Positions 1 through 64,000 of a DNA stretch of 64,000 nucleotides are shown here, piece after piece (position 1 is the stretch's first letter; each line of letters begins with the position of its first letter). The DNA comes from Heliorestis convoluta (GTDB lineage Bacteria > Bacillota > Desulfitobacteriia > Heliobacteriales > Heliobacteriaceae). The stretch is from positions 2,399,501 through 2,463,500 of the forward strand of contig NZ_CP045875.1 in assembly GCF_009649955.1 (NCBI RefSeq). The letters run 5' to 3'. The position numbers were made by a program, and so were the translations under genes. The notes beneath the pieces were generated by a model. The model did no database searches. It had not been told where the DNA came from and was given only the letters and a program-made list of their open reading frames with translations.

Positions 1-2
1 AA

Positions 3-1019
3 ACGATTCAAATGCTGCAACAGTCCTGTCGCAACGGTGATTATCAACTTTTCAAAAAATACTCTCAATACCTAGACGAGGAAACAACAAGGCGAAGTAA
101 ATTGCGTGGTTTTTTTCAGTTCAAAAAAGGTTCCTCTATTTCCATCGACGAGGTAGAGTCTGTCGAGTCGATTTGTCGCCGCTTTAAGACCGGTGCTATG
201 TCCTACGGCTCGATCAGCAAAGAAGCGCACGAAGCCATGGCAATTGCAATGAATCGCATTGGGGGAAAAAGCAATACCGGTGAAGGTGGGGAAGAAGCAG
301 ATCGCTTTACAGCCGATGCCAATGGAGACAGCCGACGCAGTGCCATAAAGCAAGTAGCTTCGGGTCGCTTTGGTGTAACCATTCATTATCTGGCCAATGC
401 CGATGAAATTCAGATCAAAATGGCCCAAGGCGCAAAACCGGGTGAAGGTGGCCAGTTGCCTGGTGGCAAAGTCTATCCCTGGGTAGCCAATTGCCGAAAT
501 TCTACACCAGGCGTAGGTCTCATATCTCCACCACCCCATCATGATATCTACTCTATCGAAGATTTGGCCGAGTTGATTCACGATCTAAAAAATGCCAATC
601 CGAAAGCGCGAATTAACGTAAAGCTTGTTTCTGAAGTGGGTGTTGGTACCATTGCCGCCGGTGTGGCCAAAGGTCGAGCTGACGTTGTTCTGATTAGCGG
701 CTATGACGGAGGTACCGGTGCCTCGCCACGAACCAGTATTAAGCATGCGGGACTCCCTTGGGAATTGGGGCTGGCTGAGACACACCAGACGCTGGTGCTG
801 AATGATCTACGCAATCGGATTGTTGTTGAAACCGATGGCAAGCTGATGACAGGACGCGATTTGGCCATTGCAGCATTGCTAGGTGCCGAAGAGTATGCTT
901 TCGGTACAGCCGCTCTCGTCGTCTTAGGTTGTGTCATGATGCGCGTTTGTCAGCTTGACACATGCCCCGTCGGTGTGGCGACACAAAATCCCGAACTACG
1001 CAAAAACTTTCAGGGGTAA
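3..1019 (+). pseudogene. gltB: Glutamate synthase large subunit, central part (5'-partial, interrupted)
   Basis: This is the central FMN-binding region of the large subunit of glutamate synthase (GOGAT), which makes glutamate from glutamine and 2-oxoglutarate. The frame is open from the window edge, so the amidotransferase half lies upstream. Family motifs are clear: [42 protein letters not shown] and [11 protein letters not shown]. The 3Fe-4S ligand pattern C-x5-C-x4-C ([12 protein letters not shown]) sits near the end. The frame stops at a TAA (1017-1019) just after LRKNFQG. The same coding segment is repeated 281 bp downstream in another frame, where the gene continues. As written the gene cannot make one polypeptide; deleting 281 bp would restore a continuous GltB frame. 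A real disruption and an assembly error are both possible. Confidence 0.9.
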
Positions 1020-1026
1020 CCAGAAC
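810..1026 (+). repeat. Direct repeat copy 1 within gltB
   Basis: Bases 810-1016 are identical to 1091-1297 (207 bp). The match continues nine bases further (to 1026 versus 1307) after one mismatch, T1017 versus A1298. That single difference creates the TAA that ends the first gltB fragment. The segment encodes [10 protein letters not shown] through LRKNFQG. Confidence 0.95.
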
Positions 1027-1072
1027 TAGTCGTACGGTTTAACTAACGTTATACGGTACCTTAGTTTTTTAA

Positions 1073-2419
1073 CGTTTCAGAGACGCACTCCGCAATCGGA
1101 TTGTTGTTGAAACCGATGGCAAGCTGATGACAGGACGCGATTTGGCCATTGCAGCATTGCTAGGTGCCGAAGAGTATGCTTTCGGTACAGCCGCTCTCGT
1201 CGTCTTAGGTTGTGTCATGATGCGCGTTTGTCAGCTTGACACATGCCCCGTCGGTGTGGCGACACAAAATCCCGAACTACGCAAAAACTTTCAGGGGAAA
1301 CCAGAACATCTGGTTAACTATATGCATTTTATTGCCCAAGAAATGCGCGAAATCATGGCAGAATTGGGTTTTCGCAGTGTCAATGAAATGATTGGCCGTA
1401 CTGATAAACTGGAAGTAGGCGAAGCAATGACTCGCTGGAAAGCGACGGCCCTTGATTTGACGCCCTTACTGTATCAGCCTACTCTTTCTGAAAATGTAGG
1501 CTCTTATTGTCAGGTAGAACAAGATCACGCTCTTGATCAAGCCCTTGATCGTCAACAGTTGATGGATCTTTGCCGCCCTGCTTTGGAAAAAGGAGAAAAA
1601 GTGGAAGCTCGCTTGCCGATTTGCAATATCAACCGTGTTGTCGGTACCATGGTCGGGCATCAAGTAACAGAGCGCTATGGCGTCAATGGACTGCCTGAAG
1701 ATACTATTTCATTAGAATTTACTGGCTCGGCCGGTCAAAGTTTTGGCGCTTTTGTACCACCTGGTATGACGCTGGAACTGGAAGGAGATGCCAACGACTA
1801 TGTAGGCAAGGGGCTATCAGGCGGAAAGATTATCGTCTATCCACCTCGCGAAGCTTCATTTGTAGCGGAAGATAACATAATTATTGGCAACGTCGCTTTT
1901 TACGGTGCCACAGCCGGAGAAGCTTACATCCGTGGTATCGCAGGAGAACGGTTCTGTGTACGCAACAGCGGTGTAAAAGCGGTTGTAGAAGGTCTGGGCG
2001 ATCACGGTTGTGAGTATATGACCGGAGGCCGTGTTGTCGTGCTGGGAGAGACTGGCCGGAACTTTGCAGCTGGCATGTCTGGCGGAATTGCCTATGTGCT
2101 TGATCAAAGCGGTGAATTTGCTAGACATTGTAATCAAGACATGGTTTTGTTAGAAGATCTTGTTGATAAGCAAGAAATTACAGAAGTTCGGAATATGATC
2201 GAGAATCATGCAGTCTATACGGATAGCTCTGTAGCGAAGAGAATCCTTCAAAATTGGAATGCGATGCTACCTTCCTTTGTACGCGTCATTCCGAAAGATT
2301 ACAAGCGAATGCTCGAAGCCATCGAGCGAGCCTGTCAGGCTGGTTATTGCGGCGACGAAGCGATTATGGCTGCCTTTGAAGAAAACAAGGGCGACTTGTC
2401 CCGTATCGGCGGCAATTAA
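1073..2419 (+). pseudogene. gltB: Glutamate synthase large subunit, C-terminal part (second fragment)
   Basis: This is the continuation of gltB after the insertion. The frame opens after a TAA at 1070-1072 and has no well-placed start codon; the first ATG (1127) lies inside the repeated segment and has no ribosome-binding site. It re-encodes the end of the FMN domain, including the 3Fe-4S cysteines ([12 protein letters not shown]). It then runs into the C-terminal GXGXG beta-helix domain, with glycine-rich repeats such as [31 protein letters not shown] and [17 protein letters not shown]. The true C-terminus is reached at 2419, 45 bp before gltD, so both genes were evidently one operon. Independent translation of this fragment would give only part of the synthase domain. 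Confidence 0.85.
1091..1307 (+). repeat. Direct repeat copy 2 within gltB
   Basis: This is the second copy of the 207-bp repeat, offset by 281 bp (not a multiple of three). It is separated from copy 1 by about 64 bp (1027-1090) of AT-rich sequence that does not resemble gltB. That spacer has stops in the gltB frame and carries short internal repeats (tacggt, aacgtt). Confidence 0.95.
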
Positions 2420-2464
2420 TAACCTGCTGTATGCTGTAATTTAGAAAGTTTGGAGGAATAGCTG

Positions 2465-3949
2465 ATGGGAAAACCAACCGGTTTTATGGACTACCGACGA
2501 GAATTGCCGTCCGATCGGTCTCCGCAAGAGCGCATTCAAGACTGGCGGGAGTTTCATCTGTCACTTTCAGAAGAAGAGCTGAAAAGACAGGGCGCTCGTT
2601 GTATGGCCTGCGGTACCCCTTACTGTCATACAGGGATCATGATCAATGGTAGTGCTTCAGGTTGTCCGATTCATAACTTAATTCCTGAATGGAACGATCT
2701 GGTCTATCGTGGTTTATGGAAAGAAGCATTGCAACGATTGCTACGTACCAATAACTTTCCCGAATTTACAGGTCGAGTTTGCCCCGCTTTATGTGAAGGC
2801 GCTTGTACAGCTGGCCTGGTAGAAGAAGCCGTTACAATTAAGAATATTGAATGTTCCATTATAGATAGAGCTTTTGACGCAGGTTGGGTTGTTCCTCAAC
2901 CACCTCAACAGCGCAGCGGCAAAAGAGTAGCCGTCGTTGGCTCCGGTCCTGCCGGACTAGCCTGTGCTGATCAATTAAACAAAGCAGGCCACAGCGTAAC
3001 AGTCTTTGAGCGGTCTGATCGTGTTGGTGGATTGCTCACCTATGGCATTCCCAATATGAAGCTTGACAAAAAAGTGGTGCAACGCCGTGCCGATCTTATG
3101 AAGGCAGAAGGTATCGTCTTTGTTACGAATACAGAAGTAGGAAGAGATATAGAAGCGAAAAAGCTTCAGGAAGACTTTGATGCGATTGTCCTTTGTGGTG
3201 GTGCAACGGAACCTCGAGATTTACCTGTTGAAGGGCGACAACTACAAGGAATTTATTCGGCTGTGGAATTTCTCACAGCCGATACTCGCAGCCTCCTCGA
3301 TTCGAATCATAGCGATGGTCGCTTTATTTCAGCGGCAGAGAAAGATGTTATCGTCATCGGAGGCGGCGATACAGGCACTGATTGTGTGGCAACTTCACTG
3401 CGCCATCGCTGTCGCAGCGTTTTACAATTCGAAATCATGCCAGAATTGCCTTCCGCTAGAAAGGAGAGCAATCCTTGGCCGGAGTTTCCCCGCATCTTAA
3501 AAGTTGACTATGGCCAAGAAGAAGCAGCGGCTCTCTACGGTGCCGATCCAAGGCAATACTGTATAATGACCAAAAAATTTGAAGGTGACGAACAAGGTCG
3601 AGTAAAAGCGGTTCACACCGTACAAGTAGAGTGGGTCCAAGGAGAGACGGGGCGATGTATGCCACAGGAAATTGCAGGGACAGAAAAAGTATGGTCAACA
3701 GAGCTTGTTCTATTGGCAATGGGCTTTACGGGACCTGAGAAGCTCTTGCTCGATCAACTTGGCATAGAGCGAGACGAACGTTCCAATGCAAAAGCACCTT
3801 ATGGTACCTATAATACCAATGTAGAAGGTATTTTCGCAGCCGGTGATATGCGACGTGGTCAAAGTCTCGTCGTCTGGGCCATTCATGAAGGCAGAGAAGC
3901 AGCGCGGGAATGTGATCGCTATCTGATGGGAGAAACGTATCTTCCTTAA
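2465..3949 (+). CDS. gltD: Glutamate synthase small (beta) subunit
   Basis: This 494-residue NADPH-dependent subunit delivers electrons to GltB. The N-terminal cysteine-rich domain shows CMACGTPYCHTG and CPALCEGAC, ligands for the 4Fe-4S clusters of this family. It is followed by an FAD-binding motif VAVVGSGPAGLACADQL (about residues 155-171) and an NADPH-binding motif VIVIGGGDTGTDC (about 297-309). The length and the end (AAGDMRRGQSLVVWAIHEGR) are normal for bacterial GltD. A good ribosome-binding site (ggagg) lies 8 bp before the ATG. It follows gltB with a 45-bp gap. A strong hairpin just downstream marks the operon end. GltD should be intact even though gltB is interrupted. Confidence 0.96.
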   Translation: MGKPTGFMDYRRELPSDRSPQERIQDWREFHLSLSEEELKRQGARCMACGTPYCHTGIMINGSASGCPIHNLIPEWNDLVYRGLWKEALQRLLRTNNFPEFTGRVCPALCEGACTAGLVEEAVTIKNIECSIIDRAFDAGWVVPQPPQQRSGKRVAVVGSGPAGLACADQLNKAGHSVTVFERSDRVGGLLTYGIPNMKLDKKVVQRRADLMKAEGIVFVTNTEVGRDIEAKKLQEDFDAIVLCGGATEPRDLPVEGRQLQGIYSAVEFLTADTRSLLDSNHSDGRFISAAEKDVIVIGGGDTGTDCVATSLRHRCRSVLQFEIMPELPSARKESNPWPEFPRILKVDYGQEEAAALYGADPRQYCIMTKKFEGDEQGRVKAVHTVQVEWVQGETGRCMPQEIAGTEKVWSTELVLLAMGFTGPEKLLLDQLGIERDERSNAKAPYGTYNTNVEGIFAAGDMRRGQSLVVWAIHEGREAARECDRYLMGETYLP

Positions 3950-3966
3950 ACGAAAATAGTTCAGTA

Positions 3967-4010
3967 AAAAAGACCTGCAGAAGAGAAACTCTTTTGCAGG
4001 TCTTTTACAT
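3967..4010 (+). terminator. Intrinsic terminator after gltD (bidirectional)
   Basis: An 18-bp near-perfect stem (AAAAGACCTGCAGAAGAG paired with its complement at 3989-4006, loop AAA) is flanked by A and T runs. It can end gltD transcripts and, read on the other strand, those of the cheR-cheB side. Confidence 0.85.
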
Positions 4011-4084
4011 ATGAAAGTCTATGAAACGTCATTCCTTTCTTTGCATCAAGCAAAATAAACTTTGCCTGCTCCAAAGAAAGCATC

Positions 4085-5158
4085 TTAAATAAAGCGCAAA
4101 ACTTGTTGATAAATATGGGGTAGCGGTACTTTAATATCAGCATAACCTGCTTCATGAACTGCTTTTGGCATACCATAGACGATACAAGATTCTTCTGCTT
4201 CCACAATGACAGTGCCTTGATAGTGCTTTACTTTTTTGCAACCTTCCATGCCATCGTTCCCCATGCCTGTTAAGATAACCGTTAATAAGTTTTCACGATA
4301 AATGGGAGCCGCCGAAAACAATGTAATGTTAATGGAAGGCTTATACAGATGAGACTCTGACTCTGTTGTGTAAACATGAAAATATACAGAGCCATCTTGG
4401 TCTTGCTGTAGCCGGGTCTGAAAGCCAGCAGGACCAATATAGATGCGCCCGGGTAGTAAGTACTCACCTTTTTCCGCTTCTTTTACAGGAAGCTGACAAA
4501 AATTATTAAATCGCTCAGCCAGTGCTTTGGTAAACCCTTCTGGCATGTGTTGCAAGACTACGATAGGAATGGCTGTATCTTTGGAAAAGCGAGGAAGAAT
4601 CGATTGCAGGGCTGAGGGCCCACCGGTGGAAGAGCCAATAATAAGGAGTTTGCAGGCGCCGTTGACGAATGGTTTTTCTCGAACCGTTACAACTTTTTTC
4701 TGCTCTACAAAGGACTCTTCTTGCGCTTGCAAGGCAAGCTTTTCTTTTTTGATACTAGCTTCTTTGGCCAGGGACTTAATGCGATGGAGAAAGTCTGCAA
4801 TAACAGCAGGATTGGCACAATCACTGACCAAGTGGCTTTTCAGAATGACGTCCACAGCACCGAGCTCTAAAGCTTTGATCGTGCTCTGGGCTCCTTCTTC
4901 CGTATGATTGCTTAGCATAACAACTGGCACGGGGCACTTTTTCATAATCACTTCAAGGGCTTCTAAGCCGTTCATTTCAGGCATTTCTAGGTCCATGGTT
5001 ACCAGATCAGGCTGTAATCGTTCAATTTTTTCAATAGCGTCTCTGCCGTTTCTAGCGATGGCAATTACGAACAAGGCGGGATCTTTTTCTATGATCAAGC
5101 TAATGCATCGACGCATAAAAGAAGAGTTGTCAACGACCAGAAGGCCATATTTTTTCAC
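4085..5158 (-). CDS. cheB: Chemotaxis response regulator / protein-glutamate methylesterase CheB
   Basis: CheB removes methyl groups from receptor glutamates and deamidates receptor glutamines during adaptation. The N-terminal receiver domain has the phosphorylated Asp in TMDLEMPEMNG (about residue 57). The C-terminal methylesterase domain has the catalytic Ser in IGSSTGGPSA, His in LQHMP and Asp in GMGNDGMEG. The receiver acid pair is VVDN rather than the usual VVDD. Two GTG codons are possible. The one at 5158 lies 7 bases after ggag and overlaps the cheR stop as GTGA, so I prefer it to 5164, which abuts the ribosome-binding site. It is the last gene of the chemoreceptor-cheR-cheB group on this strand. 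Confidence 0.93.
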   Translation of the reverse strand: MKKYGLLVVDNSSFMRRCISLIIEKDPALFVIAIARNGRDAIEKIERLQPDLVTMDLEMPEMNGLEALEVIMKKCPVPVVMLSNHTEEGAQSTIKALELGAVDVILKSHLVSDCANPAVIADFLHRIKSLAKEASIKKEKLALQAQEESFVEQKKVVTVREKPFVNGACKLLIIGSSTGGPSALQSILPRFSKDTAIPIVVLQHMPEGFTKALAERFNNFCQLPVKEAEKGEYLLPGRIYIGPAGFQTRLQQDQDGSVYFHVYTTESESHLYKPSINITLFSAAPIYRENLLTVILTGMGNDGMEGCKKVKHYQGTVIVEAEESCIVYGMPKAVHEAGYADIKVPLPHIYQQVLRFI

Positions 5159-5967
5159 GGGCACTCTCCTTTTCTACGGTAGTAAAAGACAGAGGATTGA
5201 TAGATTGTCTCAAAAGCTCTGCTTGTACCCGTGATGGTTTCAGCGTGTCCAAGAAAAAGATAGCCCCCTGGCTTCATAATGTCTGCAAAAGAATTGACAA
5301 TTTTTTGAATCGCTTTTCCATCAAAGTAGATTAATACATTTCTGCAAAAGAGAATATCTATCTTTTCCATCTTTCCAACAAGATAGGGGTCGAAAAGGTT
5401 GAGTCTTCTAAACTCAATCATTTCTTTTACTTCGTTAATAATTTGATACTCTTCTTCTTGTGGGAGAAAATATTTACGAAGCATTGTGTCTGGCATCTTA
5501 CGAAAAGATAGAGATTTCTTGTGGTAAAGACCACTTTTTGCTTTTTGAAGAATTTTTGGATTAATATCAGAGGCAATAATTTGAACGGCACCCGGTGGGA
5601 AAAGAGCTTTTTCTTTAATAAGCATGGCCAAGGTATAGGGCTCTTCTCCGCTAGAACAAGCAGCGCTCCAGATCCGAAGGGGTTGATGAACACTTCGATT
5701 TTGATACTGAAGTAATAGCTTCTGAAATTCTTCTAAGACTTTATCTTCTCGAAAAAAGTAGGTCTCATTGACTGTAATGAGCTCAATAAGTTTATCCCAT
5801 TCTGTATCTTTGGTTTTTAAATAGGTTGCGTATTCGCTGCTAGTTAGACCTAGTTCTCGAAGTCGACTAGCAATCTTAGAAGAGAGTGTGGCTTCTTGCT
5901 TCCTGTAATCGATGCCGCAGTGTTCATAGATCATTTTCGATAAATGTGCCAGCCCTATTTGATCCAT
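5155..5967 (-). CDS. cheR: Chemotaxis protein methyltransferase CheR
   Basis: CheR transfers methyl groups from S-adenosylmethionine to glutamates of chemoreceptors. The protein has the N-terminal all-alpha domain followed by the SAM-binding domain with AACSSGEEPYTLAMLI, the family's signature, and IDILFCRNVLIYFD further on. Length (about 270 residues) is normal. An ATG at 5967 lies 8 bases after AGGTAGG and is a better start than the GTG at 5976. The gene sits between the chemoreceptor gene and cheB, which it overlaps by a few bases, so translation of cheR and cheB is probably coupled. The adjacent receptor is a natural substrate candidate. Confidence 0.95.
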   Translation of the reverse strand: MDQIGLAHLSKMIYEHCGIDYRKQEATLSSKIASRLRELGLTSSEYATYLKTKDTEWDKLIELITVNETYFFREDKVLEEFQKLLLQYQNRSVHQPLRIWSAACSSGEEPYTLAMLIKEKALFPPGAVQIIASDINPKILQKAKSGLYHKKSLSFRKMPDTMLRKYFLPQEEEYQIINEVKEMIEFRRLNLFDPYLVGKMEKIDILFCRNVLIYFDGKAIQKIVNSFADIMKPGGYLFLGHAETITGTSRAFETIYQSSVFYYRRKGECP

Positions 5968-5999
5968 AAACGACACCTACCTACCCTTATAGTAATGAA

Positions 6000-8900
6000 T
6001 TAGTTTTCATTTCCTTCTAATGCATGTAAAGCTTCTTTGATTTCTTTCGTATAGTGGATAAATTCTTTGCTGGCTAGAATGCTCTGTTCTAATACTTTGC
6101 TGTTTTTTGCAGCCATTTTTAACTCTGCAAGCAATGTGCCTACTTGATCTATCTCAGCCCCTTGGCTATCTATGGTGTTATGAACATCTTCAACTTGTTC
6201 TGACAAACCTGCAAGGTGACGCGTTAAATCTTCTATCTTCATCGCTTGTTCTTTCATGGCTGCTGTAATCTGGCGGACTTGATCCTTCGTGTTTGCCACG
6301 GCTTTCGCATTCGTAGTGACTACGTTGGCTTGCTCTTCTGTTGCAGCAGCAATTTCGGCAGCTTGGTTCGTTACTTTTTCGGCGGCGCCTGTAATATTGC
6401 GGCCTTCTTTGGCTTGTTCTTTAACAGCAGTTGTGATTTGACGAACTTGTTCGCGAGCATTGTTAATCCCTGCTACGATTTCAGCAGCGCTAGCTGTCTG
6501 CTCTTGAATGGCTTGGCGAACTTGTCTTACTTGATTGGTAACAGAAGAGACAGCATCAACGATATGCTTGCCTTGTTGTGCTTGCTCTTTGACGGCCACC
6601 GTAATTTGTCGGACTTGCTCTCTGGCACTGACGACGCCTACTATGATATCTTCAACGCCTTTGGCTTGTTCTAGTGTAACCTGGCTCGTTTGTTCTGTCT
6701 GGTTTTTCACATTTTCCATGGAAAGGGCAATGTTTTTGCCTGCCTTGGCTTGTTCTTGCATGGCTACGGTAATTTGTCGCACTTGTTCGCGAGCATTGCC
6801 GACACCCTTGATCACTTCTTCGGCACCAGCAGCTTGTTCTTTAATAGCAAGGGTGACCTGGGTGGTCTGGTTGCGCATCATCTCTACGGAGTGAACAATG
6901 TTTTTACCTTGGAGAGATTGCTCTTGCATAGCTACATTAATTTGTCGTACTTGTTCCCGAGCACTGCCTACACCTTTAATGACTTCTTCAGCCCCGATAG
7001 CTTGCTCTTTAACAGCCGCTGATACTTGAGCAACTTGGCGAGCTACATTTTCAACGGCACCTACAATGGTCTGTCCTTGACTCGCTTGCTCTTTTGTCGC
7101 CACTGTAATTTGACGTACTTGTTCCCGAGCGTTGCCCACACCTTTAACAATGCTTTCTACGCCAACTGCTTGCTCTCTCGTAGCATCTGTCACCATCGTA
7201 GCTTGATCGTTTACGGCTTTGACAGCGTCAATAATGCGAGTGCTATCTTTTCGCTGATTTTCTGTGGCAGAAGTGACTTGACGAATTTCTGTACTTACCT
7301 TTTCAATACCATCTACAATTTTCTCAATGGCTTTCCCTGCCTGATCACTTAGGCGTGAGCCTTGCTCTACTTTTTCTGTACCGACTTCAATGGCTTTAAT
7401 GGCGCTCGATGTTTCGCCTTGAATGCCTTTAATTAGTTGAGAAATTTCTTTTGTTGCTGTCGCTGTTCTTTCAGCAAGCTTTCGTACTTCGTCAGCGACT
7501 ACAGCAAAGCCTTTGCCATGTTCACCGGCTCTAGCTGCTTCGATAGCAGCGTTTAAGGCTAAGAGGTTCGTTTGTGCTGCAATATCGTCAATTACCTCTA
7601 TGATACTGCCAATCTTTTCAGAACTTTTTCCCAAGCCGTTCATAACGGTTTCAGCGCCGTGAATGACTTCAGAAATCTCTTGGATGGCCGATAAAGTGTT
7701 TCCTACAGCTTTTTGGCCATCTACAGCATCTGACTGTACTTTATTGCTTAATTGACTGATATTTTGAGCATTATCGGCTACAAGATTGATTGATGTTGCC
7801 ATTTCTTCTACAATATTCGATGTGTCTTTGGCAGAACGTTGCAATTGCTCTGCATTACCAGCAACGCTTTGAATCGATTTCCCCATTTCTTCGATAGATG
7901 CGGAAATTTCCTCAACAGATTTTGCTGTGCTTTCACTGTTGCCAGCAACTTGCTGGATCGATACGACCATTTCTTGTACTGCTGCGGCCACTTCTTCGGA
8001 AGAGCCTTTCAAGCTTTCTGAATTGTTGGCTACACTTTTGATAGAAGAACCCATTTGTTCAATCGAAGAAGAAATTTGTTCGACGGAGCTCGCTGTGCTT
8101 TCCGCATTGCCAGCCACTTGTTGAATCGAGGCAACCATTTCTTGAATCGCTGCTGCCGATTCTTGCACAGAACTATTTAGGCTTTCGGCATTGCCAGCGA
8201 CGCCTTTGATCGACATACCCATTTGTTCAATGGAAGAAGAGATCTGCTCTACCGAACTCGCGGTGCTTTCTGCGTTACCCGCCACTTGTTGAATGGAAGC
8301 GACAACTTCTTGGACAGCCGCTGTAACTTCTTCTGTAGAAGCCGTAAGGTTCTCGGTGTTGGCAGCAACACCTTTAATGGATTGTCCCATTTCTTCAATG
8401 GCTGCGGAGATTTCTTCGATAGATCGAGCGGTGCTTTCACTATTGCCAGCAACTTGCCCAATGGAGGCAACCAGTTCCTGGATAGCAGCGGTCGCTTCTT
8501 CGGCCGAGTGTGCCAAACTATCGGCATTGCTCGTTAAAGATTTTAAGGAAACGCCCATTTCTTCAATGGCTGCAGAAATTTCTTCGACAGAGCGAGCTGT
8601 ACTTTCACTATTGCCAGCAACTTGTCCAATGGAAGCAACCACTTCTTGAATGGCGGCGCTTGTTTCTTCGGCCAAAGCGGTGAGGTTTTCTGCGTTGGTC
8701 GTAACGCCTTTAATGGAATGACTTGTTTCTTCGAAGGAGGCGGCAATTTCTTCTACAGAACGGGCAGCACTGTCACTATTTCCTGCAACACCTTGAATGG
8801 CAGATACAATGGAACGTAAAGAAGCCTCACTTTCTTCTACTTGCTTGGCTAGCTTATCGGTGCTTTTAGCAACTGTCTTAATAGACCTTGAAAGATCTTT

Positions 8901-9089
8901 TGCAAGTTGGTTCGTAGAATCAACGAGAGAAAGGGGATCATCACTGCGACTTATTATTTGTTCTGCTGTTGCCGAGAGGTTACCCAGCTTATCCTCTAAT
9001 TTGTTTGCTGTGGAATGAGCTATGTAAACTTTATGGGCCAGTCCCGATGTTGCCATAAATCGCAAGGCCATCTTTTTTGAAAAACTCAT
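6000..9089 (-). CDS. Cytoplasmic methyl-accepting chemotaxis protein made of 28-residue repeats
   Basis: This is a 1029-residue soluble chemoreceptor with no signal peptide, membrane segment or recognisable ligand-binding domain. The kinase-control hairpin is canonical ([38 protein letters not shown], about residues 500-550). On the N-terminal side are about a dozen 28-residue (four-heptad) units of the type [20 protein letters not shown]. On the C-terminal side are a similar number of units of the type [19 protein letters not shown]. The two arms therefore look like one very long antiparallel coiled coil. At DNA level this appears as 84/168-bp tandem repeats, which also produce many spurious opposite-strand frames. 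It has a strong ribosome-binding site (aaggagg) and its own promoter, and is followed by cheR and cheB. Confidence 0.93.
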
Positions 9090-9174
9090 AAGGAAACCTC
9101 CTTGTGGTTAGTTGTAATAATCACTTATGTGGGCACCTTCTGAACGATTTAATAATAGACTTGCGCTTGTACAC

Positions 9175-9203
9175 ATTATAAATTAAAATTATACCTTTAG
9201 CAA
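9175..9203 (-). promoter_or_regulatory. Sigma-A type promoter of the chemoreceptor-cheRB group
   Basis: On the minus strand a -35 TTGCTA (9203-9198) and a consensus -10 TATAAT (9180-9175) are 17 bp apart, about 85 bp before the receptor ATG. No flagellar sigma-28 motif was seen. Confidence 0.7.
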
Positions 9204-9264
9204 TCGTTCGGCTTTTTAACCAGTCCCGTAAAGAAGAAAAAGAACCTTTTAATTATTTACTAGA

Positions 9265-9384
9265 GAGAACTTTACTGGATTCGGTTACAATAAATAGAAG
9301 AAGGTAGCGCCTTGGAAATCCTTTAGATAGTTCGAAGAATATCGATTTTTTTTGCGAACTTTACTCCTGTCGGTTACAATGATG
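9265..9384 (+). repeat. Imperfect 25-bp direct repeat before the cardiolipin synthase gene
   Basis: The sequence gaactttact-n5-cggttacaat occurs at about 9269-9293 and again at about 9356-9380. The copies differ only in the five central bases and are 87 bp apart. Each contains TACAAT, which could serve as a -10 element, so duplicated promoters or regulator sites are possible. The role is unknown. Confidence 0.5.
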
Positions 9385-9417
9385 TTGATTCTGTAATATA
9401 GCCGAGGTGTTCGCCTG

Positions 9418-10863
9418 TTGACAACACTGGAAGAGCTTAATACTTTTTTATACCCCTTAAACATTATTTCGGCCATAGTTGTTATTTTTCTAGAGAGAAG
9501 AAACGTAGCAGCTACCTGGGCCTGGTTAATGGTACTTCTCTTTCTTCCTGGGATTGGTTTTTTGCTTTACTTGGTCCTGGGACAAAGTTTGAGAAGACGA
9601 AGAATTTTCAAGATCAAAGAAGAAGAAATCAAAGCCATTGAAAAGCGAGTAGATAAACAAAAAAGCTTGTTGCTTCAAGGGGAGATGGCCTACAAGGATC
9701 CGGAAACGCTTTGCTATCAAGATATGATTTTTATGAATCTTAATAGCAACTATGCCATTTATACGCAAGACAATTCTGTAGAGATTTATACAGAGGGACA
9801 AAGCAAGTTTCATTCGTTGTTACAATCGATAGAAAAGGCAAAGGATCATATTCATTTGCTTTACTATATTGTACGAAATGATTCTATTGGCAAAAAAATT
9901 TTAGAAGCTTTAATCAGAAAAGCAAAAGAGGGAGTACAGGTACGCGTTCTTTATGATCATGTGGGATCTTCTGGATTGCATAAAACTTTTATCAATCAAT
10001 TGATTGAAGCAGGCGGTGAAGTGAGGGCTTTTTTCCCTTCACGCATTCCCTATGTAAACATACGACTGAATTATCGCAATCATCGCAAGCTTGTCATCAT
10101 CGATGGAGTTCATGGCTTTGTAGGTGGCTTTAACATTGGCGATGAATATCTAGGACTTGACAAGCACTTGGGTTACTGGCGAGATAGTCACTTGAAAGTA
10201 ACGGGCAGTGCTGTTCATATGATGCAAGCTCGCTTTATCTTAGACTGGAATCTTTCCTCACCTTCTCGCATTGAATTCAGTCCCGCCTACTTTCCCAAGC
10301 CTGAAAAAGCAGGCTCGATTGGTATGCAGATTGTTTCTAGTGGACCTACTTCAGAATGGCAGCATATTAAGAATGGCTATCTGAAAATGATTCATTCCGC
10401 CAAAGAGAGTATTTATATTCAGACGCCGTATTTTATTCCCGATGATAGCTTGCTAGCAGCGCTAAAAATTGCAGCTTTGTCCGGTGTTGATGTGCGTATT
10501 ATGTTACCGAGTAAGTCTGATCATATGCTGATCTACTGGGCTTCCCACTCTTACCTAGGAGAACTGTTAGCAAGCGGTGTGAAGTGTTATCTTTACGAGA
10601 AAGGCTTTCTTCACGCTAAAGTCATGACCATTGATGGCAAAGTAAGCTCCATCGGTTCGGCCAATATTGATATTCGCAGTTTTAAGCTTAACTTTGAAAT
10701 CAATGCTTTTATCTATGATTCAGCAACGACGAAGCAGCTAAATGAAATCTTCTTTCAAGATGCCAGAAACTGTGGAGAAGTTACTTTAGATGAATATGAC
10801 AATCAGCCTTTTACCATTCGTATGAAAGAGTCATTGGCGAGACTTTTATCACCTATTTTGTAG
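9418..10863 (+). CDS. cls: Cardiolipin synthase (phospholipase D family)
   Basis: This 481-residue membrane enzyme condenses phosphatidylglycerol molecules into cardiolipin. Two N-terminal membrane helices (about residues 10-55) are followed by two PLD domains with HxK(x)4D motifs: HRKLVIIDG (about residue 222) and HAKVMTIDG (about residue 401). Length and arrangement match bacterial Cls. The TTG start at 9418 lies 8 bases after gaggtg; no better-placed ATG exists. The gene is transcribed divergently from the chemoreceptor, and a terminator hairpin follows at 10894. Confidence 0.93.
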   Translation: MTTLEELNTFLYPLNIISAIVVIFLERRNVAATWAWLMVLLFLPGIGFLLYLVLGQSLRRRRIFKIKEEEIKAIEKRVDKQKSLLLQGEMAYKDPETLCYQDMIFMNLNSNYAIYTQDNSVEIYTEGQSKFHSLLQSIEKAKDHIHLLYYIVRNDSIGKKILEALIRKAKEGVQVRVLYDHVGSSGLHKTFINQLIEAGGEVRAFFPSRIPYVNIRLNYRNHRKLVIIDGVHGFVGGFNIGDEYLGLDKHLGYWRDSHLKVTGSAVHMMQARFILDWNLSSPSRIEFSPAYFPKPEKAGSIGMQIVSSGPTSEWQHIKNGYLKMIHSAKESIYIQTPYFIPDDSLLAALKIAALSGVDVRIMLPSKSDHMLIYWASHSYLGELLASGVKCYLYEKGFLHAKVMTIDGKVSSIGSANIDIRSFKLNFEINAFIYDSATTKQLNEIFFQDARNCGEVTLDEYDNQPFTIRMKESLARLLSPIL

Positions 10864-10893
10864 CAAATTTCTTTCATAAGGAAGAAGTCAGGC

Positions 10894-10930
10894 AAGACTT
10901 GCACTGTATCTATGATTGCAAGTCTTTTTT
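10894..10930 (+). terminator. Terminator after cardiolipin synthase
   Basis: A 10-bp perfect stem, AAGACTTGCA with its complement at 10917-10926, has a 13-base loop and is followed by a T run. Confidence 0.75.
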
Positions 10931-11037
10931 CTTGCCTTAAAAAGGCTATGTGCAGGATCTTGCAATTCCTCTTCGCGAAGAAGGGCCCTGGTTATATAAT
11001 AAAAAGAAGAATAGATAGCAAGGAAGGAGTGCTTTTT

Positions 11038-12336
11038 TTGCGCCTGCTTCATACATCAGACTGGCATTTTGGAAAAACTTTAGAAGGACAAAGCCGTTAT
11101 ATAGAACAAGTGACGTTTGTTGATGAGATTTGCGAGATTTGCGATCGTGAAAACGTCGACGTGATTCTTTTAGCTGGCGACGTCTTTCAACATGCCAACC
11201 CCAGTGCTTCCTCGGAAGAACTTTTTTTTAATGCCCTTGGGCGTTTGACTCGACAGGGTACTCGAGGGCTGGTCGTGATTGCTGGCAATCATGACAATCC
11301 AGAACGGCTTTGTGCCCCCAGTCCTTTGGCCGATGAATGGGCCATTACTTTACTTGGTTTGCCGAAAAAGGTAATCCATCCCTATACAAACGCTCAGCCC
11401 CAGCAAGTCCAACGTGTTCAGGCGGGCGCTTCCTGGGTAGAGCTAGCTGTGCCTGGTTGCGATCATAATATTGTGATCGCGGCTTTGCCTTATCCGTCAG
11501 AAGGGCGCTTGCGTGAATTATTGGCTCAAAGCATGGAAGAAGACGATTTGCGGAAAGGATACAATGAGCGGCTAGAACAAATATTTCAAGAACTAGGAAG
11601 TCATTTTCGTGATGATACGGTCAATGTGGTGATGAGTCACCTCTATGTTCGCGGTGGAGCCGCTTCCGATTCAGAAAGCAATATACAAATTGGTGGTGCC
11701 TTTGCTGTTGATCCAACGGTTTTTCCAGAAAAAGCACAATACATTGCTTTAGGCCATCTCCATCGCCCTCAAAACATAAGAGGTGCTTCTATGCCCATTC
11801 GCTATGCAGGCTCTCCCTTAGCCTACAGTTTTTCTGAAGCTGGACAAGCCAAGTCCGTAACGATTGTCGATCTACTGCCTGGGCAAGAAGCGCAGTTTTT
11901 TGAAATTCCTTTGTCCTCGGGGAAGCCCCTGGTGAAGTGGGTTCTACGAGGTGGTGAGGAAGAGTTGAACGAGCGCGTTGAATCGGGAGAAGACAGCGAA
12001 GCTTGGATTGATCTAGAGTTATATGTAAAAAGACAGCCTACATTAGATGATATCCAAAGGATAAAAGCTCTACATAAAGGTTTTGTTAACATTCGAGTTG
12101 TTGTAGGCCAAGAAGAAGAAAAAGCTTCAGTAAAAGAAAAGCTAGAACAACTTTCGATGGAACAGCGCTTTGTTCGTTTCTATCAGCAGCAGACCGGGGA
12201 AGAAGCGCCAGAAGAAGAATTGGTAGAGCTTTTTTTGGAGCTTTTGCAACAAAGCGAGACTAGCGAAGAGAGCACCCCTGAGCCAGAAGAAGTATTGAAA
12301 GAGCAGAAAGCAGGAGAGCAGGTGATTGCGCTATGA
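11038..12336 (+). CDS. sbcD: DNA double-strand-break nuclease subunit SbcD
   Basis: SbcD is the Mre11-like metallophosphoesterase of the SbcCD complex, which cuts hairpins and blocked DNA ends. Calcineurin-type motifs occur in order: HTSDWHFGKTLEG, LLAGDVFQ, GNHDNPERL, MSHLYVRGG and ALGHLHRPQ. The open frame extends upstream to 10912, but that stretch overlaps the preceding terminator. A TTG at 11038, about 8 bases after aaggag, gives the family N-terminus LRLLHTSDWHFG, so it is chosen (432 residues). The C-terminal tail is unusually rich in glutamate. The stop overlaps the sbcC start (ATGA), indicating translational coupling. Confidence 0.94.
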   Translation: MRLLHTSDWHFGKTLEGQSRYIEQVTFVDEICEICDRENVDVILLAGDVFQHANPSASSEELFFNALGRLTRQGTRGLVVIAGNHDNPERLCAPSPLADEWAITLLGLPKKVIHPYTNAQPQQVQRVQAGASWVELAVPGCDHNIVIAALPYPSEGRLRELLAQSMEEDDLRKGYNERLEQIFQELGSHFRDDTVNVVMSHLYVRGGAASDSESNIQIGGAFAVDPTVFPEKAQYIALGHLHRPQNIRGASMPIRYAGSPLAYSFSEAGQAKSVTIVDLLPGQEAQFFEIPLSSGKPLVKWVLRGGEEELNERVESGEDSEAWIDLELYVKRQPTLDDIQRIKALHKGFVNIRVVVGQEEEKASVKEKLEQLSMEQRFVRFYQQQTGEEAPEEELVELFLELLQQSETSEESTPEPEEVLKEQKAGEQVIAL

Positions 12337-15032
12337 AGCCAGTAAAGCTGACCCTTTCTGGACTAAACAGTTTTCGTCAGAAGCAAGAGATTGATTTTGG
12401 CGTGCTTACCGAAGCCGGCGTCTTTGGTATTTTTGGCAAGACGGGCAGTGGTAAGTCGACCCTTCTTGATGCCATCACCTTAGCACTCTACGGAGAAGTT
12501 CTGCGAGCAAAAGGAGGCACGCAGGGCATTGTTAATCATGGAGAAAAAAGTGTAGATGTTGCTTTTACTTTCGAGTTAGGTCTAGCTCAGGAGCGGCAGC
12601 GTTATCGTGTGGAGCGTAGATATGTCAGAGTGGATGAGAACGCAGTTAGAAACAGCGTCAGTCGATTGGTACTAATGGCTCCTACGAAAGAGGAAGAAGT
12701 TATCAAAGAAGGAAGTCGTGAAGTAACAAGAGCGATTGCTCATCTTTTAGGTATGACTTGTGATGACTTTACGCGAGCGGTGGTCCTTCCCCAAGGAAGG
12801 TTTGCCCAATTCTTAAATCTTGGCGGTAGAGAACGTCGTGAAATGTTACAGCGACTTTTTAAGCTTGAGCAGTTTGGAAGAATATTAGGAGAAAAGACAA
12901 ACAAACGTTACCAAAGCGTCTATGAGGAAAAAGGCAAAGTAGAAAGTGAGCTCAAAGGCATAGGCGATGCTTCGGAAGAAGCCCTTCAACAAGTGATAGA
13001 AGCCTTAACAAAAGCAACAGAAGAAGAAAAAAAGTCAAAAGAAGCTCTACAACAAGTGCAAAAGAAATGGCAAGAATTTCAAAAGAGATATGAACTTCAA
13101 GAAAAGATAGCGGTCGTAGAAAAAAAATATGACGATCATCAAAAGCAGATTGATCTTTTAGAGAAAATAAAAGAGGCCGTTCATAAAGCAGAGCGAGCCT
13201 CTAAAGTCTATCCATTTTTGCAACGACAGGAAGAAGTCCACCAGTATGAACAAAGTCTTCTCAACGAAAAAAGCGTAATAGAAAAAGAAGTGCAAAATCT
13301 CTGGAAGAGAGTACTGGAAGCGCAAAAGACCTGGGAAGAAGCCAAAAAGCGAAGAGAAGAAGAAGAAGCACCCTTAATTAGAGAAAAAGCGCAACTAGAA
13401 GAGGCGCTAAAAATAGAAAAACGACTAGCCCTGCAGTTAGCTGAGATAGAAAGCCTTCTTGAAGAACTGTCGGTGTATCAGCAAGAAGTCGAAAAAGCGA
13501 GCTTGCTTAAAAAGCATTGGCGGGAACAAAGAACGATTAACCAAATTGATTTAAGCAAGGCAGAAGAGCAGTTGGTACTAAATAGAGTAGAAAGTAGTGC
13601 TCGTAACGCAGTTATAGAAAGCTGTCGTCGCTGGGATAATCTTGAGCAAAAAAGAAAAATCATAGCAAAGGCTGAGACCGAAGTAAAAGGAAGAGAAAAG
13701 AAACTTGAAGAGAGCCGTGGTCACTGGACGCAAAAAGGTATACTCGCTGATAACTTGCACAAAGAGTGGGAGAAGCGTAAAGCGCAAGAAGAAAAACTGG
13801 CAGATCCACCAATACAAGAAAGAATTATAACAGATTTTGAAATTCGTCTTGGAGAAATGGCTCTACTGCACAAAAGCTTACAAGAGCAAGAAAATGCTTG
13901 GAAGCAATTAAATGAAGAGCAAAAGAAAAATCAAGAAACAGTAGGAACCCTTGGCCAAGAAAAAGGAAAAGAAGAAGCAAAGCTGCAAAAAGCAACAGCA
14001 GCCTTGGTGGCACTACAAGAAAAGCTAGAACAGCTTCTCCGGCAAGATAAAATCGCGATGGCGATTCAACTTGCCCAAGATTTACAGCCTGGTCAACCCT
14101 GCTTGGTCTGCGGTTCTCTTGATCATCGTCAACACAGTAGACCAACAGAGCAAGATAGTTCTACCAAAGAAGAAAAAGAGCTGCTGGAAAGAAAAATTGC
14201 GGAGACAGAAAAAGCACAAGAGAAGATCAAAAAAAATCTCGAGCAGATAGAACGTTCCATAGATCGAGCAGAGACGATTAAAGATTTTTCTAAAGAAAAA
14301 GAAGGTATCCTTCGTGAAGAATTGCGCCATCTGCGACGTTTATGCAATCAAAAATGGCCAGGAAAAAAGCCTCTAGAGCTTTCCCTTGAAGAAAATAGTC
14401 CTTCTGCCTTGCTAATGGAAAAGCGTATAGAAGGGGCCCGTCAAGCTTTATCTAACAAAAAAGTACAATTGCAACAATGGAAAGAAGAAAGAGAAAAGAG
14501 CCAGAAGCGACTACAGCACTGTTACGAGCAACGGGCCAAAGCCCAAGCGGATTATGAAACAGGAGAGGAACTTGTAAGAACTGCTGAGATAGAATTGGAC
14601 AAAGCGAGGGAAAAAAATTTAGAAGCCTTACAAGAAGGAGAAAAGGCCGAAGAATGGTTTCGTCATAGCCTTCTATCCCTATCGTTGCCACAAGAGATGA
14701 CTCTTGATGAAGCCCAGGAAAAAATCAAAAAAATGGTAGCAGAAATAGAAGAAAAGGATAGACTTTATGCAGCCACAGAAAAAGCGATTGCTACACTCCA
14801 TGAAGCAATCGCTCAATCAATCGAAAAATATGAAGAATATCGTCAAGAAGAAATAAAAGCGCATCAGGAAGTAATCCAAAGAGAAGCTCTACTTAAAGAG
14901 AAAAAAGAGCAAAGAGAAAGTCAAGAAAAGCAACTTCATCAAATAACAGAGGGTGTTTCTGCAACAGAATTACTCAGAAAAAATGAAAAAAAAGCTGGCT
15001 ACGATTCGTGTAGAAGAAAAGCAATCTTATGA
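12333..15032 (+). pseudogene. sbcC: Exonuclease subunit SbcC, N-terminal part (frameshifted)
   Basis: SbcC is the Rad50-like SMC ATPase partner of SbcD. This frame carries the Walker A motif FGKTGSGKST (about residues 34-43), a long charged coiled coil, and the zinc-hook cysteines CLVC (about residue 589), then the start of the return coiled coil. It leaves the conserved frame inside or just after the A8 run at 14986-14993 and stops at 15032. The rest of SbcC continues in the +1 frame. Removing one A gives a smooth RKNEKKLATIRVEEK junction. The intact protein would be about 1220 residues. Sequencing error, mutation, or polymerase slippage on A8 could each explain it. Confidence 0.88.
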
Positions 15033-15999
15033 TACTTATCAAGAAGGGGAAAAAGATCATCGTCAGAGCAAAGAAAAGCTGACGAAAATAGAAAGTGCTT
15101 GGGAAAGGGCGCAACAAGAGCTTGATCAAGGGACGCAGAAGGCAATCGATGAAATGGAAAAAGAAGGGTTTTTGAGGCGAGACGATCTCTTGAATGCATT
15201 GCTAGACGAAAAGGAGTTGGAAAAGAAGAAAGAGTGGATTGAAGCGTACTTAGATCAAAGCAAAGAGATGCAACGAGAGATAAAAGCTTTAAAAAATCAA
15301 CTGGAGAATCGGAAAAAGATTACGAGAGAAGAAGTGAACCATCAAGAGCAGTTGTTTCAAGAAGGACAAAAAAAGTTTGAAGAAGCTACGAGAAAGAGAG
15401 GCGCCGTTGAACAAGCTCACCAAGAAATACAAAGGAAACATCAACGCTGGAAAGAGCTTTCTCATCGTCATAAAAATTTGATGCAAGAAAACCGTCTGCT
15501 AGAAAGGCTCAAACTACTGCTTCGAGGAGATCGTTTCGTAGAATTTTTAGCCCAAGAGCAGATTGAATTTGTAGCGCAGCAAGCTTCAGAGCAACTGAAG
15601 ATGATGACGCAGAACCGTTATGCCTTAGAGATTTCTTCCGACGGTGGTTTTGTGATTCGAGATGATGCCAATGGCAGCGTCAGGCGTCCTGTCGCTTCTT
15701 TGTCGGGAGGAGAAACTTTTCAAGCATCCCTTGCTTTGGCCCTCGCTTTATCAGCACAGATCCAATTGCAAGGTCGATATCCCCTCGAGTTTTTCTTTCT
15801 CGATGAAGGCTTTGGCTCTCTGGATGCAGAGTCTCTCGATGTGGTTATTGCAACGTTAGAAAGATTGCAACTGGGCAACCGCTCTATCGGGGTGATCAGT
15901 CATGTCCAGGAATTACAACAGCGCCTTCATCGACGGTTGATCGTCTCACAAAAAGATGGGATCCTTGGAGGCAGTCAAGTTCGCGTAGAAATTGGCTAA
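14953..15999 (+). pseudogene. sbcC: Exonuclease subunit SbcC, C-terminal part (frameshifted)
   Basis: This is the second frame of sbcC. It holds the end of the return coiled coil and the C-terminal ATPase half, with ABC signature SLSGGETFQASLALALAL and Walker B FFFLDEGFGSLDAESLD. Those motifs complete the ATPase whose Walker A is in the upstream fragment. The apparent start (GTG at 14953) lies inside the coiled coil and has no ribosome-binding site, so it is not an independent gene. True homology begins near 14990. The stop lies 17 bp before the next gene. Confidence 0.88.
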
Positions 16000-16015
16000 A
16001 AAAGTAGGTGATACC

Positions 16016-17149
16016 ATGGCTACAAAAAAAGATTTTGTTGCCGTAACAGCTTGCTCAAGTTATGAACAGTTGCAAATTGACAAAGCCGTAGAAAGGCTTT
16101 TATCTAGGCTCCAAATCACAGATAGTGCTATCAAGAAAGGAATGAGAATTGCCCTAAAGCCCAATCTGGTGATGGCCAAAGAACCAGAGCGGGCTATAAC
16201 GACCCACCCTGCCCTCGTCGAATCCATCGGACGTATCTTATTAGAAAAAGGAGCCATTCCTTTTCTGATTGATAGCCCAGGCGGACCAGCCAGCCAAAGC
16301 GCTTTAGCGACACTCTATGAAAGAACAGGCATGAAAGAAGTTGCCCAAAGATTGGGCATCGAGCTGTGCTTCGATCTGTCGGAAGTAGAAGTACCCTTGG
16401 CTGGAAAGAGTCCCATTAAGAAAGTCTATCTCTTACAATCAATTGTAGAAGCCGATGGCTTAATTAATTTTCCTAAAATTAAGACACACGGTCAGACGGG
16501 GTACACAGGCGCTGTGAAAAACTTATATGGCGCCATAGCGGGCTTACGTAAAGCAGAATATCACTTTCGGTTGCAAGATCGAGCTATCTTTGCGCAATTG
16601 CTTTTGGATTTGAACGAGTTGCTGAAGCCTATGCTGCATATCGCCGATGGCGTGATTGGAATGGAAGGCGACGGACCTACAGGCGGTGTGCCAAAGCCTT
16701 TCGGCTATCTTTTTGCTTCAACGTCTCCCTATGCGCTGGATCATTATGTTCTAGAATTGATTAAACTTCAGGGCATTGAGACAAATCTGCTGGCACAGCA
16801 GCGTGGCTTACTTCAACCCTATGAGGTCCTTAGCGGCGGCGAGTCGATTCAAGAGGTACCTTTCCGACCGGCCAAAAGTCGACAAGTTAATTTTGCCGAA
16901 AATTACTTGCCTCGACCTCTGGCCCAGATCGTCTCGCGCCGCTTACGTCCCTTGCCACGATTTCATCAAGAAAAATGCACCGGCTGTCGCATTTGCTTAA
17001 AAAGTTGCCCTTCTCAGGCTCTTACCTTTGCGAAAATTCCTCAGTTAGAAAGAGATAAATGCTTTGGTTGTCTTTGTTGTCATGAGCTTTGCCCGGAAGG
17101 AGCTGTTTCGATTCGGAAAAGCTTGCTCAATCGAGGCTTTTGGCGATGA
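16016..17149 (+). CDS. DUF362 domain protein with C-terminal 2x[4Fe-4S] ferredoxin domain
   Basis: A 377-residue protein. The main part is the DUF362 domain, with KPNLVMAKEPERAITTHP and NFPKIKTHGQTGYTGAVKN. The last 60 residues carry two ferredoxin-type cluster motifs, CTGCRICLKSCPSQAL and CFGCLCCHELCPEGAV. Such proteins are common in anaerobes and are presumed electron-transfer or sensor proteins; no substrate is known to me. The ATG at 16016 follows aggtgat closely and is preferred over an upstream TTG. It lies just downstream of sbcC on the same strand and may be cotranscribed with sbcDC. Confidence 0.85.
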   Translation: MATKKDFVAVTACSSYEQLQIDKAVERLLSRLQITDSAIKKGMRIALKPNLVMAKEPERAITTHPALVESIGRILLEKGAIPFLIDSPGGPASQSALATLYERTGMKEVAQRLGIELCFDLSEVEVPLAGKSPIKKVYLLQSIVEADGLINFPKIKTHGQTGYTGAVKNLYGAIAGLRKAEYHFRLQDRAIFAQLLLDLNELLKPMLHIADGVIGMEGDGPTGGVPKPFGYLFASTSPYALDHYVLELIKLQGIETNLLAQQRGLLQPYEVLSGGESIQEVPFRPAKSRQVNFAENYLPRPLAQIVSRRLRPLPRFHQEKCTGCRICLKSCPSQALTFAKIPQLERDKCFGCLCCHELCPEGAVSIRKSLLNRGFWR

Positions 17150-17173
17150 GCTTGTAGCTTGCGTTGCTAAACT

Positions 17174-19366
17174 TTAATGGGGTGTTGTTGTGGGCAATTC
17201 TTGAGAAGGGACCGTCTGTTGCCCTTTCTTCTTGCGATAGTATTGACTAACAAAGAGAAAGAGTAAGATGGCTATGCCGACTGTGTCGGTTATAAAGCTA
17301 CCGTGAACCAGAACGAGGGCTGCAACCAGGGCTAGAAGGCGTTCGTACCAGCGGTATTCTGAGAGAAGCCAGCGTTGAATAAAGGATGAGAAGGCAACGA
17401 TGCCGATAAAGGCTGTAAAGATATTCAGCGTCACTTGGACCCACGTTGCTTCCGGATTAAGAAGTAAGATTGTGGGGTTGGTTGCAAAGACGAAGGGCAG
17501 AAGTAGTGCGCCGGAGTCGAATTTAAAGCCTTGTATGCCTGTACGAAGCGGTTCTGCTTTGGCTATGCCGGCAGTGGCGTAGGCAGGCAAGTTAATCGGT
17601 GGTGTATCGTCTGCGAGGATGCCGTAGTAGAGAACGAAAAGGTGCGCCGCCATAATGGGTAAGCCTAGCATCACGAGAGCCGGTGCGATCATGGATGCTA
17701 GAACAACGTAAGTGGCCGTTGTTGGAAGACCGAGCCCCATAATCAGGCAAGCGATGACGGTAAGAATTAAAGCAATATAAAGCTGCATGTCGCTACCGCT
17801 AAAGAAGGGTACAAAAGCAACAATATCTTCAGAAAAGCCAACGATCATGTGGGGCAGTTTGCTCGATAAGCCTGTTAAGTTGACAACACCAATAAGGATG
17901 CCGGCGGTCGCACAGGCAACTACAACAGAAAGGGAGTTGCGGGCGGCCATTTCAAAGCCTGCAGCCAATTCGCGCAAGCCAAAGCGGACAGGGCTTCCTT
18001 CTATCTGGTACTTTCGTTGGAGTAAAATGAAGAGCAGAGCAATAAAGGTGCCTAATAGGATCATTGCGGCAATCTCAATCTTCCAATTTAAAAAGTAGTG
18101 CAATCCATAGGAGAGAAGAAAGAGAGACGCGGCGATGGCCATGCCTGCTCCAAAGCGCTCTCGAAAATGATTGGCGAAAAAAGCAAGGGAGAGCAAGATG
18201 ATAATGGCGAAAAAGGCCGCGTTCGGCACGGTTTGTCCTTTGGCCAAGAAAAAGACAAGAATCATCAAAGGTAAGAGCAAGTAACCTTGTTGCAACAAAG
18301 TGCTACGTGCTGAGACGAGTTCATGCGGTGATAAGCCTCTGATGTTATTTTTGGCTGCTTCAAAGTGAACCATCAACAAAATCGCTGTATAGCTGAGAAT
18401 GGCAGGTATGGCGGCACTGCGAATGATTTCTATGTAACTGTGTCCCGTATACTCAATCATCAAAAAAGCAGCGGCACCCATAATGGGTGGGAGTAGTTGA
18501 CCACTTGAAGAAGCGGCTACCTCAATACCACCGGCTACATGGGGCTTAAAGCCTACTTTTTTCATCAAAGGAATGGTAAAGGTTCCTGTTGTTACGGCAT
18601 TGGCCACAGAGCTTCCAGAGATACTGCCGAGCATACCGCTTGATAAGACAGCCGCTTTGGCAGGGCCGCCACGGTATTTGCCAAAAGCACGCAAAGCAAG
18701 ATCGATAAACATTTTCCCCGCGCCAGTGGCTTCTAAGATAGCGCCAAAAAGGATAAAGATAAAAACGTAATTGGCCGAGACCCAGATGGGTGTGCTAAAG
18801 AGCCCCGTTGTGGTAAAGGCCATTTCGTAGAAAAAGTCATGAAAATCAGCACGGCTATGGCGAAAAGGTGGCAATAGGTAAGCACCTAGGAAAAAGTAAG
18901 CCGTAAAAAGACCCGCAATAATGACGAGGGGCTTGCCAACGACGCGGCGGGTTGCTTCTACGACCAAAAAAAGTAAAGAAATGGCTACAGCCAGATCCAT
19001 TGTCGTCATGCGGGCACTTAAAATAGACGGCGATTGTTGATTAAAGATAATGTAAGCGCCGACGGAAGAAGCAAAAAGAGCGAGCAAAAGATCATACCAG
19101 GGAATGGTGCGCTGATTTAACCCTTTTTTAATGGGATATATAAGAAAGACTAAAGTTAAGGCCATGGTTAAGTGCAAGATAAGATGACTGCGAGATCCTA
19201 CAAGCAAGCCAAAGCCTGCGGTAACAAAGTGATACAGTGACATGGATATGCTAATGAGAAGGATCATTAGAGCCAAGATGCCGCCTACATTGCGATCGCT
19301 TGATTCTAGCTCCATCGCTTGCTTTTGAATTTGCTCTTGCATATCCTCTATTTTTTTAGAGTTCAA
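17174..19366 (-). CDS. TAXI-type TRAP transporter fused permease
   Basis: A 730-residue, highly hydrophobic protein in which the small (4-helix, DctQ-like) and large (DctM-like) TRAP permease subunits are fused, as in TAXI-type systems. Motifs include GSISGSSVANAVTTGTFTIP and LIMGLGLPTTATYVVLASM, typical of the DctM part. It works with the binding lipoprotein encoded at 19956-20909 to import small organic acids, often glutamate or related dicarboxylates, driven by an ion gradient; the substrate cannot be read from sequence. The N-terminus is charged (MNSKKIEDMQEQ). The TTG at 19366 has an upstream AAGGA; the ATG nine codons in, after AGAGGAT, is an alternative. Confidence 0.93.
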   Translation of the reverse strand: MNSKKIEDMQEQIQKQAMELESSDRNVGGILALMILLISISMSLYHFVTAGFGLLVGSRSHLILHLTMALTLVFLIYPIKKGLNQRTIPWYDLLLALFASSVGAYIIFNQQSPSILSARMTTMDLAVAISLLFLVVEATRRVVGKPLVIIAGLFTAYFFLGAYLLPPFRHSRADFHDFFYEMAFTTTGLFSTPIWVSANYVFIFILFGAILEATGAGKMFIDLALRAFGKYRGGPAKAAVLSSGMLGSISGSSVANAVTTGTFTIPLMKKVGFKPHVAGGIEVAASSSGQLLPPIMGAAAFLMIEYTGHSYIEIIRSAAIPAILSYTAILLMVHFEAAKNNIRGLSPHELVSARSTLLQQGYLLLPLMILVFFLAKGQTVPNAAFFAIIILLSLAFFANHFRERFGAGMAIAASLFLLSYGLHYFLNWKIEIAAMILLGTFIALLFILLQRKYQIEGSPVRFGLRELAAGFEMAARNSLSVVVACATAGILIGVVNLTGLSSKLPHMIVGFSEDIVAFVPFFSGSDMQLYIALILTVIACLIMGLGLPTTATYVVLASMIAPALVMLGLPIMAAHLFVLYYGILADDTPPINLPAYATAGIAKAEPLRTGIQGFKFDSGALLLPFVFATNPTILLLNPEATWVQVTLNIFTAFIGIVAFSSFIQRWLLSEYRWYERLLALVAALVLVHGSFITDTVGIAILLFLFVSQYYRKKKGQQTVPSQELPTTTPH

Positions 19367-19381
19367 GCTATCACGTCCTTG

Positions 19382-19843
19382 TTATATTTTTTGAGGATCT
19401 GCAAAGGTGTACCAGTATGACCAAAAAGGTAGCTTGATAACATCGATTTTTATAACAACACCAACGTAAGGGGAAGCTGATAATAGAATCGTTTCATCAT
19501 GGACATGCAGCGTATGAGGAAAGAGATCATCTGGAAGCAAGTACAGTGATGACACAGGTTCTTCAATTTCCTGTAAGACATAATATCCGTCTATCAGTGC
19601 GCTTTGCCCTTTGCTTAGATGAGGCAAGCCAGCACCAAAAGAACTTGTCCAGCTTTCCATGGCTAGGATTTGTCCTTTTTCATCAATCTTAAATTTTTCT
19701 ATCACTTCAGACCGTTCCACCGAATGAATGTAGCGGTGGGAAAACCAGTCGCCTTTTTCAATGGCTACAGAAAAGAGGAGGCTGCCTCTGTCTTTTTCTT
19801 TTATGACAAGATAGAGTTGTGACGGTAGTAAGAATCCTAGCAA
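19382..19843 (-). CDS. DUF1850 family protein of the TAXI-TRAP locus
   Basis: A small protein resembling DUF1850 (conserved RYIHSVERSEVIEKF and ESWTSSFGAGLP). This family habitually sits between TAXI binding protein and fused permease genes, exactly as here; its role is unknown. The start is unclear. The TTG at 19843 has no ribosome-binding site, yet the same frame stays open upstream through a hydrophobic stretch (LFLSFSFLISFLLG) that looks like a signal or anchor. That stretch reaches back into the terminator hairpin of the upstream gene with no ATG, GTG or TTG, only an ATT. Confidence 0.75.
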   Translation of the reverse strand: MLGFLLPSQLYLVIKEKDRGSLLFSVAIEKGDWFSHRYIHSVERSEVIEKFKIDEKGQILAMESWTSSFGAGLPHLSKGQSALIDGYYVLQEIEEPVSSLYLLPDDLFPHTLHVHDETILLSASPYVGVVIKIDVIKLPFWSYWYTFADPQKI

Positions 19844-19870
19844 AAAAGAGATAAGAAAAGAAAAAGACAG

Positions 19871-19903
19871 AAAAAGGCACTGCCTACGAGCAATGCCTTT
19901 TTC
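19871..19903 (-). terminator. Hairpin between the TAXI binding-protein and DUF1850 genes
   Basis: The stem AAAAAGGCA-y-TGC pairs across a six-base loop and ends in a T run on the minus strand. It may be a partial terminator that lowers permease expression relative to the binding protein. Confidence 0.65.
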
Positions 19904-19955
19904 TTACCCTTAGAGCTGTTCGTACTTTTCATAATCAAGAAGAATTAGAACTTTT

Positions 19956-20909
19956 TTACTTCAGTACTTCGTCATAGTAACGCTGGGCACCGGGATGAAG
20001 CTTAATGGAGACACCATTTAAAGCGCTTTCTAGGCTTATATCTTTTCCTCGCTGGTGGGTGTTGCCGAAAGTCTCGAGATTCTCAAAGAGTGCTTTGGTG
20101 ATAGCATAAGCATCATCTTCACTGACTTCATCACTGACGACAAGCATGGCTTGTACAGCGACAGTTGTGGCATCTTCATTGCGATCGTAAAGTTCTTTTG
20201 GCATTGTAAAAGCGGTGTAATAAGGATAACGCTCTGTAAGCTCTTTGATTTTATCAGCGCGAATGCTAACGATTCGAACGGGCTTAACGGCTTTCAGGGC
20301 TTCAATAGCACCCGTTGGTGTACCGGCTGTAACAAAAGCAGCATCAATGTTACCGTCTTGGATACCGTTGGCAGCATCACCAAAGGCCATATATTCGACA
20401 CGAATATCAGCATAGGTAATTCCGTGAACTTCTAAGATTTGCTTGGTGTTTGCTTCTACACCAGAACCTTGGTCACCAACGGCAACACGCTTGCCTCGTA
20501 AGTCTTCAACATTTTGAATTCCGCTATCGGCGGCGGTAACAATATGTACAACTTCAGGATAGAGGCTGGCAATGGCGGAGAAAGATTCGATTTTTTCGTT
20601 AAATTGCACGAGTCCTTCGGTCGCATAGTAGGCAATGTCGTTTTGGACGAAAGCCAATTGTCCTTTTTTATCTTTTAATTGGTTCACGTTGACGACAGAA
20701 GCGCCTGTAACAACCGCTGTGGCCGAGATCTCATCAACATTGCGGTTGATGACTTGGGCTAAGGCACTACCAAGGGGGTAGTATGTTCCCTGTTCACCAC
20801 CTGTTAAGATGGTATAGTCTTTTCCATCTTGGGCACCACAAGCGGTAAGTAGAAAAGAAAAGGCAAGGAATAAGGTAGCGACTGTGAAAAGCTTGGACTT
20901 CCTGAACAT
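19956..20909 (-). CDS. TAXI family TRAP transporter solute-binding lipoprotein
   Basis: A 317-residue extracytoplasmic binding protein. The signal peptide ends in a lipobox (LLTACG, Cys about residue 24). The mature part has TAXI features: ILTGGEQGTYYPLGSALAQV near the start, KDKKGQLAFVQNDIAYYATEG, and VGDQGSGVEANTKQILEV. It would capture a small acidic solute outside the membrane and present it to the fused permease encoded downstream. The ATG at 20909 follows aggtgtg with acceptable spacing. It is the first gene of a three-gene operon with the DUF1850 protein and the permease. Confidence 0.93.
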   Translation of the reverse strand: MFRKSKLFTVATLFLAFSFLLTACGAQDGKDYTILTGGEQGTYYPLGSALAQVINRNVDEISATAVVTGASVVNVNQLKDKKGQLAFVQNDIAYYATEGLVQFNEKIESFSAIASLYPEVVHIVTAADSGIQNVEDLRGKRVAVGDQGSGVEANTKQILEVHGITYADIRVEYMAFGDAANGIQDGNIDAAFVTAGTPTGAIEALKAVKPVRIVSIRADKIKELTERYPYYTAFTMPKELYDRNEDATTVAVQAMLVVSDEVSEDDAYAITKALFENLETFGNTHQRGKDISLESALNGVSIKLHPGAQRYYDEVLK

Positions 20910-21018
20910 AGAGAGAACACACCTTTCATTGCTTTGATCAAGGGTACCGATTATTTTCTACATTCTTGATAAATGCTCTTTAATTCTACCATGGCTGACA
21001 GAAAAGAACTCGTTCTTT

Positions 21019-21039
21019 GTTATAACAAAATTTTATAAC
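21019..21039 (-). promoter_or_regulatory. 21-bp inverted repeat upstream of the TAXI-TRAP operon
   Basis: GTTATAA and TTATAAC arms flank a 7-bp AT-rich centre, about 110 bp before the binding-protein ATG. It is a plausible operator; the regulator is unknown. Confidence 0.35.
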
Positions 21040-21092
21040 CCAGCATAAGGTCTCATAAGAAAGAGGCTGGAATCTATCCGTATTGATATAGA

Positions 21093-21142
21093 AAAAGAAG
21101 CCGCTTTGCCCTTTTTTATAAAAAGGCAAAGCGGCTTCTTTT
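21093..21142 (-). terminator. Terminator after the LysM/GH18 hydrolase
   Basis: An 18-bp stem, AAAAGAAGCCGCTTTGCC with its complement at 21125-21142, has a T-rich loop and tail on the minus strand. Confidence 0.85.
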
Positions 21143-21167
21143 GTTTGTTGCGCCTATTCGTACTTGT

Positions 21168-22454
21168 TTATTCAATAATTTTCCGAACTTCAAAATTGTC
21201 AACCAGTAGAGGCCAATTTTGCGGGAAATCAAGACCTAAGACCCAATAGCTTACACCTCGCAAGTTGTACTCTCGAAGAAGATCGTACTTCGCCTGGGCA
21301 CTCCGTGCATCTTCAAACCAGACAATATGCTCACGACCTTGTTGATCATAATAGCTATAAAAAGGAGCTTGTGCAATAGGGTCGTATTCGATGATTGTAT
21401 TGTATTGGATCGCTCGTTGCAAAGCGCCTTGGGGACTTAAGGTAGCAGCCCAAGTCTCACCGCGGACAAAAGGCAAAGTCCAGTCGTATCCATAGAGTGG
21501 CATGCCCATCATAATTTTTTCTCTGGGAATGGCTGTGACAGCATAGTCTAAGACACGCCGCACCTGATTCACAGGCGCAACTGCCATAGGAGGACCACCA
21601 GACCAACCCCATTCGTAGGTCATGATGACGACAAAGTCGAGCAGTTGGCCATGGACGGGATAATCGTGGGCTTCATATAAAAGGCCGACTTGATCAGCAC
21701 TTACTTTAGGTGCTACAGCGCTGGAAATAGAAAATCCTTGGGGTCTCAGTCGATCTACAACACGCTGGAGGAATTGATTGTACAGCTCTCGATCGGCGGG
21801 ATAGATGTACTCAAAATCAATGTTCAATCCGGTAAAGCCTTTGGCACCCATGGTAGAGAGTATGTTGGTAATCAAGGTTTCTTGCACTTCAGGATTGGCT
21901 AAAACGGCTCGTGCTAGATCAGAGCTAAAATCTTCTCCTTCCACAATATTGGTAATGACCATAAGCGGAGCAGCGCCTCTAGCTCGAGCTTCTGCAATAA
22001 TGGCTTCATCGTCTAAGGGCGCTAAGGTACCGTCACTGCGCACTTCATAACTGAAAAGGCTAAGATAGGTCAAATAGTTGCCCACTTGCTGAACTGTGGC
22101 AAGGCCTACATCGCCTAGTCGCTGTATATAACCGTTTGTCTCAATCGTGGGCCTCGGTCTGGGTGGTATGGTCAGCACCATACCTGGAAAGATCATAGCA
22201 GGCTCCATAATCTGATTGGCCTGGGCAATCGCTTCAACAGTGGTGCCGAACCGTTGTGCCAAAATCCAGAGACTTTCACCAGGCTGAACAGTGTGAGTGG
22301 GCGGTCGATCTCGTGGAATAAGAATGCTTTGCCCGATCAGGAGTCGCGACGGATCGGGAAGTTGATTGATTTGAACGATTCGGTTAGGATTGACACCATA
22401 CTGTTGTGATATAGACCAAACACTTTCGCCAGGGCGAATCGTGTGGATGATCAT
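21168..22454 (-). CDS. LysM-GH18 spore cortex/germination type hydrolase (YaaH/SleL-like)
   Basis: A 428-residue protein with two N-terminal LysM peptidoglycan-binding modules (HTIRPGESVWSISQQYGV, residues 4-21, and HTVQPGESLWILAQRFGT, about 54-71). They are followed by a glycoside hydrolase family 18 domain with the catalytic-type segment GLNIDFEYIYP, where Asp and Glu match DxxDxE-like positions. This layout is that of spore cortex-lytic N-acetylglucosaminidases such as YaaH and SleL, which act during germination. There is no signal peptide, as usual for these coat or cortex proteins. The ATG follows agggggtg. The gene supports an endospore-forming host. Confidence 0.9.
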   Translation of the reverse strand: MIIHTIRPGESVWSISQQYGVNPNRIVQINQLPDPSRLLIGQSILIPRDRPPTHTVQPGESLWILAQRFGTTVEAIAQANQIMEPAMIFPGMVLTIPPRPRPTIETNGYIQRLGDVGLATVQQVGNYLTYLSLFSYEVRSDGTLAPLDDEAIIAEARARGAAPLMVITNIVEGEDFSSDLARAVLANPEVQETLITNILSTMGAKGFTGLNIDFEYIYPADRELYNQFLQRVVDRLRPQGFSISSAVAPKVSADQVGLLYEAHDYPVHGQLLDFVVIMTYEWGWSGGPPMAVAPVNQVRRVLDYAVTAIPREKIMMGMPLYGYDWTLPFVRGETWAATLSPQGALQRAIQYNTIIEYDPIAQAPFYSYYDQQGREHIVWFEDARSAQAKYDLLREYNLRGVSYWVLGLDFPQNWPLLVDNFEVRKIIE

Positions 22455-22691
22455 ACTATAACACCCCCTTATTCGTACCTATACTTATGAGGGGATGCTG
22501 AAAAAGTGTACAGGAATCGAAAGGGCTTTCACTGGAATGATCCGGAATTGGTGAAAACAAAAAGACTTTTCTGCTACAATAAAGAGCACCGGGGGAAGAT
22601 TTTTTCTGTGCTGTTAGCCCAACTATTTTTCGTTGTCTGGACCCGCCTAGACTTCGGATAGAGAAAAAAGTTTTGAGGGAGTATGAACCAC

Positions 22692-22997
22692 ATGATGAAA
22701 CGCCTACTTGCATTACTCGCTATCTTCGGAATCGTCTATGCCAATTATGCTTTTTTTGCAGTCCACTTTTTAGAAAGAGAAGTCGTCAAAGTCTACATGC
22801 CTCTGCCTACTTATGTTGTCTTTACCGAAAAACTTGACGCTACCGATCATGGCAAAGCCGCTTTTGATCGATATATGCTTTCTAAAGGCTGGAATTTCAA
22901 AGAACAAATGGGTGCTTTGATCGTCTATGAGAAAGAAGGTATCGAAAAAACGTACACTTGGAAAGCCTCTCAAGCTTATCATCGTTTTGCAAGGTAG
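22692..22997 (+). CDS. Small membrane-anchored protein of unknown function
   Basis: About 101 residues. It begins with a basic N-terminus and one hydrophobic segment (LLALLAIFGIVYANYAFFAV), followed by a soluble domain of about 75 residues with no motif I recognise. A frame start exists at 22683, but that ATG abuts the ribosome-binding site (gaggga); 22692 has better spacing. It is divergent from the LysM hydrolase gene and 34 bp upstream of another small gene on the same strand. Confidence 0.65.
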   Translation: MMKRLLALLAIFGIVYANYAFFAVHFLEREVVKVYMPLPTYVVFTEKLDATDHGKAAFDRYMLSKGWNFKEQMGALIVYEKEGIEKTYTWKASQAYHRFAR

Positions 22998-23031
22998 TTC
23001 TTACAGCAAAAGTTCATAGGAGATGTTCTTT

Positions 23032-23313
23032 ATGTCATCGGTCAACCTTAACAATCAAGAAACGCAGAAAATACAGCTTCAAGGGATTGCACAGTGGGAG
23101 CTTCGCCAAATCATAGAGCAGCTTGGCGCTGAGAAAGACAAAGAAGGCATCTTAAAAGCCAAACAGTGGCAAGCGCACGTATCGGATGAAACAAAAGTTA
23201 CCCTAGGTTCGCTGACCTTGCAATCTACGACCGTTACATTTGTAGGTCCTACAGAAGTACTAGAGCCGCTCTTGCTAGAATTTCGTAAAAAAACATTGCG
23301 AGGTGGCGGTTAA
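23032..23313 (+). CDS. Small soluble protein of unknown function
   Basis: About 93 residues, acidic at the start and basic at the end (LLEFRKKTLRGGG). No membrane segment or recognised domain is seen. The ATG at 23032 lies 9 bases after aggag, better than the ATG at 23023, which is only about a base away. It is probably cotranscribed with the preceding small gene and perhaps with the downstream ZIP transporter (gap about 47 bp). Confidence 0.65.
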   Translation: MSSVNLNNQETQKIQLQGIAQWELRQIIEQLGAEKDKEGILKAKQWQAHVSDETKVTLGSLTLQSTTVTFVGPTEVLEPLLLEFRKKTLRGGG

Positions 23314-23360
23314 TTTGCTCATAAACAAAAGAAAATCGTACCAAAAGGACGGAGTTGCCT

Positions 23361-24104
23361 GTGAGTGAAGTTTTTCTGGCGAGCCTCCTAGCTGGTTCGG
23401 CGACTCTACTAGGAGCTATTCCTTTGCTTTTTTTACGACGAATTCCTCATAGAGCTCAGGATATTTTCTTGGGCTTTGCCGCCGGTGTCATGATCGCAGC
23501 GAGCTTTACGTTGTTAGGCGAAGGCATGGAGATAGGAGGATCTTTCCTCTTAGTAATTGGCGGACTTTTGATGGGCGCTATTTTCGTTGCTGTCTTAGGC
23601 GCTTATTTGCCTGACGATTTGTTTGGGCGTTTCTTAAAGTTGCCGCAAAGTGGTAAAGGAGAGCTGACGCTAGCCTGGCTTACCTTTACGGCGATTACAT
23701 TACACAACATTCCAGAAGGCCTTGTTGTTGGTGTTGGTTATGGCAGTGGCGACGAAGCCTTGGGCTTGTTGATGGCAGTAACTATTGGAATTCAAAATGC
23801 ACCAGAAGGCCTTGTTATTGCGGCGCCTTTACGACAAAAAGGTGTGCCCATCAGCCGTATTTTACTGCTTGTAGCTTTTGCAGGACTTGTTGAACCCATT
23901 GCAGCTTTATTTGGCTTTTGGGCTGTTGACGTTGTCTCAGGCTTGCTACCTCTTGCCCTTGGCTTTGCAGGCGGCGCAATGCTTTATGTAACTTCGAAAG
24001 AACTTATTCCAGAAAGCCATGGCCACGGTTATGTACAGACAGCCACTTTTGCTTTGCTTTTCGGTGTGATTACCATGCTTTCTTTGGAGGCACTGTTGTT
24101 TTAA
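23361..24104 (+). CDS. ZIP family divalent metal transporter
   Basis: A 247-residue, eight-helix membrane protein of the ZIP family, which imports zinc or related divalent metals. The two metal-site helices are recognisable: LHNIPEGLVVGVGYG (about residues 115-129) and QNAPEGLVIAAPL about 33 residues later, matching the HNxPEG and xNxPEG signatures of helices IV and V. The second has Q in place of the usual histidine. The GTG start at 23361 is preferred because ggag lies 6 bases upstream; a TTG at 23355 touches the ribosome-binding site. A strong terminator follows at 24121. Confidence 0.9.
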   Translation: MSEVFLASLLAGSATLLGAIPLLFLRRIPHRAQDIFLGFAAGVMIAASFTLLGEGMEIGGSFLLVIGGLLMGAIFVAVLGAYLPDDLFGRFLKLPQSGKGELTLAWLTFTAITLHNIPEGLVVGVGYGSGDEALGLLMAVTIGIQNAPEGLVIAAPLRQKGVPISRILLLVAFAGLVEPIAALFGFWAVDVVSGLLPLALGFAGGAMLYVTSKELIPESHGHGYVQTATFALLFGVITMLSLEALLF

Positions 24105-24120
24105 GTGATGATTACGTTAT

Positions 24121-24152
24121 AAAAGCCCAGACTGTAAATAGTCTGGGCTTTT
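24121..24152 (+). terminator. Terminator after the ZIP transporter
   Basis: A 13-bp stem, AAAAGCCCAGACT with its complement, has a short loop and ends in TTTTA. Confidence 0.85.
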
Positions 24153-24177
24153 ATGTGTAGGCTTCTTGGTACCTTTC

Positions 24178-24475
24178 ATGCTTTTCGTGTTAACCCCCCA
24201 TGCCCGGTCGGGCACAGCCAGTGATGAAAAAAAGCTTTTCCTGATTACGTTGGGGTTACTGCTCGCAGGGGCCCGGTCATCACGCTTTCCTCCGCTCTGG
24301 ACTGGTCCCACGCTGTTACCGCCAGCAAGCTGGCGACAGCTGAGGTCCCAAGTCCCGCTGCGGAAAGCGTGATGCCCAGTCCCAGAAGGTTTTTTACTAA
24401 TTGTCACTCCCGTTGATCGGAAGGAATTCATAACGCCTGACCCCACCACAGAGTAGCTTTTTCGTGTTAACTGCT
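24178..24475. other. GC-rich structured intergenic block flanked by direct repeats
   Basis: This stretch between two convergent genes holds no credible gene; the open frames in it have no ribosome-binding site or family signal. It is bounded by the same words at both ends: gcttttcgtgttaac (about 24181-24195) and gctttttcgtgttaac (about 24455-24470). Between them is strong secondary structure. CATCACGCTTTCC (about 24279) pairs with GGAAAGCGTGATG (about 24362). Nested inside are GGACT/AGTCC, GCTGT/ACAGC and the perfect hairpin CGCCAGC-AA-GCTGGCG. It could be a non-coding RNA or a small non-autonomous mobile element; strand and identity are unknown. Confidence 0.5.
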
Positions 24476-24481
24476 CTTCTG

Positions 24482-25858
24482 TTATTTGCTGCATTCCTCC
24501 ATCAACTTCTTCGCTTCAATGTACAGAGCCATACCAAAGGCTACTTTTTTAGCTTCTTTCATAGCAAGAACGACCGTAGCTGGCTCATGAACAACATCGC
24601 CACCGGCAAAAACGCCAGGTCGGGTCGTCATGCCATAAGGCTTTTCGCGCGTTATGACATAACCCTGAGAATTGACTTCAATGCCCCTCGTTGTGGAAAC
24701 AATACGTGCGGCAGGTCGTTGTCCTATGGCTAAAATGACTTTATCGACAGGCAGACGTTCTCTTCGACCGCTGTCGAGGACAGTGCCGTCTTCTTGCATT
24801 TCCATAGAGGCAATTTCTAGAGCTTCTACTTTCTCTTCGCCAATGTAGCGAAGAGGTGAAGACATCCAGCAGAAAGTGACACCTTCGGCTCTGGCATGTT
24901 CGTACTCACTTTGAAGCGCCGTCATCGTCGCTTTGTCTCGTCGATAGACTACAGTCACTTCGGAAGCACCAACTCGTAAGGCTGTACGGGCGGCGTCCAT
25001 GGCTACATTACCAGCGCCAATAATTGCAACTTTGTCACCAGGGCTCACAGGGATTTCGCGATGGCTTAAGCTGCCGCTATTGGCCAGGGCGAGGACTCGT
25101 AAAAAGTATGAAGCTTGCATGATCCCAGCAAGATCGCAACCTGGTAAATCTAAGCTTTTAGGCATGGCTGTGCCTGTACCAATAAAAATGGCATCGTAGC
25201 CTTCAGCAAACATCTGATCTACAGTGACATCTTGTCCGACGAGTACACCATTGCGAAAGGTGACGCCAAGCATTTCGATGCGCTTGATTTCGCGACGCAC
25301 AACTTCTTTGTTGAGCCGAAACTCTGGAATGCCGTAGAGTAAGATACCACCGGGTTCTTCTTGGGCGTCAAAAACGGTAACATCATAACATTGCTTGGTC
25401 AAGTCACCGGCTACGGTGAGCCCAGCAGGACCAGAACCTATAACAGCTACTTTTCCTTTGTTGGGCGCGGAGCAAACTGTAGGCTGCGTTAATCCCATCT
25501 CAGCGTCAAAGTCAGCAATAAAACGTTCAAGCTTACCAATGTGGATGGACTCTCCTTTTCTGCCTAAAATACAACTTCCTTCGCATTGCTTTTCATGGGG
25601 GCAAACTCTTCCACAGACAGCGGGTAAGTTGCTGCGACGGGCAATGATAGCAGTCGCTTCGCCGATATTGCCTTTGGCCAAAGCTTCTATAAACTGAGGA
25701 ATTTCATGTTCTATGGGGCAGGCCGCTCGACAAAGCGGCTTAGGGCACTTCAAGCAACGTTTTGCTTCAGCAATGGCTTGTCGAAAGCTATAGCCTTCAT
25801 CGAGCTCTGCAAAAGTTAATTCTTTTCTATCAAAATCACTTTGCTTGTCAATGATCAT
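24482..25858 (-). CDS. GltD-like NADPH:ferredoxin-type flavoprotein oxidoreductase
   Basis: A 458-residue FAD- and Fe-S-containing oxidoreductase of the GltD/NfnB family, distinct from the gltD at 2.5 kb. N-terminal cysteines (CLKCPKPLCRAACP, CGRVCPHEKQCEGSC) bind 4Fe-4S clusters. FAD (VAVIGSGPAGLTVAGDL) and NAD(P) (VAIIGAGNVAMDAARTAL) motifs follow. Such proteins occur as the glutamate-synthase beta subunit or as the large subunit of the electron-bifurcating Nfn complex. No partner gene (gltB-like or nfnA) is adjacent, so its role is open. The ATG at 25858 lies 10 bases after ggagg and is chosen over the GTG at 25882. Confidence 0.9.
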   Translation of the reverse strand: MIIDKQSDFDRKELTFAELDEGYSFRQAIAEAKRCLKCPKPLCRAACPIEHEIPQFIEALAKGNIGEATAIIARRSNLPAVCGRVCPHEKQCEGSCILGRKGESIHIGKLERFIADFDAEMGLTQPTVCSAPNKGKVAVIGSGPAGLTVAGDLTKQCYDVTVFDAQEEPGGILLYGIPEFRLNKEVVRREIKRIEMLGVTFRNGVLVGQDVTVDQMFAEGYDAIFIGTGTAMPKSLDLPGCDLAGIMQASYFLRVLALANSGSLSHREIPVSPGDKVAIIGAGNVAMDAARTALRVGASEVTVVYRRDKATMTALQSEYEHARAEGVTFCWMSSPLRYIGEEKVEALEIASMEMQEDGTVLDSGRRERLPVDKVILAIGQRPAARIVSTTRGIEVNSQGYVITREKPYGMTTRPGVFAGGDVVHEPATVVLAMKEAKKVAFGMALYIEAKKLMEECSK

Positions 25859-25982
25859 GGGTTCAACGCCTCCTTGCTTCACGTTAAGACTTATTGGTTC
25901 TGGGTAAAGAAGTCTTCTTAAAAAACTGGAGATTGATGAATGAAAATTCCATCTATTCTAATAAAATCCTGCTTAAAAATGA

Positions 25983-28900
25983 TTATAAAAGTGTTAATTG
26001 CTCTGTTTCTTCTAAACGGTCAATGCTATGAGGCGCCTGATCTTGGAAGAAAGCATAGAAAATATCTTTTTGTGTCTCTACAATGGAGATAGAAGGATCC
26101 TTGGTGGGGCGAAGGCGGCAACTATAAAGTACGGGAAAGTAATCGCGTAAAAATTTTCCCTCGGCATGGGCTGTTAAAGCTACAATCTGAAAGCCCAATT
26201 GGCGTGCTATGTAGAAAACGGGGCTTAAGACGTGGCTGCTTGAAGCTTTTCCGAAAGGGTTATCTAAGATGACAACGCGGTAGTTGCCCTGGCCTTTGCT
26301 GATGTGCTGCCGTTTCTCAGCTAGATAGTTGAGAATTCCGAGAAAAAGGGTCATGTTTTTGCTCCATTTTTCACCACCGGACCATTTTTCACTGGTGGGC
26401 CAATCTGTTAAGGTGGCGCTTACTTTGTTGTCATTCGTAACTTTGCGACAACGCACTTTGATCTCTTGATTGGAGGCAACAATTTGTAAAAGTTGCTTGG
26501 GGTGAAGCCACGATTCAATATGGCTTTGCACTTTTGCTTTGTCTTCCTGGTCTTTGTCAGTTTGAAACTTTTCTTTTTCTAACTCTTGTAGCATCCATTC
26601 TATATGTTGGCGCAGTCGCATTTTCCCTTCTGTTTCTTCCCAACTGGGAATGGAAAAGTCAAAAATTTCTCGTCGCCGATCTTCAACACGAACAGCTGTC
26701 ATTTTGGGAATGCTCCGCAATTCTTCACAGATACGCAAGAGATGGGTATGAAGATGACTGATAAATTGCTGTACTTGCGCGTCTAAGGTGCGCATATTGT
26801 CTTCGGCAATGTGGTTGGCTGCTTCGATTCGCTCTTGTAAGCGATCACTCCATTCTTTGATTTCTTTATAGTTGTTACGTTGCTCTACGCCTTTAAGAGA
26901 TTGCTGTTTTGTTTTTTCGTCGTTGAGCTGGCGGCGGCAATAGCCTTCGAAGTGTTGCCTTTGTTTCTCTACTTTACGGTGTTCTTCTTCTAAGGATTTT
27001 TTTTCCTTCTCCAATTCTTCTAGAAGAGCTTCGAGAAAAGCCCCTCTTCGATAGGGATAGTCTTGTTCTTCTTGCGCACTTAATGCGATTGGGGCAATGC
27101 TTTCTAGTCGAAAGTGATAGCGTTCCTGGGCGATAGCAAGCTTTTGTGCCAGTCGCTCTAGTTCTTTGAGATGTTGGCTAGCCTTTGCTACTTCCTGGGT
27201 AAGCCATTGTTCTTTTTGGCTGCTTCTTTGCTCTTCTTCTTTTAGATTTTTTTCCACGACCTGAAGCGATACATTATTGAAGGTATAAAGAGATTGGCGG
27301 GGAAACAATTTTTGGTAGTTTTTTATTTTTTCTTCGATGGTTGCTTCTAAGCGATCACACTGTGTCTTTTGAAAGCGCTGTTCATCAAGAAGTTGTTCTT
27401 TAGACTTATTATCTTCTTGTAACAACTTCGCCAGTTTTTTGATTTCTTTTTCTCCTTGTGGTGGAAAAGAAATGGTGGCGATGTTGAAAGCGTTATATTC
27501 TAAAGAGAGTTCTTCGATTTGCTTGTTCAGTTCAATTATTTCATTTTTGAGGGAAGTGACTCTTTCTTCTAAATGAAGTCGACTGCTTTGTAGGCCTTGT
27601 AGTTTCTTTTCAATTTCTTTATATTGTGTTTTTATACTTTCTAGAGCCTGGTCTGTTTGTTGGGCTTTTATAGATCTTGTGAGTTCATATTCTTCTTCAT
27701 TTTGTAGACTGGAAAGGCTGCTCTGGTAGTCACGAACTTGCTCTTTTTGCTCTTCCAAATATTTTTCTTGCAAGTTTTTTTGGGAACGAATTTTTTCTTC
27801 TTCTACTTTTAAATCTAGGCTATCCTTTTCCAGTCTCTCTACTTCAAGAAGTGCTTGTTGTTTTTTGCTTTGTTGTTCTTTCCACTTTAGCCCTTGTTGG
27901 TAGCGACGGTATAAATCCTGTTGTTCTAATTCTAGATCACTTTTTTTGCGCATTCCTTCGTTATAGAATTTTTCAAGAGCTTTGAGCTGCTTCTTTTTTG
28001 CTTCCAGATCTTGCTCTAGCAGCAAACGTTCTTTTTGGGTGGTTGATAAGGCTTCTTTCAAGGGTTGATAGACTTTTTCGAAAGAATATTGATTCCAAAA
28101 GCGATGAAAGTCTTCTTGAAGAGCTTGCCATTGTCGTGCTTTTTCTTCCTTTTCCTTACGTTGATGTGCCAATCGATTCGCTTCTTGGCTGCTGCTTTGT
28201 AACCATTGATAAAACTGCCGGCTATCGGTCATGGTAGGCCAGGCTGTGGGGATGACAACTTTTCTCGCTTCTTCTTCATGAAAGGGCGCTGTAATTGTCT
28301 TTTGGGCTTCTTGGTCACTAAGGATATAAATAGGGTGGGTCCAGTGAGAGCCTTTTTTGGCTACGAGGCGATAGAGCTTTTCTCGATCAGCTGTCGTGCA
28401 AATCAAGGCCAGGGGCCAGAAGGGAAAGTTTTGATAAAGTTTCTTAATGGTGCTTTCTTTATGTTCTTGCAGGACCATCTCAACGTAGTCTGTTCCCATT
28501 TGCAGAGAGGGAATGTTACGGCGCCACAGAAGCGCTTCTTGTTCTAAAGCGGGATCGGCAGTAAAGGTATGGTTGTCTTTGTATAGCTCATAGTACCGTA
28601 AGAAAGTGCGTTCTTGTTCTAGGGACTTTTCTTTTACTTCTTCTAGATATTTGCGCTTTTCTTCGAGGCGATGGCGTAGGGAGCTTTCACGGTGATAGAT
28701 GGAGTGAATGGTGCTATCTTGTGGTGAAAGCTGATGAAGTCTCTCTATCAAATGAAAGCCAAAATTGTCAATCTGATTTAGTTCTGTTTCTAGTTCTTTT
28801 TGCTTTTCTGCTTTCTGAACTTGTTCTTGCCTTGCTTTTTCTATGTCTTCTTGTAGAGTAATTTCTTGCGCTTTCCACTGACTTAGTTGTTCTAGTAATC

Positions 28901-30461
28901 TTGTTAGAGAAGTTCCTACTTCTTGGGAGCGTTCTTGCCACAGTGGTAGTTGTTTTTCTACTTGTTCTTTTTGACAATCGCTGAGTATGTCTTGGGCGAT
29001 GTCGTCCATTTGTTGTTGATAGTGGCCTATGTCTCTTTGTTTTTTTACGATTTCAAACTGAACGTTTCTGCTTTGTTGCTCTTTTTCTTGGAGAGCTTTT
29101 TTCTTTTCTTGACAAATTGCTTCTAGTTCTTTTTGTCGCTCTTGAGCTTCTTGATAATATTGTTGGTAAGTGATTTCTTTTCGGTCATAGCAAAAACGCA
29201 TTTGTTGCAGTAATTTTTGCTTGGATTCTTGCCATGTTGCTATATCTGGTGACTGATCAAGTTCTTCTAGTTCTTTTTGGTATAGAACTTGCTTTTCTTT
29301 TTTTTCCTTGTATTGTTTCTGAAGTCTTGCCATTTTGAGCTCTGCAATTTTTTGTTGAAGTTGCTTGATTTGTTCTTCTTTTTCTTCTAATTCTATGGCC
29401 AACTTGTCGAGGGTTTTTTCTTGCTCTTTTTGTTCTTGTTGCAGATAGGCGATGTCGAGGGATATTTTTTGCTGCTGTAATAACTCTTTTTGGCGAAGGA
29501 TATTGATTCTTTCTTGTTCTAAGGTGGCAAGTTTCGCCTGGCCTTCTTCGATTTCCTTTTCAATTCTTTCTACAAGGCCTTTGGCGCGAGATTGTAAGTT
29601 ATTATAGGTTTTTTCTTTTTGATCATAATCTTTGTATTGTTCTACGAGGCGAAAGACTTGCTCTAGCAAATCTTTGTTTTCTTCAAGTTGTGTTGCTAGT
29701 TCTAAATATTCTTTAAATTGTTGGCGATGGTTATCAAAGAGACGGGCAAAGTCTTTGGTACCTTCACCGGCAAGGCCTTTTTCTACAACAGGAATGAGCA
29801 GACGGTCAACCAGTTGTACGGTACTGCTACATTGTTCAAAAAACTTTTCGACGCCACCTTCAGCGCTGTTGATCTTAACGATGGCTTCCCATTCTGAGGA
29901 GACAAGTTGAAAATTTTCTTCTATGTAAGCTTGATATTCTTTGCGCGTGCTAAAGGTTTTGGCAAAGCGGGGGTGGTTAGAGACCATGGCCTGGTAATAT
30001 TCCTTCATTTCTTCTCGGCCTGCAGGGCGTTTGCTTTTGCCGTCAGGGCGGACAAAAGGAAGATTTTCTATGCAATTCTTATCACCACTGCCGTATTCGT
30101 AAGCATAAAGCAAGTATTCTATGCCTTCTCTGCCCATGTATAAGGTGATACAGGTGAGGCCATAGCGGCGCGGTCTTTCGGTGAGAATCCACTCAACGGC
30201 AATGTGGGCTGGGGAACCTGTTACATCAAAGGTATCGCGCACTTTACGATCGGCTAGAGGTGCATTGGGAAGCAGGGCTTGGATAATCGTTTGAACGAGA
30301 ACGGATTTGCCGCCGCCGTTTTCGAGTAAGATGGCACCGTTGTAGCCCTCAAAGCGGAAAAGGGTGTCGTTGTATCGCTTGTTGCCTTGTTCATACTGAA
30401 GATTGGTCAGTCGTATCTTGGAGATGGCTGGCAGGGGAATTCTCTCCTTTCGCCTGATCAT
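25983..30461 (-). CDS. jetC: Wadjet anti-plasmid system SMC-like ATPase JetC
   Basis: A very large MukB/SMC-like ATPase of about 1490 residues, the motor of a Wadjet complex, which extrudes loops of circular plasmid DNA so that they can be cleaved. The head motifs are split across the chain: Walker A ENGGGKSV (about residues 47-54), the signature WSGGEKWSKN and Walker B VVILDNPFGKAS near the C-terminus. Almost all the rest is Glu/Lys/Gln-rich coiled coil with a central globular hinge-like section. The start is uncertain: ATG 30461 has no good ribosome-binding site, while aaaggagag points to CTG 30434. It overlaps jetB and ends the operon. Confidence 0.93.
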   Translation of the reverse strand: MIRRKERIPLPAISKIRLTNLQYEQGNKRYNDTLFRFEGYNGAILLENGGGKSVLVQTIIQALLPNAPLADRKVRDTFDVTGSPAHIAVEWILTERPRRYGLTCITLYMGREGIEYLLYAYEYGSGDKNCIENLPFVRPDGKSKRPAGREEMKEYYQAMVSNHPRFAKTFSTRKEYQAYIEENFQLVSSEWEAIVKINSAEGGVEKFFEQCSSTVQLVDRLLIPVVEKGLAGEGTKDFARLFDNHRQQFKEYLELATQLEENKDLLEQVFRLVEQYKDYDQKEKTYNNLQSRAKGLVERIEKEIEEGQAKLATLEQERINILRQKELLQQQKISLDIAYLQQEQKEQEKTLDKLAIELEEKEEQIKQLQQKIAELKMARLQKQYKEKKEKQVLYQKELEELDQSPDIATWQESKQKLLQQMRFCYDRKEITYQQYYQEAQERQKELEAICQEKKKALQEKEQQSRNVQFEIVKKQRDIGHYQQQMDDIAQDILSDCQKEQVEKQLPLWQERSQEVGTSLTRLLEQLSQWKAQEITLQEDIEKARQEQVQKAEKQKELETELNQIDNFGFHLIERLHQLSPQDSTIHSIYHRESSLRHRLEEKRKYLEEVKEKSLEQERTFLRYYELYKDNHTFTADPALEQEALLWRRNIPSLQMGTDYVEMVLQEHKESTIKKLYQNFPFWPLALICTTADREKLYRLVAKKGSHWTHPIYILSDQEAQKTITAPFHEEEARKVVIPTAWPTMTDSRQFYQWLQSSSQEANRLAHQRKEKEEKARQWQALQEDFHRFWNQYSFEKVYQPLKEALSTTQKERLLLEQDLEAKKKQLKALEKFYNEGMRKKSDLELEQQDLYRRYQQGLKWKEQQSKKQQALLEVERLEKDSLDLKVEEEKIRSQKNLQEKYLEEQKEQVRDYQSSLSSLQNEEEYELTRSIKAQQTDQALESIKTQYKEIEKKLQGLQSSRLHLEERVTSLKNEIIELNKQIEELSLEYNAFNIATISFPPQGEKEIKKLAKLLQEDNKSKEQLLDEQRFQKTQCDRLEATIEEKIKNYQKLFPRQSLYTFNNVSLQVVEKNLKEEEQRSSQKEQWLTQEVAKASQHLKELERLAQKLAIAQERYHFRLESIAPIALSAQEEQDYPYRRGAFLEALLEELEKEKKSLEEEHRKVEKQRQHFEGYCRRQLNDEKTKQQSLKGVEQRNNYKEIKEWSDRLQERIEAANHIAEDNMRTLDAQVQQFISHLHTHLLRICEELRSIPKMTAVRVEDRRREIFDFSIPSWEETEGKMRLRQHIEWMLQELEKEKFQTDKDQEDKAKVQSHIESWLHPKQLLQIVASNQEIKVRCRKVTNDNKVSATLTDWPTSEKWSGGEKWSKNMTLFLGILNYLAEKRQHISKGQGNYRVVILDNPFGKASSSHVLSPVFYIARQLGFQIVALTAHAEGKFLRDYFPVLYSCRLRPTKDPSISIVETQKDIFYAFFQDQAPHSIDRLEETEQLTLL

Positions 30462-31179
30462 ACTGGTACATAAAGGCCAGGAGATCGCGATTGTGTTCCC
30501 GGTCCATAAAGTAGCGCTGGACGATAATTTTGGCTTTTTCCGTGATAAAGAATTCGTTTCGCCCCTGGCTTTGGGCAAGTCCTTGGTCTTCTAGAAAGCG
30601 AATTACTTTTTTTAGAAAGCCTAGGCGACTTTGTTGACGACTATCTTGACGCTTGGCCTTTTCTTTTAAGTCGTCTAAGTTGTCCCAGTAATCAATCACA
30701 GCAAGCCAGTTCCATTCGGTGTCGCCTTCAAGGTTTTCCAGCTTTTCTCGACCTTGCTCTTTCAAGGTGTCAAGGCGTTCGCGGATTTTTATCATCCAGT
30801 CACTAAGGCTGAGAAAGTCTCGCGTTGCTTCGGGGCTTTCGTAGCTATCATAGAATTCTCCGAAGAAGACGATGATGGCAAAATACATCATGTAAAGGTC
30901 TACGTTAGTTGCTCCCGTGCCCAAGTAATCTCGCTTGATCCAGGCGTTTTTCAACGCAAAAGGGGATTGGCCAGAGCGGGGAATAAGGTAGAGGTGATCA
31001 GATGTTTTGATGATTACGCTATCGAGCTCTTTGGCAAAGTCTTCGGCGAGGCTGCGCACTTCACTGCTCGTACGGTAGTCGTGAAAAGAGGGATGTTGGT
31101 CGTTGAGTTGGCCTTGTCGCAATAGTTGCACCAGGAGACGAAAGGTTTGTTCGGTCTGTTCGTGACTGTAGAGGATCAT
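30391..31179 (-). CDS. jetB: Wadjet system MukE-like subunit JetB
   Basis: A 262-residue protein at the position expected for JetB, the MukE-like winged-helix subunit that bridges the kleisin JetA and the ATPase JetC. It has no catalytic motif. Features are predicted helices and a C-terminal segment, SRLGFLKKVIRFLEDQGLAQ, typical of a winged helix. Its ATG overlaps the jetA stop (ATGA at 31176-31179), and its own end overlaps jetC, so the four subunits should be translated in fixed proportion. The identification rests mainly on gene order and size, with JetC and JetD recognisable by motif. Confidence 0.85.
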   Translation of the reverse strand: MILYSHEQTEQTFRLLVQLLRQGQLNDQHPSFHDYRTSSEVRSLAEDFAKELDSVIIKTSDHLYLIPRSGQSPFALKNAWIKRDYLGTGATNVDLYMMYFAIIVFFGEFYDSYESPEATRDFLSLSDWMIKIRERLDTLKEQGREKLENLEGDTEWNWLAVIDYWDNLDDLKEKAKRQDSRQQSRLGFLKKVIRFLEDQGLAQSQGRNEFFITEKAKIIVQRYFMDREHNRDLLAFMYQYDQAKGENSPASHLQDTTDQSSV

Positions 31180-32726
31180 CGTTCTTTCATCCTTATCTGT
31201 AACTTCATCTCTTGAATTTGATAGCGATCATGAGGTTGTAATAAAGGCCTTTCTTCTTCCACTAAAATTGCCTCAGCCTGGGGAAAAGCAGCCATGATTT
31301 CATCAACGAGGTGGCTTTGCTTTTCTTCCTCTTCTCCTCGAAGCATCGGAGAACGCTGGTGTACAAAGAGCCAATAGTCGTAAAAGGAGCGATTGCTTAA
31401 CAAGTCTTTTGCCGATACCTGACCTATTTCTTCTACTGCATTTTCTTCTTGGGACAATTTTTGCAGATGGTTGACAAATTGAGAAAGGTAGATTTCTGTA
31501 CTTACGCCCATAAAATAAGCAAGCTTTTCGCTGATAATCCGAAAATTATGTAGTTGTTGCTGTAAAAAGGTCTGATCTTCTTGCTGTTCTTCTGCTTCCA
31601 TAAACTGATGGATTCTCCATTCGCCGCTTTCTTCGTGGCCTGTGCGCTGGGGTGCAAAAAGCTCAAAAGGCGACCACCTGCGTTGCGGTTCTAGGCCTAG
31701 AAAGGGTTGTGCAATGCCTTCAAGGCTTTGTAAAGGCAGTGGTGTGGCGACGACGAAAGAAGTAATGTCTTGATTAAAGTTAAAAGCGATCAAGCCTGCG
31801 TGATAGAGAGATTCTTTGGCGGCTTGTAAAGCTTTGCGTTGTAAGGTAATGCTATCATGGAGCAGTGTGCGGTGCTGGTAGTGTACTTCTTCTAGTTCTT
31901 TGGCAATTTCGATCAGCAGACGGTAGGCTTGCTGATCTTTTTCGTTGGCCTTGTTCAGCTCGTAGGCTTGATTTTTCTTTTTCTCCACAATAAAGCTATG
32001 AAGTTCACGAAATTCTTCATCTTCTCGTTGTAAGCGGCTATGGATATCGTCGATGGTGGCGCTGTATCGCTTTTGTGTTTCATAAGAGATGATGTTGCGT
32101 TGTACTTCTAAGTTCAGTTGTTCCATTTTGCGGTGAAGCTTTTCTACGGCGACGCGCATTTCATCAATTTCTCGTAAAGCGCTGTTGAGCTCTCCTTTTT
32201 CCAATTGTTTGCGGAGCACCAATTGATTAATGGAAAGCTGAAATTCGCTAAAGTATTCTTTGGTGGCAAAGATGAGGTCAAGCCCTTGCTCGCTGAGGCG
32301 ATAGTATTGAATGTTTTGAGCAACGTTAGAGTCATGGACTTCTAAAAGGGCATATTCAAAAGTTTCAATTTGCTTTGTTTCCCAGTTGTAAAAGCTTTTT
32401 TCTTTCTTTTTACCGGTACCGCGAAAAGTATCAATGATTTCTTCTGCTATTTTATCAAAGCCTTTGCTATCTGTTATGATGGGTCCTCGGTTGTTTAGGT
32501 TTTGAAGGTACTGTGCTAGATCGTGAAACGATGTCTGTTTTCGCCGTGTCAGCATGCTTTCGAAGAAGAAGAGCAATGAGATTAAGCCTAGGCTAAACCA
32601 GTCAATGCTATTGCCGCTCTCGTCTTTGGTTACTTTCCTACCTAGTTCATAGAGGGGATCGAAAATCGCCAGGCGACCCATTCGCTCCCGATAGCCACTT
32701 GTTACGTCTTGTAGTCTTGGATCCAT
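31176..32726 (-). CDS. jetA: Wadjet system MukF-like kleisin JetA
   Basis: A protein of about 516 residues, all-alpha in appearance, with a central coiled coil (EIDEMRVAVEKLHRKMEQL). It occupies the position and size expected of JetA, the MukF-like kleisin of Wadjet complexes. Early residues (YRERMGRLAIFDPLYELG) are followed by a probable winged-helix N-terminal domain. Of two starts, ATG 32726 lies 9 bases after ggag and is preferred to ATG 32741, which touches aaagga. It overlaps jetD by about 25 bp and jetB by 4 bp, so the operon is tightly packed. Confidence 0.87.
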   Translation of the reverse strand: MDPRLQDVTSGYRERMGRLAIFDPLYELGRKVTKDESGNSIDWFSLGLISLLFFFESMLTRRKQTSFHDLAQYLQNLNNRGPIITDSKGFDKIAEEIIDTFRGTGKKKEKSFYNWETKQIETFEYALLEVHDSNVAQNIQYYRLSEQGLDLIFATKEYFSEFQLSINQLVLRKQLEKGELNSALREIDEMRVAVEKLHRKMEQLNLEVQRNIISYETQKRYSATIDDIHSRLQREDEEFRELHSFIVEKKKNQAYELNKANEKDQQAYRLLIEIAKELEEVHYQHRTLLHDSITLQRKALQAAKESLYHAGLIAFNFNQDITSFVVATPLPLQSLEGIAQPFLGLEPQRRWSPFELFAPQRTGHEESGEWRIHQFMEAEEQQEDQTFLQQQLHNFRIISEKLAYFMGVSTEIYLSQFVNHLQKLSQEENAVEEIGQVSAKDLLSNRSFYDYWLFVHQRSPMLRGEEEEKQSHLVDEIMAAFPQAEAILVEEERPLLQPHDRYQIQEMKLQIRMKER

Positions 32727-33796
32727 GACTCTTCTCTCCATATCCTTTCTGTTTCTTCTGTAGATAGGGCTTCTTGGGGCAGATAAGTACCTGATTGCAG
32801 AATGTTTTTTATTTTTTCGGCCATATCTGCTGGAAATAGAGTTTCTAGGTTGGCAAGGGCTTCTTCCTTTAGCCGTTGATACTCTTTGCCTTTTCTGGCT
32901 CTTTTTGTTAGGAGTGATTTATAAAAAGGAAGACATGGTTGGAGCTTGTATCGCTGGTGCAAGCTGTAGAAAATAGAAAGGCCTTCTCGATCGATATCAC
33001 CATAGTAATAGAAGGAGTGGCTTGTTTCTTTAGAAAAACAAGCTTGCACTTTGAAGTTGCGTAAGGTGGCTATAATGGCTTTGCCTTGACCGTAAATCAA
33101 GGTGGTAAAAAAAGATTGTGCTTGTATATATGGTAATAAAATGTGAAAGGCTGTTTTGTTTTCTACGATAAGATGGCAATGTTCTTTTTTCTCTTCTTGA
33201 TACAATTCTTTATGTAGGGCGAACATAACAGGGTCGGGATTTTGCTGGAGAGAAAGGTCTTCGGCTGTTATACCAAGGCGTTGGAGCAGCTCGAGACCTT
33301 TTTTTTCTTCTAAATATTTTTCGTCTCCAAAAATCTCGTAAGACCGCTCTGGAAGAGAAGCCTCTATAAGCAGAGAGTCTTGCTTTAGAAGGTATTTATT
33401 AAGCGTCACAATCTGGTGCCGATCTTTTTCAAAAGCTTGGGCTCCTAAACGGTAGTAAGCCGACAGATCTATGGCGGGATGGAGCTGTAATTTGAAACGA
33501 TTTAAAGCATCGAAGAAGGATTCCTGTAGAGCGGTCTTGTTAATTCGCAGCTGATGGGGCAAGGGTGGCTTTTTGTTGTTGAAGCCTTTGCTTTTGACAG
33601 GCTCTAAGAGTTTTTCTGCCAATAAATCGGTAATAACAGTGGCAATTTCTTGATAGTTTGTCTCGCCCGGTGCATTTTGTAATAGTTCGTAAATATCAAT
33701 CCTTTTGCGGTGATGCTTTTCTATTTGCTCTAGCAGCAATGCTCGTAAAGATGTGGACATGGACAAGCTGATCGCCTCTTTCAAGGTGGGGAGCAT
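32702..33796 (-). CDS. jetD: Wadjet system TOPRIM nuclease JetD
   Basis: A protein of up to 364 residues matching JetD (DUF3322/DUF2220), the topoisomerase-VI-like nuclease subunit that cuts plasmid DNA trapped by JetABC. The TOPRIM signature is visible: a Glu in HLIVENKTAFH (about residue 216) and the DxD pair in YYYGDIDREGLSIF (about residue 266). An N-terminal winged-helix-like region precedes it. ATG 33796 lacks a ribosome-binding site; TTG 33766 (8 bases after agagg) or ATG 33760 are likelier starts. Here jetD is the first gene and jetC the last, so the order is D-A-B-C. Confidence 0.9.
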   Translation of the reverse strand: MLPTLKEAISLSMSTSLRALLLEQIEKHHRKRIDIYELLQNAPGETNYQEIATVITDLLAEKLLEPVKSKGFNNKKPPLPHQLRINKTALQESFFDALNRFKLQLHPAIDLSAYYRLGAQAFEKDRHQIVTLNKYLLKQDSLLIEASLPERSYEIFGDEKYLEEKKGLELLQRLGITAEDLSLQQNPDPVMFALHKELYQEEKKEHCHLIVENKTAFHILLPYIQAQSFFTTLIYGQGKAIIATLRNFKVQACFSKETSHSFYYYGDIDREGLSIFYSLHQRYKLQPCLPFYKSLLTKRARKGKEYQRLKEEALANLETLFPADMAEKIKNILQSGTYLPQEALSTEETERIWREESWIQDYKT

Positions 33797-33898
33797 TTTT
33801 GGGTTTTATTTTAAGATAATATATTCTTTTTCTTCTCCTTTTCCTCCCCATATTCCTACATGGAACTGACTTGTGATGATAGGAAAAGTTGCCTCTTC

Positions 33899-34339
33899 CT
33901 ATTCTTCATTGTAAATGACAATGCGATCAATTTGCTCTGATAGCGTGGGCATTTGGAAAGAATGATGCAAGGAGCGAATAGCAGCTTCCGGTACTTTCCG
34001 TTGACGTTGGGCATTTCTTTGTAAGGCTGTGGGCAAAGTCGTTCTAACGAGATGGAGTGTCACCTTGGCTTGATGATTTTTGGCGATTTTCAGAAAAGGT
34101 CTTCGATTTCTTCGTGTTAGATTCGTAGCGTCGAAGATGACGTCTTCGTTGCGAGCTAACATATATTGAACGACATCTTTGGCTATATGGAAGACCAATT
34201 GATCTTTATCGAGAATCGAGGCATTTCCCCAGAGGAACTCTCGAATTTTATCGGTAGAGACGAGATAGCCTGAGAGTTTATTGACGAGCGTTGATTTACC
34301 GCTTCCGGGAATACCACAAAGCATATGAAATTCCGCCAT
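33899..34339 (-). CDS. P-loop kinase of the polynucleotide-kinase-like AAA_33 family
   Basis: A 146-residue ATP-binding protein with Walker A GIPGSGKST (about residues 9-17) and the family signature FDATNLTRRNRR (about residues 69-80), as in T4 polynucleotide kinase-like and zeta-toxin-like kinases. The physiological substrate is unknown. ATG 34339 has a strong ribosome-binding site (aaggagg, 7 bases upstream); the frame extends to 34369 but that start is worse. It precedes the Wadjet operon on the same strand by about 100 bp. It is not a recognised Wadjet component, so a functional link is only possible. Confidence 0.82.
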   Translation of the reverse strand: MAEFHMLCGIPGSGKSTLVNKLSGYLVSTDKIREFLWGNASILDKDQLVFHIAKDVVQYMLARNEDVIFDATNLTRRNRRPFLKIAKNHQAKVTLHLVRTTLPTALQRNAQRQRKVPEAAIRSLHHSFQMPTLSEQIDRIVIYNEE

Positions 34340-34432
34340 TACAAGGCCTCCTTCTGTGACCAGGCTCATTTTTTTTCTTAGTATAGACTGCTACTATGAG
34401 GAATAGCCAGAAGAGCGGGAGGTGAAGGCTTG

Positions 34433-36850
34433 ATGGAACGGGATAAAGTAGTTGCTTTGTCGAAAGTTGACTTTTTCTTTGATTTACCAAGAGAAAAGAT
34501 TGTGGCACTCGCCGATGATTTTCATTGGAAAAGTTATAGCCAGGGTGCCATTGTAATTCAGCAAGGGGAAGTAAGGCATCCTTTTTTTGTGATTGTGGAA
34601 GGTGCTGTTGAAGCAGTTGTTACCAAAGGTGAACTCGATCCCGTTCGGATCAATACTTTCATTGCTGGCGATTCTTTTGGCAAGATTTCTTTGTGCCTTA
34701 ACGAACCAGCCCCGACTACGATTCGAGCTTTGACAGACTGTCGAGTCTTATACCTAGATGAAGATCTTTTTCTTCAACTGCTGGCAGGGTGGCCCATTCT
34801 ATATAAAAAGTTAGCAGAACGTTTATCGCGCCATGCTAACAATGTGAACCTGGGGATTTGGGACGCTAGACAAAAAGAGTTTTTACGATCGACCCTTTAT
34901 CTCAATGAAATCGAGAAAAGGTTCTATAAAGTATGGGGCGGCCCTAAAACGACGCGACTCATGGATGAAGCAATTGCTACATTGGCCAATCATGATGATC
35001 ACTTGCTTTTGTACGGGGAACGTGGTACAGGTCGGCAAATGATGGCCTGGATGATTCATAAAAAGCGCTTTGGTGCACGAGCCCCTTTTGTAATTGTAGA
35101 GGGAAGTCAGTTAGAGCGTTACTTGACGGAAATGGATCGAGAGTTGTATCAGCTAGACTGTACGCTACCCGAGTCTGAAATGTCTGATGGCGGCCTCTTT
35201 AAAATGGTAGAAGGCGGCACTCTGTTCGTACAAGACTTACATGAAGTAACAGCCTATCACCAACGAAAGCTTGCAAAAATTTTGCGATCGGAAAAGACGA
35301 ACTTTGTGATCACAGGAAGCTTGCGACTGGCACAAGAAGAGATTGGCGATTTGTCAACGATTTTAGAAGAAGAGCTAAGCCTTTTCTTTCAGCATACCTA
35401 TTTTCTGCCAGCTTTGCGGCAACGAAAAAGAGATCTACCTTTTCTGGTGCAAGGGATTTTAGAAGAGCTTGCTCAAAGACAGCAGCGAGTTGCTCCGACT
35501 GTAAGCAATGAAGCGATTAAGCTGCTTTTATCGCACAGTTATCACCAGGGCAATGTAACGGAGTTGGCGCAGGTGATAGAACGGGCTTTTTTGCTTGCTG
35601 ATGGGACGAGCATTGACGTTGAGCATGTCTTCTTTGGGCCGACAGCGAAAAAAAGTGGTGGCACTTTTAACCTTTTGTCTATCCCTTTTCTGCGTAAAAG
35701 CTTGAAGCAGGGAAAAGGATTGTTGTTGCTAAAAGAGACGATTGCTTTTTTGTTTTTTGGCCTTCTTTTCCTACTATTGATGCAACCGGACTGGGCTGTA
35801 AAGACAGGAGTTTTTCTTTTTGCTTGGGGCTTATGGTGGCCTTTGTTGGCCCTTTTATCGCCCATTTTGGGTAGAATCTGGTGTACTTTTTGCCCTGTCT
35901 CTACAGTCATGGAAAAGGTACAAAGAATCAAAAGTTATCATCGACCTGCACCGATATGGTTAAAAAAATATGATTACTTGCTTGTGACAGGATTTTTTCT
36001 TTTTATTTTTTGGGTGGAAGTAACTTTTGCTTTTCGGCATCATCCTCTCTTTACCGGATTGCTGTTGCTGTTCTTGCTGATGGTCGCCGTTGTGATTGCG
36101 ATTGTTTACACAAGGCATGCCTGGTGTCGCTATCTTTGTCCACTCGGTGGTTTTATAGGCGTTGCGTCAATGAGTTCTCTCATCGAGGTAAGAGCAGAAA
36201 CATCCCTATGCTTGAATCAATGTACGACCTTTGACTGTTATAAAGGGAAAGGCCAGATAGCTGGTTGCCCCATGTCGCAGCATCTTGCCTATTTAGATAA
36301 TAATATCGATTGCAAACTTTGTTTGAATTGTGTACGAAATTGTCCCAATGATGCAGTGGAAGTAAACTTGCGCATACCGGGAAGAGAATTATGGCAATTG
36401 GTACGGGTTAATCAAGGCTATGTTATTTTTGTCGCTGCTTTGGTTGCCATTTTAGTTCCAATATTTTTCTTTGATAGTGTGCTTCCTTCTATAGAGGCTT
36501 TTGATGACTGGTTTCGGTTTAGTTTGTTATACTGGGGTTCTGCTTTGTTAGCAGGCGCTTTCACCTATGGAATCATTAAACCTTTTCAAAGGAAAGGTGC
36601 GTCAAAAAAAGTTCAATTTTTCTTTGCCCTTGTGCCACTTCTTTTTGCAGGTCATGGTATTTATCATCTACAGTATTTTCCTATTCTAGAGACAGTGCTT
36701 TTGGCCATGGCTCGGCTAGATGGTGAAATGTTGCAAACGATGTATATACCTGTTGTACGGTTGAGCCAACTTATGGTCTTAATAGCGGGAGTGAATTTCA
36801 CAATTCTTTTCCTATTTTTGGTTCAGTGGCGAAGTTCTGCAAAACTTTGA
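34433..36850 (+). CDS. Fusion: CRP-like sensor, degenerate sigma-54-activator AAA+ domain, membrane polyferredoxin
   Basis: An 805-residue multidomain membrane protein. Residues about 12-135 form a cyclic-nucleotide-binding-like domain (IVEGAVEAVV, GDSFGKISLC). About 170-410 resemble the AAA+ domain of sigma-54 activators but are degenerate. Walker A reads GERGTGRQM (Lys replaced by Arg), the GAFTGA loop is absent, and Walker B reads GGTLFVQDLHEV. From about 440 on are several membrane helices with NapH/NosR-like cysteine motifs (WCTFCPVS, WCRYLCPLGG) and a 4Fe-4S site CKLCLNCVRNCPNDAVE, then more helices. It looks like a membrane redox protein with a built-in sensory front end. The ATG follows ggaggtg. 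Confidence 0.85.
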   Translation: MERDKVVALSKVDFFFDLPREKIVALADDFHWKSYSQGAIVIQQGEVRHPFFVIVEGAVEAVVTKGELDPVRINTFIAGDSFGKISLCLNEPAPTTIRALTDCRVLYLDEDLFLQLLAGWPILYKKLAERLSRHANNVNLGIWDARQKEFLRSTLYLNEIEKRFYKVWGGPKTTRLMDEAIATLANHDDHLLLYGERGTGRQMMAWMIHKKRFGARAPFVIVEGSQLERYLTEMDRELYQLDCTLPESEMSDGGLFKMVEGGTLFVQDLHEVTAYHQRKLAKILRSEKTNFVITGSLRLAQEEIGDLSTILEEELSLFFQHTYFLPALRQRKRDLPFLVQGILEELAQRQQRVAPTVSNEAIKLLLSHSYHQGNVTELAQVIERAFLLADGTSIDVEHVFFGPTAKKSGGTFNLLSIPFLRKSLKQGKGLLLLKETIAFLFFGLLFLLLMQPDWAVKTGVFLFAWGLWWPLLALLSPILGRIWCTFCPVSTVMEKVQRIKSYHRPAPIWLKKYDYLLVTGFFLFIFWVEVTFAFRHHPLFTGLLLLFLLMVAVVIAIVYTRHAWCRYLCPLGGFIGVASMSSLIEVRAETSLCLNQCTTFDCYKGKGQIAGCPMSQHLAYLDNNIDCKLCLNCVRNCPNDAVEVNLRIPGRELWQLVRVNQGYVIFVAALVAILVPIFFFDSVLPSIEAFDDWFRFSLLYWGSALLAGAFTYGIIKPFQRKGASKKVQFFFALVPLLFAGHGIYHLQYFPILETVLLAMARLDGEMLQTMYIPVVRLSQLMVLIAGVNFTILFLFLVQWRSSAKL

Positions 36851-36891
36851 AGAGTACACTTAAAGAAAAAAATTTTTATTTTTTTTAGAAT

Positions 36892-37035
36892 TTGACCTTA
36901 TAAAATGATTTCTTTTCGTGTATAATTAGTGCAGACCCTGATATGGCGAACGTCTACTCTTCTCAATGGCCGCTGGCTAGGGAGGTAGGAACAGGTATCC
37001 CTAGCAGGGCAAATATTGAGGAGGTCTTTTTTTAC
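36892..37035 (+). promoter_or_regulatory. Leader of the zinc-ribbon gene
   Basis: A TATAAT at about 36919 follows a TTGACC 23 bp upstream, which is too wide for a standard pair. The transcript leader would carry a perfect 8-bp hairpin, GCTAGGGA with TCCCTAGC (about 36977-37006), ending about 11 bases before the ribosome-binding site gaggagg. Confidence 0.45.
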
Positions 37036-37332
37036 ATGTTTCAAGACAAAGTTTTAGGCTGCAAGGATTGCGGACGGGAATTTGATTTTACTGCTTCTGA
37101 GCAAGAGTTCTATGCTGAGAAAGGTTTCACCAACGAGCCTGGTCGTTGCCCTGAGTGCCGCTCTGCTCGTAAAGCAAACCGCAATGGTGGCGGTTCCTAT
37201 GGCCGTCAAGAGCGTCAAATGTACCCTGTTACATGCTCTTCCTGTGGCGTAGAGACAACTGTTCCTTTCCAACCTCGTGGTGACAGACCTGTCTACTGCC
37301 GTGACTGCTTCCAACCTCGCAACAACTGGTAA
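37036..37332 (+). CDS. Small zinc-ribbon protein (CxxC-CxxC type)
   Basis: A 98-residue basic protein with two zinc-ribbon halves: CKDCGREFDFT with CPECRSARK, and CSSCGVETTVPF with CRDCFQPR. This is the layout of the widespread small CxxC-x-CxxC zinc-ribbon family of Firmicutes and Chloroflexi, whose role is not established; RNA or DNA binding is a guess. The open frame extends upstream to 36943, but the strong ribosome-binding site gaggagg sits before ATG 37036, which gives the usual family start MFQDKVLGCKDCG. It has its own terminator and is probably monocistronic and well expressed. Confidence 0.85.
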   Translation: MFQDKVLGCKDCGREFDFTASEQEFYAEKGFTNEPGRCPECRSARKANRNGGGSYGRQERQMYPVTCSSCGVETTVPFQPRGDRPVYCRDCFQPRNNW

Positions 37333-37351
37333 TCATTGATTGCTTTTAAGA

Positions 37352-37383
37352 AAAGCTCGCCTTAACTAGGCGGGCTTTTTTTT
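37352..37383 (+). terminator. Terminator after the zinc-ribbon gene
   Basis: The stem AAGCTCGCCT/AGGCGGGCTT (one G-T pair) is followed by a run of eight T. Confidence 0.85.
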
Positions 37384-37429
37384 GTTAGCCCTTCCTGCCC
37401 TCGCCAACCCCGGTAGTAAAAGGCTTTAT

Positions 37430-37716
37430 TGTCAGAATTGTTGCGGCTTCTGTGTATGAAGTAGAGCAGGAAAATGTCATGAAAAGTAGAATAAATAGTT
37501 TAGAAACTTAATAACTCCGAACTGGTTTGCCTACACTTCTTTCTTGGAAGCAGGGCTTGCCAGTCTATAGGGTCAGCGAGGAAACTTTCTGGCCTCCCAG
37601 GGTGGAAAGGAGACAGGTGAGCTAGGGACAAAAGGTCAATCCACCGCTTTGTGTGATTGTCCTTTTTTATTTTTTGTTTTTATGTCGATCAAGAAAGGGA
37701 AAGGTGGTCGTTCTGC
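37430..37716 (+). promoter_or_regulatory. Structured leader with attenuator-like hairpin upstream of tupB
   Basis: About 285 bp without a gene. The last part (about 37639-37672) can form a hairpin GGTCAATC/GATTGTCC, or GGACAA/TTGTCC, that runs directly into TTTTTTATTTTTT. This is a terminator-like structure placed before the tupB start rather than after a gene. Upstream sequence (about 37550-37640) is purine-rich with several GC blocks, such as GGCCTCCCAGGGTGG and GGAGACAGG. The arrangement suggests transcription attenuation, possibly a metal-cofactor or oxyanion riboswitch, but I cannot match it to a known class. Confidence 0.45.
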
Positions 37717-38415
37717 TTGGAGCTCATCTGGCAAGGAATTGTAGAAGCTTTCTGGATATTTGTTACTTTCGATACTGAAGTTTTTGGTATTACCTTGCGA
37801 AGCCTGCAAATTTCCACAATAGCTACACTTTTGGCACTCCTGACAGGTGTACCCTTGGGGCTTTACCTGGCTCTTCGAAAATTTCCTGGACGTAAAATTT
37901 TAATTAGCCTCGTAAATACAGGGATGGCCTTTCCGCCCGTAGCCATTGGTTTGTGGGTGAGTATTTTCTTATGGCGCAGTGGTCCCTTGGGTCACTTGGA
38001 GCTTATCTATACACCGACGGCATTGATTATCGGCCAATTTGTAATCGCTTTTCCCATGGTGACCGGTTTTACCATTGCCGGGATTCAGCAACTGAATCCG
38101 AAGCTTCATTTGCAGATTTGGTCACTCGGTGCTTCGAGGTGGCAGTATTTATGGGCTATCATCAGAGAAACAAAGTTGCCTCTTATTGCTGCTATCATTG
38201 CTGGTTTTGGTGCTGTGATCTCGGAAGTAGGCGCTTCTATGATGGTGGGCGGCAATATTAAAGATTCAACAAGAGTGTTGACAACTGCAACGGTACTTGA
38301 AGTGGCTCGAGGCAACTTTGGTCGTGCCATGGCCTTGACGATAATCTTGATGACCATTGCCTATATAGTTACTTTGTTGCTTACATTACTTCAACAGCGG
38401 GAGCGACGATCATGA
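37717..38415 (+). CDS. tupB: Tungstate-type ABC transporter permease TupB
   Basis: A 232-residue permease with five or six membrane helices and the ABC permease EAA-like loop around LGASRWQYLWAIIRETKLP. The ending EVGASMMVGGNI followed by TRVLTTATVLE is characteristic of TupB-type tungstate permeases. The open frame reaches 37657, but TTG 37717 lies 9 bases after aggtgg and gives the family start (LELIWQGIVEAF). It overlaps tupC by 4 bp (ATGA). The periplasmic binding protein gene tupA, which normally leads this operon, is not present here. Tungsten or molybdenum specificity is inferred from family only. Confidence 0.87.
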   Translation: MELIWQGIVEAFWIFVTFDTEVFGITLRSLQISTIATLLALLTGVPLGLYLALRKFPGRKILISLVNTGMAFPPVAIGLWVSIFLWRSGPLGHLELIYTPTALIIGQFVIAFPMVTGFTIAGIQQLNPKLHLQIWSLGASRWQYLWAIIRETKLPLIAAIIAGFGAVISEVGASMMVGGNIKDSTRVLTTATVLEVARGNFGRAMALTIILMTIAYIVTLLLTLLQQRERRS

Positions 38416-39500
38416 TAGTGGCGAAAAAAAGTCTTCTGGAGGTAGAGAACCTCACCTGGATAAAGGATGGAAAGAAGATTCTCGACATTCCAGCAATGCA
38501 GATTGATCAAGGCGATCATATTGCTTTAATTGGGTCTAATGGCTCGGGAAAAAGCAGCTTGCTAAAGCTGTTGAGTTTTCTAGAAAAACCAACAACAGGG
38601 GAAGTGCTTCTACGAAGTGTCAATCGTAAAAGTTCGATGATAGAAAAAAGACGCAAAATCGCTGTCGTCTTCCAAGAACCCTTGTTGTTGAACCTCTCTG
38701 TGTACGACAATATTGCCTACGGCCTCAAAATCAGAGGAAGAAAAAAAGGTAGGGAAGCGATTGTAGAAGAGTGGATGGAAAGGTTGAAAATCGGTCACTT
38801 AAAAGAGCGATATCCCCGTCATTTGTCTGGCGGAGAAGCACAAAGAGTAAGTATTGCTCGAGCTATGGCTTTGGAGCCGGAACTTCTTTTTTTGGATGAG
38901 CCTTTTAGTGCTCTTGATGCGCCAACAAAAAATCAATTGTTAGAGGATATTTCCTTGATTATAAAGAAAAGTAATATGACCACTCTTTTTATTACCCATG
39001 ATTTTTCGGAAATTCCTTTTTTGGCGGACAAAATTTTTGTGCTTGCCGATGGTCAAATGGTTCAAAAGGGCACAGTGGAAGAGATTTTTTACCGTCCTTC
39101 TTGTAGCGCTGTCGCTGCTCTAGTCGGAGCTGACAATGAGTGGTCAGGAAGGATTGAGAAGCGATGTGAACGGGAAAAGCAGATCCTAATCAAGCTCGAT
39201 CAGGGTATCAAGATGAAGGTGCCTTTTACTGAAGCGTACCAATTTTTCGCGGAAGGTCAAACTGTCACCGTGTTTGCTCGCTCTGACGATCTCTCCTGGG
39301 GGAGGGGGGCTTGTAACAATTATGAGGGTTTTGTGAGTAAAGTAGCTCCTTACGGATGGCATTACAAGGTAACCGTAAATTGCGCCATTCCTGTCACTGT
39401 CGTTATGGATAAGCATACTTTTTTGCAGCGCAAACCTGAAATTGGTGACAAAGCAGAGGTGCACATTCTTCCGGAAAAAATTCATATGATTGGAAAGTAA
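38412..39500 (+). CDS. tupC: Tungstate/molybdate-type ABC transporter ATP-binding protein TupC
   Basis: A 362-residue ATPase that energises TupB. It shows Walker A GSNGSGKSSLL (about residues 42-52), Q-loop VVFQEP, signature LSGGEAQRVS and Walker B LLFLDEPFSALD. A C-terminal extension of about 120 residues (from about 240) resembles the TOBE/MOP-like regulatory domain seen in molybdate and tungstate transporters. The start overlaps the tupB stop as ATGA and is preceded by gggag. No binding-protein gene follows, so the system depends on a TupA encoded elsewhere. Confidence 0.87.
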   Translation: MIVAKKSLLEVENLTWIKDGKKILDIPAMQIDQGDHIALIGSNGSGKSSLLKLLSFLEKPTTGEVLLRSVNRKSSMIEKRRKIAVVFQEPLLLNLSVYDNIAYGLKIRGRKKGREAIVEEWMERLKIGHLKERYPRHLSGGEAQRVSIARAMALEPELLFLDEPFSALDAPTKNQLLEDISLIIKKSNMTTLFITHDFSEIPFLADKIFVLADGQMVQKGTVEEIFYRPSCSAVAALVGADNEWSGRIEKRCEREKQILIKLDQGIKMKVPFTEAYQFFAEGQTVTVFARSDDLSWGRGACNNYEGFVSKVAPYGWHYKVTVNCAIPVTVVMDKHTFLQRKPEIGDKAEVHILPEKIHMIGK

Positions 39501-39550
39501 CAGCGCAAGGCGGGCTGCTTTTTGTAAGGAAAGGTGGATGAGAGAAGGCA

Positions 39551-39943
39551 ATGAAAGTCAAATGGGAAGATGATCTGCTAACGGGGATTGGTATTATTGA
39601 TGATCAGCACAAAAAGCTCTTTGCACGGATTTCTTCTTTTACTGAAGCGGTAGAGCAACAGGACTATGAAGCCATTGAAGACACAGTGAACTATCTAATT
39701 GGCTATTCGATTCAGCACTTTGGTGCCGAAGAATTACTAATGATTCGAAATGGCTACGATGATTTTAAGCGTCATCGAGAAGAACACAGTTGGTTTATTA
39801 ACAAAGTCTACGATCTTCATAAAAGTCTGTTAAAGAAAGAAATATCACAAGAGCAGTTGAATGAAATGAGAGATATATTAATTAACTGGACGATTCATCA
39901 TATCAAGGTTAGTGATAAGCGGATTTTTTCTCATATACGGTAG
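39551..39943 (+). CDS. Bacteriohemerythrin
   Basis: A 130-residue hemerythrin-like protein with a di-iron oxygen-binding site in a four-helix bundle. Iron ligands can be traced: His in IDDQHKKLF, His and Glu in HFGAEELLM, two His in HREEHSWF, and His and Asp in IHHIKVSDK. Free-standing bacteriohemerythrins bind or sense oxygen, and in anaerobes are linked to aerotaxis or oxygen protection. It lies directly upstream of cheC and cheD on the same strand, which suggests a role in oxygen-related behaviour; that link is inference. The ATG is preceded by a purine-rich region (gagagaaggca). Confidence 0.9.
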   Translation: MKVKWEDDLLTGIGIIDDQHKKLFARISSFTEAVEQQDYEAIEDTVNYLIGYSIQHFGAEELLMIRNGYDDFKRHREEHSWFINKVYDLHKSLLKKEISQEQLNEMRDILINWTIHHIKVSDKRIFSHIR

Positions 39944-39971
39944 GGTGGATGCAGTACAGGGGGAGGTTAGG

Positions 39972-40625
39972 ATGAGCGATATAATAAAAGATATGGGTGC
40001 CTTTCACCTTGATGTGCTTAAAGAGATTAGCAATATTGGTTCGGGCAATGCAGCTACGGCATTGTCACAATTGTTGGGCAAGCGCGTAGGAATGCAAGTC
40101 TCTCGTGTTATGCCCATGCCTTTTCATGAAATCACAGAATATGTAGGTGGAGCAGAGAATATTATTACATCTGTATTTCTCCGTTTTGAAGGCGATATCA
40201 CCGGTAATATGTTCTACATTGTAGATCAGGAAGATGCCAAGAGGCTCGTGGAAGATCTGGCGGGACTGAAAGTGGAAGATGAGTTCTGTGAGATGTCCCT
40301 TTCTGTTCTTCAAGAGATAGGAAATATTTTATCGGGCTCTTATCTGACGGCGCTGGCTGATTTTTCTGGCTTGGAGATGAAGCCTTCTGTTCCCTCTTTG
40401 GCCATTGACATGGCTGGCGCATTGTTAAGCTACGGTCTCGTGGAGATTGGAAAAAGTAGTGACTACGCGATTATGATCGATGCAGAGATTCAGGCGGAAG
40501 GCAATGAGGTGCAACAGGCTGTTGTGAGAAAAGGCAAGACAGGCCACTTTTTCCTCTTGCCTGATCCGGAGTCTTTCGAAAAGATTTTCATGGCTTTAGG
40601 AGTTCATGGTTATGGCGGTAATTAA
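39972..40625 (+). CDS. cheC: CheY-P phosphatase CheC
   Basis: A 217-residue chemotaxis protein that dephosphorylates CheY-P and interacts with CheD. It contains the two CheC helices with catalytic Glu/Asn pairs: LKEISNIGSGNAATALSQLL (about residues 16-35) and LQEIGNILSGSYLTALADF (about residues 113-131). The second motif has Ser-Tyr where Asn-Ala is common. The frame is open from 39912, but ATG 39972 follows gggaggttagg closely and gives the normal family length. cheC overlaps cheD, as often seen in Firmicutes, and is separated from the cheRB genes at 4-6 kb by over 30 kb. Confidence 0.93.
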   Translation: MSDIIKDMGAFHLDVLKEISNIGSGNAATALSQLLGKRVGMQVSRVMPMPFHEITEYVGGAENIITSVFLRFEGDITGNMFYIVDQEDAKRLVEDLAGLKVEDEFCEMSLSVLQEIGNILSGSYLTALADFSGLEMKPSVPSLAIDMAGALLSYGLVEIGKSSDYAIMIDAEIQAEGNEVQQAVVRKGKTGHFFLLPDPESFEKIFMALGVHGYGGN

Positions 40626-41097
40626 AGTCGGCATTGCCGATTTGAATGTAGCCGTCAAACCAGACACCATCACAACGCTAGGCCTGGGTTCTTGTGTCGG
40701 TGTGACCTTCTACGATAGTAGTAAAAAAATTGCAGGGCTTGCCCATGTTATGTTGCCTTCAACAGAACTGTCTAAAGCGGCTGTCTTGAACAAAGCCAAA
40801 TTCGCTGACTCTGCTTTGCCAGAATTGCTGCGTCGAATGGTTGAGCTTGGTGCAATACCTCGACGGATTCAGGCAAAGATGGCCGGTGGAGCGCAGATGT
40901 TTAACTTTAAAGACCCATCGGGACAAAAAAGCATCGGCGATAGGAATATTGAAGCTTGCAAAGTAGCGCTGCGCAAATTGGGAATTCCCTTAGTAGCGGA
41001 GGACGTAGGGGGCAACTACGGAAGGACAATTGAGCTATTTACTGAAACAGGAATCTTGGAAGTTCGAGCCATTTCTAAAGAGATAAAACATATATAA
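40612..41097 (+). CDS. cheD: Chemoreceptor glutamine deamidase CheD
   Basis: A 161-residue enzyme that deamidates specific glutamines in chemoreceptors and stimulates CheC phosphatase activity. The catalytic Cys is in LGLGSCVGVTFYD (about residue 26) and the His in GLAHVMLP (about residue 43); the motif KMAGGAQMF is also typical. ATG 40612 lies 9 bases after aggag, better than the ATG at 40606, which leaves only three bases. It overlaps the end of cheC, so the two are coupled. The 3' end is followed by an AT-rich 200-bp region leading to pshX. Confidence 0.93.
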   Translation: MAVIKVGIADLNVAVKPDTITTLGLGSCVGVTFYDSSKKIAGLAHVMLPSTELSKAAVLNKAKFADSALPELLRRMVELGAIPRRIQAKMAGGAQMFNFKDPSGQKSIGDRNIEACKVALRKLGIPLVAEDVGGNYGRTIELFTETGILEVRAISKEIKHI

Positions 41098-41303
41098 TTC
41101 TGTCTGAAAAAAAAGGAAAGAGATAGTGATTTTTTCTACCAAATCATATACAATGATAGTGAATAGAATGTTTATATTCTGTTTGCAAAAAGGAAAACTT
41201 GGGTTCGCGTCGAATTATAATGCCTAAATCGCCATCTTCTGGTTATTACTTTTGCTTATGGCCGAAGGTGGTGCAATTTAATTATAATAGGAGGTGTTCA
41301 AGC
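41098..41303 (+). promoter_or_regulatory. Leader region of pshX
   Basis: About 205 bp, AT-rich, between cheD and pshX. TACAAT (about 41149) and TATAAT (about 41216) are possible -10 elements, but neither has a good -35 at 17 bp. A second TATAAT (about 41284) lies too close to the ribosome-binding site to be a promoter. Nothing else is evident. Confidence 0.35.
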
Positions 41304-41399
41304 ATGGAAATGTACAGCCCCATTTGGAACGTAGCTCACGTATTGGCTCTTATGTTACTTTTACTTCATATCCCTTACTACTTCGTTTTGAAAGACTAG
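41304..41399 (+). CDS. pshX: Photosystem small subunit PshX (heliobacterial reaction centre)
   Basis: A 31-residue peptide starting MEMYSPIWNVAHVLALML and ending YYFVLKD. It has one hydrophobic helix with histidines suited to bind (bacterio)chlorophyll. Size, start and helix match my memory of PshX, the small single-helix subunit that flanks the PshA homodimer in the Heliobacterium reaction-centre structure and holds bacteriochlorophyll g. The ATG at 41304 has an excellent ribosome-binding site (taggaggtg, 8 bases upstream). A longer frame begins at 41199 but is not needed. A strong terminator follows, so it is a single small transcription unit. No pshA or bch genes are in the window. Confidence 0.85.
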   Translation: MEMYSPIWNVAHVLALMLLLLHIPYYFVLKD

Positions 41400-41425
41400 T
41401 ACATGAAAAAGCTTGCTCCTTCATA

Positions 41426-41475
41426 GAAAGAGCCAGAAGAAAGGACCTTATAGTCGCTTTTCTTCTGGCTCTTTC
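41426..41475 (+). terminator. Strong terminator after pshX
   Basis: A perfect 17-bp stem (GAAAGAGCCAGAAGAAA with its complement at 41459-41475) and a 16-base loop. It lies between pshX and the convergent DUF1540 gene and may serve both. Confidence 0.8.
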
Positions 41476-41502
41476 TCATGGTAACAGTTAGGACTTTGCA
41501 AC

Positions 41503-41664
41503 TTATTTTTTTGTTGTTTTGGGAATGAAAGTTTCACAGGCTGTATCATCAGAAATACTGGTCATATGATCAGGTACTCTAGACTTAACATGGATGGTGG
41601 AAGCCTGACAGAATTCGCTTTGGTTGTAGTGACATTCTTCTACGTTGCATTTAATCATAGACAT
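41503..41664 (-). CDS. DUF1540 domain small cysteine protein
   Basis: A 53-residue protein with the DUF1540 pattern: CNVEECHYNQSEFCQASTI near the start (Cys 6, 11 and 19) and a further Cys at position 43 (DTACETF). Such proteins are frequent in spore-forming Clostridia and probably bind a metal through the cysteines; the function is not known. The start is well supported: ATG 41664 has the ribosome-binding site aggaggtgag 4 bases upstream. The gene is convergent with pshX and lies downstream of dnaX on the same strand, about 90 bp after the dnaX stop. Confidence 0.85.
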   Translation of the reverse strand: MSMIKCNVEECHYNQSEFCQASTIHVKSRVPDHMTSISDDTACETFIPKTTKK

Positions 41665-41751
41665 AAACTCACCTCCTGTCTATTCCGCTTTTATTTTGAC
41701 CTTTTTGTAAGGAATTATGTTAGCAGAAAAGATGGAAGCAGCTGCGAAAGA

Positions 41752-43566
41752 TTACTTATCTTTCAATTGATAGGTGATGGTTGCTTTCTCTAGAGGTAGA
41801 TTGTCAGTACATTCTATTTGCAGGTTCGGCTCCCCCAGTGCTTCGCGAATGACTTTTTCATTGGGAGCATATTTTGGAGGAGTTGTGTGATTTTTTGCAG
41901 GTATAAAAGGAAAAGGCACCGTATTAGAAGGTGTTCTTGTGGAACGTGACGGGTCGCTTATAGGAATCCCCTGGTTTTCATGATAGATTTGCAGTTCCAG
42001 GGTTTGTCCAAAATGTTCTGATAGAGCTTTTTGAACAGCAAGAGCAAGGTCTTTTAAACGGGGATCGTTGGGTTGATCATAGAGATTACAACTATGAAGC
42101 AAGTAAACTCTCTGTCCGCTTACTTTTTCTAGTCTCGTCTGGTTGCGCAAGATGGCTCGAAGAGGTGCTGATGACAAATTCGCTTTTGCTTTTTCGATAA
42201 TCGCAGGCCAACACTGCTGAACCTGTTCAAAAGATAAGCTTTCTGATGAACGTACCGGAGAGATGGCACTTTTTTTCGGAGGTTCTTGTTGTCGGGGAGA
42301 AGATGGTGCCAGTTGTGGAGCTTCCGTTATCAAGGAAGCGTCTGAAGCAACTGCTTGGGATGTGATTTGTCCTTGTAAACGCTTTTCTAAACTTTCGATG
42401 CGGCGACGCAACGCTTGCAACTCCATGGGATCAACCGTTGTATGGGAGGAACCTCGTTGTGGTGCCGGGCTATCTTCGGGGCGAGCAATGCGAATCAAAG
42501 CAACTTCTAAAAGCAGTCGTGGATGCGTACTCCACTTCATCTCTGACTCTGCTTTGCTAATAATTGTCAGTGCCCTTTGAATTTCTTCTATGGAGTCGCC
42601 TGTGCTTTTCGAGGAAATTATAGTAAAGACTTCTGGTGATAGATTAACCAAGCTTTGACTGTTCGGAATGGTTGCTAAAATCAAGCGATCACGATAATGT
42701 TCAAGAAGGTCCTTGGTAAGGGGGCGAATTTCTTTACCTCGATTCATCAAGTCATTCAACATCTGCAAGGCCTGGGAAAGATTTCCCTCGAACAAATGCT
42801 CACTCATTTTGTACAATGCTTCATCGCCAACAGCACCTAGTATGGTAGTTACATCTTCCGTTGTTATGGCCGCGCCTGCGAAAGAATGGGCTTGATCAAG
42901 GATACTAAGGGCGTCGCGCAGACCGCCTTCTGCTTTGCGAGCAATAAAATGAAGCGTTTCATCAGAGGTGTTGATTTGATGATGGCTACAAATCTCGCGC
43001 AGACGGGTAACGATTTGGTTTGCTTCAAGACGACGAAAATCAAAACGCTGACAACGAGACAAAATGGTTGCTGGTATTTTGTGGACTTCTGTAGTAGCTA
43101 GAATGAAAATGACCTTGTCGGGAGGCTCTTCTAATGTCTTTAACAAGGCGTTAAATGCTTCTGTTGTAAGCATATGAACTTCATCAATAATGTAAACTTT
43201 GTATGTTCCTTCTTGAGGTGCGTACTTTACTTGTTCGCGCAGCTCTCGAATTTCATCGACGCCTCGGTTGGAAGCAGCATCAATCTCTAGAACATCATGA
43301 GATGAACCACTGTTAATAGAACGACAATTGCTACATTCGTTGCAGGGCTTCTGTTTAGGCTCTATATTACTGCTACAGTTTAAGGCTTTGGCTAAAATTT
43401 TGGCTGTTGTTGTTTTCCCTGTTCCGCGAGGTCCGCAAAAAAGATAGGCATGAGCCATTCTTTGATAGACCAATGCATTTTGTAAGGTACAGCTAACATG
43501 CTCCTGGCCCACCAGTTCTTGGAACGTGCCAGGTCTCCACTCCCTGTAAAGAGCCAAATAGGCCAT
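41752..43566 (-). CDS. dnaX: DNA polymerase III subunits gamma and tau
   Basis: The clamp-loader ATPase of the replicative polymerase, 604 residues. The Walker A motif is CGPRGTGKTTTAK (about residues 44-56), the four zinc-binding cysteines are at CSSNIEPKQKPCNECSNC (about 68-85), and Walker B is YIIDEVHML. Sensor 1 lies in FILATTEVHKIPATILSRCQRF-type sequence. A less conserved C-terminal region of about 230 residues corresponds to tau. No internal A-rich slip site for a short gamma form was obvious. The ATG is preceded by aggag. The SRP RNA gene lies just upstream, as in many bacteria, but ybaB and recR point the opposite way. Confidence 0.95.
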   Translation of the reverse strand: MAYLALYREWRPGTFQELVGQEHVSCTLQNALVYQRMAHAYLFCGPRGTGKTTTAKILAKALNCSSNIEPKQKPCNECSNCRSINSGSSHDVLEIDAASNRGVDEIRELREQVKYAPQEGTYKVYIIDEVHMLTTEAFNALLKTLEEPPDKVIFILATTEVHKIPATILSRCQRFDFRRLEANQIVTRLREICSHHQINTSDETLHFIARKAEGGLRDALSILDQAHSFAGAAITTEDVTTILGAVGDEALYKMSEHLFEGNLSQALQMLNDLMNRGKEIRPLTKDLLEHYRDRLILATIPNSQSLVNLSPEVFTIISSKSTGDSIEEIQRALTIISKAESEMKWSTHPRLLLEVALIRIARPEDSPAPQRGSSHTTVDPMELQALRRRIESLEKRLQGQITSQAVASDASLITEAPQLAPSSPRQQEPPKKSAISPVRSSESLSFEQVQQCWPAIIEKAKANLSSAPLRAILRNQTRLEKVSGQRVYLLHSCNLYDQPNDPRLKDLALAVQKALSEHFGQTLELQIYHENQGIPISDPSRSTRTPSNTVPFPFIPAKNHTTPPKYAPNEKVIREALGEPNLQIECTDNLPLEKATITYQLKDK

Positions 43567-43587
43567 AACAAGTCCTCCTAGATACAG

Positions 43588-43613
43588 AAAAAAGATGGTT
43601 TATAACCATCTTT
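43588..43613 (-). terminator. Terminator between SRP RNA and dnaX
   Basis: An approximately 12-bp stem, AAAAAGATGGTT with AACCATCTTTTTT and a three-base loop, ends in T on the minus strand about 60 bp past the SRP RNA. Confidence 0.8.
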
Positions 43614-43670
43614 TTCTAAGTTACTAAAGCTATTCACTGTAGTCTTATTGGTATATACTATAATATTAAA

Positions 43671-43940
43671 GGCCGTGCGCTTTTCTTCGAAAACTGCCTT
43701 CCAGGCGTTACCTCTGCAGTTAGCTCGAGCCAGGCTACCCCACGGCACCCGAAAGGGCCTACTTACCGTTGCTTCCTTCCGGACCTGGCGGGGTTCATAG
43801 GTTTTCGTTGCGTAGGACCCAACCGTCTACACCACTTACAGAGGCCAGTCCCCACAAGACAGGCCCTCAGAAAAAGCTTCAACCCCGCTACAGCGGATTG
43901 CGAGTTACAAGGCACCGCTAACGCCCCGTCTAGCACGACC
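43671..43940 (-). ncRNA. ffs: Signal recognition particle RNA (large bacterial type)
   Basis: The RNA scaffold of the signal recognition particle, about 270 nt, the size of the Gram-positive form with an Alu domain. The diagnostic SRP54-binding apical loop is present on the minus strand as GTCCGGAAGGAAGCAACGGT (near 43775-43795). The 5' and 3' ends pair perfectly (GGTCGTGC at 43940-43933 with GCACGGCC at 43678-43671). The Alu part shows the usual GGGGCGTTAGCGGTGCC and TGTAACTCGCAATCCGCT. It has its own promoter (43968-43996), is followed by a terminator, and sits directly upstream of dnaX. Confidence 0.95.
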
Positions 43941-43967
43941 AAAGCTGGCTCAATTGATACAAGCAAT

Positions 43968-43996
43968 AGTATAGCGTGGTTCGTAGGATTTGTAAA
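43968..43996 (-). promoter_or_regulatory. Promoter of the SRP RNA gene
   Basis: On the minus strand TTTACA (43996-43991) and TATACT (43973-43968) are exactly 17 bp apart, placing the transcript start near 43960, about 20 bases before the mature RNA. Confidence 0.85.
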
Positions 43997-44077
43997 GGCG
44001 ATTCTAACTGGTTCTACTGGAAATGACTGTGCAGAGACCAGAATTCTGATCTCTGCACAAGCTTTGGCTCTGACCTT

Positions 44078-44191
44078 TTAGCGGATGGTCCAGCGGTTGC
44101 GGAAGATCCAGCGCAGTCCCAAGCGAGCAGCGTTATACATAAAGAAACCACGAACGCCCATTGGGAGAAGACGTCTAACGATACTCCACAT
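44078..44191 (-). CDS. 37-residue basic peptide, unknown
   Basis: A tiny peptide (MWSIVRRLLPMGVRGFFM at the start, WIFRNRWTIR at the end) that is strongly basic and amphipathic, with tryptophan, phenylalanine and arginine alternating; membrane association is possible. Its ATG lies two bases after the stop of the upstream small gene. Its ribosome-binding site (ggaggtgg) is inside the last codons of that gene, so translation is almost certainly coupled. I do not recognise the family. Confidence 0.65.
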   Translation of the reverse strand: MWSIVRRLLPMGVRGFFMYNAARLGLRWIFRNRWTIR

Positions 44192-44193
44192 GC

Positions 44194-44343
44194 TTAGCCA
44201 CCTCCATGGTTTGCCCTTTGACTCATTGGTGTTTCTGGAAAGTCATCTGGGTTCAAACCTTCGGCCATCTCCTGTTCTAAAGCTGTTACTTCTTGAGCTT
44301 CTAGAGGCGCACCTTTTTTCGGGCTTTGCTTGCGCTTGGCCAT
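44194..44343 (-). CDS. 49-residue hydrophilic protein, unknown
   Basis: A tiny protein with a basic start (MAKRKQSPKKGAP), an acidic middle (EAQEVTALEQEMAEGLNPDD) and a glycine-rich end whose codons form the ribosome-binding site for the next gene. The ATG is preceded by cgaggtgagc. The pair lies between the SRP RNA gene and the divergent ybaB-recR genes. The charged, low-complexity make-up recalls small spore proteins, but I cannot assign a family. Confidence 0.65.
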   Translation of the reverse strand: MAKRKQSPKKGAPLEAQEVTALEQEMAEGLNPDDFPETPMSQRANHGGG

Positions 44344-44469
44344 TTTTGCTCACCTCGTTATTATTGTGCCGAAAAAAAATAACTTTTACGCTTCCTTTTT
44401 CTTCACCTCTTTATACTTTTTGCGTATCGTGGTAAACTGTAGTGAATGAGTTTTTTAGGGGGAATCGAT

Positions 44470-44787
44470 ATGTTCGGTGGCAATATGCAAAAAATGATGA
44501 AGCAAGTGCAGAAAATGCAAACTGATATGGCCAAAATGCAAGAAGAATTGGCAGAACGTACTGTTGAATCTACAGCCGGAGGCGGGGCTATTAAGGTTGT
44601 TGTTAATGGGAAAAATGAAGTCTTATCGATTTCAATTGCGCCTGAGGCCGTCGATCCAGATGATGTAGAAATGCTGCAAGACCTTGTTTTGACAGCTGTC
44701 AATGAAGCTTTGCGGAAATCGCAAGAAATGGTGGCGCAGGAAATGTCTAAGATTACGGGTGGAGTCAAAATCCCCGGTCTCTTCTAA
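44470..44787 (+). CDS. ybaB: YbaB/EbfC family nucleoid-associated protein
   Basis: A 105-residue DNA-binding protein of the YbaB/EbfC family, which forms dimers with a tweezer-like shape. The family start [17 protein letters not shown] and the core [16 protein letters not shown]-like segment are evident. The open frame reaches 44446, but ATG 44470 is preceded by agggggaatcgat and matches the usual start, so it is chosen. The gene lies 10 bp upstream of recR in the conserved ybaB-recR pair. Confidence 0.93.
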
Positions 44788-44797
44788 ATGAAACTAT

Positions 44798-45397
44798 ATG
44801 TTGTATTATGCAGAGCCTGTAAGTCGGCTCATTGAAGAGCTTTCTAAATTACCAGGCATCGGTCCAAAAACAGCGCAGCGGCTTGCTTTCTTTTTGCTTC
44901 GCCAAAAACGTTCCGATGCCGTTGCCTTGGCTCGAGCGATTGTCGATGCCCATGATAAGACCCTCTATTGTTCTTGTTGTATGAATTTAAGCGATTCCGA
45001 TCCCTGTCGCTTTTGTCAAGATGAGCGGCGCGATCGATCGATCCTTTGCGTCGTTGAAGATCCAAGAGATGTTGTGGCCATTGAGAAGACGCGAGACTAT
45101 CACGGTCTTTATCATGTACTTCATGGGTCTTTATCACCCATGGAAGGAATTGGCCCAGAACAGTTAAAAGTGAAAGAATTGATGGCGCGGCTCTCTTCTC
45201 CTGCTTTGCAGGAAGTCATTCTGGCCTCGAACCCAACCGTAGAAGGAGAAGCGACTTCCGCCTACCTAGCTCGCCTCATTAAGCCCATGGGCTTAAAAGT
45301 GACGAGAATTGCCCACGGGCTGCCTGTAGGTGGAGATTTGGAGTATGCTGACCAAGTTACTTTGGTGCGAGCTTTGGAAGGCCGAAGAGAGCTTTAA
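44798..45397 (+). CDS. recR: Recombination mediator protein RecR
   Basis: A 199-residue protein of the RecFOR pathway, which loads RecA at single-stranded gaps. It has the N-terminal helix-hairpin-helix ([20 protein letters not shown]), the four-cysteine zinc site ([16 protein letters not shown], about residues 58-73) and a TOPRIM domain with [15 protein letters not shown] and the Walker-like C-terminus [17 protein letters not shown]-type segment. It follows ybaB closely and is ended by a strong hairpin. dnaX, usually upstream in the same operon, is instead on the opposite strand. Confidence 0.96.
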
Positions 45398-45430
45398 AAG
45401 CAGTAACCCCAACAGAATCAGGAAATTATG

Positions 45431-45477
45431 AAAAAACAGCTATGTTCTGGTTTAACCAGAGACTAGCTGTTTTTTTC
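45431..45477 (+). terminator. Terminator after recR
   Basis: AAAAAACAGCTA and TAGCTGTTTTTT pair around an inner TCTGGTTTAACCAGA hairpin, followed by more T. Confidence 0.85.
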
Positions 45478-45571
45478 TGTTCTCTTTTGAAGAGACAAGC
45501 GTAGGTATGTAAGGGAAACATTTTCCATATTAAGAAAGAACGACTCACGTAACAAGTTAGAGGTGATAATG

Positions 45572-45847
45572 ATGATGGAGTTAACGACGGAGCAGCTGAT
45601 GTTGGTAGCCCTTGTTGGTCTTATGCTTTTACTGGCTGTTCACTTTTTATGGCGTCCCATTCGCTGGATCTTTATCATTGCTTTCAATTCTCTTCTTGGT
45701 TTGTTAATCCTCTGGGCCACCAACTTTGTAGGGGCTTTTGTGGGGTTTTCACTCCCTTTGAATCTTTTCACTGCTTTGCTCATAGGATTTCTGGGGATCC
45801 CTGGGCTGATTTTGGTAACCGCCTTGAAATACTGGTTATTAATGTAA
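45572..45847 (+). CDS. bofA: BofA-family pro-sigma-K processing inhibitor
   Basis: A protein of about 91 residues with three hydrophobic stretches and the family ending ALLIGFLGIPGLILVTALKYWL, which marks BofA. In Bacillus, BofA holds the SpoIVFB protease inactive until the forespore signals, delaying sigma-K activation. This is a direct indicator of a sporulation programme. Several in-frame ATGs follow the ribosome-binding site agaggtg; 45572 is the best spaced. In Bacillus bofA also lies next to recR and ybaB, and the same neighbourhood is kept here. Confidence 0.9.
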   Translation: MMELTTEQLMLVALVGLMLLLAVHFLWRPIRWIFIIAFNSLLGLLILWATNFVGAFVGFSLPLNLFTALLIGFLGIPGLILVTALKYWLLM

Positions 45848-45851
45848 AAGC

Positions 45852-45881
45852 TTGACTGCATTGACTTTCATTATATATAAT
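45852..45881 (+). promoter_or_regulatory. Promoter upstream of the P-loop protein and korABCD genes
   Basis: TTGACT (45852-45857) and TATAAT (45876-45881) are separated by 18 bp. A leader of about 180 bases follows that can pair CTTTTCTCTT with AAGAGAAAAG (about 45962-46015) before a T run, so attenuation is possible. Confidence 0.65.
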
Positions 45882-46070
45882 AATCAATGGTGGGCGAGGG
45901 TATATATGACTTCCCTGACAATGGGATCCTTCGTTCTTTTTTCTTGCCTATATATAGAGTCTTTTCTCTTGTATTGTCGTTTAGACTCAAAAAAGAGAAA
46001 AGGGTTTTTCACAAGGAGCATGAATTCAACAATAACCGGGGAATATTAAACACAATGGAGGTGGTGGACG

Positions 46071-46748
46071 ATTCTTGGCTCCGAACAACGGAGGATTGTA
46101 GAAGCTTACATTGGAGAATATGCGAGTGGGAAGAGTGAAAATGCTGTCAATCGCGCCCTAGCGCTTCTGCAAAGAAGTGATCAAGTCACTTTGGTTGACT
46201 TAGACGTGGTTGAACCATTTTATACACTCAGACCGATCAAAAGAGAGCTTGAAGCAAAGGGCCTGTCTGTGATTGCTTGGGAAACGGGCGATACAGTCGG
46301 TCTTGGAGAAGCAGGGAACCTAGTACGAGGCGATATGCTTTGGGCATTGCGGCGAGAAGGCCATATTGTTCTTGATATTGGCTATGGTGTAGAAGGTTCT
46401 AAGACATTGAATTTGCTTCATGGTGCTCAAGATCATCCAGAACTCCGTATCATTGCTGTGATTAATATTTCTCGACCGATGACTTCCACGATTCAAGACA
46501 TTGTGGAATATGTCCAACACTTAGGTCCTGTCCATGCTCTGTTAAACAATACCCATCTCGGTGAAGAGACGGATGAACAGATCATACAGGAAGGCGCCAA
46601 GGTTGTGGCGGAAGCCGCGGAGATTTTAGGGTTGCCTATAGAGGCAACGGCTGCTGATGAGAAGTTTCGAAAAGTCTTGGGAGACCGGGATTGTATGGGA
46701 AATCCTGTTCGTTATTTGCAACGGTTAATGCCGAAAACTTTTTGGTAA
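46071..46748 (+). CDS. P-loop nucleotide-binding protein, MinD/CobQ-like, probable AUU start
   Basis: About 225 residues. The ATP-binding motif GEYASGKSENAVNRAL lies near the start and is followed by TLVDLDVVEPFYTLRP, as in deviant Walker ATPases of the SIMIBI type often found beside 2-oxoacid oxidoreductase genes. No ATG, GTG or TTG precedes the P-loop in frame: after a stop at 46047 the frame is open and the only well-placed codon is ATT 46071. It lies 9 bases after a perfect ggaggtgg. A TTG at 46191 would remove the P-loop, so I reject it. The gene ends 30 bp before the alpha subunit gene of the oxidoreductase; a role in its maturation or regulation is conjecture. Confidence 0.75.
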   Translation: MLGSEQRRIVEAYIGEYASGKSENAVNRALALLQRSDQVTLVDLDVVEPFYTLRPIKRELEAKGLSVIAWETGDTVGLGEAGNLVRGDMLWALRREGHIVLDIGYGVEGSKTLNLLHGAQDHPELRIIAVINISRPMTSTIQDIVEYVQHLGPVHALLNNTHLGEETDEQIIQEGAKVVAEAAEILGLPIEATAADEKFRKVLGDRDCMGNPVRYLQRLMPKTFW

Positions 46749-46778
46749 CATATCACCTTCAGGAGGTGCACCTGCTAC

Positions 46779-47864
46779 ATGGCTGATAAGCCGATTCAAG
46801 GAGAAAAACGGATGTTCGTAACGGGTAACGAGGCAGTTGCTTACGCTGCTCTTGCTGCCGATGTAGATATTATGTATGGTTATCCGATTACGCCTCAGAA
46901 TGAGATTATGCATTACTATACCCGTCTAGCTCCAAAGTACAACAAGCCTTTCTTGCAGACAGAAGATGAGATTTCTGCTGGCTTTACAACAGTCGGTGGT
47001 GTTATGTCAGGAAAAAGAGCTTTCACAGCCACAGCTGGTCCTGGTAACACCTTGATTCAAGAGTCTATGTCCATGGCTGAAATGATGCGTATTCCAACCG
47101 TCGTTGTGATTATGCAACGAGGCGGTCCATCAACAGCAACAGTTATCTACTCACAACAAGAAGTAACCATGACTTGCTATGGTGCTAACGGAGAGGGAAT
47201 CCGTGTTGTCTACTCCACTTGCAATCACCAGGAGTTATATGACTACACCATCAAGTCTTTCAATACAGCTTGGAAATATCGCATTCCTACCTTTGTTCTC
47301 GGTGATGGCTATCAAGCAAAGATGCGTGAATCTTTGACCATGTATGATCCTGCAACGCGGGGCATTGAAATGGTCAACACTTCCCCCTTTGTTGGTTTGC
47401 CTGGAACGGCTGGCGTAGATCGCGATCCAGCCCACTTGAGAAACACCTATAACACAGAAGAAGAACTCTACGAAGTGGTAAGCAATCTAGTGGCTGATTA
47501 TGAAAAAGTGGCCCCTGAGATTGTAGAAAGTGAGAGCTTTGACTGCGATGATGCTGAAGTTGTTGTGCTCGCTCACGGTGTTGTGAGTCGTGCCGCTGTA
47601 GAAGCCATTCGGGAACTGCGTAAAGCAGGTATTAAAGCAGGTCACTTCCGTCCCATCACGTTGCGCCCCTTCCCAGATCAAGAACTAAAAGCTGTAGCAA
47701 ATCAGGCTAAGAAACTGCTTGTTGTTGAATCAGCGCAAGGGCAGTTTGCGAAGCTTTGCCAGCATTCTCTTTATGGGAATTCTACACCGATGGAGTACAT
47801 CTTTAAGCCAGGTCTTGGGATTACATCGGACGAAATCATGAATAAAGTTAAGTCCATGCTCTAA
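46779..47864 (+). CDS. korA: 2-oxoacid:ferredoxin oxidoreductase alpha subunit (KorA/VorB type)
   Basis: A 361-residue subunit of a four-subunit 2-oxoacid:ferredoxin oxidoreductase, which decarboxylates a 2-oxoacid (2-oxoglutarate or a branched-chain oxoacid) to its acyl-CoA with ferredoxin as electron acceptor, or the reverse. The pattern YGYPITPQNEIMHYYT, TEDEISAGFTTVGGVMSG and ATAGPGNTLIQESMSMAE is typical of KorA/VorB alpha chains. In heliobacteria 2-oxoglutarate:ferredoxin oxidoreductase serves the incomplete TCA cycle, so korA is likely; substrate choice is not provable from sequence. The ribosome-binding site aggaggtg is strong. Confidence 0.85.
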   Translation: MADKPIQGEKRMFVTGNEAVAYAALAADVDIMYGYPITPQNEIMHYYTRLAPKYNKPFLQTEDEISAGFTTVGGVMSGKRAFTATAGPGNTLIQESMSMAEMMRIPTVVVIMQRGGPSTATVIYSQQEVTMTCYGANGEGIRVVYSTCNHQELYDYTIKSFNTAWKYRIPTFVLGDGYQAKMRESLTMYDPATRGIEMVNTSPFVGLPGTAGVDRDPAHLRNTYNTEEELYEVVSNLVADYEKVAPEIVESESFDCDDAEVVVLAHGVVSRAAVEAIRELRKAGIKAGHFRPITLRPFPDQELKAVANQAKKLLVVESAQGQFAKLCQHSLYGNSTPMEYIFKPGLGITSDEIMNKVKSML

Positions 47865-47881
47865 GGGGAGGGTTAGCAAGA

Positions 47882-48643
47882 ATGACTGTTACAACAGTAA
47901 TGGAACCGAAAATGCCCAAGTGCTGGCGTCAAGAGACGAAGCCTCATAAGTTCTGCCCTGGCTGTGGTCATGGTGATGTGTTAAAAGCGCTGGGGACAGC
48001 CATTGACGAACTGGGCATTCAAGATCGAGTTGTTTTCGGCTGTGATATTGGATGTTCTCTCTTGTCTTGGGATTTCTTTAACTTCGATACGATTCAGGCA
48101 CACCACGGTCGGACTACACCTGTCATGACAGGTGTAAAGCGTGCTCGTCCTGAATTGATTTGCATTGCTTATATGGGTGACGGTGGCGGTTATGCCATCG
48201 GTTCCCAGCACCTTGTGAACGCAGCGACTCGTAACGAGCGTATCTTTGTTCTTTTGGCTAACAATGCCCAGTACGGCATGACCGGCGGACAAATGGCACC
48301 TACAACTTTGCCAGGCATGAAAACAGAAACGTCACCCTACGGTCGTGACACCGATTGGTCAGGTAACCCAACACTGGGTCCCGAGATGGTTGCTGCCATT
48401 ACACCAGACAGTGCCTATGTAGCTCGCGGTACTATGTCCAACTTGCGTCAATTGACGCAGATGATGAAAAAAGCTCTGCAAAACCAGATTGACGGCAATG
48501 GCTTTTCCTTCGTAGAAGCACTTGCTTCTTGCCCAACGAACTGGCGCACCAATGCGGCCAAGACGTGGGAATTTGTGGAGAAAGAAATGCCTAAATACTT
48601 CAAAGTCGGTGAACTGAAAGTTCCCGCTAAGAAGGAGGGTTAA
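47882..48643 (+). CDS. korB: 2-oxoacid:ferredoxin oxidoreductase beta subunit (thiamine diphosphate-binding)
   Basis: A 253-residue catalytic subunit that binds thiamine diphosphate. It shows CPGCGHGDVLKALGTAIDEL at the start, the diphosphate/Mg-binding GDGGGYAIGSQHLVNAATRN, and VLLANNAQYGMTGGQMAPTT, all typical of KorB. It is encoded 17 bp after the alpha gene, which has a good ribosome-binding site (ggggaggg), and two bases before the gamma subunit gene. The enzyme acts in the cytoplasm with the neighbouring ferredoxin-type subunit as electron outlet. Confidence 0.9.
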   Translation: MTVTTVMEPKMPKCWRQETKPHKFCPGCGHGDVLKALGTAIDELGIQDRVVFGCDIGCSLLSWDFFNFDTIQAHHGRTTPVMTGVKRARPELICIAYMGDGGGYAIGSQHLVNAATRNERIFVLLANNAQYGMTGGQMAPTTLPGMKTETSPYGRDTDWSGNPTLGPEMVAAITPDSAYVARGTMSNLRQLTQMMKKALQNQIDGNGFSFVEALASCPTNWRTNAAKTWEFVEKEMPKYFKVGELKVPAKKEG

Positions 48644-48645
48644 GC

Positions 48646-49284
48646 ATGGGCAAACTGGTCAAAATCGCACTGGCTGGTGAAGGTGGCCAAGGCGTTCAAT
48701 CGGTTGCTGAAATTTTGGTTGAAGCGGCTAACGAAGAAGGAAAAGAAGCGCTTTATATCCCTAACTTTGGTGTAGAACAGCGTGGCGGTGTTTCTATTGC
48801 TTTCGTTCAGATTTCTGACGAAGAAAAGATTGGTTCACCAAAGTACGTAAAAGGCGATATTGTAATTGCACTTTCCGATCGTGCTGTTCGTCGTTGTGCG
48901 CAATATGTCGACGAAAATACGGTATTTATATATGATACTTCCATTGAAGGGGTAGAAGATGATCTGCCCAAAAATGCGAAGAAAGTTTTTGGGATTCCAG
49001 CCATTGAAGTAGCAAAAAATGAGTTGCACCCTCGTGTTTTTAACATCATCATCATGGGCGCAACCATTCGGGCGACACAGGTTGTAACACCTGAACAAGC
49101 AAAAGAAGCTTTGGAAGATAAGCTAGGATATAAGTTTGAGCAAAATCCTCAACTACGTGAATTAAATTACCGCGCCTTGAGCGGGGCATGCAACTGGTTG
49201 AAGGCCAGATGTAAGATCCCTGCGGGAAAAAGGAGGAACTCCCCCCATGGCCGAATGGAAAGTCTACACTACAGAAAGCGGTAA
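48646..49284 (+). CDS. korC: 2-oxoacid:ferredoxin oxidoreductase gamma subunit
   Basis: A 212-residue subunit of the Kor/Vor complex. The glycine-rich start (VKIALAGEGGQGVQSVAEIL) and IPNFGVEQRGGVSIAFVQIS are typical of the gamma domain that shapes the CoA site. The C-terminus overlaps the next gene by 38 bp and is basic (CKIPAGKRRNSPHGR), which may be a slightly extended end. The ribosome-binding site gaaggagg precedes the ATG. Confidence 0.9.
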   Translation: MGKLVKIALAGEGGQGVQSVAEILVEAANEEGKEALYIPNFGVEQRGGVSIAFVQISDEEKIGSPKYVKGDIVIALSDRAVRRCAQYVDENTVFIYDTSIEGVEDDLPKNAKKVFGIPAIEVAKNELHPRVFNIIIMGATIRATQVVTPEQAKEALEDKLGYKFEQNPQLRELNYRALSGACNWLKARCKIPAGKRRNSPHGRMESLHYRKR

Positions 49285-49519
49285 AGGAAGATTCAATCTC
49301 TTCCCAGGACTTTGCAAGGGCTGCGGCCTCTGCATTGAGAAATGTCCGACCGATACGATTACTTGGTCCGGTAAGCTTGGTATTTATGGCACGCCGGCTG
49401 TAGAAGTGCAACAAGATCCTGCGTGCATTGCCTGCGGCATTTGCCAGAACGTATGCCCTGACTGTGCTATCGTGATAGAACGCCTACCTCAAGATCAGCA
49501 AAAGGAACCAAAAGCTTAA
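49247..49519 (+). CDS. korD: 2-oxoacid:ferredoxin oxidoreductase delta subunit, 2x[4Fe-4S] ferredoxin
   Basis: A 90-residue ferredoxin-like subunit with two cluster motifs: CKGCGLCIEKCPTDTI (about residues 24-39) and CIACGICQNVCPDCAI (about 64-79), each giving CxxCxxCxxxC. It passes electrons from the catalytic centre to soluble ferredoxin. ATG 49247 follows aaaggaggaactcccccc and lies inside the gamma gene. It is the last gene of the operon; a strong hairpin follows. Confidence 0.9.
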   Translation: MAEWKVYTTESGKGRFNLFPGLCKGCGLCIEKCPTDTITWSGKLGIYGTPAVEVQQDPACIACGICQNVCPDCAIVIERLPQDQQKEPKA

Positions 49520-49536
49520 AATATTGTCATAAAAAT

Positions 49537-49577
49537 GAAGAAGCACGAAGATGATGGCATCTTCGTGCTTCTTTTTG
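49537..49577 (+). terminator. Terminator after the kor operon
   Basis: GAAGAAGCACGAAGAT pairs with ATCTTCGTGCTTC across a short loop, with a T run following. Confidence 0.88.
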
Positions 49578-49648
49578 CATTACTTTTTCTTTTAGTTTCA
49601 TTTTCCTATATTCTTCAGTATAATAAACGCTAGAGGTGATTAATCGAT

Positions 49649-50701
49649 ATGGCAGGTTTTTTGAGCCGACTTTTTGGTAAAAAAGAAGAAGCCCCTGTTG
49701 AGTCTGTAGCCTCACAAGGGGAAAAAAAGCCTGGTGCCGGAGCCCTAGAAGCGGTTAAGGCACAAGAAGAGCGCTGGAAGATTACCAGTTTAACCAATGC
49801 TGATCCTTACTATGAACTGGGGAAAGTTGCGATTATCCACTCCAATCGAGACTTCTATGTGGACTTTCCGGCAGAGCTCAAACCTTTTATGTTACAGAAA
49901 AATAAAAACTTTGCTTTTCACGAGGACAAGTCTTTTGATGGCTTTCACTACTATTCTGATATTCCCATGCGTACGGGAATCTTTGAGTTGGTTCAACTGC
50001 TGAACAAGCACCGTATGATTGCCGCCAAAGAGTGGCTTGATGAGTCTCGAGGTACCTTTGAAAATGAGACCAAATGGGGCGTATTACATATCAATCCTTA
50101 CGGGAAAACAGGCCGGTCTGGACTAGAAGAAAACGCTTTAGAAGTACAAGTTTATAAGACTGACGCTTTTACCCAACGTGTCTTCCTCTCCATCTACAAA
50201 GAATTAAAAAACAGCAATCATGAGATTTGCAAAGCTACATTGAATGAGATCAATCGTTACAATTGTTTCTTAACGGCCTTTCGAGTCTATGCACTGCTGC
50301 TGGTTCAGAATGGACAGGAAAAGGAATTGATTCTATCTAAAGATGGAAAGGCATGGGCGCAGGCTCTTACAGAAGAAGCTTTAGAAGACCGTAAGTTTGG
50401 GCTTCATAAGTGGTTTGCTTATAGCCTATCTGCAGAACATGTTCATAACAATGAAATTTTATCGAAGCTAGAAAATGGCTGTAAATACTACGATTTATTT
50501 GTAGACAAAGAAGACCTTTCCATTGGTTTTACAGCAGCCGCTACCGTTGATGGAACTTTTGCAGCTGCTTGTAAAGGTGGAGATGTGCGAGTACCTTTTA
50601 CAGCGCAGGGTATTTCATCTCTTATGAGCCGGGGTATTGATAGGACGGCAGCTTATCAGATCCGTCTTTTGGCAGCCCGTCATGGCATTGATGTTTCTTA
50701 G
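49649..50701 (+). CDS. 350-residue protein of unknown function
   Basis: A soluble protein. It opens with MAGFLSRLFGKKEEAP, an amphipathic basic start seen in several phage-shock or membrane-contact proteins, then a charged linker. The rest (about residues 45-350) is a globular region with no motif or repeat I recognise. The ending DRTAAYQIRLLAARHGIDVS is helical. The ribosome-binding site agaggtgatt is acceptable. The gene stands alone between the kor terminator and a convergent gene, with its own terminator, so it is probably monocistronic. Confidence 0.75.
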   Translation: MAGFLSRLFGKKEEAPVESVASQGEKKPGAGALEAVKAQEERWKITSLTNADPYYELGKVAIIHSNRDFYVDFPAELKPFMLQKNKNFAFHEDKSFDGFHYYSDIPMRTGIFELVQLLNKHRMIAAKEWLDESRGTFENETKWGVLHINPYGKTGRSGLEENALEVQVYKTDAFTQRVFLSIYKELKNSNHEICKATLNEINRYNCFLTAFRVYALLLVQNGQEKELILSKDGKAWAQALTEEALEDRKFGLHKWFAYSLSAEHVHNNEILSKLENGCKYYDLFVDKEDLSIGFTAAATVDGTFAAACKGGDVRVPFTAQGISSLMSRGIDRTAAYQIRLLAARHGIDVS

Positions 50702-50715
50702 TGAATTAACATGAA

Positions 50716-52539
50716 TTAAAGGCTTTGAGTAGAACTCGAAGCCTTTTTTCTTTCTTCTACTTGTATCTGTTGGGCTATATCTGTAACCGATACGATCTCT
50801 ACATTTTTCGCTTCTAGTTCTGGTAACACTTCTCGAAGCGCTTGCACGGTACTTTTGCCTCCATCGGGTCCTACGTGTCCGATAATTAGCACTTTTCCTG
50901 TCTTCATAGCTGTTTTCGCTGCTTCTAATATGCGCTTTTTGGTACCTTCTTTACTATGAGCCACATCGATAAAGTAGTCACGGCTGCCGTAAGGGACGTC
51001 TAGACGCTTTGCTTCTTCGATTAGCTTTGAGTCTTCTGATGTGCGACTATCAACAATCAGCCAGTTCAGTTTTTTTGCTTTTTCGACAAGTAGCCGGGCA
51101 ACCCGCTCGTCGGCTGTTGCTTTTGAGCCCATGTGGTTGTTAAAACCGATTGCATGGGGGACAGAAGAGTGGGCCTGTTCAACAATCGAAATAATTTCTT
51201 CGTCTGACATAGATGTTTTAATCGTACTGGGTCCGTACCAATTTGGAGAAGCACGATTGGCTTCTAAAGAAAGATGTATGATGACAGGAAAGCCAGAACG
51301 ATGGGCTTTTTCGCTTTCTTCTGTCGAATGTTCCATAAAAGGCATAATGGCTAGCGTAATGGGGCGATTGATTTGCAACAATTCTTCAGTACCTACGGCT
51401 CTATTGCCAAGATCGTCAATAACAATGGCCATTTTGGCTTGCTTGCTAGTTACAGGTATCGTTTGATCCCACTCTAACTGGCGATCAACTTGTTCTGACA
51501 GCACTTTGCCTTCGCAGCGGATAGAAAAGGTAGTGAAGGACCAAGTAGAAAGGCGATCTGACAAAGCGCTCATAGACATGCGGAAAGCTGTCGGATCATC
51601 GGCTAAAAATCTTTCCAAGGCTTTGTTAAAACTAAGCTCTACATGAGTACCTCGGATTGTAAGACTTTGTAGAATTAAATCTTCGGGAAAAAACTCTGAG
51701 ATTTGTTGCCACTGTAGCAAGGAATTGTATAAATCCTCTGCCTCTACGGCTATCGTATCATCTTCAGGAGAGGCTTCGGAAGAGCGAATGACAGGATCGG
51801 CAAAAAAATCAAGATCATAAAGAGAAAGGCCTTGTAAAAACTCTTCCGTTCCTTGTGCAAGTACCTGAACTATCTCTTGTTGATAGAGGGGATCTAGAAG
51901 AAGTTTCAGGTCTTCGGGGTTGGACATAAAGCCAGCTTCGACAAGTACTGCTGGTACAGAAGTGTTACGCAGAAGATAAAAGTTGGCCGATCGTGGTTGA
52001 TAGGTATAGGTAATCGCAGGCGTGCTATTTAACGCTACATAGTTCATGTGCCGTTGCAAATGATAGGCCAACTCTTTGCTTTCTTTTGATGAATGGTGGT
52101 AAAAAGTCATAGGTCCACGCTCGTGGCTGTTACTGGTAGCATTGCAATGGATACTAATTAATAAGTCGGCCTTCGATTGTTCTACCTGCTCAACTCGTAC
52201 TTGCAAATCTTGTCGTTCACTGTAAGGGAGTCCAAACAGGGTGCACATGTCGATATCTTCTGTGCGACTATAGATGATCTCGTATCCTCGCTTTTGCAAT
52301 TCTTCCCCGAGAGCCAAGGCGATTTTTAAATTTAAATCTTTTTCATTGATATTATTGTAGCGAGCACCACTGTCAATGCCTCCGTGACCTGCATCGATAA
52401 ATATGATAGGTACTGACGGTTCCTTGAATTTGATAACGATAAAATAGGCCGAAAGGGTGAAGGCCAACAGCCCAAAGAGAGCTACAACTTTGATCAGAAG
52501 AGGACGAGATAGATAGAGGAAGAGACCTTTTTTTCCCAC
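50716..52539 (-). CDS. N-acetylmuramoyl-L-alanine amidase fused to divergent polysaccharide deacetylase
   Basis: A 607-residue protein. One N-terminal membrane helix (about residues 13-33) precedes a zinc amidase domain of the Amidase_3 type (about 40-240). Its ligands are visible in IDAGHGGIDSGA, NEKDLNLKIA, ISIHCNATSN and VLVEAGFMSNPE. A linker with a beta-rich part follows. Then, from about 365, comes a YibQ-like divergent polysaccharide deacetylase domain (MAIVIDDLGN, NRPITLAIMPFMEHS, IGFNNHMGSKAT). Both act on cell-wall glycans: the first cleaves the peptide from muramic acid, and the second family is of uncertain activity. The fusion suggests a cell-wall or cortex remodelling enzyme anchored at the outside of the membrane. 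Confidence 0.87.
   Translation of the reverse strand: MGKKGLFLYLSRPLLIKVVALFGLLAFTLSAYFIVIKFKEPSVPIIFIDAGHGGIDSGARYNNINEKDLNLKIALALGEELQKRGYEIIYSRTEDIDMCTLFGLPYSERQDLQVRVEQVEQSKADLLISIHCNATSNSHERGPMTFYHHSSKESKELAYHLQRHMNYVALNSTPAITYTYQPRSANFYLLRNTSVPAVLVEAGFMSNPEDLKLLLDPLYQQEIVQVLAQGTEEFLQGLSLYDLDFFADPVIRSSEASPEDDTIAVEAEDLYNSLLQWQQISEFFPEDLILQSLTIRGTHVELSFNKALERFLADDPTAFRMSMSALSDRLSTWSFTTFSIRCEGKVLSEQVDRQLEWDQTIPVTSKQAKMAIVIDDLGNRAVGTEELLQINRPITLAIMPFMEHSTEESEKAHRSGFPVIIHLSLEANRASPNWYGPSTIKTSMSDEEIISIVEQAHSSVPHAIGFNNHMGSKATADERVARLLVEKAKKLNWLIVDSRTSEDSKLIEEAKRLDVPYGSRDYFIDVAHSKEGTKKRILEAAKTAMKTGKVLIIGHVGPDGGKSTVQALREVLPELEAKNVEIVSVTDIAQQIQVEERKKASSSTQSL
50718..50750 (+). terminator. Terminator after the 350-residue unknown protein
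   Basis: AAAGGCTTTGAGT and ACTCGAAGCCTTTTTTC form a stem with a three-base loop. It overlaps the last codons of the convergent amidase gene. Confidence 0.8.
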
Positions 52540-52720
52540 TATTTCACTCCCTTTGCCAATTACTTTTTCATCTTTATACGTATGACATCATAAACATGTC
52601 TAAACATTTTCTCAAAAAAGGGTGTGATCAAGAGTGATGACGGAAAAGAGAAGTGGCAATACCGTTAAACCGTTATAATCAACCGCTTGAGGATAAATTA
52701 TTGCATCTTAAAAAAAGTTT

Positions 52721-52749
52721 TTGCAACAATTACAAAATTCAGATACAAT
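52721..52749 (+). promoter_or_regulatory. Promoter of the DUF4212/symporter cluster
   Basis: TTGCAA (52721-52726) and TACAAT (52744-52749) are 17 bp apart, about 90 bp before the first small gene. The remaining intergenic DNA (52540-52720) shows nothing clear. Confidence 0.7.
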
Positions 52750-52839
52750 AAGGCTCGAGCCCTTTCCACAAAGAACCATTTTGAGAGGTAAGGTGGCAGA
52801 AGGTAAAGAATAATCGAAATATTCACGAAAGGAGGGTCT

Positions 52840-53022
52840 TTGCAGGTGTTGTATGTAATTTTATTGGTTACGATTGCCAGTATCTTTCTAGCTGTATATC
52901 GGAAGCAGCCATTGTTCTTAGGGTTGCCTTTTGCTGCCATTTTCGTCCATATGATGGTTCAGATTGCAATGGTGCCTATGGGTTTTTTTGAAACGTTACA
53001 GTTTATTATGAGTCTCCGTTAA
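52840..53022 (+). CDS. Small two-helix membrane protein before the symporter genes
   Basis: A 60-residue hydrophobic protein with two membrane helices (LYVILLVTIASIFLAVY and LFLGLPFAAIFVHMMVQIA). It has a strong ribosome-binding site (aaaggagg) before TTG 52840, with GTG 52846 as an alternative. It is the first gene of the cluster with the DUF4212 protein and the sodium symporter, 31 bp upstream of them. I do not recognise a family; an accessory role to the symporter is an inference from position. Confidence 0.7.
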   Translation: MQVLYVILLVTIASIFLAVYRKQPLFLGLPFAAIFVHMMVQIAMVPMGFFETLQFIMSLR

Positions 53023-53053
53023 GCCAGACTCGAAGACAAAGCGAAAGAGTTCA

Positions 53054-53386
53054 ATGTCTACTTTAGGAAAGAAGGTGATGGGTGTGAAGAAACTTGATAA
53101 GCAGGTGGCCAATGCCTACTATTACACCAGGGTGAAGCATGTTGCTATCTATCTGTCCATCTGGTTTATCGTATCCTTTGGGGTAGTTGCTTTTGCCGAC
53201 TCTTTAACGGGTTTTAATGTGAATGGAATGCCTTTCCACTACTTCATGGGAGCTCAGGGTGCGCTCATCATCTTTGTCGTATTGCTATTTGTTAATGCAG
53301 TTGTGAGCGATCGTGTAGACAAGAGCTTTGGTATTGATGAAGAGGCCAATGAAAGGCTAGGGTCTGGAAAAACCTTAGACCATTAA
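53054..53386 (+). CDS. DUF4212 symporter small accessory protein
   Basis: A 110-residue protein with two membrane helices (VAIYLSIWFIVSFGVVAFA and MGAQGALIIFVVLLFVNAV). The spacing and the segment YYYTRVKHVAIYLSIWF are typical of DUF4212 proteins, which are nearly always encoded just before a sodium:solute symporter of the acetate-permease type, as here. It may be a small subunit or stabiliser of that carrier. ATG 53054 and ATG 53078 (after gaaggtg) are both possible starts. The gap to the symporter gene is 21 bp. Confidence 0.88.
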   Translation: MSTLGKKVMGVKKLDKQVANAYYYTRVKHVAIYLSIWFIVSFGVVAFADSLTGFNVNGMPFHYFMGAQGALIIFVVLLFVNAVVSDRVDKSFGIDEEANERLGSGKTLDH

Positions 53387-53407
53387 AATCGAATAGGGGG
53401 GAACAAC

Positions 53408-55066
53408 GTGGATCAGCAATTTCTGACGAGTATGGCTTTTATCTTTCTGTCTTTTGCTCTTTACATTGGGATTGCAGTATATAATCGAGCGAGACAAACA
53501 TCGGACTTTTACGTGGCGAGCCGCGGTGTTCCTCCAGTGTGGAATGGGATGGCCATTGCCGGTGACTGGATGAGTGCAGCTTCCTTTCTAGGAATGGCCG
53601 GTACGGTTATGATTCTTGGCTATGACGGTCTTGCCTATATCATGGGTTGGACTGGCGGTTACTTGCTTTTGACCTTTTTGCTAGCGCCTCAGTTAAGAAA
53701 GTATGGTCGCTATACGGTACCGGAGTTTATCGGTGACCGCTTTGACAGTCATAAGGCGAGGTTAATTGCAGCCATTGGGACAATGCTGATCAGCTTTGTT
53801 TACATTATTGGGCAATTATCAGGTACCGGCGTTGTTTTAGGACGACTCTTTGAAATAGATGCAGCCATTGGTACAATCATCGGTGTCGTGGTAATCACGA
53901 TTTATGCTACTTTTGGTGGTATGCGTGGCATTACCTGGACACAGGTGGCACAGTTCATAATTTTAATTATTGCTTATCTAATTCCTGTTGTTTTTATGTC
54001 TTTACAGATTACGGGTAACGCAATTCCTTGGATTACCTACGGTGAAATAGTTACGAAGCTCGGCGAGCTTGATCGAGACCTAGGAATCAGTCAGTACTTT
54101 GCACCTTTTGAACAGACCAATAAAGCGCAATTTCTGGCATTATTGTTCTGCTTGATGGCGGGTACAGCAGCTCTTCCTCACGTTATTGTTCGCTTTTATA
54201 CCGTATCGACGATGAAGGCCGCTCGTTGGAGTGGTGCTTGGGCTCTTCTTTTTATCTGTATGCTTTACTTAACAGCGCCGGCTTACGCAGCTTTTTCACG
54301 CTTTATCTTGATGACAGAAGTTGCTGGCCAACCTTTTGATGCATTGCCTGCTTGGACACAGACCTGGATCGATACAGGCCGCTTGCAGATGATTGATACA
54401 AACGGTGATGGTATTTTACAGTGGTCTGAAATTACGATTAGCAATGATATTGTCGTTATGGCTACACCAGAAATTGCCAACCTAGGTGTTTTTGTTATTG
54501 GTTTAATGGCGGCAGGTGCTCTAGCAGCAGCGCTTTCTACGGCAGGTGGATTGCTGATTGCCATCTCTTCTTCATTTGCTCACGATATCTACTATCGCTT
54601 GATAAATCCACAGGCCAGTGAAGAAAAGCGCTTACTTGTTGCACGACTTTCTATTGCTGTAGCTACCATTGTCGCTGGTCTAGTAGCACTTGATCCACCT
54701 GGTGTTATCACTCAGATTGTAGCCTGGGCTTTCTCACTTGCTGCAGGAACCTTCTTCCCAGTGCTCGTACTTGGTGTGTGGTGGACTCGATGTAATGCCC
54801 AGGGTGCAATTGCTGGCATGTTGTCTGGTTTGGTTGTGACTTTAACATATATTATTTTAGCCCGTTACTTTGGCGTTTCTTTGTTTGGTATTATAGACAC
54901 AGGTGCAGGTATCTTTGGTGCCCCTATTAGCTTACTCGCAACAATTCTTGTTTCATTAGCAACACCAGAACCTTCTCAAAAGTTGAAAGAAGAAGTTATG
55001 GATTTACGTTATCCTGAACAGATGACCTATAAAGATGGGGAAGTGTGGCTCCATGAAAATAGATGA
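53408..55066 (+). CDS. Sodium:solute symporter with an EF-hand-like loop
   Basis: A 552-residue carrier of the SSS family with about 13 membrane helices. It takes up a small organic acid (acetate, propionate or similar in the close relatives) with sodium; the substrate is not provable here. Family motifs include SDFYVASRGVPPVWNGMAIA and GDWMSAASFLGMAGTVMILG. In an extramembrane loop (about residues 333-344) lies DTNGDGILQWSE, a textbook 12-residue EF-hand calcium loop, which is unusual for a carrier. The start has agggggg upstream. The gene ends inside the start of the CBS/DUF294 gene, overlapping by about 14 bp. Confidence 0.9.
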   Translation: MDQQFLTSMAFIFLSFALYIGIAVYNRARQTSDFYVASRGVPPVWNGMAIAGDWMSAASFLGMAGTVMILGYDGLAYIMGWTGGYLLLTFLLAPQLRKYGRYTVPEFIGDRFDSHKARLIAAIGTMLISFVYIIGQLSGTGVVLGRLFEIDAAIGTIIGVVVITIYATFGGMRGITWTQVAQFIILIIAYLIPVVFMSLQITGNAIPWITYGEIVTKLGELDRDLGISQYFAPFEQTNKAQFLALLFCLMAGTAALPHVIVRFYTVSTMKAARWSGAWALLFICMLYLTAPAYAAFSRFILMTEVAGQPFDALPAWTQTWIDTGRLQMIDTNGDGILQWSEITISNDIVVMATPEIANLGVFVIGLMAAGALAAALSTAGGLLIAISSSFAHDIYYRLINPQASEEKRLLVARLSIAVATIVAGLVALDPPGVITQIVAWAFSLAAGTFFPVLVLGVWWTRCNAQGAIAGMLSGLVVTLTYIILARYFGVSLFGIIDTGAGIFGAPISLLATILVSLATPEPSQKLKEEVMDLRYPEQMTYKDGEVWLHENR

Positions 55067-56978
55067 TCAACTGCTCCGTCAAATAAATAGACACCCCCTT
55101 TTCAAGGGGGTGTCCCTTTCGGAGCTCGAAAGATTGCTTCGTTCTTGTGAACTAAAGCAATACAGTCGCTCAGAGAAAATATTTTACTCAAAAAGTGCTA
55201 GTGATGGCCTGCTGCTTCTTCTCAGTGGGCTTGTAGAGATCTATATTGATTGTCCTGAACTTGATGATAAAGAGAAAGATACGTTAGAGGTATTACAGCC
55301 TAACCAGTTAGTGGGCCTTTCTGCTGTCGCTGACTTTCTGAGTGAACCAGTCCATTATACGACGCCTCAAAACTTAGCTGTGCGCGCTTTAGATGATTGC
55401 CAGTGCTTATCCATTCCTTTTTCTGTCCTAGAAGAACGCTGGAATGATGATGGTGTTAGAGACTATATTCTTCGTCAATTGGCAGCGCGACTGAAAGATG
55501 TCTACTCTTCTCTGGCAGAACAAGTGAAACAGGCTAGGGAGTGGGGAGAACGAGAGACTTTCGTTCGTCGCGTTGATGATCTGATGAGCTATCCAGTCTT
55601 ATCAGTAGAATCGGGCGTTGCTATTTATGAGGCTGCTCAGAAAATGATTGACCATCGAGCCAGTTCCGTCGTCGTGATGAAAGAAGGGCAACTCATTGGT
55701 ATTATTACAGAAAAAGATATGGTTGCGTCAATTTTAGAACCCCTCAATGCACGGGAAGGTACTGTTGACAGGATTATGACAGCAACCCCCTTCACCATTT
55801 CTCGACAGGCCTACTATTATGAAGCAATCTCTCTTTTTCTAACAAAAGGAATTAAGCATCTGCCTGTTGTCGATGGCGATCAAGTCGTTGGGATGGTTAC
55901 TTTATCTGATCTGCTTCGCAAAAAGCATAAAGGCACTGTAAAGATGGTGCAAGCCATTGAAGAAGCAAGTCATGAAAAGCTGCCAGAAGTTAAAGAGGGC
56001 ATAAGTTACATCTTATCAAGCTTATTAAGAGATGGAACGCCTATCTTACACACTCTCGATACAGTTACAAGTCTTTATGATCGTCTGGTAAGACATTGTG
56101 TTGACTTGGCTTTGCAAAGCATGGAAGAAGATGGTCATGGTCTAGCGCCTGTTTCTTTTTGTTGGCTTCAAATGGGCAGTGCCGGTCGAAGAGAACAGTT
56201 TATGCTAACGGATCAAGATCATTTTCTGATCTTTGATGATCCATTGCCAGAAAAGCGAGAAGAGGTTGAATATTACTTTGCCCTTTTAGGACAAAAGATT
56301 GTACGCCATTTAGAATGGGCCGGCTACGCGCTTTGTCGCGGTAAAATGATGGCCAGTGAGAAACAATGGCGCGGTAGTTTAACGCAATGGGAAGAGCGAT
56401 TGCGAGGTTGGATGATTCACGCTACCAACGAAAAGTTGATGTTGGCGCAGAACTTCTTCTCTTTTCGCTTTGTCTATGGCGACCCTCTGCTCTACGGTCG
56501 CTTTCTTGAAAAGATATACAATCAACTTGATCGGTCTGGCATTTTTCTCTTTCGTCTGGCACAGGTAGAGAAGGAGCAGCCTGTACCGCAACTCGGTGAC
56601 CGAATTCGTTCTTTATTTCGTTTAGAGCGCAAAAGTATTGACATAAAGAAGGAAGCGCTTTTTCCATTTCATCACGCTTTACAGATATTGGCACTTCATC
56701 ATGGCGTTGTCGATGGAACACCTCGAGAAAAGATTCAGCATCTCGTTAATAAAGATGCCATGACGAGTGCTTTTGCCGAAGACTTGCTCAATGCATTCAG
56801 TACAGTAATGCGGATCCGAGTAGAGTATGCTTGGAAAAAGTATGAACGGCAAGAGGAGGTTTCTTCCGTCGTTCCTTTTAGCTATCTACGTTCTAACGAG
56901 AAGGATGAGCTCGTAAGAGCCTTAAAAGTATTGCGATCTTTACAAAATCATATGTTTGCCGAATTCGGGTTACTGTAA
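55053..56978 (+). CDS. Regulator with cNMP-like, CBS and DUF294 nucleotidyltransferase domains
   Basis: A 641-residue cytoplasmic protein: cyclic-nucleotide-binding-like domain (about residues 15-145), CBS pair (about 185-310; MIDHRASSVVVMKEGQLIGI and GIKHLPVVDGDQVVGMV), then the DUF294 GlnD-like nucleotidyltransferase domain with GSAGRREQFMLTDQDHFLIF (about residues 373-392) and a C-terminal DUF294_C helix bundle. Such proteins accompany DUF4212/SSS symporters and are thought to control them, perhaps by nucleotidylation. The ATG at 55053 overlaps the symporter end; a stretch of ggggaagtg precedes it at workable distance. The gene for a DnaQ-like exonuclease follows 32 bp downstream. Confidence 0.87.
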   Translation: MKIDDQLLRQINRHPLFKGVSLSELERLLRSCELKQYSRSEKIFYSKSASDGLLLLLSGLVEIYIDCPELDDKEKDTLEVLQPNQLVGLSAVADFLSEPVHYTTPQNLAVRALDDCQCLSIPFSVLEERWNDDGVRDYILRQLAARLKDVYSSLAEQVKQAREWGERETFVRRVDDLMSYPVLSVESGVAIYEAAQKMIDHRASSVVVMKEGQLIGIITEKDMVASILEPLNAREGTVDRIMTATPFTISRQAYYYEAISLFLTKGIKHLPVVDGDQVVGMVTLSDLLRKKHKGTVKMVQAIEEASHEKLPEVKEGISYILSSLLRDGTPILHTLDTVTSLYDRLVRHCVDLALQSMEEDGHGLAPVSFCWLQMGSAGRREQFMLTDQDHFLIFDDPLPEKREEVEYYFALLGQKIVRHLEWAGYALCRGKMMASEKQWRGSLTQWEERLRGWMIHATNEKLMLAQNFFSFRFVYGDPLLYGRFLEKIYNQLDRSGIFLFRLAQVEKEQPVPQLGDRIRSLFRLERKSIDIKKEALFPFHHALQILALHHGVVDGTPREKIQHLVNKDAMTSAFAEDLLNAFSTVMRIRVEYAWKKYERQEEVSSVVPFSYLRSNEKDELVRALKVLRSLQNHMFAEFGLL

Positions 56979-57010
56979 CTCGAAGTGAGAACGGGAAGGG
57001 GGGGATTTAC

Positions 57011-57673
57011 TTGTTCTGGAGAAAAAAAAGACTGAATGTAGAGTTTCATGATCAGATTGCTTTATCCACACCTTTAGAAGAGCTTTCTTTTGTTGTTTTT
57101 GATACGGAGACGACGGGTTTTGAGATCTTTGGTTCAGATCGTCTTATTGAGATTGGGGCTGTTCAGGTTAAAAATCTGGTCGTGACGAAACAATCCTTTC
57201 AGACCTATGTCAATCCGAAGCGAGAAATTCCCCAAATTATTCATCAACTGACTGGAATCAACGATGAAATGTTAGACGAAGCGCCTGATTCTTTTGCTGG
57301 TATAGAAAGCTTTTTTCATTTTATAGAAGAGCAAAAATGCACATGTCTTGTAGCACATTGCTTGCCTTTTGATCTATCGGTTCTAAAAAGTGAGTTGAAT
57401 CGTCACGATCACGAAGCTAAGATACCTCGCGGTGTTGATACGCTGGATTTGCTCCGCACATTAAATGGCTACAGTCCAAAAAAAGATCTGGCCGAGTATG
57501 CCCAGGAGTACGGAACGCCTGTGTTCGAAAGACATCGCGCCTTAGGAGATGCTCTTACAGCAGCCTATCTCTTTTCTGCTTTGTTACACCGCTTGCTAGA
57601 TCGAGGATGTAAAAGCTGGGGTGATTTGCTCTTTATGGCTGATCAGCATCGCCGGCAAATTGCCATGAGCTAA
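57011..57673 (+). CDS. DnaQ-like 3'-5' exonuclease
   Basis: A 220-residue DEDDh exonuclease. Exo I is VVFDTETTGF (about residues 30-39), Exo II is VAHCLPFD and Exo III HRALGDALTAA; the Exo II asparagine usually found (AHN) is Cys here. It resembles the epsilon proofreading subunit or the exonuclease part of PolC, but alone it is more often part of the symporter/CBS-DUF294/exonuclease cluster, as here. The role in that cluster is unknown. The TTG start follows a ggggggg-rich region by 6-7 bases. The last codons overlap the end of the convergent kinase gene. Confidence 0.87.
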   Translation: MFWRKKRLNVEFHDQIALSTPLEELSFVVFDTETTGFEIFGSDRLIEIGAVQVKNLVVTKQSFQTYVNPKREIPQIIHQLTGINDEMLDEAPDSFAGIESFFHFIEEQKCTCLVAHCLPFDLSVLKSELNRHDHEAKIPRGVDTLDLLRTLNGYSPKKDLAEYAQEYGTPVFERHRALGDALTAAYLFSALLHRLLDRGCKSWGDLLFMADQHRRQIAMS

Positions 57674-59535
57674 TCAAAAATATTGTGTTGTTCTGTAAAC
57701 TCACGAAAAATTTGACGTTTTTTTAAGTGGCATCGCTCTTCCGAACAAAGAAGATGGGAAAGTGTTTTGACGGCTTCTAATATATGAGGACCTTTGTTAA
57801 GCATGACACATTCAGCACGGTGTGCCATAGCGGCATCGGTGATTTCTGCTCGGGCAGGTAATCCTTTTTTAGCGAGATTCTCTAAAACTTGTGTAGCCCA
57901 GATAACAGGAATATGAGCAGCTTCGCAAAGACATAGAATTTCTTCTTGAACAAGCGATAAGTTATCGAATCCAACTTCGACAGCCAGATCACCGCGAGCG
58001 ATCATAATTCCGAAGTTGGGTAAGTCGAGGCCTTTTAACAGAATTCTTGATAGTTGGTGAATGGCTTCTTTTGTTTCAATTTTAGCGATAATACCTAGGT
58101 CTTCTCGGCCTAAAGCGACAAGTTCTTTCTGCAAATCGAGAAGATCTTGGGGACTATGAATAAAAGAGAGTGCAACAGCATCGGCATGCTTTACAATAAA
58201 AGATAAATCTTGACGGTCTTTATCGGTCAGTGCGGGCAAATTAATTGTAGTATCTGGGAAATTAAGCCCCTTTTCCGGTCTGATATGAACAGGGCGCTCT
58301 TCGGGATGGGTTACTTCTAACTCTACGTATCCTTCTTTCTTAGATAGGACGGTTGTGCCGATTTTTCCATCATCGATGTAGACACGATGTTGAGGAAGTA
58401 GATTTTTGAGTGCTTCTGGTAAGGTACAACTGATGGCGAGAGGCGATTGCTCAGTAGCACTGTGGCTCCGCTGTGCTGGGTCGAGATAGAGTCGTATATG
58501 CTCTCCTGCCTGAACTTGAAGTGTCACTGGTTGTGGTTTCGGAGCTTTTACGGTAAGATATTTGTCTTTTTCATATTGAAGCTTCATGCCTTCTTGGATG
58601 TAAGAAGTTCTTTCGAGAGATACTTTTACTCGCTGATGATTGATTCTTTCGATAACTCGTAACTTTCGCTTTCTTTGACGAGTGTCTTCAAAAAAAAGTT
58701 CTTCTCCCAGTTGAAAGCGATTGAGTGGATAGGGTTCTTTGATGGCGATGACAAAGGTGGGGTCTTCACTAGGGTTGGTGTTGATAAGTTCGGTGTATTC
58801 TGCTTGGTTATCCAAATAGCCTTCTAAAACTTTTATTGGTCGTCCCCAGTCGTCTCGAGCAACCTTCAGGCGAATAGGCAAGATTTCTTCTACGAAAGGA
58901 CCGGTGCGAATCTTTGGCCCTCCTAGGTCCATCATAATGCGACATTTTCGTCCAGGCAGGAGAGCTTTTTCAGCCAACTTTTTTTCGGCCGCTCGCAGTG
59001 ACTCAATTATTTGATACCAAAGTTCAGGATGATCATGAGCGCAATTAATGCGGGCTATATCCATTCCTTCCAAAAGAAGTTGTTCAAGTAAGGTAGGTTG
59101 ATTTAGATAGCGGCTGTCTAAGGTAACCATAATTCTAGTGTTACGATCTTTTCGCGTTCGTCCAAAAAGCTTTCTTGCTCTTTTCTCAGATAAAATGCGC
59201 CCTGTGTTGGAATCGGTTTTGTAAAGAAGGTAGTCAGGAACGGTCGCATTTATATGATGCAAAACTTTTTCCATGCTGTTTAATACAGACTCTTCAAGAC
59301 GGCCCAGGGAAGAAAGACCCAATTCTGCAAGTTCCAATTGAAGGTTAAATATATCGTGGCGTCGTAGAGCTAGGTAGGCTAGTAGGTTGTCTCGACTTTG
59401 CTCACCTTCTCTATGTGAAATCGGAAATTTATCTCTCATTGAGAGCACTTGCGTGGCAATGAGATTGTACAGAGAGCCCAGTTCTTCTGCCAGTTGGTTC
59501 TCTTGGTTGTCTTGGTGTTCTGATACCATTTTCAC
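57670..59535 (-). CDS. Atypical pyruvate kinase-like protein with N-terminal extension
   Basis: A protein of about 621 residues with the pyruvate kinase barrel from about residue 135. It shows RIMVTLDSRYLNQPTLLEQL (like the usual KIVATIGPAS start), GMDIARINCAHDHPE, MDLGGPKIRTG, FPDTTINLPALTDKDRQDLSF, AKIETKEAIHQL and IMIARGDLAVEVGFDNL, which contain the substrate- and metal-binding residues. Differences from ordinary enzymes: an N-terminal all-alpha extension of about 130 residues, a long insert in the B domain (about 220-370), and no C-terminal regulatory domain. GTG 59535 has a good ribosome-binding site (aaggagg). Enzymatic activity is likely but not certain. Confidence 0.82.
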   Translation of the reverse strand: MKMVSEHQDNQENQLAEELGSLYNLIATQVLSMRDKFPISHREGEQSRDNLLAYLALRRHDIFNLQLELAELGLSSLGRLEESVLNSMEKVLHHINATVPDYLLYKTDSNTGRILSEKRARKLFGRTRKDRNTRIMVTLDSRYLNQPTLLEQLLLEGMDIARINCAHDHPELWYQIIESLRAAEKKLAEKALLPGRKCRIMMDLGGPKIRTGPFVEEILPIRLKVARDDWGRPIKVLEGYLDNQAEYTELINTNPSEDPTFVIAIKEPYPLNRFQLGEELFFEDTRQRKRKLRVIERINHQRVKVSLERTSYIQEGMKLQYEKDKYLTVKAPKPQPVTLQVQAGEHIRLYLDPAQRSHSATEQSPLAISCTLPEALKNLLPQHRVYIDDGKIGTTVLSKKEGYVELEVTHPEERPVHIRPEKGLNFPDTTINLPALTDKDRQDLSFIVKHADAVALSFIHSPQDLLDLQKELVALGREDLGIIAKIETKEAIHQLSRILLKGLDLPNFGIMIARGDLAVEVGFDNLSLVQEEILCLCEAAHIPVIWATQVLENLAKKGLPARAEITDAAMAHRAECVMLNKGPHILEAVKTLSHLLCSEERCHLKKRQIFREFTEQHNIFD

Positions 59536-59601
59536 TATCACAACCTCCTTCAGAAGCTTTTCCCCAAAAAAGCATGAAGAGACTCGAACTATGTTGCTTT
59601 T

Positions 59602-59631
59602 AGTGTATCTTTTCTAGGATGATATAGGCAA
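59602..59631 (-). promoter_or_regulatory. Promoter of the pyruvate kinase-like gene
   Basis: On the minus strand TTGCCT (59631-59626) and TACACT (59607-59602) are separated by 18 bp, about 65 bp before the start codon. Confidence 0.55.
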
Positions 59632-59743
59632 TAAGGTTTCTGTAAACTTTTCATGAATATTCATAATGATAAAGAAGGTTATTATTCCTGTAAGATAAAG
59701 TGTGTCTTAAAAAGACGATATTATCAAGGTATTTACTTTGCCG

Positions 59744-59787
59744 AAAAGAGAGCTCCCTTCCGGATAGTGGAAAGGAGCTCTCTTTTC
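59744..59787 (-). terminator. Terminator after the VanW-family gene
   Basis: AAAAGAGAGCTCCcTTCC and GGAAaGGAGCTCTCTTTT form a long stem with a short loop and T-rich flanks; it may act in both directions. Confidence 0.85.
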
Positions 59788-59789
59788 TT

Positions 59790-60896
59790 TTATTGTTCAT
59801 GAAAGTCAAATAGGGTGCTCCCATTTTGGTCGAATACTTCTTCTAGCCTAAAACTTTGTTCAAGGTCATCCCTTTCTCTCCATTCTACCTCTTCTTCTTC
59901 AGGCGCTGATGCGGATTCAGGCTCGAAATGTAACGCTGGCTCTAGCTCTGGCTTTGACTCAGATTCTAACTCTAGGGCTGACTTATCTTCTGGAGTAGAA
60001 AGATAGATAGTAATGGATCTGCTCGTTTCGTTCCAATCGATTTCCCCACCAAGAGCTACTATAAGATCGCGCAAAGGAACCATAATGTGGTTGTTCAAGC
60101 TCCGTACAGCAGGCTCAAGAATAATAGAGTTCTCGTCTTTTTCTAGCTTCGATACAGCCATATCGATGGTGATTTTTTGCTCGCCATACTGTAAAGTAAC
60201 CAAGTTGCTTTCAGGAAGGTAAATAAGCTGCGCTTCTATTTGTTCTGCAAAGCTATGTAGAGGGACCATAGTTTTATTCTGGATTAGGAGAGGTGAAAAA
60301 GAAAATGAAAGAAGTCTTTCATTAACTGTGATAGGGAAAGGTGCTTCTTGATGAAGGCGTTCGTAAAGGCGAACTTTTAATATGTTGTCCCTAGATGCCA
60401 TGTTGATATGAATGGGATTTTCTTTATTGTTTCGAAACTTATAATCTAAGATACCCCAATAGACTGTTGCATCGGTGCCGCGGGGAGCATAAGAAACAGG
60501 GACGGTATGAAGATGTCTCTCTATAATTTGCAGGTCCGCCTGCTCAACGGCCTGGTGAAGTGCTGTAGAGGTTCGGCAGATCCCGCCGCCAAGACCTTGA
60601 ACAGTTACCCATTGACCATTAACGTAGCTGAAGACCCCACCTCTAACAAAACCTCTTTCTACAGTACGGCGACCTACTACTTGATTAAAAGAAAAAGTCT
60701 CTCCAGGTTTTACGATAGTGCCATTAATGTATTCAGCCGCCTTTTTGGCGTTGTGTAATCCTGAATCCGCAGGGACGGGCAAATCGATGGATGAAATCAC
60801 CACTTCATAAGCATACAAAGGTGATGGTAAAAAAAAGGACAAAAGCAAAAAGTAAAAACCAATAATAACCTTTCGGAAGTAAATGGGCAGGGACAT
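59790..60896 (-). CDS. Secreted VanW-family protein with copper-amine-oxidase N-like domain
   Basis: A 368-residue exported protein. A signal peptide (about residues 1-29) precedes a VanW domain (about 38-190) with INGTIVKPGETFSFNQVVG, GRRTVERGFVRGGVF and the conserved GLGGGICRTSTALHQAV and RGTDATVYWG. Next comes a domain like the N-terminal domain of copper amine oxidases (about 200-305), found in many Firmicute surface proteins (PLHSFAEQI, MVPLRDLIVALGGEIDWNE). The end is a strongly acidic tail with repeated Glu-Pro, Glu-Ser stretches. VanW proteins are linked to cell-wall processes, but no activity is established. The ATG has an agaagcctccttg-complement site (aaggaggc) upstream. Confidence 0.85.
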   Translation of the reverse strand: MSLPIYFRKVIIGFYFLLLSFFLPSPLYAYEVVISSIDLPVPADSGLHNAKKAAEYINGTIVKPGETFSFNQVVGRRTVERGFVRGGVFSYVNGQWVTVQGLGGGICRTSTALHQAVEQADLQIIERHLHTVPVSYAPRGTDATVYWGILDYKFRNNKENPIHINMASRDNILKVRLYERLHQEAPFPITVNERLLSFSFSPLLIQNKTMVPLHSFAEQIEAQLIYLPESNLVTLQYGEQKITIDMAVSKLEKDENSIILEPAVRSLNNHIMVPLRDLIVALGGEIDWNETSRSITIYLSTPEDKSALELESESKPELEPALHFEPESASAPEEEEVEWRERDDLEQSFRLEEVFDQNGSTLFDFHEQ

Positions 60897-61047
60897 GAAG
60901 AAGCCTCCTTGATTTGCAGATTTTTAGTATCCAGAATATGGATTCTGCAATGTCAAGGAAGTTCCTCCCTGAAAAGAGAAAAAACTCCTGCAGCTTATGT
61001 GCAAGAGCTTCTCTATTCTTCCTAGGCCTTCTATGCTTTGATAAGGT

Positions 61048-61209
61048 TTACTCTTGGGGCTCGAATTGGTCTTTGCCTACGGCACAGACAGGACAAACCC
61101 AATCATCAGGAAGAGATTCAAAGGATGTACCTGGGGCAATGTCACTCTCGGGATCACCTTTTTTGGGATCATATACGTAACCGCAGGGAATACAGGCATA
61201 CTTTTTCAT
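61048..61209 (-). CDS. Rubredoxin
   Basis: A 53-residue iron protein with the two rubredoxin knuckles: [10 protein letters not shown] (Cys 6 and 9) and [11 protein letters not shown] (Cys 39 and 42). The first knuckle has Ile-Pro-Cys where Thr-Val/Ile-Cys is usual. The middle AYE-type core is represented by [19 protein letters not shown], with the aromatic and Pro-Asp-Asp-Trp features intact. Rubredoxins carry single electrons in oxygen or superoxide detoxification of anaerobes. The ATG is preceded by aaaggagata. The gene is alone between VanW and RNase HI and was not visible as a long frame. Confidence 0.93.
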
Positions 61210-61354
61210 AATAGTATCTCCTTTCGCTATCTAAATTCTGATCATCTACCAGTATTATCTATTCATATTAGAAAAATACAATTTTTTGGAGGAAAAGGTC
61301 TAAGAAGACCCTTTTTCATGGTAAAATAGTACTGTCTTAGATGATTTGAGGTGA

Positions 61355-61834
61355 ATGAATTTGCAACAAAAAAAAGTGACCATTTATACAGATGGCGCTT
61401 GTCTAGGCAATCCAGGACCGGGTGGCTATGGTGCTGTTCTTTTATATAAAGAACAGCGTAAAGAACTATCGGGTGGCTATGATAATACTACGAACAATCG
61501 CATGGAAATGATGGCTGTTATTAAAGCGCTAGAAGCGTTAAAAGAACCTTGTCAAGTTGTTATCTATAGTGACTCCCGTTATGTTGTGGATGCCATGTCC
61601 AAAGGATGGGCAAAACGATGGCGCAGTCAAAACTGGATGAGGGATAAAAAAAATCGAGCCCTCAATGCAGATTTGTGGGCTCAACTTCTCTCTTTAGATG
61701 AAAAGCACGAAATAGAATATCGCTGGGTTCGCGGTCATGCTGGCGATAAAGAAAATGAACGTTGTGATTACTTAGCGACAGAAGCAGCACGGGCTTCTGA
61801 CTTGCCTGTCGATGTGAGAGCAGATGGGGGATAA
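61355..61834 (+). CDS. rnhA: Ribonuclease HI
   Basis: A 159-residue RNase H that removes RNA from RNA:DNA hybrids. The four catalytic acidic residues can be identified: Asp in YTDGACLGNPGPGGYGAV (about residue 12), Glu in NNRMEMMAV (about residue 50), Asp in IYSDSRYVVDAM (about 72), and Asp in NERCDYLATEAA (about 136). The RNA-binding His is in WVRGHAGDKENERC. Length is normal for RNase HI. The ATG at 61355 lies right after gaggtga; a TTG at 61361 is an alternative with better spacing. Confidence 0.95.
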   Translation: MNLQQKKVTIYTDGACLGNPGPGGYGAVLLYKEQRKELSGGYDNTTNNRMEMMAVIKALEALKEPCQVVIYSDSRYVVDAMSKGWAKRWRSQNWMRDKKNRALNADLWAQLLSLDEKHEIEYRWVRGHAGDKENERCDYLATEAARASDLPVDVRADGG

Positions 61835-61845
61835 TCCTTTATCCT

Positions 61846-62532
61846 TTAGGTAAGGAAGTGCTGCCGGCCCTCTCTTTGGTAGTGTAAAACTTTAGGAACA
61901 TAGGCTTTCGTTTCTGCAAAAGGTGGAATACCACCGTATTTTAATACATTGCCGGGACCAGCGTTGTAGGCCGCCAAAGCATGCTCAACATTGCCGTTAA
62001 AGCGGTCAAGCATCTGGCGAAGATATCGAACGCCTCCCTCTATATTTTGTTCTGGGTCAAAAGGATCTTGTACGCCCAGAGAGCGGGCTGTAGCTGGCAT
62101 AAGCTGCATGAGACCCTGTGCTCCGGCATGAGATTGGGCCTTGGCATTGAAGTTCGATTCAGTTTTCATCACAGCCCAGACTAAGTCCGGAGGGATCTTG
62201 TACTGGTGGGCTGCTTTTTCTATCAGTTGATTGTATTGATTGGATGATGCGCCAGATGCTGTTGCTCCATAAGCTCCTAGCGCTTTCTGTAGAGTCGCTG
62301 TCGTCTGATTATTTACTTGCGAGATCTCTTTTATATCAATTCTTTTGTCTATGTGTTCAAGAGGTAACAAGGGCTTCGTGGGAGTCGTTAGCGGCTTCTT
62401 ACCTTGCAGTGTACCTAGAGCTTGCGCTTTAATTGAAGCTTCTAAAGTAGCAGAAAAGGCTGAAAAACCTTCCGAACCAGGCAATTGGGAGCGAATTTGC
62501 TCCTGAATGGCAGCTATGGCTGGGACATGAAT
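61846..62532 (-). CDS. Lytic murein transglycosylase (SLT domain), possible AUU start
   Basis: About 228 residues, with a C-terminal SLT/goose-lysozyme-like domain (about residues 110-220): [20 protein letters not shown] carries the catalytic Glu, then [30 protein letters not shown] and [13 protein letters not shown]. It cleaves the glycan strands of peptidoglycan. No signal peptide is seen; export or spore-specific use is unclear. The frame is open to 62571, but the best ribosome-binding site, ggaggtgg, lies 9 bases before ATT 62532, and the GTG inside that site is the only near alternative. This parallels the P-loop gene at 46071. Confidence 0.85.
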
Positions 62533-62596
62533 GGAAACCACCTCCTGCCATAATATAACAGATAGAAGCACCTCTGTAAAGAGATACCTTTCCTCC

Positions 62597-63076
62597 CTAT
62601 AGAGCTTCCTCGGGAGGAAGATGGAGATAGGGTGGCAAACGAAGCTCAGGCCGTTCTAGTATATCAGCGGGATGTGGGACAGGCAGTATAATATCATATA
62701 CTTCGTCACCCTGTTCATCAACTTGTACTTGGATCAAAGATAATTTTAATAGTAAATCAACAGATTGAGTTACATTGGCAGGAAAAGTCCACCCTTTGCG
62801 CTCACAAAGCTTTTGAAGTAGCCATTGATTGATTTCTATTTCTGTATTTTCAGCATGCCAGGGCGTAAAAGGACGGTCGTAGAGTTCATACCGAGCCCTA
62901 GAGCCTCGCAAATCTGTTTCAGCGATTCGACAGAGAGCGCGGTATAAGGATAGAGCGGTTGGCGGCAGATAGTGAGGCCAATTGTATTCATAGAAGGTAG
63001 AAGGGATACGAATCAAGCCTTGACGTTTATGACTTAGTTCTTGACGTAGACCGGGCATAGGTGTTGGTGAGGACAT
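62597..63076 (-). CDS. 159-residue protein of unknown function
   Basis: A soluble, predicted mainly helical protein. The segment [21 protein letters not shown] and the ending [14 protein letters not shown] are proline-rich, and the middle ([20 protein letters not shown] and [18 protein letters not shown]) suggests a winged-helix-like fold. A relation to replication-initiator N-terminal domains such as DnaD is a guess. The ATG at 63076 lies 5-7 bases after gaggttgat. The gene is on the same strand as the transglycosylase, 65 bp upstream of it. Confidence 0.65.
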
Positions 63077-63211
63077 AGAGATATCAACCTCACTTCCAAA
63101 ACGGTTTTTTTGTATCCCCTACTTTTCTCTTATTATTACGGAAAATCCTGCCGGACAAGATACATGGACGTGAAAGAAAGCATATGATGAAGTCACGAAG
63201 AGGGAAGGTGC

Positions 63212-63454
63212 GTGAGTACGATGACTGCAACGTCTCTACGACCCCGCTGTGCCGCCTGTCAGGAAACACCTGAAGGAGGGCTTCATGATGGTCTCTGGGT
63301 AAAAGGATTGTTCATCTGTTCTCGCTGCTGTGAAACATTACCCCATTGGTTGGGTGATGAAGTAGAATATGCAAGGTTGAAAGAATCTCTTAAGTGTTCC
63401 TGGCGAGGCAATCCTGACTGGCGTAAATATTTGGCCATTGCAGAAAACCCATGA
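63212..63454 (+). CDS. Gin-like anti-sigma-G factor (CsfB family)
   Basis: An 80-residue protein with two CxxC pairs, CAACQETPEGGLHDG (Cys 13 and 16) and ICSRCCETLP (Cys 35 and 38), the zinc-binding layout of Gin/CsfB. In Bacillus, Gin blocks sigma-G until forespore engulfment is complete. The context agrees: an Orn/Lys/Arg decarboxylase-like gene (yaaO-type) follows about 40 bp downstream, as near csfB in Bacillus. The frame's first codon, GTG or ATG about 63212, follows gggaaggtgcgt. Assignment rests on the cysteine pattern and neighbours. Confidence 0.75.
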   Translation: MSTMTATSLRPRCAACQETPEGGLHDGLWVKGLFICSRCCETLPHWLGDEVEYARLKESLKCSWRGNPDWRKYLAIAENP

Positions 63455-63496
63455 TACAATAAATCTAGGTAGTAAAGCGACATGGAGGATGACAGA

Positions 63497-64000
63497 TTGA
63501 GTGAGAGGCCTCTGTGGCAGGCTCTACAGCGTTACCATCAGGAAAATATAAGAGGGTTTCATATGCCTGGTCATGGAAAAGGACGTGCTTTTTTGGAATG
63601 GCCTTGTGATCCTACGCTGGATATGACAGAAGTGCCAGGCTTAGATGATTTACACAGCCCTGATGGCGTGATCGCCCAGGCAGAAGCGCGTGCTGCCCAT
63701 GCTTTTGGTGCGGAGAAAACTTTTTTTCTCGTTCAGGGTGCAACGGTTGGATTACAGGCACTTTCTCTTGCTTTTTTAAGAGAAGGCGATGAAATTATTT
63801 TGCCACGCCATAGCCATCGGTCTATTTTCGGAGGTCTTGTCTTGTCTGGTGCAAGACCTTCTTATTTGCCTTCTATCTGCGAAGAAGTAACAGGTCTTCC
63901 TGTAGGGACCGACCTATCCGCTCTCGATTCTATTGGGAAAAAAGGGACTGATAACGTTAAGGCATTGCTTGCTTTGCGACCGACCTATTGGGGAACGGTA
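63497..64000 (+). CDS. Orn/Lys/Arg decarboxylase-like PLP enzyme, 5' part (runs off the window)
   Basis: The first 168 codons of a pyridoxal-phosphate enzyme of the Orn/Lys/Arg decarboxylase group (Bacillus YaaO type). The start segment RPLWQALQRYHQENIRGFHM is followed by PGHGKGRAF, DMTEVPGLDDLHSPDGVI, AEARAAHAFGAEKTFFLVQG and HRSIFGGLVLSGARPSYLP, all characteristic. The PLP-binding lysine lies beyond the window. The TTG at 63497 has ggagg 8 bases upstream and is the natural start. The neighbouring Gin-like gene on the same strand matches the csfB-to-yaaO region of Bacillus. Confidence 0.9.
   Translation, partial: MSERPLWQALQRYHQENIRGFHMPGHGKGRAFLEWPCDPTLDMTEVPGLDDLHSPDGVIAQAEARAAHAFGAEKTFFLVQGATVGLQALSLAFLREGDEIILPRHSHRSIFGGLVLSGARPSYLPSICEEVTGLPVGTDLSALDSIGKKGTDNVKALLALRPTYWGTV

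Follow-up and report, generated by a model that had tools for sequence, protein, structure and literature searches.

Which protein does a reading frame of only 31 codons encode in Heliorestis convoluta, and does its position next to two chemotaxis genes bear on its function? An earlier note had taken the frame for pshX, the gene of a photosystem subunit, and had left it undecided whether the placement was informative about light-dependent movement or simply chance. We followed up both points in the window, by which we mean the whole 64,000-nucleotide stretch of DNA that was analysed, and in related genomes, and we consider here how the gene might be expressed.

Identity and distribution of the 31-codon frame

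The frame occupies positions 41304-41399 of the forward strand, from an ATG at 41304 to a stop codon that ends at 41399, and its translation is MEMYSPIWNVAHVLALMLLLLHIPYYFVLKD (31 residues, followed by the stop). The ribosome-binding site that had been claimed is present: AGGAGGTG lies at 41289-41296 on the same strand, 7 nt ahead of the ATG, and when both strands were scanned for frames of 20-45 codons with AGGAGG 4-10 nt ahead of the ATG, this frame was the sole one in the window. The peptide also has the single helix and the histidines ascribed to it, namely one hydrophobic stretch, read as one helix, and the residues H12 and H22. Comparison with the known chain, as the earlier note had proposed, bore out the identification: among all PDB chains the best match was 5v8k_B ('proteinsubunit pshX', E 3.5e-7), aligned over 25 of 25 modelled residues, and the matches that followed were unrelated proteins at E 0.6.

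Very short frames frequently arise by chance, and neither Pfam nor NCBIfam contains a model of PshX, hence independent confirmation from these family libraries is not to be had; on these grounds, the frame might be a chance or degraded open frame that resembles PshX. This reading is, however, exceedingly improbable in view of the E-value against a solved chain, of the retention of the gene in eight genomes with changes mainly at third positions, and of a published annotation, FTV88_2551 (PMC7143216). Relative to the H. modesticaldum gene, 23 of 31 residues are identical (74%), with 5, 3 and 14 nucleotide changes at codon positions 1, 2 and 3, respectively. Orthologues are 31-32 aa long and share 13 invariant positions, which include H12 and H22, both of them invariant across the eight genomes (six distinct peptides). 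They differ mostly at third positions, and by this pattern of substitution the gene is under protein-level selection.

The gene itself is ordinary and not new, because the 2020 paper on Heliorestis convoluta HHT already lists it as FTV88_2551, with a length of 31 aa, a position outside the photosynthesis gene cluster and 74% identity to H. modesticaldum (PMC7143216). The suspected location outside any photosynthesis cluster is thus correct and in print, and the worry that automatic annotation might miss so short a gene does not apply to the published genome.

Within the family, pshX occurs in eight of nine genomes, among them those of H. convoluta, H. acidaminivorans, Heliophilum fasciatum, Heliobacterium mobile, H. 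chlorum and H. modesticaldum, and pshA occurs in the same eight. Photosystem genes, on whose presence in the source genome the earlier note had made its reading depend, are therefore represented there by pshA itself, which lies ~74 kb downstream of pshX on the same strand; wherever one contig carries both genes, they are ~74-150 kb apart and on the same strand. The ninth family genome (G008, 87% complete) has no pshX, no pshA and no BchB, but has SigH; this member of the family is possibly not phototrophic, or else its assembly is incomplete. Beyond the family, 74 genomes of the class and viral contigs gave no PshX match.

Chemotaxis genes and the conserved neighbourhood

Does the chemotaxis context carry any meaning? 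As described, cheC (39972-40625; Pfam CheC, 1.9e-24) and cheD (40612-41097; Pfam CheD, 1.9e-34) lie upstream of pshX on the same strand, with a gap of ~200 nt between them and the frame. Such proximity on one strand, together with the presence of flagellar genes in H. convoluta (PMC7143216), might suggest a functional link of pshX with cheC-cheD, for example in light-dependent movement. However, cheC and cheD neighbour pshX only in Heliorestis, and no homologue of this pair was found within a 20-kb stretch around pshX in the six non-Heliorestis genomes. Even in the sister species H. acidaminivorans the arrangement is looser, as a 557-aa open reading frame with a response-regulator-like start sits between cheD and pshX. 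Moreover, pshX has a conserved promoter motif of its own, and light-controlled motility was not known in heliobacteria as of 2017. A functional tie to chemotaxis is accordingly very improbable, and we reject it on the comparison across eight genomes.

The neighbourhood does have a constant element. The gene dnaX (41752-43566, reverse strand; Pfam DnaX domains) and ffs, encoding the large SRP RNA (43673-43938, reverse strand; Rfam RF01854), lie 0.3 to 9 kb away from pshX in each phototrophic genome of the family (eight of eight). In the other genera, pshX, ffs and dnaX are co-directional; in both Heliorestis species the ffs-dnaX segment is inverted, and therefore pshX is positioned behind the 3' end of dnaX. 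Because cheC-cheD lie near pshX in Heliorestis only, whereas the proximity of ffs-dnaX is family-wide, the chemotaxis adjacency needs no functional explanation. It is close to certain that it represents a lineage-specific accident and not a functional unit, in keeping with the suggestion of simple chance; the bearing on light-dependent movement finds no support. Identity and context taken together, we hold it as practically settled that the frame is pshX and that its chemotaxis neighbours are without meaning.

Two further features were seen. An 806-aa frame in the window (34430-36850, forward strand) shows an unusual domain combination: a domain for binding cyclic nucleotides, an ATPase domain of the sigma-54-activator type and a membrane portion that contains a 4Fe-4S (Fer4_5) domain. 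The frame has a counterpart of 71% identity in the sister species. In H. modesticaldum only, an Rfam match to V_AS7 'Vibrio RNA AS7' (96 bits against a threshold of 90; L013 9401-9569, forward strand) lies 400-590 nt upstream of pshX and is probably spurious.

A sigma-H-type motif and the predicted transcript

How might a solitary gene of this size be transcribed? Upstream alignment of the eight pshX genes yielded the pattern RnAGGAwWW-N11-RnnGAAT, a predicted sigma-H-type promoter that is represented in the window by AAAGGAAAACTTGGGTTCGCGTCGAAT at 41189-41215 (forward strand), with a -35 element AGGA at 41191-41194, a -10 element GAAT at 41212-41215 and 17 nt between them. The AGGA-N17-GAAT core precedes pshX in eight of eight genomes with a spacing of 17 nt throughout, and the GAAT ends 87-92 nt ahead of the ATG. 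The full consensus is exact in seven of the eight; the Heliophilum sequence (G006), ACAGGAAACTAACCATTGATGTAGAAT, deviates from it once, at the last W. A cognate sigma factor would be available, with SigH encoded in all nine family genomes above the curated cut-off (TIGR02859 in the own genome, E 5e-115). Sites with the full consensus number 44 in the H. convoluta genome and those with the reversed pattern 5; across the family, the respective ranges are 27-66 and 2-6. This control is imperfect in that AGGA is common in ribosome-binding sites. Among 30 sites examined, the majority were intergenic, and the downstream genes include two that we take, from their sequences, to be spoVS and minC. Another motif of this type (37466-37492, forward strand) ends 12 nt ahead of a molybdenum/tungsten-cofactor riboswitch (Rfam RF01055, 37504-37628), which precedes genes for an ABC transporter permease and ATPase. 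In Sporomusa, mapped transcription starts gave a SigH consensus of AGGA-17/18-GAAT and a SigH regulon that extends into energy metabolism genes (PMC12456013). The conserved sigma-H-type promoter before pshX is the novel part of the present analysis and is absent from the literature that we searched.

Alternatively, pshX may be transcribed by sigma-A, the sigma-H-like block being a coincidence or binding something else. Housekeeping control is generally usual for photosynthesis genes, and a TATAAT does lie at 41217-41222, just past the GAAT of the window. Yet a promoter scan of the forward strand before pshX reported no sigma-A-type site, and that TATAAT is not conserved in other genera, whereas AGGA-N17-GAAT is, in spite of a changed spacer. 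We thus regard transcription by sigma-A as rather unlikely, if by no means far-fetched, and we lean towards the view that the sigma-H-type promoter is in use at pshX.

Placing the start 6-7 nt past the GAAT, as the promoter motif would imply, gives the pshX mRNA a putative 82-nt 5' leader (41222-41303, forward strand) in which a hairpin (41231-41272, forward strand), a tentative conserved RNA element proposed from covariation, begins ~9-13 nt from the presumed start in all eight genomes. RNAalifold placed 12 positions of the aligned leaders in pairs, 7 of them changed on both sides. All five measures of covariation exceeded those of 500 shuffles, and slid versions were clearly worse; the shuffles ignore relatedness, and the structure derives from the same alignment on which it was tested. 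The leader of H. convoluta alone folds with z -3.8 over 60 nt and z -1.5 over 82 nt. A model was built from the two genera other than Heliorestis and Heliophilum (five sequences); it did not confidently find the three leaders that had been left out, and the eight matches of the full model were its own training sequences, with no second copy found. We therefore rejected the hairpin as a proven RNA family, because leaders that had been left out were not recovered. On these folding models, it is likely to form in the two genera other than Heliorestis and Heliophilum and can be proposed only tentatively for the latter. A role as an attenuator is unlikely, because the hairpin is not followed by a T-run; protection of the short mRNA would be a guess.

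At the other end of the gene, the earlier note had envisioned a strong terminator belonging to pshX itself. The stretch 41425-41476 indeed folds into a very stable hairpin (-38.7 kcal/mol, z -4.9), but it continues into CATGG instead of a T-run on the forward strand and was missed by a terminator scan, which covers loops of 3-8 only, so that the strength of the hairpin stands and its assignment is that of a possible terminator. It sits between pshX and a convergent DUF1540 gene (53 aa; 41503-41664, reverse strand). Outside Heliorestis, all six genomes have a canonical hairpin with a T-run behind pshX.

Possible separate transcription of pshX and pshA, and known systems

Is the reaction-centre core preceded by the same motif? 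The ~800 nt ahead of pshA contained no sigma-H consensus site in the eight genomes, nor was an intergenic one found elsewhere in the photosynthesis cluster of H. convoluta, in near-exact consensus scans that weaker sites could escape. One site, ~14 kb ahead of pshA, was considered as a possible head of the cluster and rejected, as it belongs to a gene that we take, from its sequence, to encode an HU-type DNA-binding protein; a conserved sigma-H-type motif precedes this HU-like gene (L057 3868) and its equivalents in six other genomes. The sole other match within the cluster (2531390) lies inside a coding frame and was likewise rejected as a promoter. Because the sigma-H motif was found before pshX and none before pshA, the comparison of upstream regions suggests that the PshX antenna subunit and the PshA core would be transcribed from different promoter types.

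In the most likely scenario, pshX would give rise to a short single-gene mRNA, made from a sigma-H-type promoter of its own that pshA is without, and the proportion of antenna subunit relative to the core might then shift with the growth state. Extended to all heliobacteria, the proposal that PshX is transcribed alone under SigH, apart from PshA, and that antenna content is adjusted to the growth or energy state is one that we put forward tentatively, at somewhat less than an even chance. If it were true, a photosystem subunit, and not the core, would stand under the early-sporulation and stationary-phase sigma factor, and light harvesting would be linked to cell state. To our knowledge, heliobacteria are the only phototrophic Firmicutes, and they are spore-forming. 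Tools for deleting genes and for lacZ reporters are available in H. modesticaldum (PMC9145376).

The product of pshX would serve the homodimeric type I reaction centre as an antenna subunit with a single helix. In H. modesticaldum, as published, two PshX accompany each PshA2, each with two bacteriochlorophyll g, and PshX serves as a low-energy antenna and as a stabiliser of the complex; by orthology, the same stoichiometry and bacteriochlorophyll g binding can be expected in Heliorestis. PshX of Heliobacterium (Heliomicrobium) modesticaldum (PDB 5V8K) resembles the present peptide in its 31 residues, its one helix, the same two histidines and the identity given above, and its gene also lies outside the photosynthesis cluster. 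The two proteins differ by eight substitutions, mostly inside the helix, and the H. modesticaldum gene differs in that no cheC-cheD adjoin it, its terminator is canonical and ffs-dnaX run in the same direction. FTV88_2551 of Heliorestis convoluta HHT is the same gene as the window frame, with the same size, extra-cluster position and identity figure. The motif ahead of pshX, in turn, is akin to the sigma-H promoters of Sporomusa sphaeroides, Bacillus subtilis and Clostridioides difficile in its -35 AGGA, its 17-nt spacer and its -10 GAAT, as mapped in Sporomusa; it differs from them in being a prediction from sequence only and in that the gene downstream encodes a photosystem subunit.
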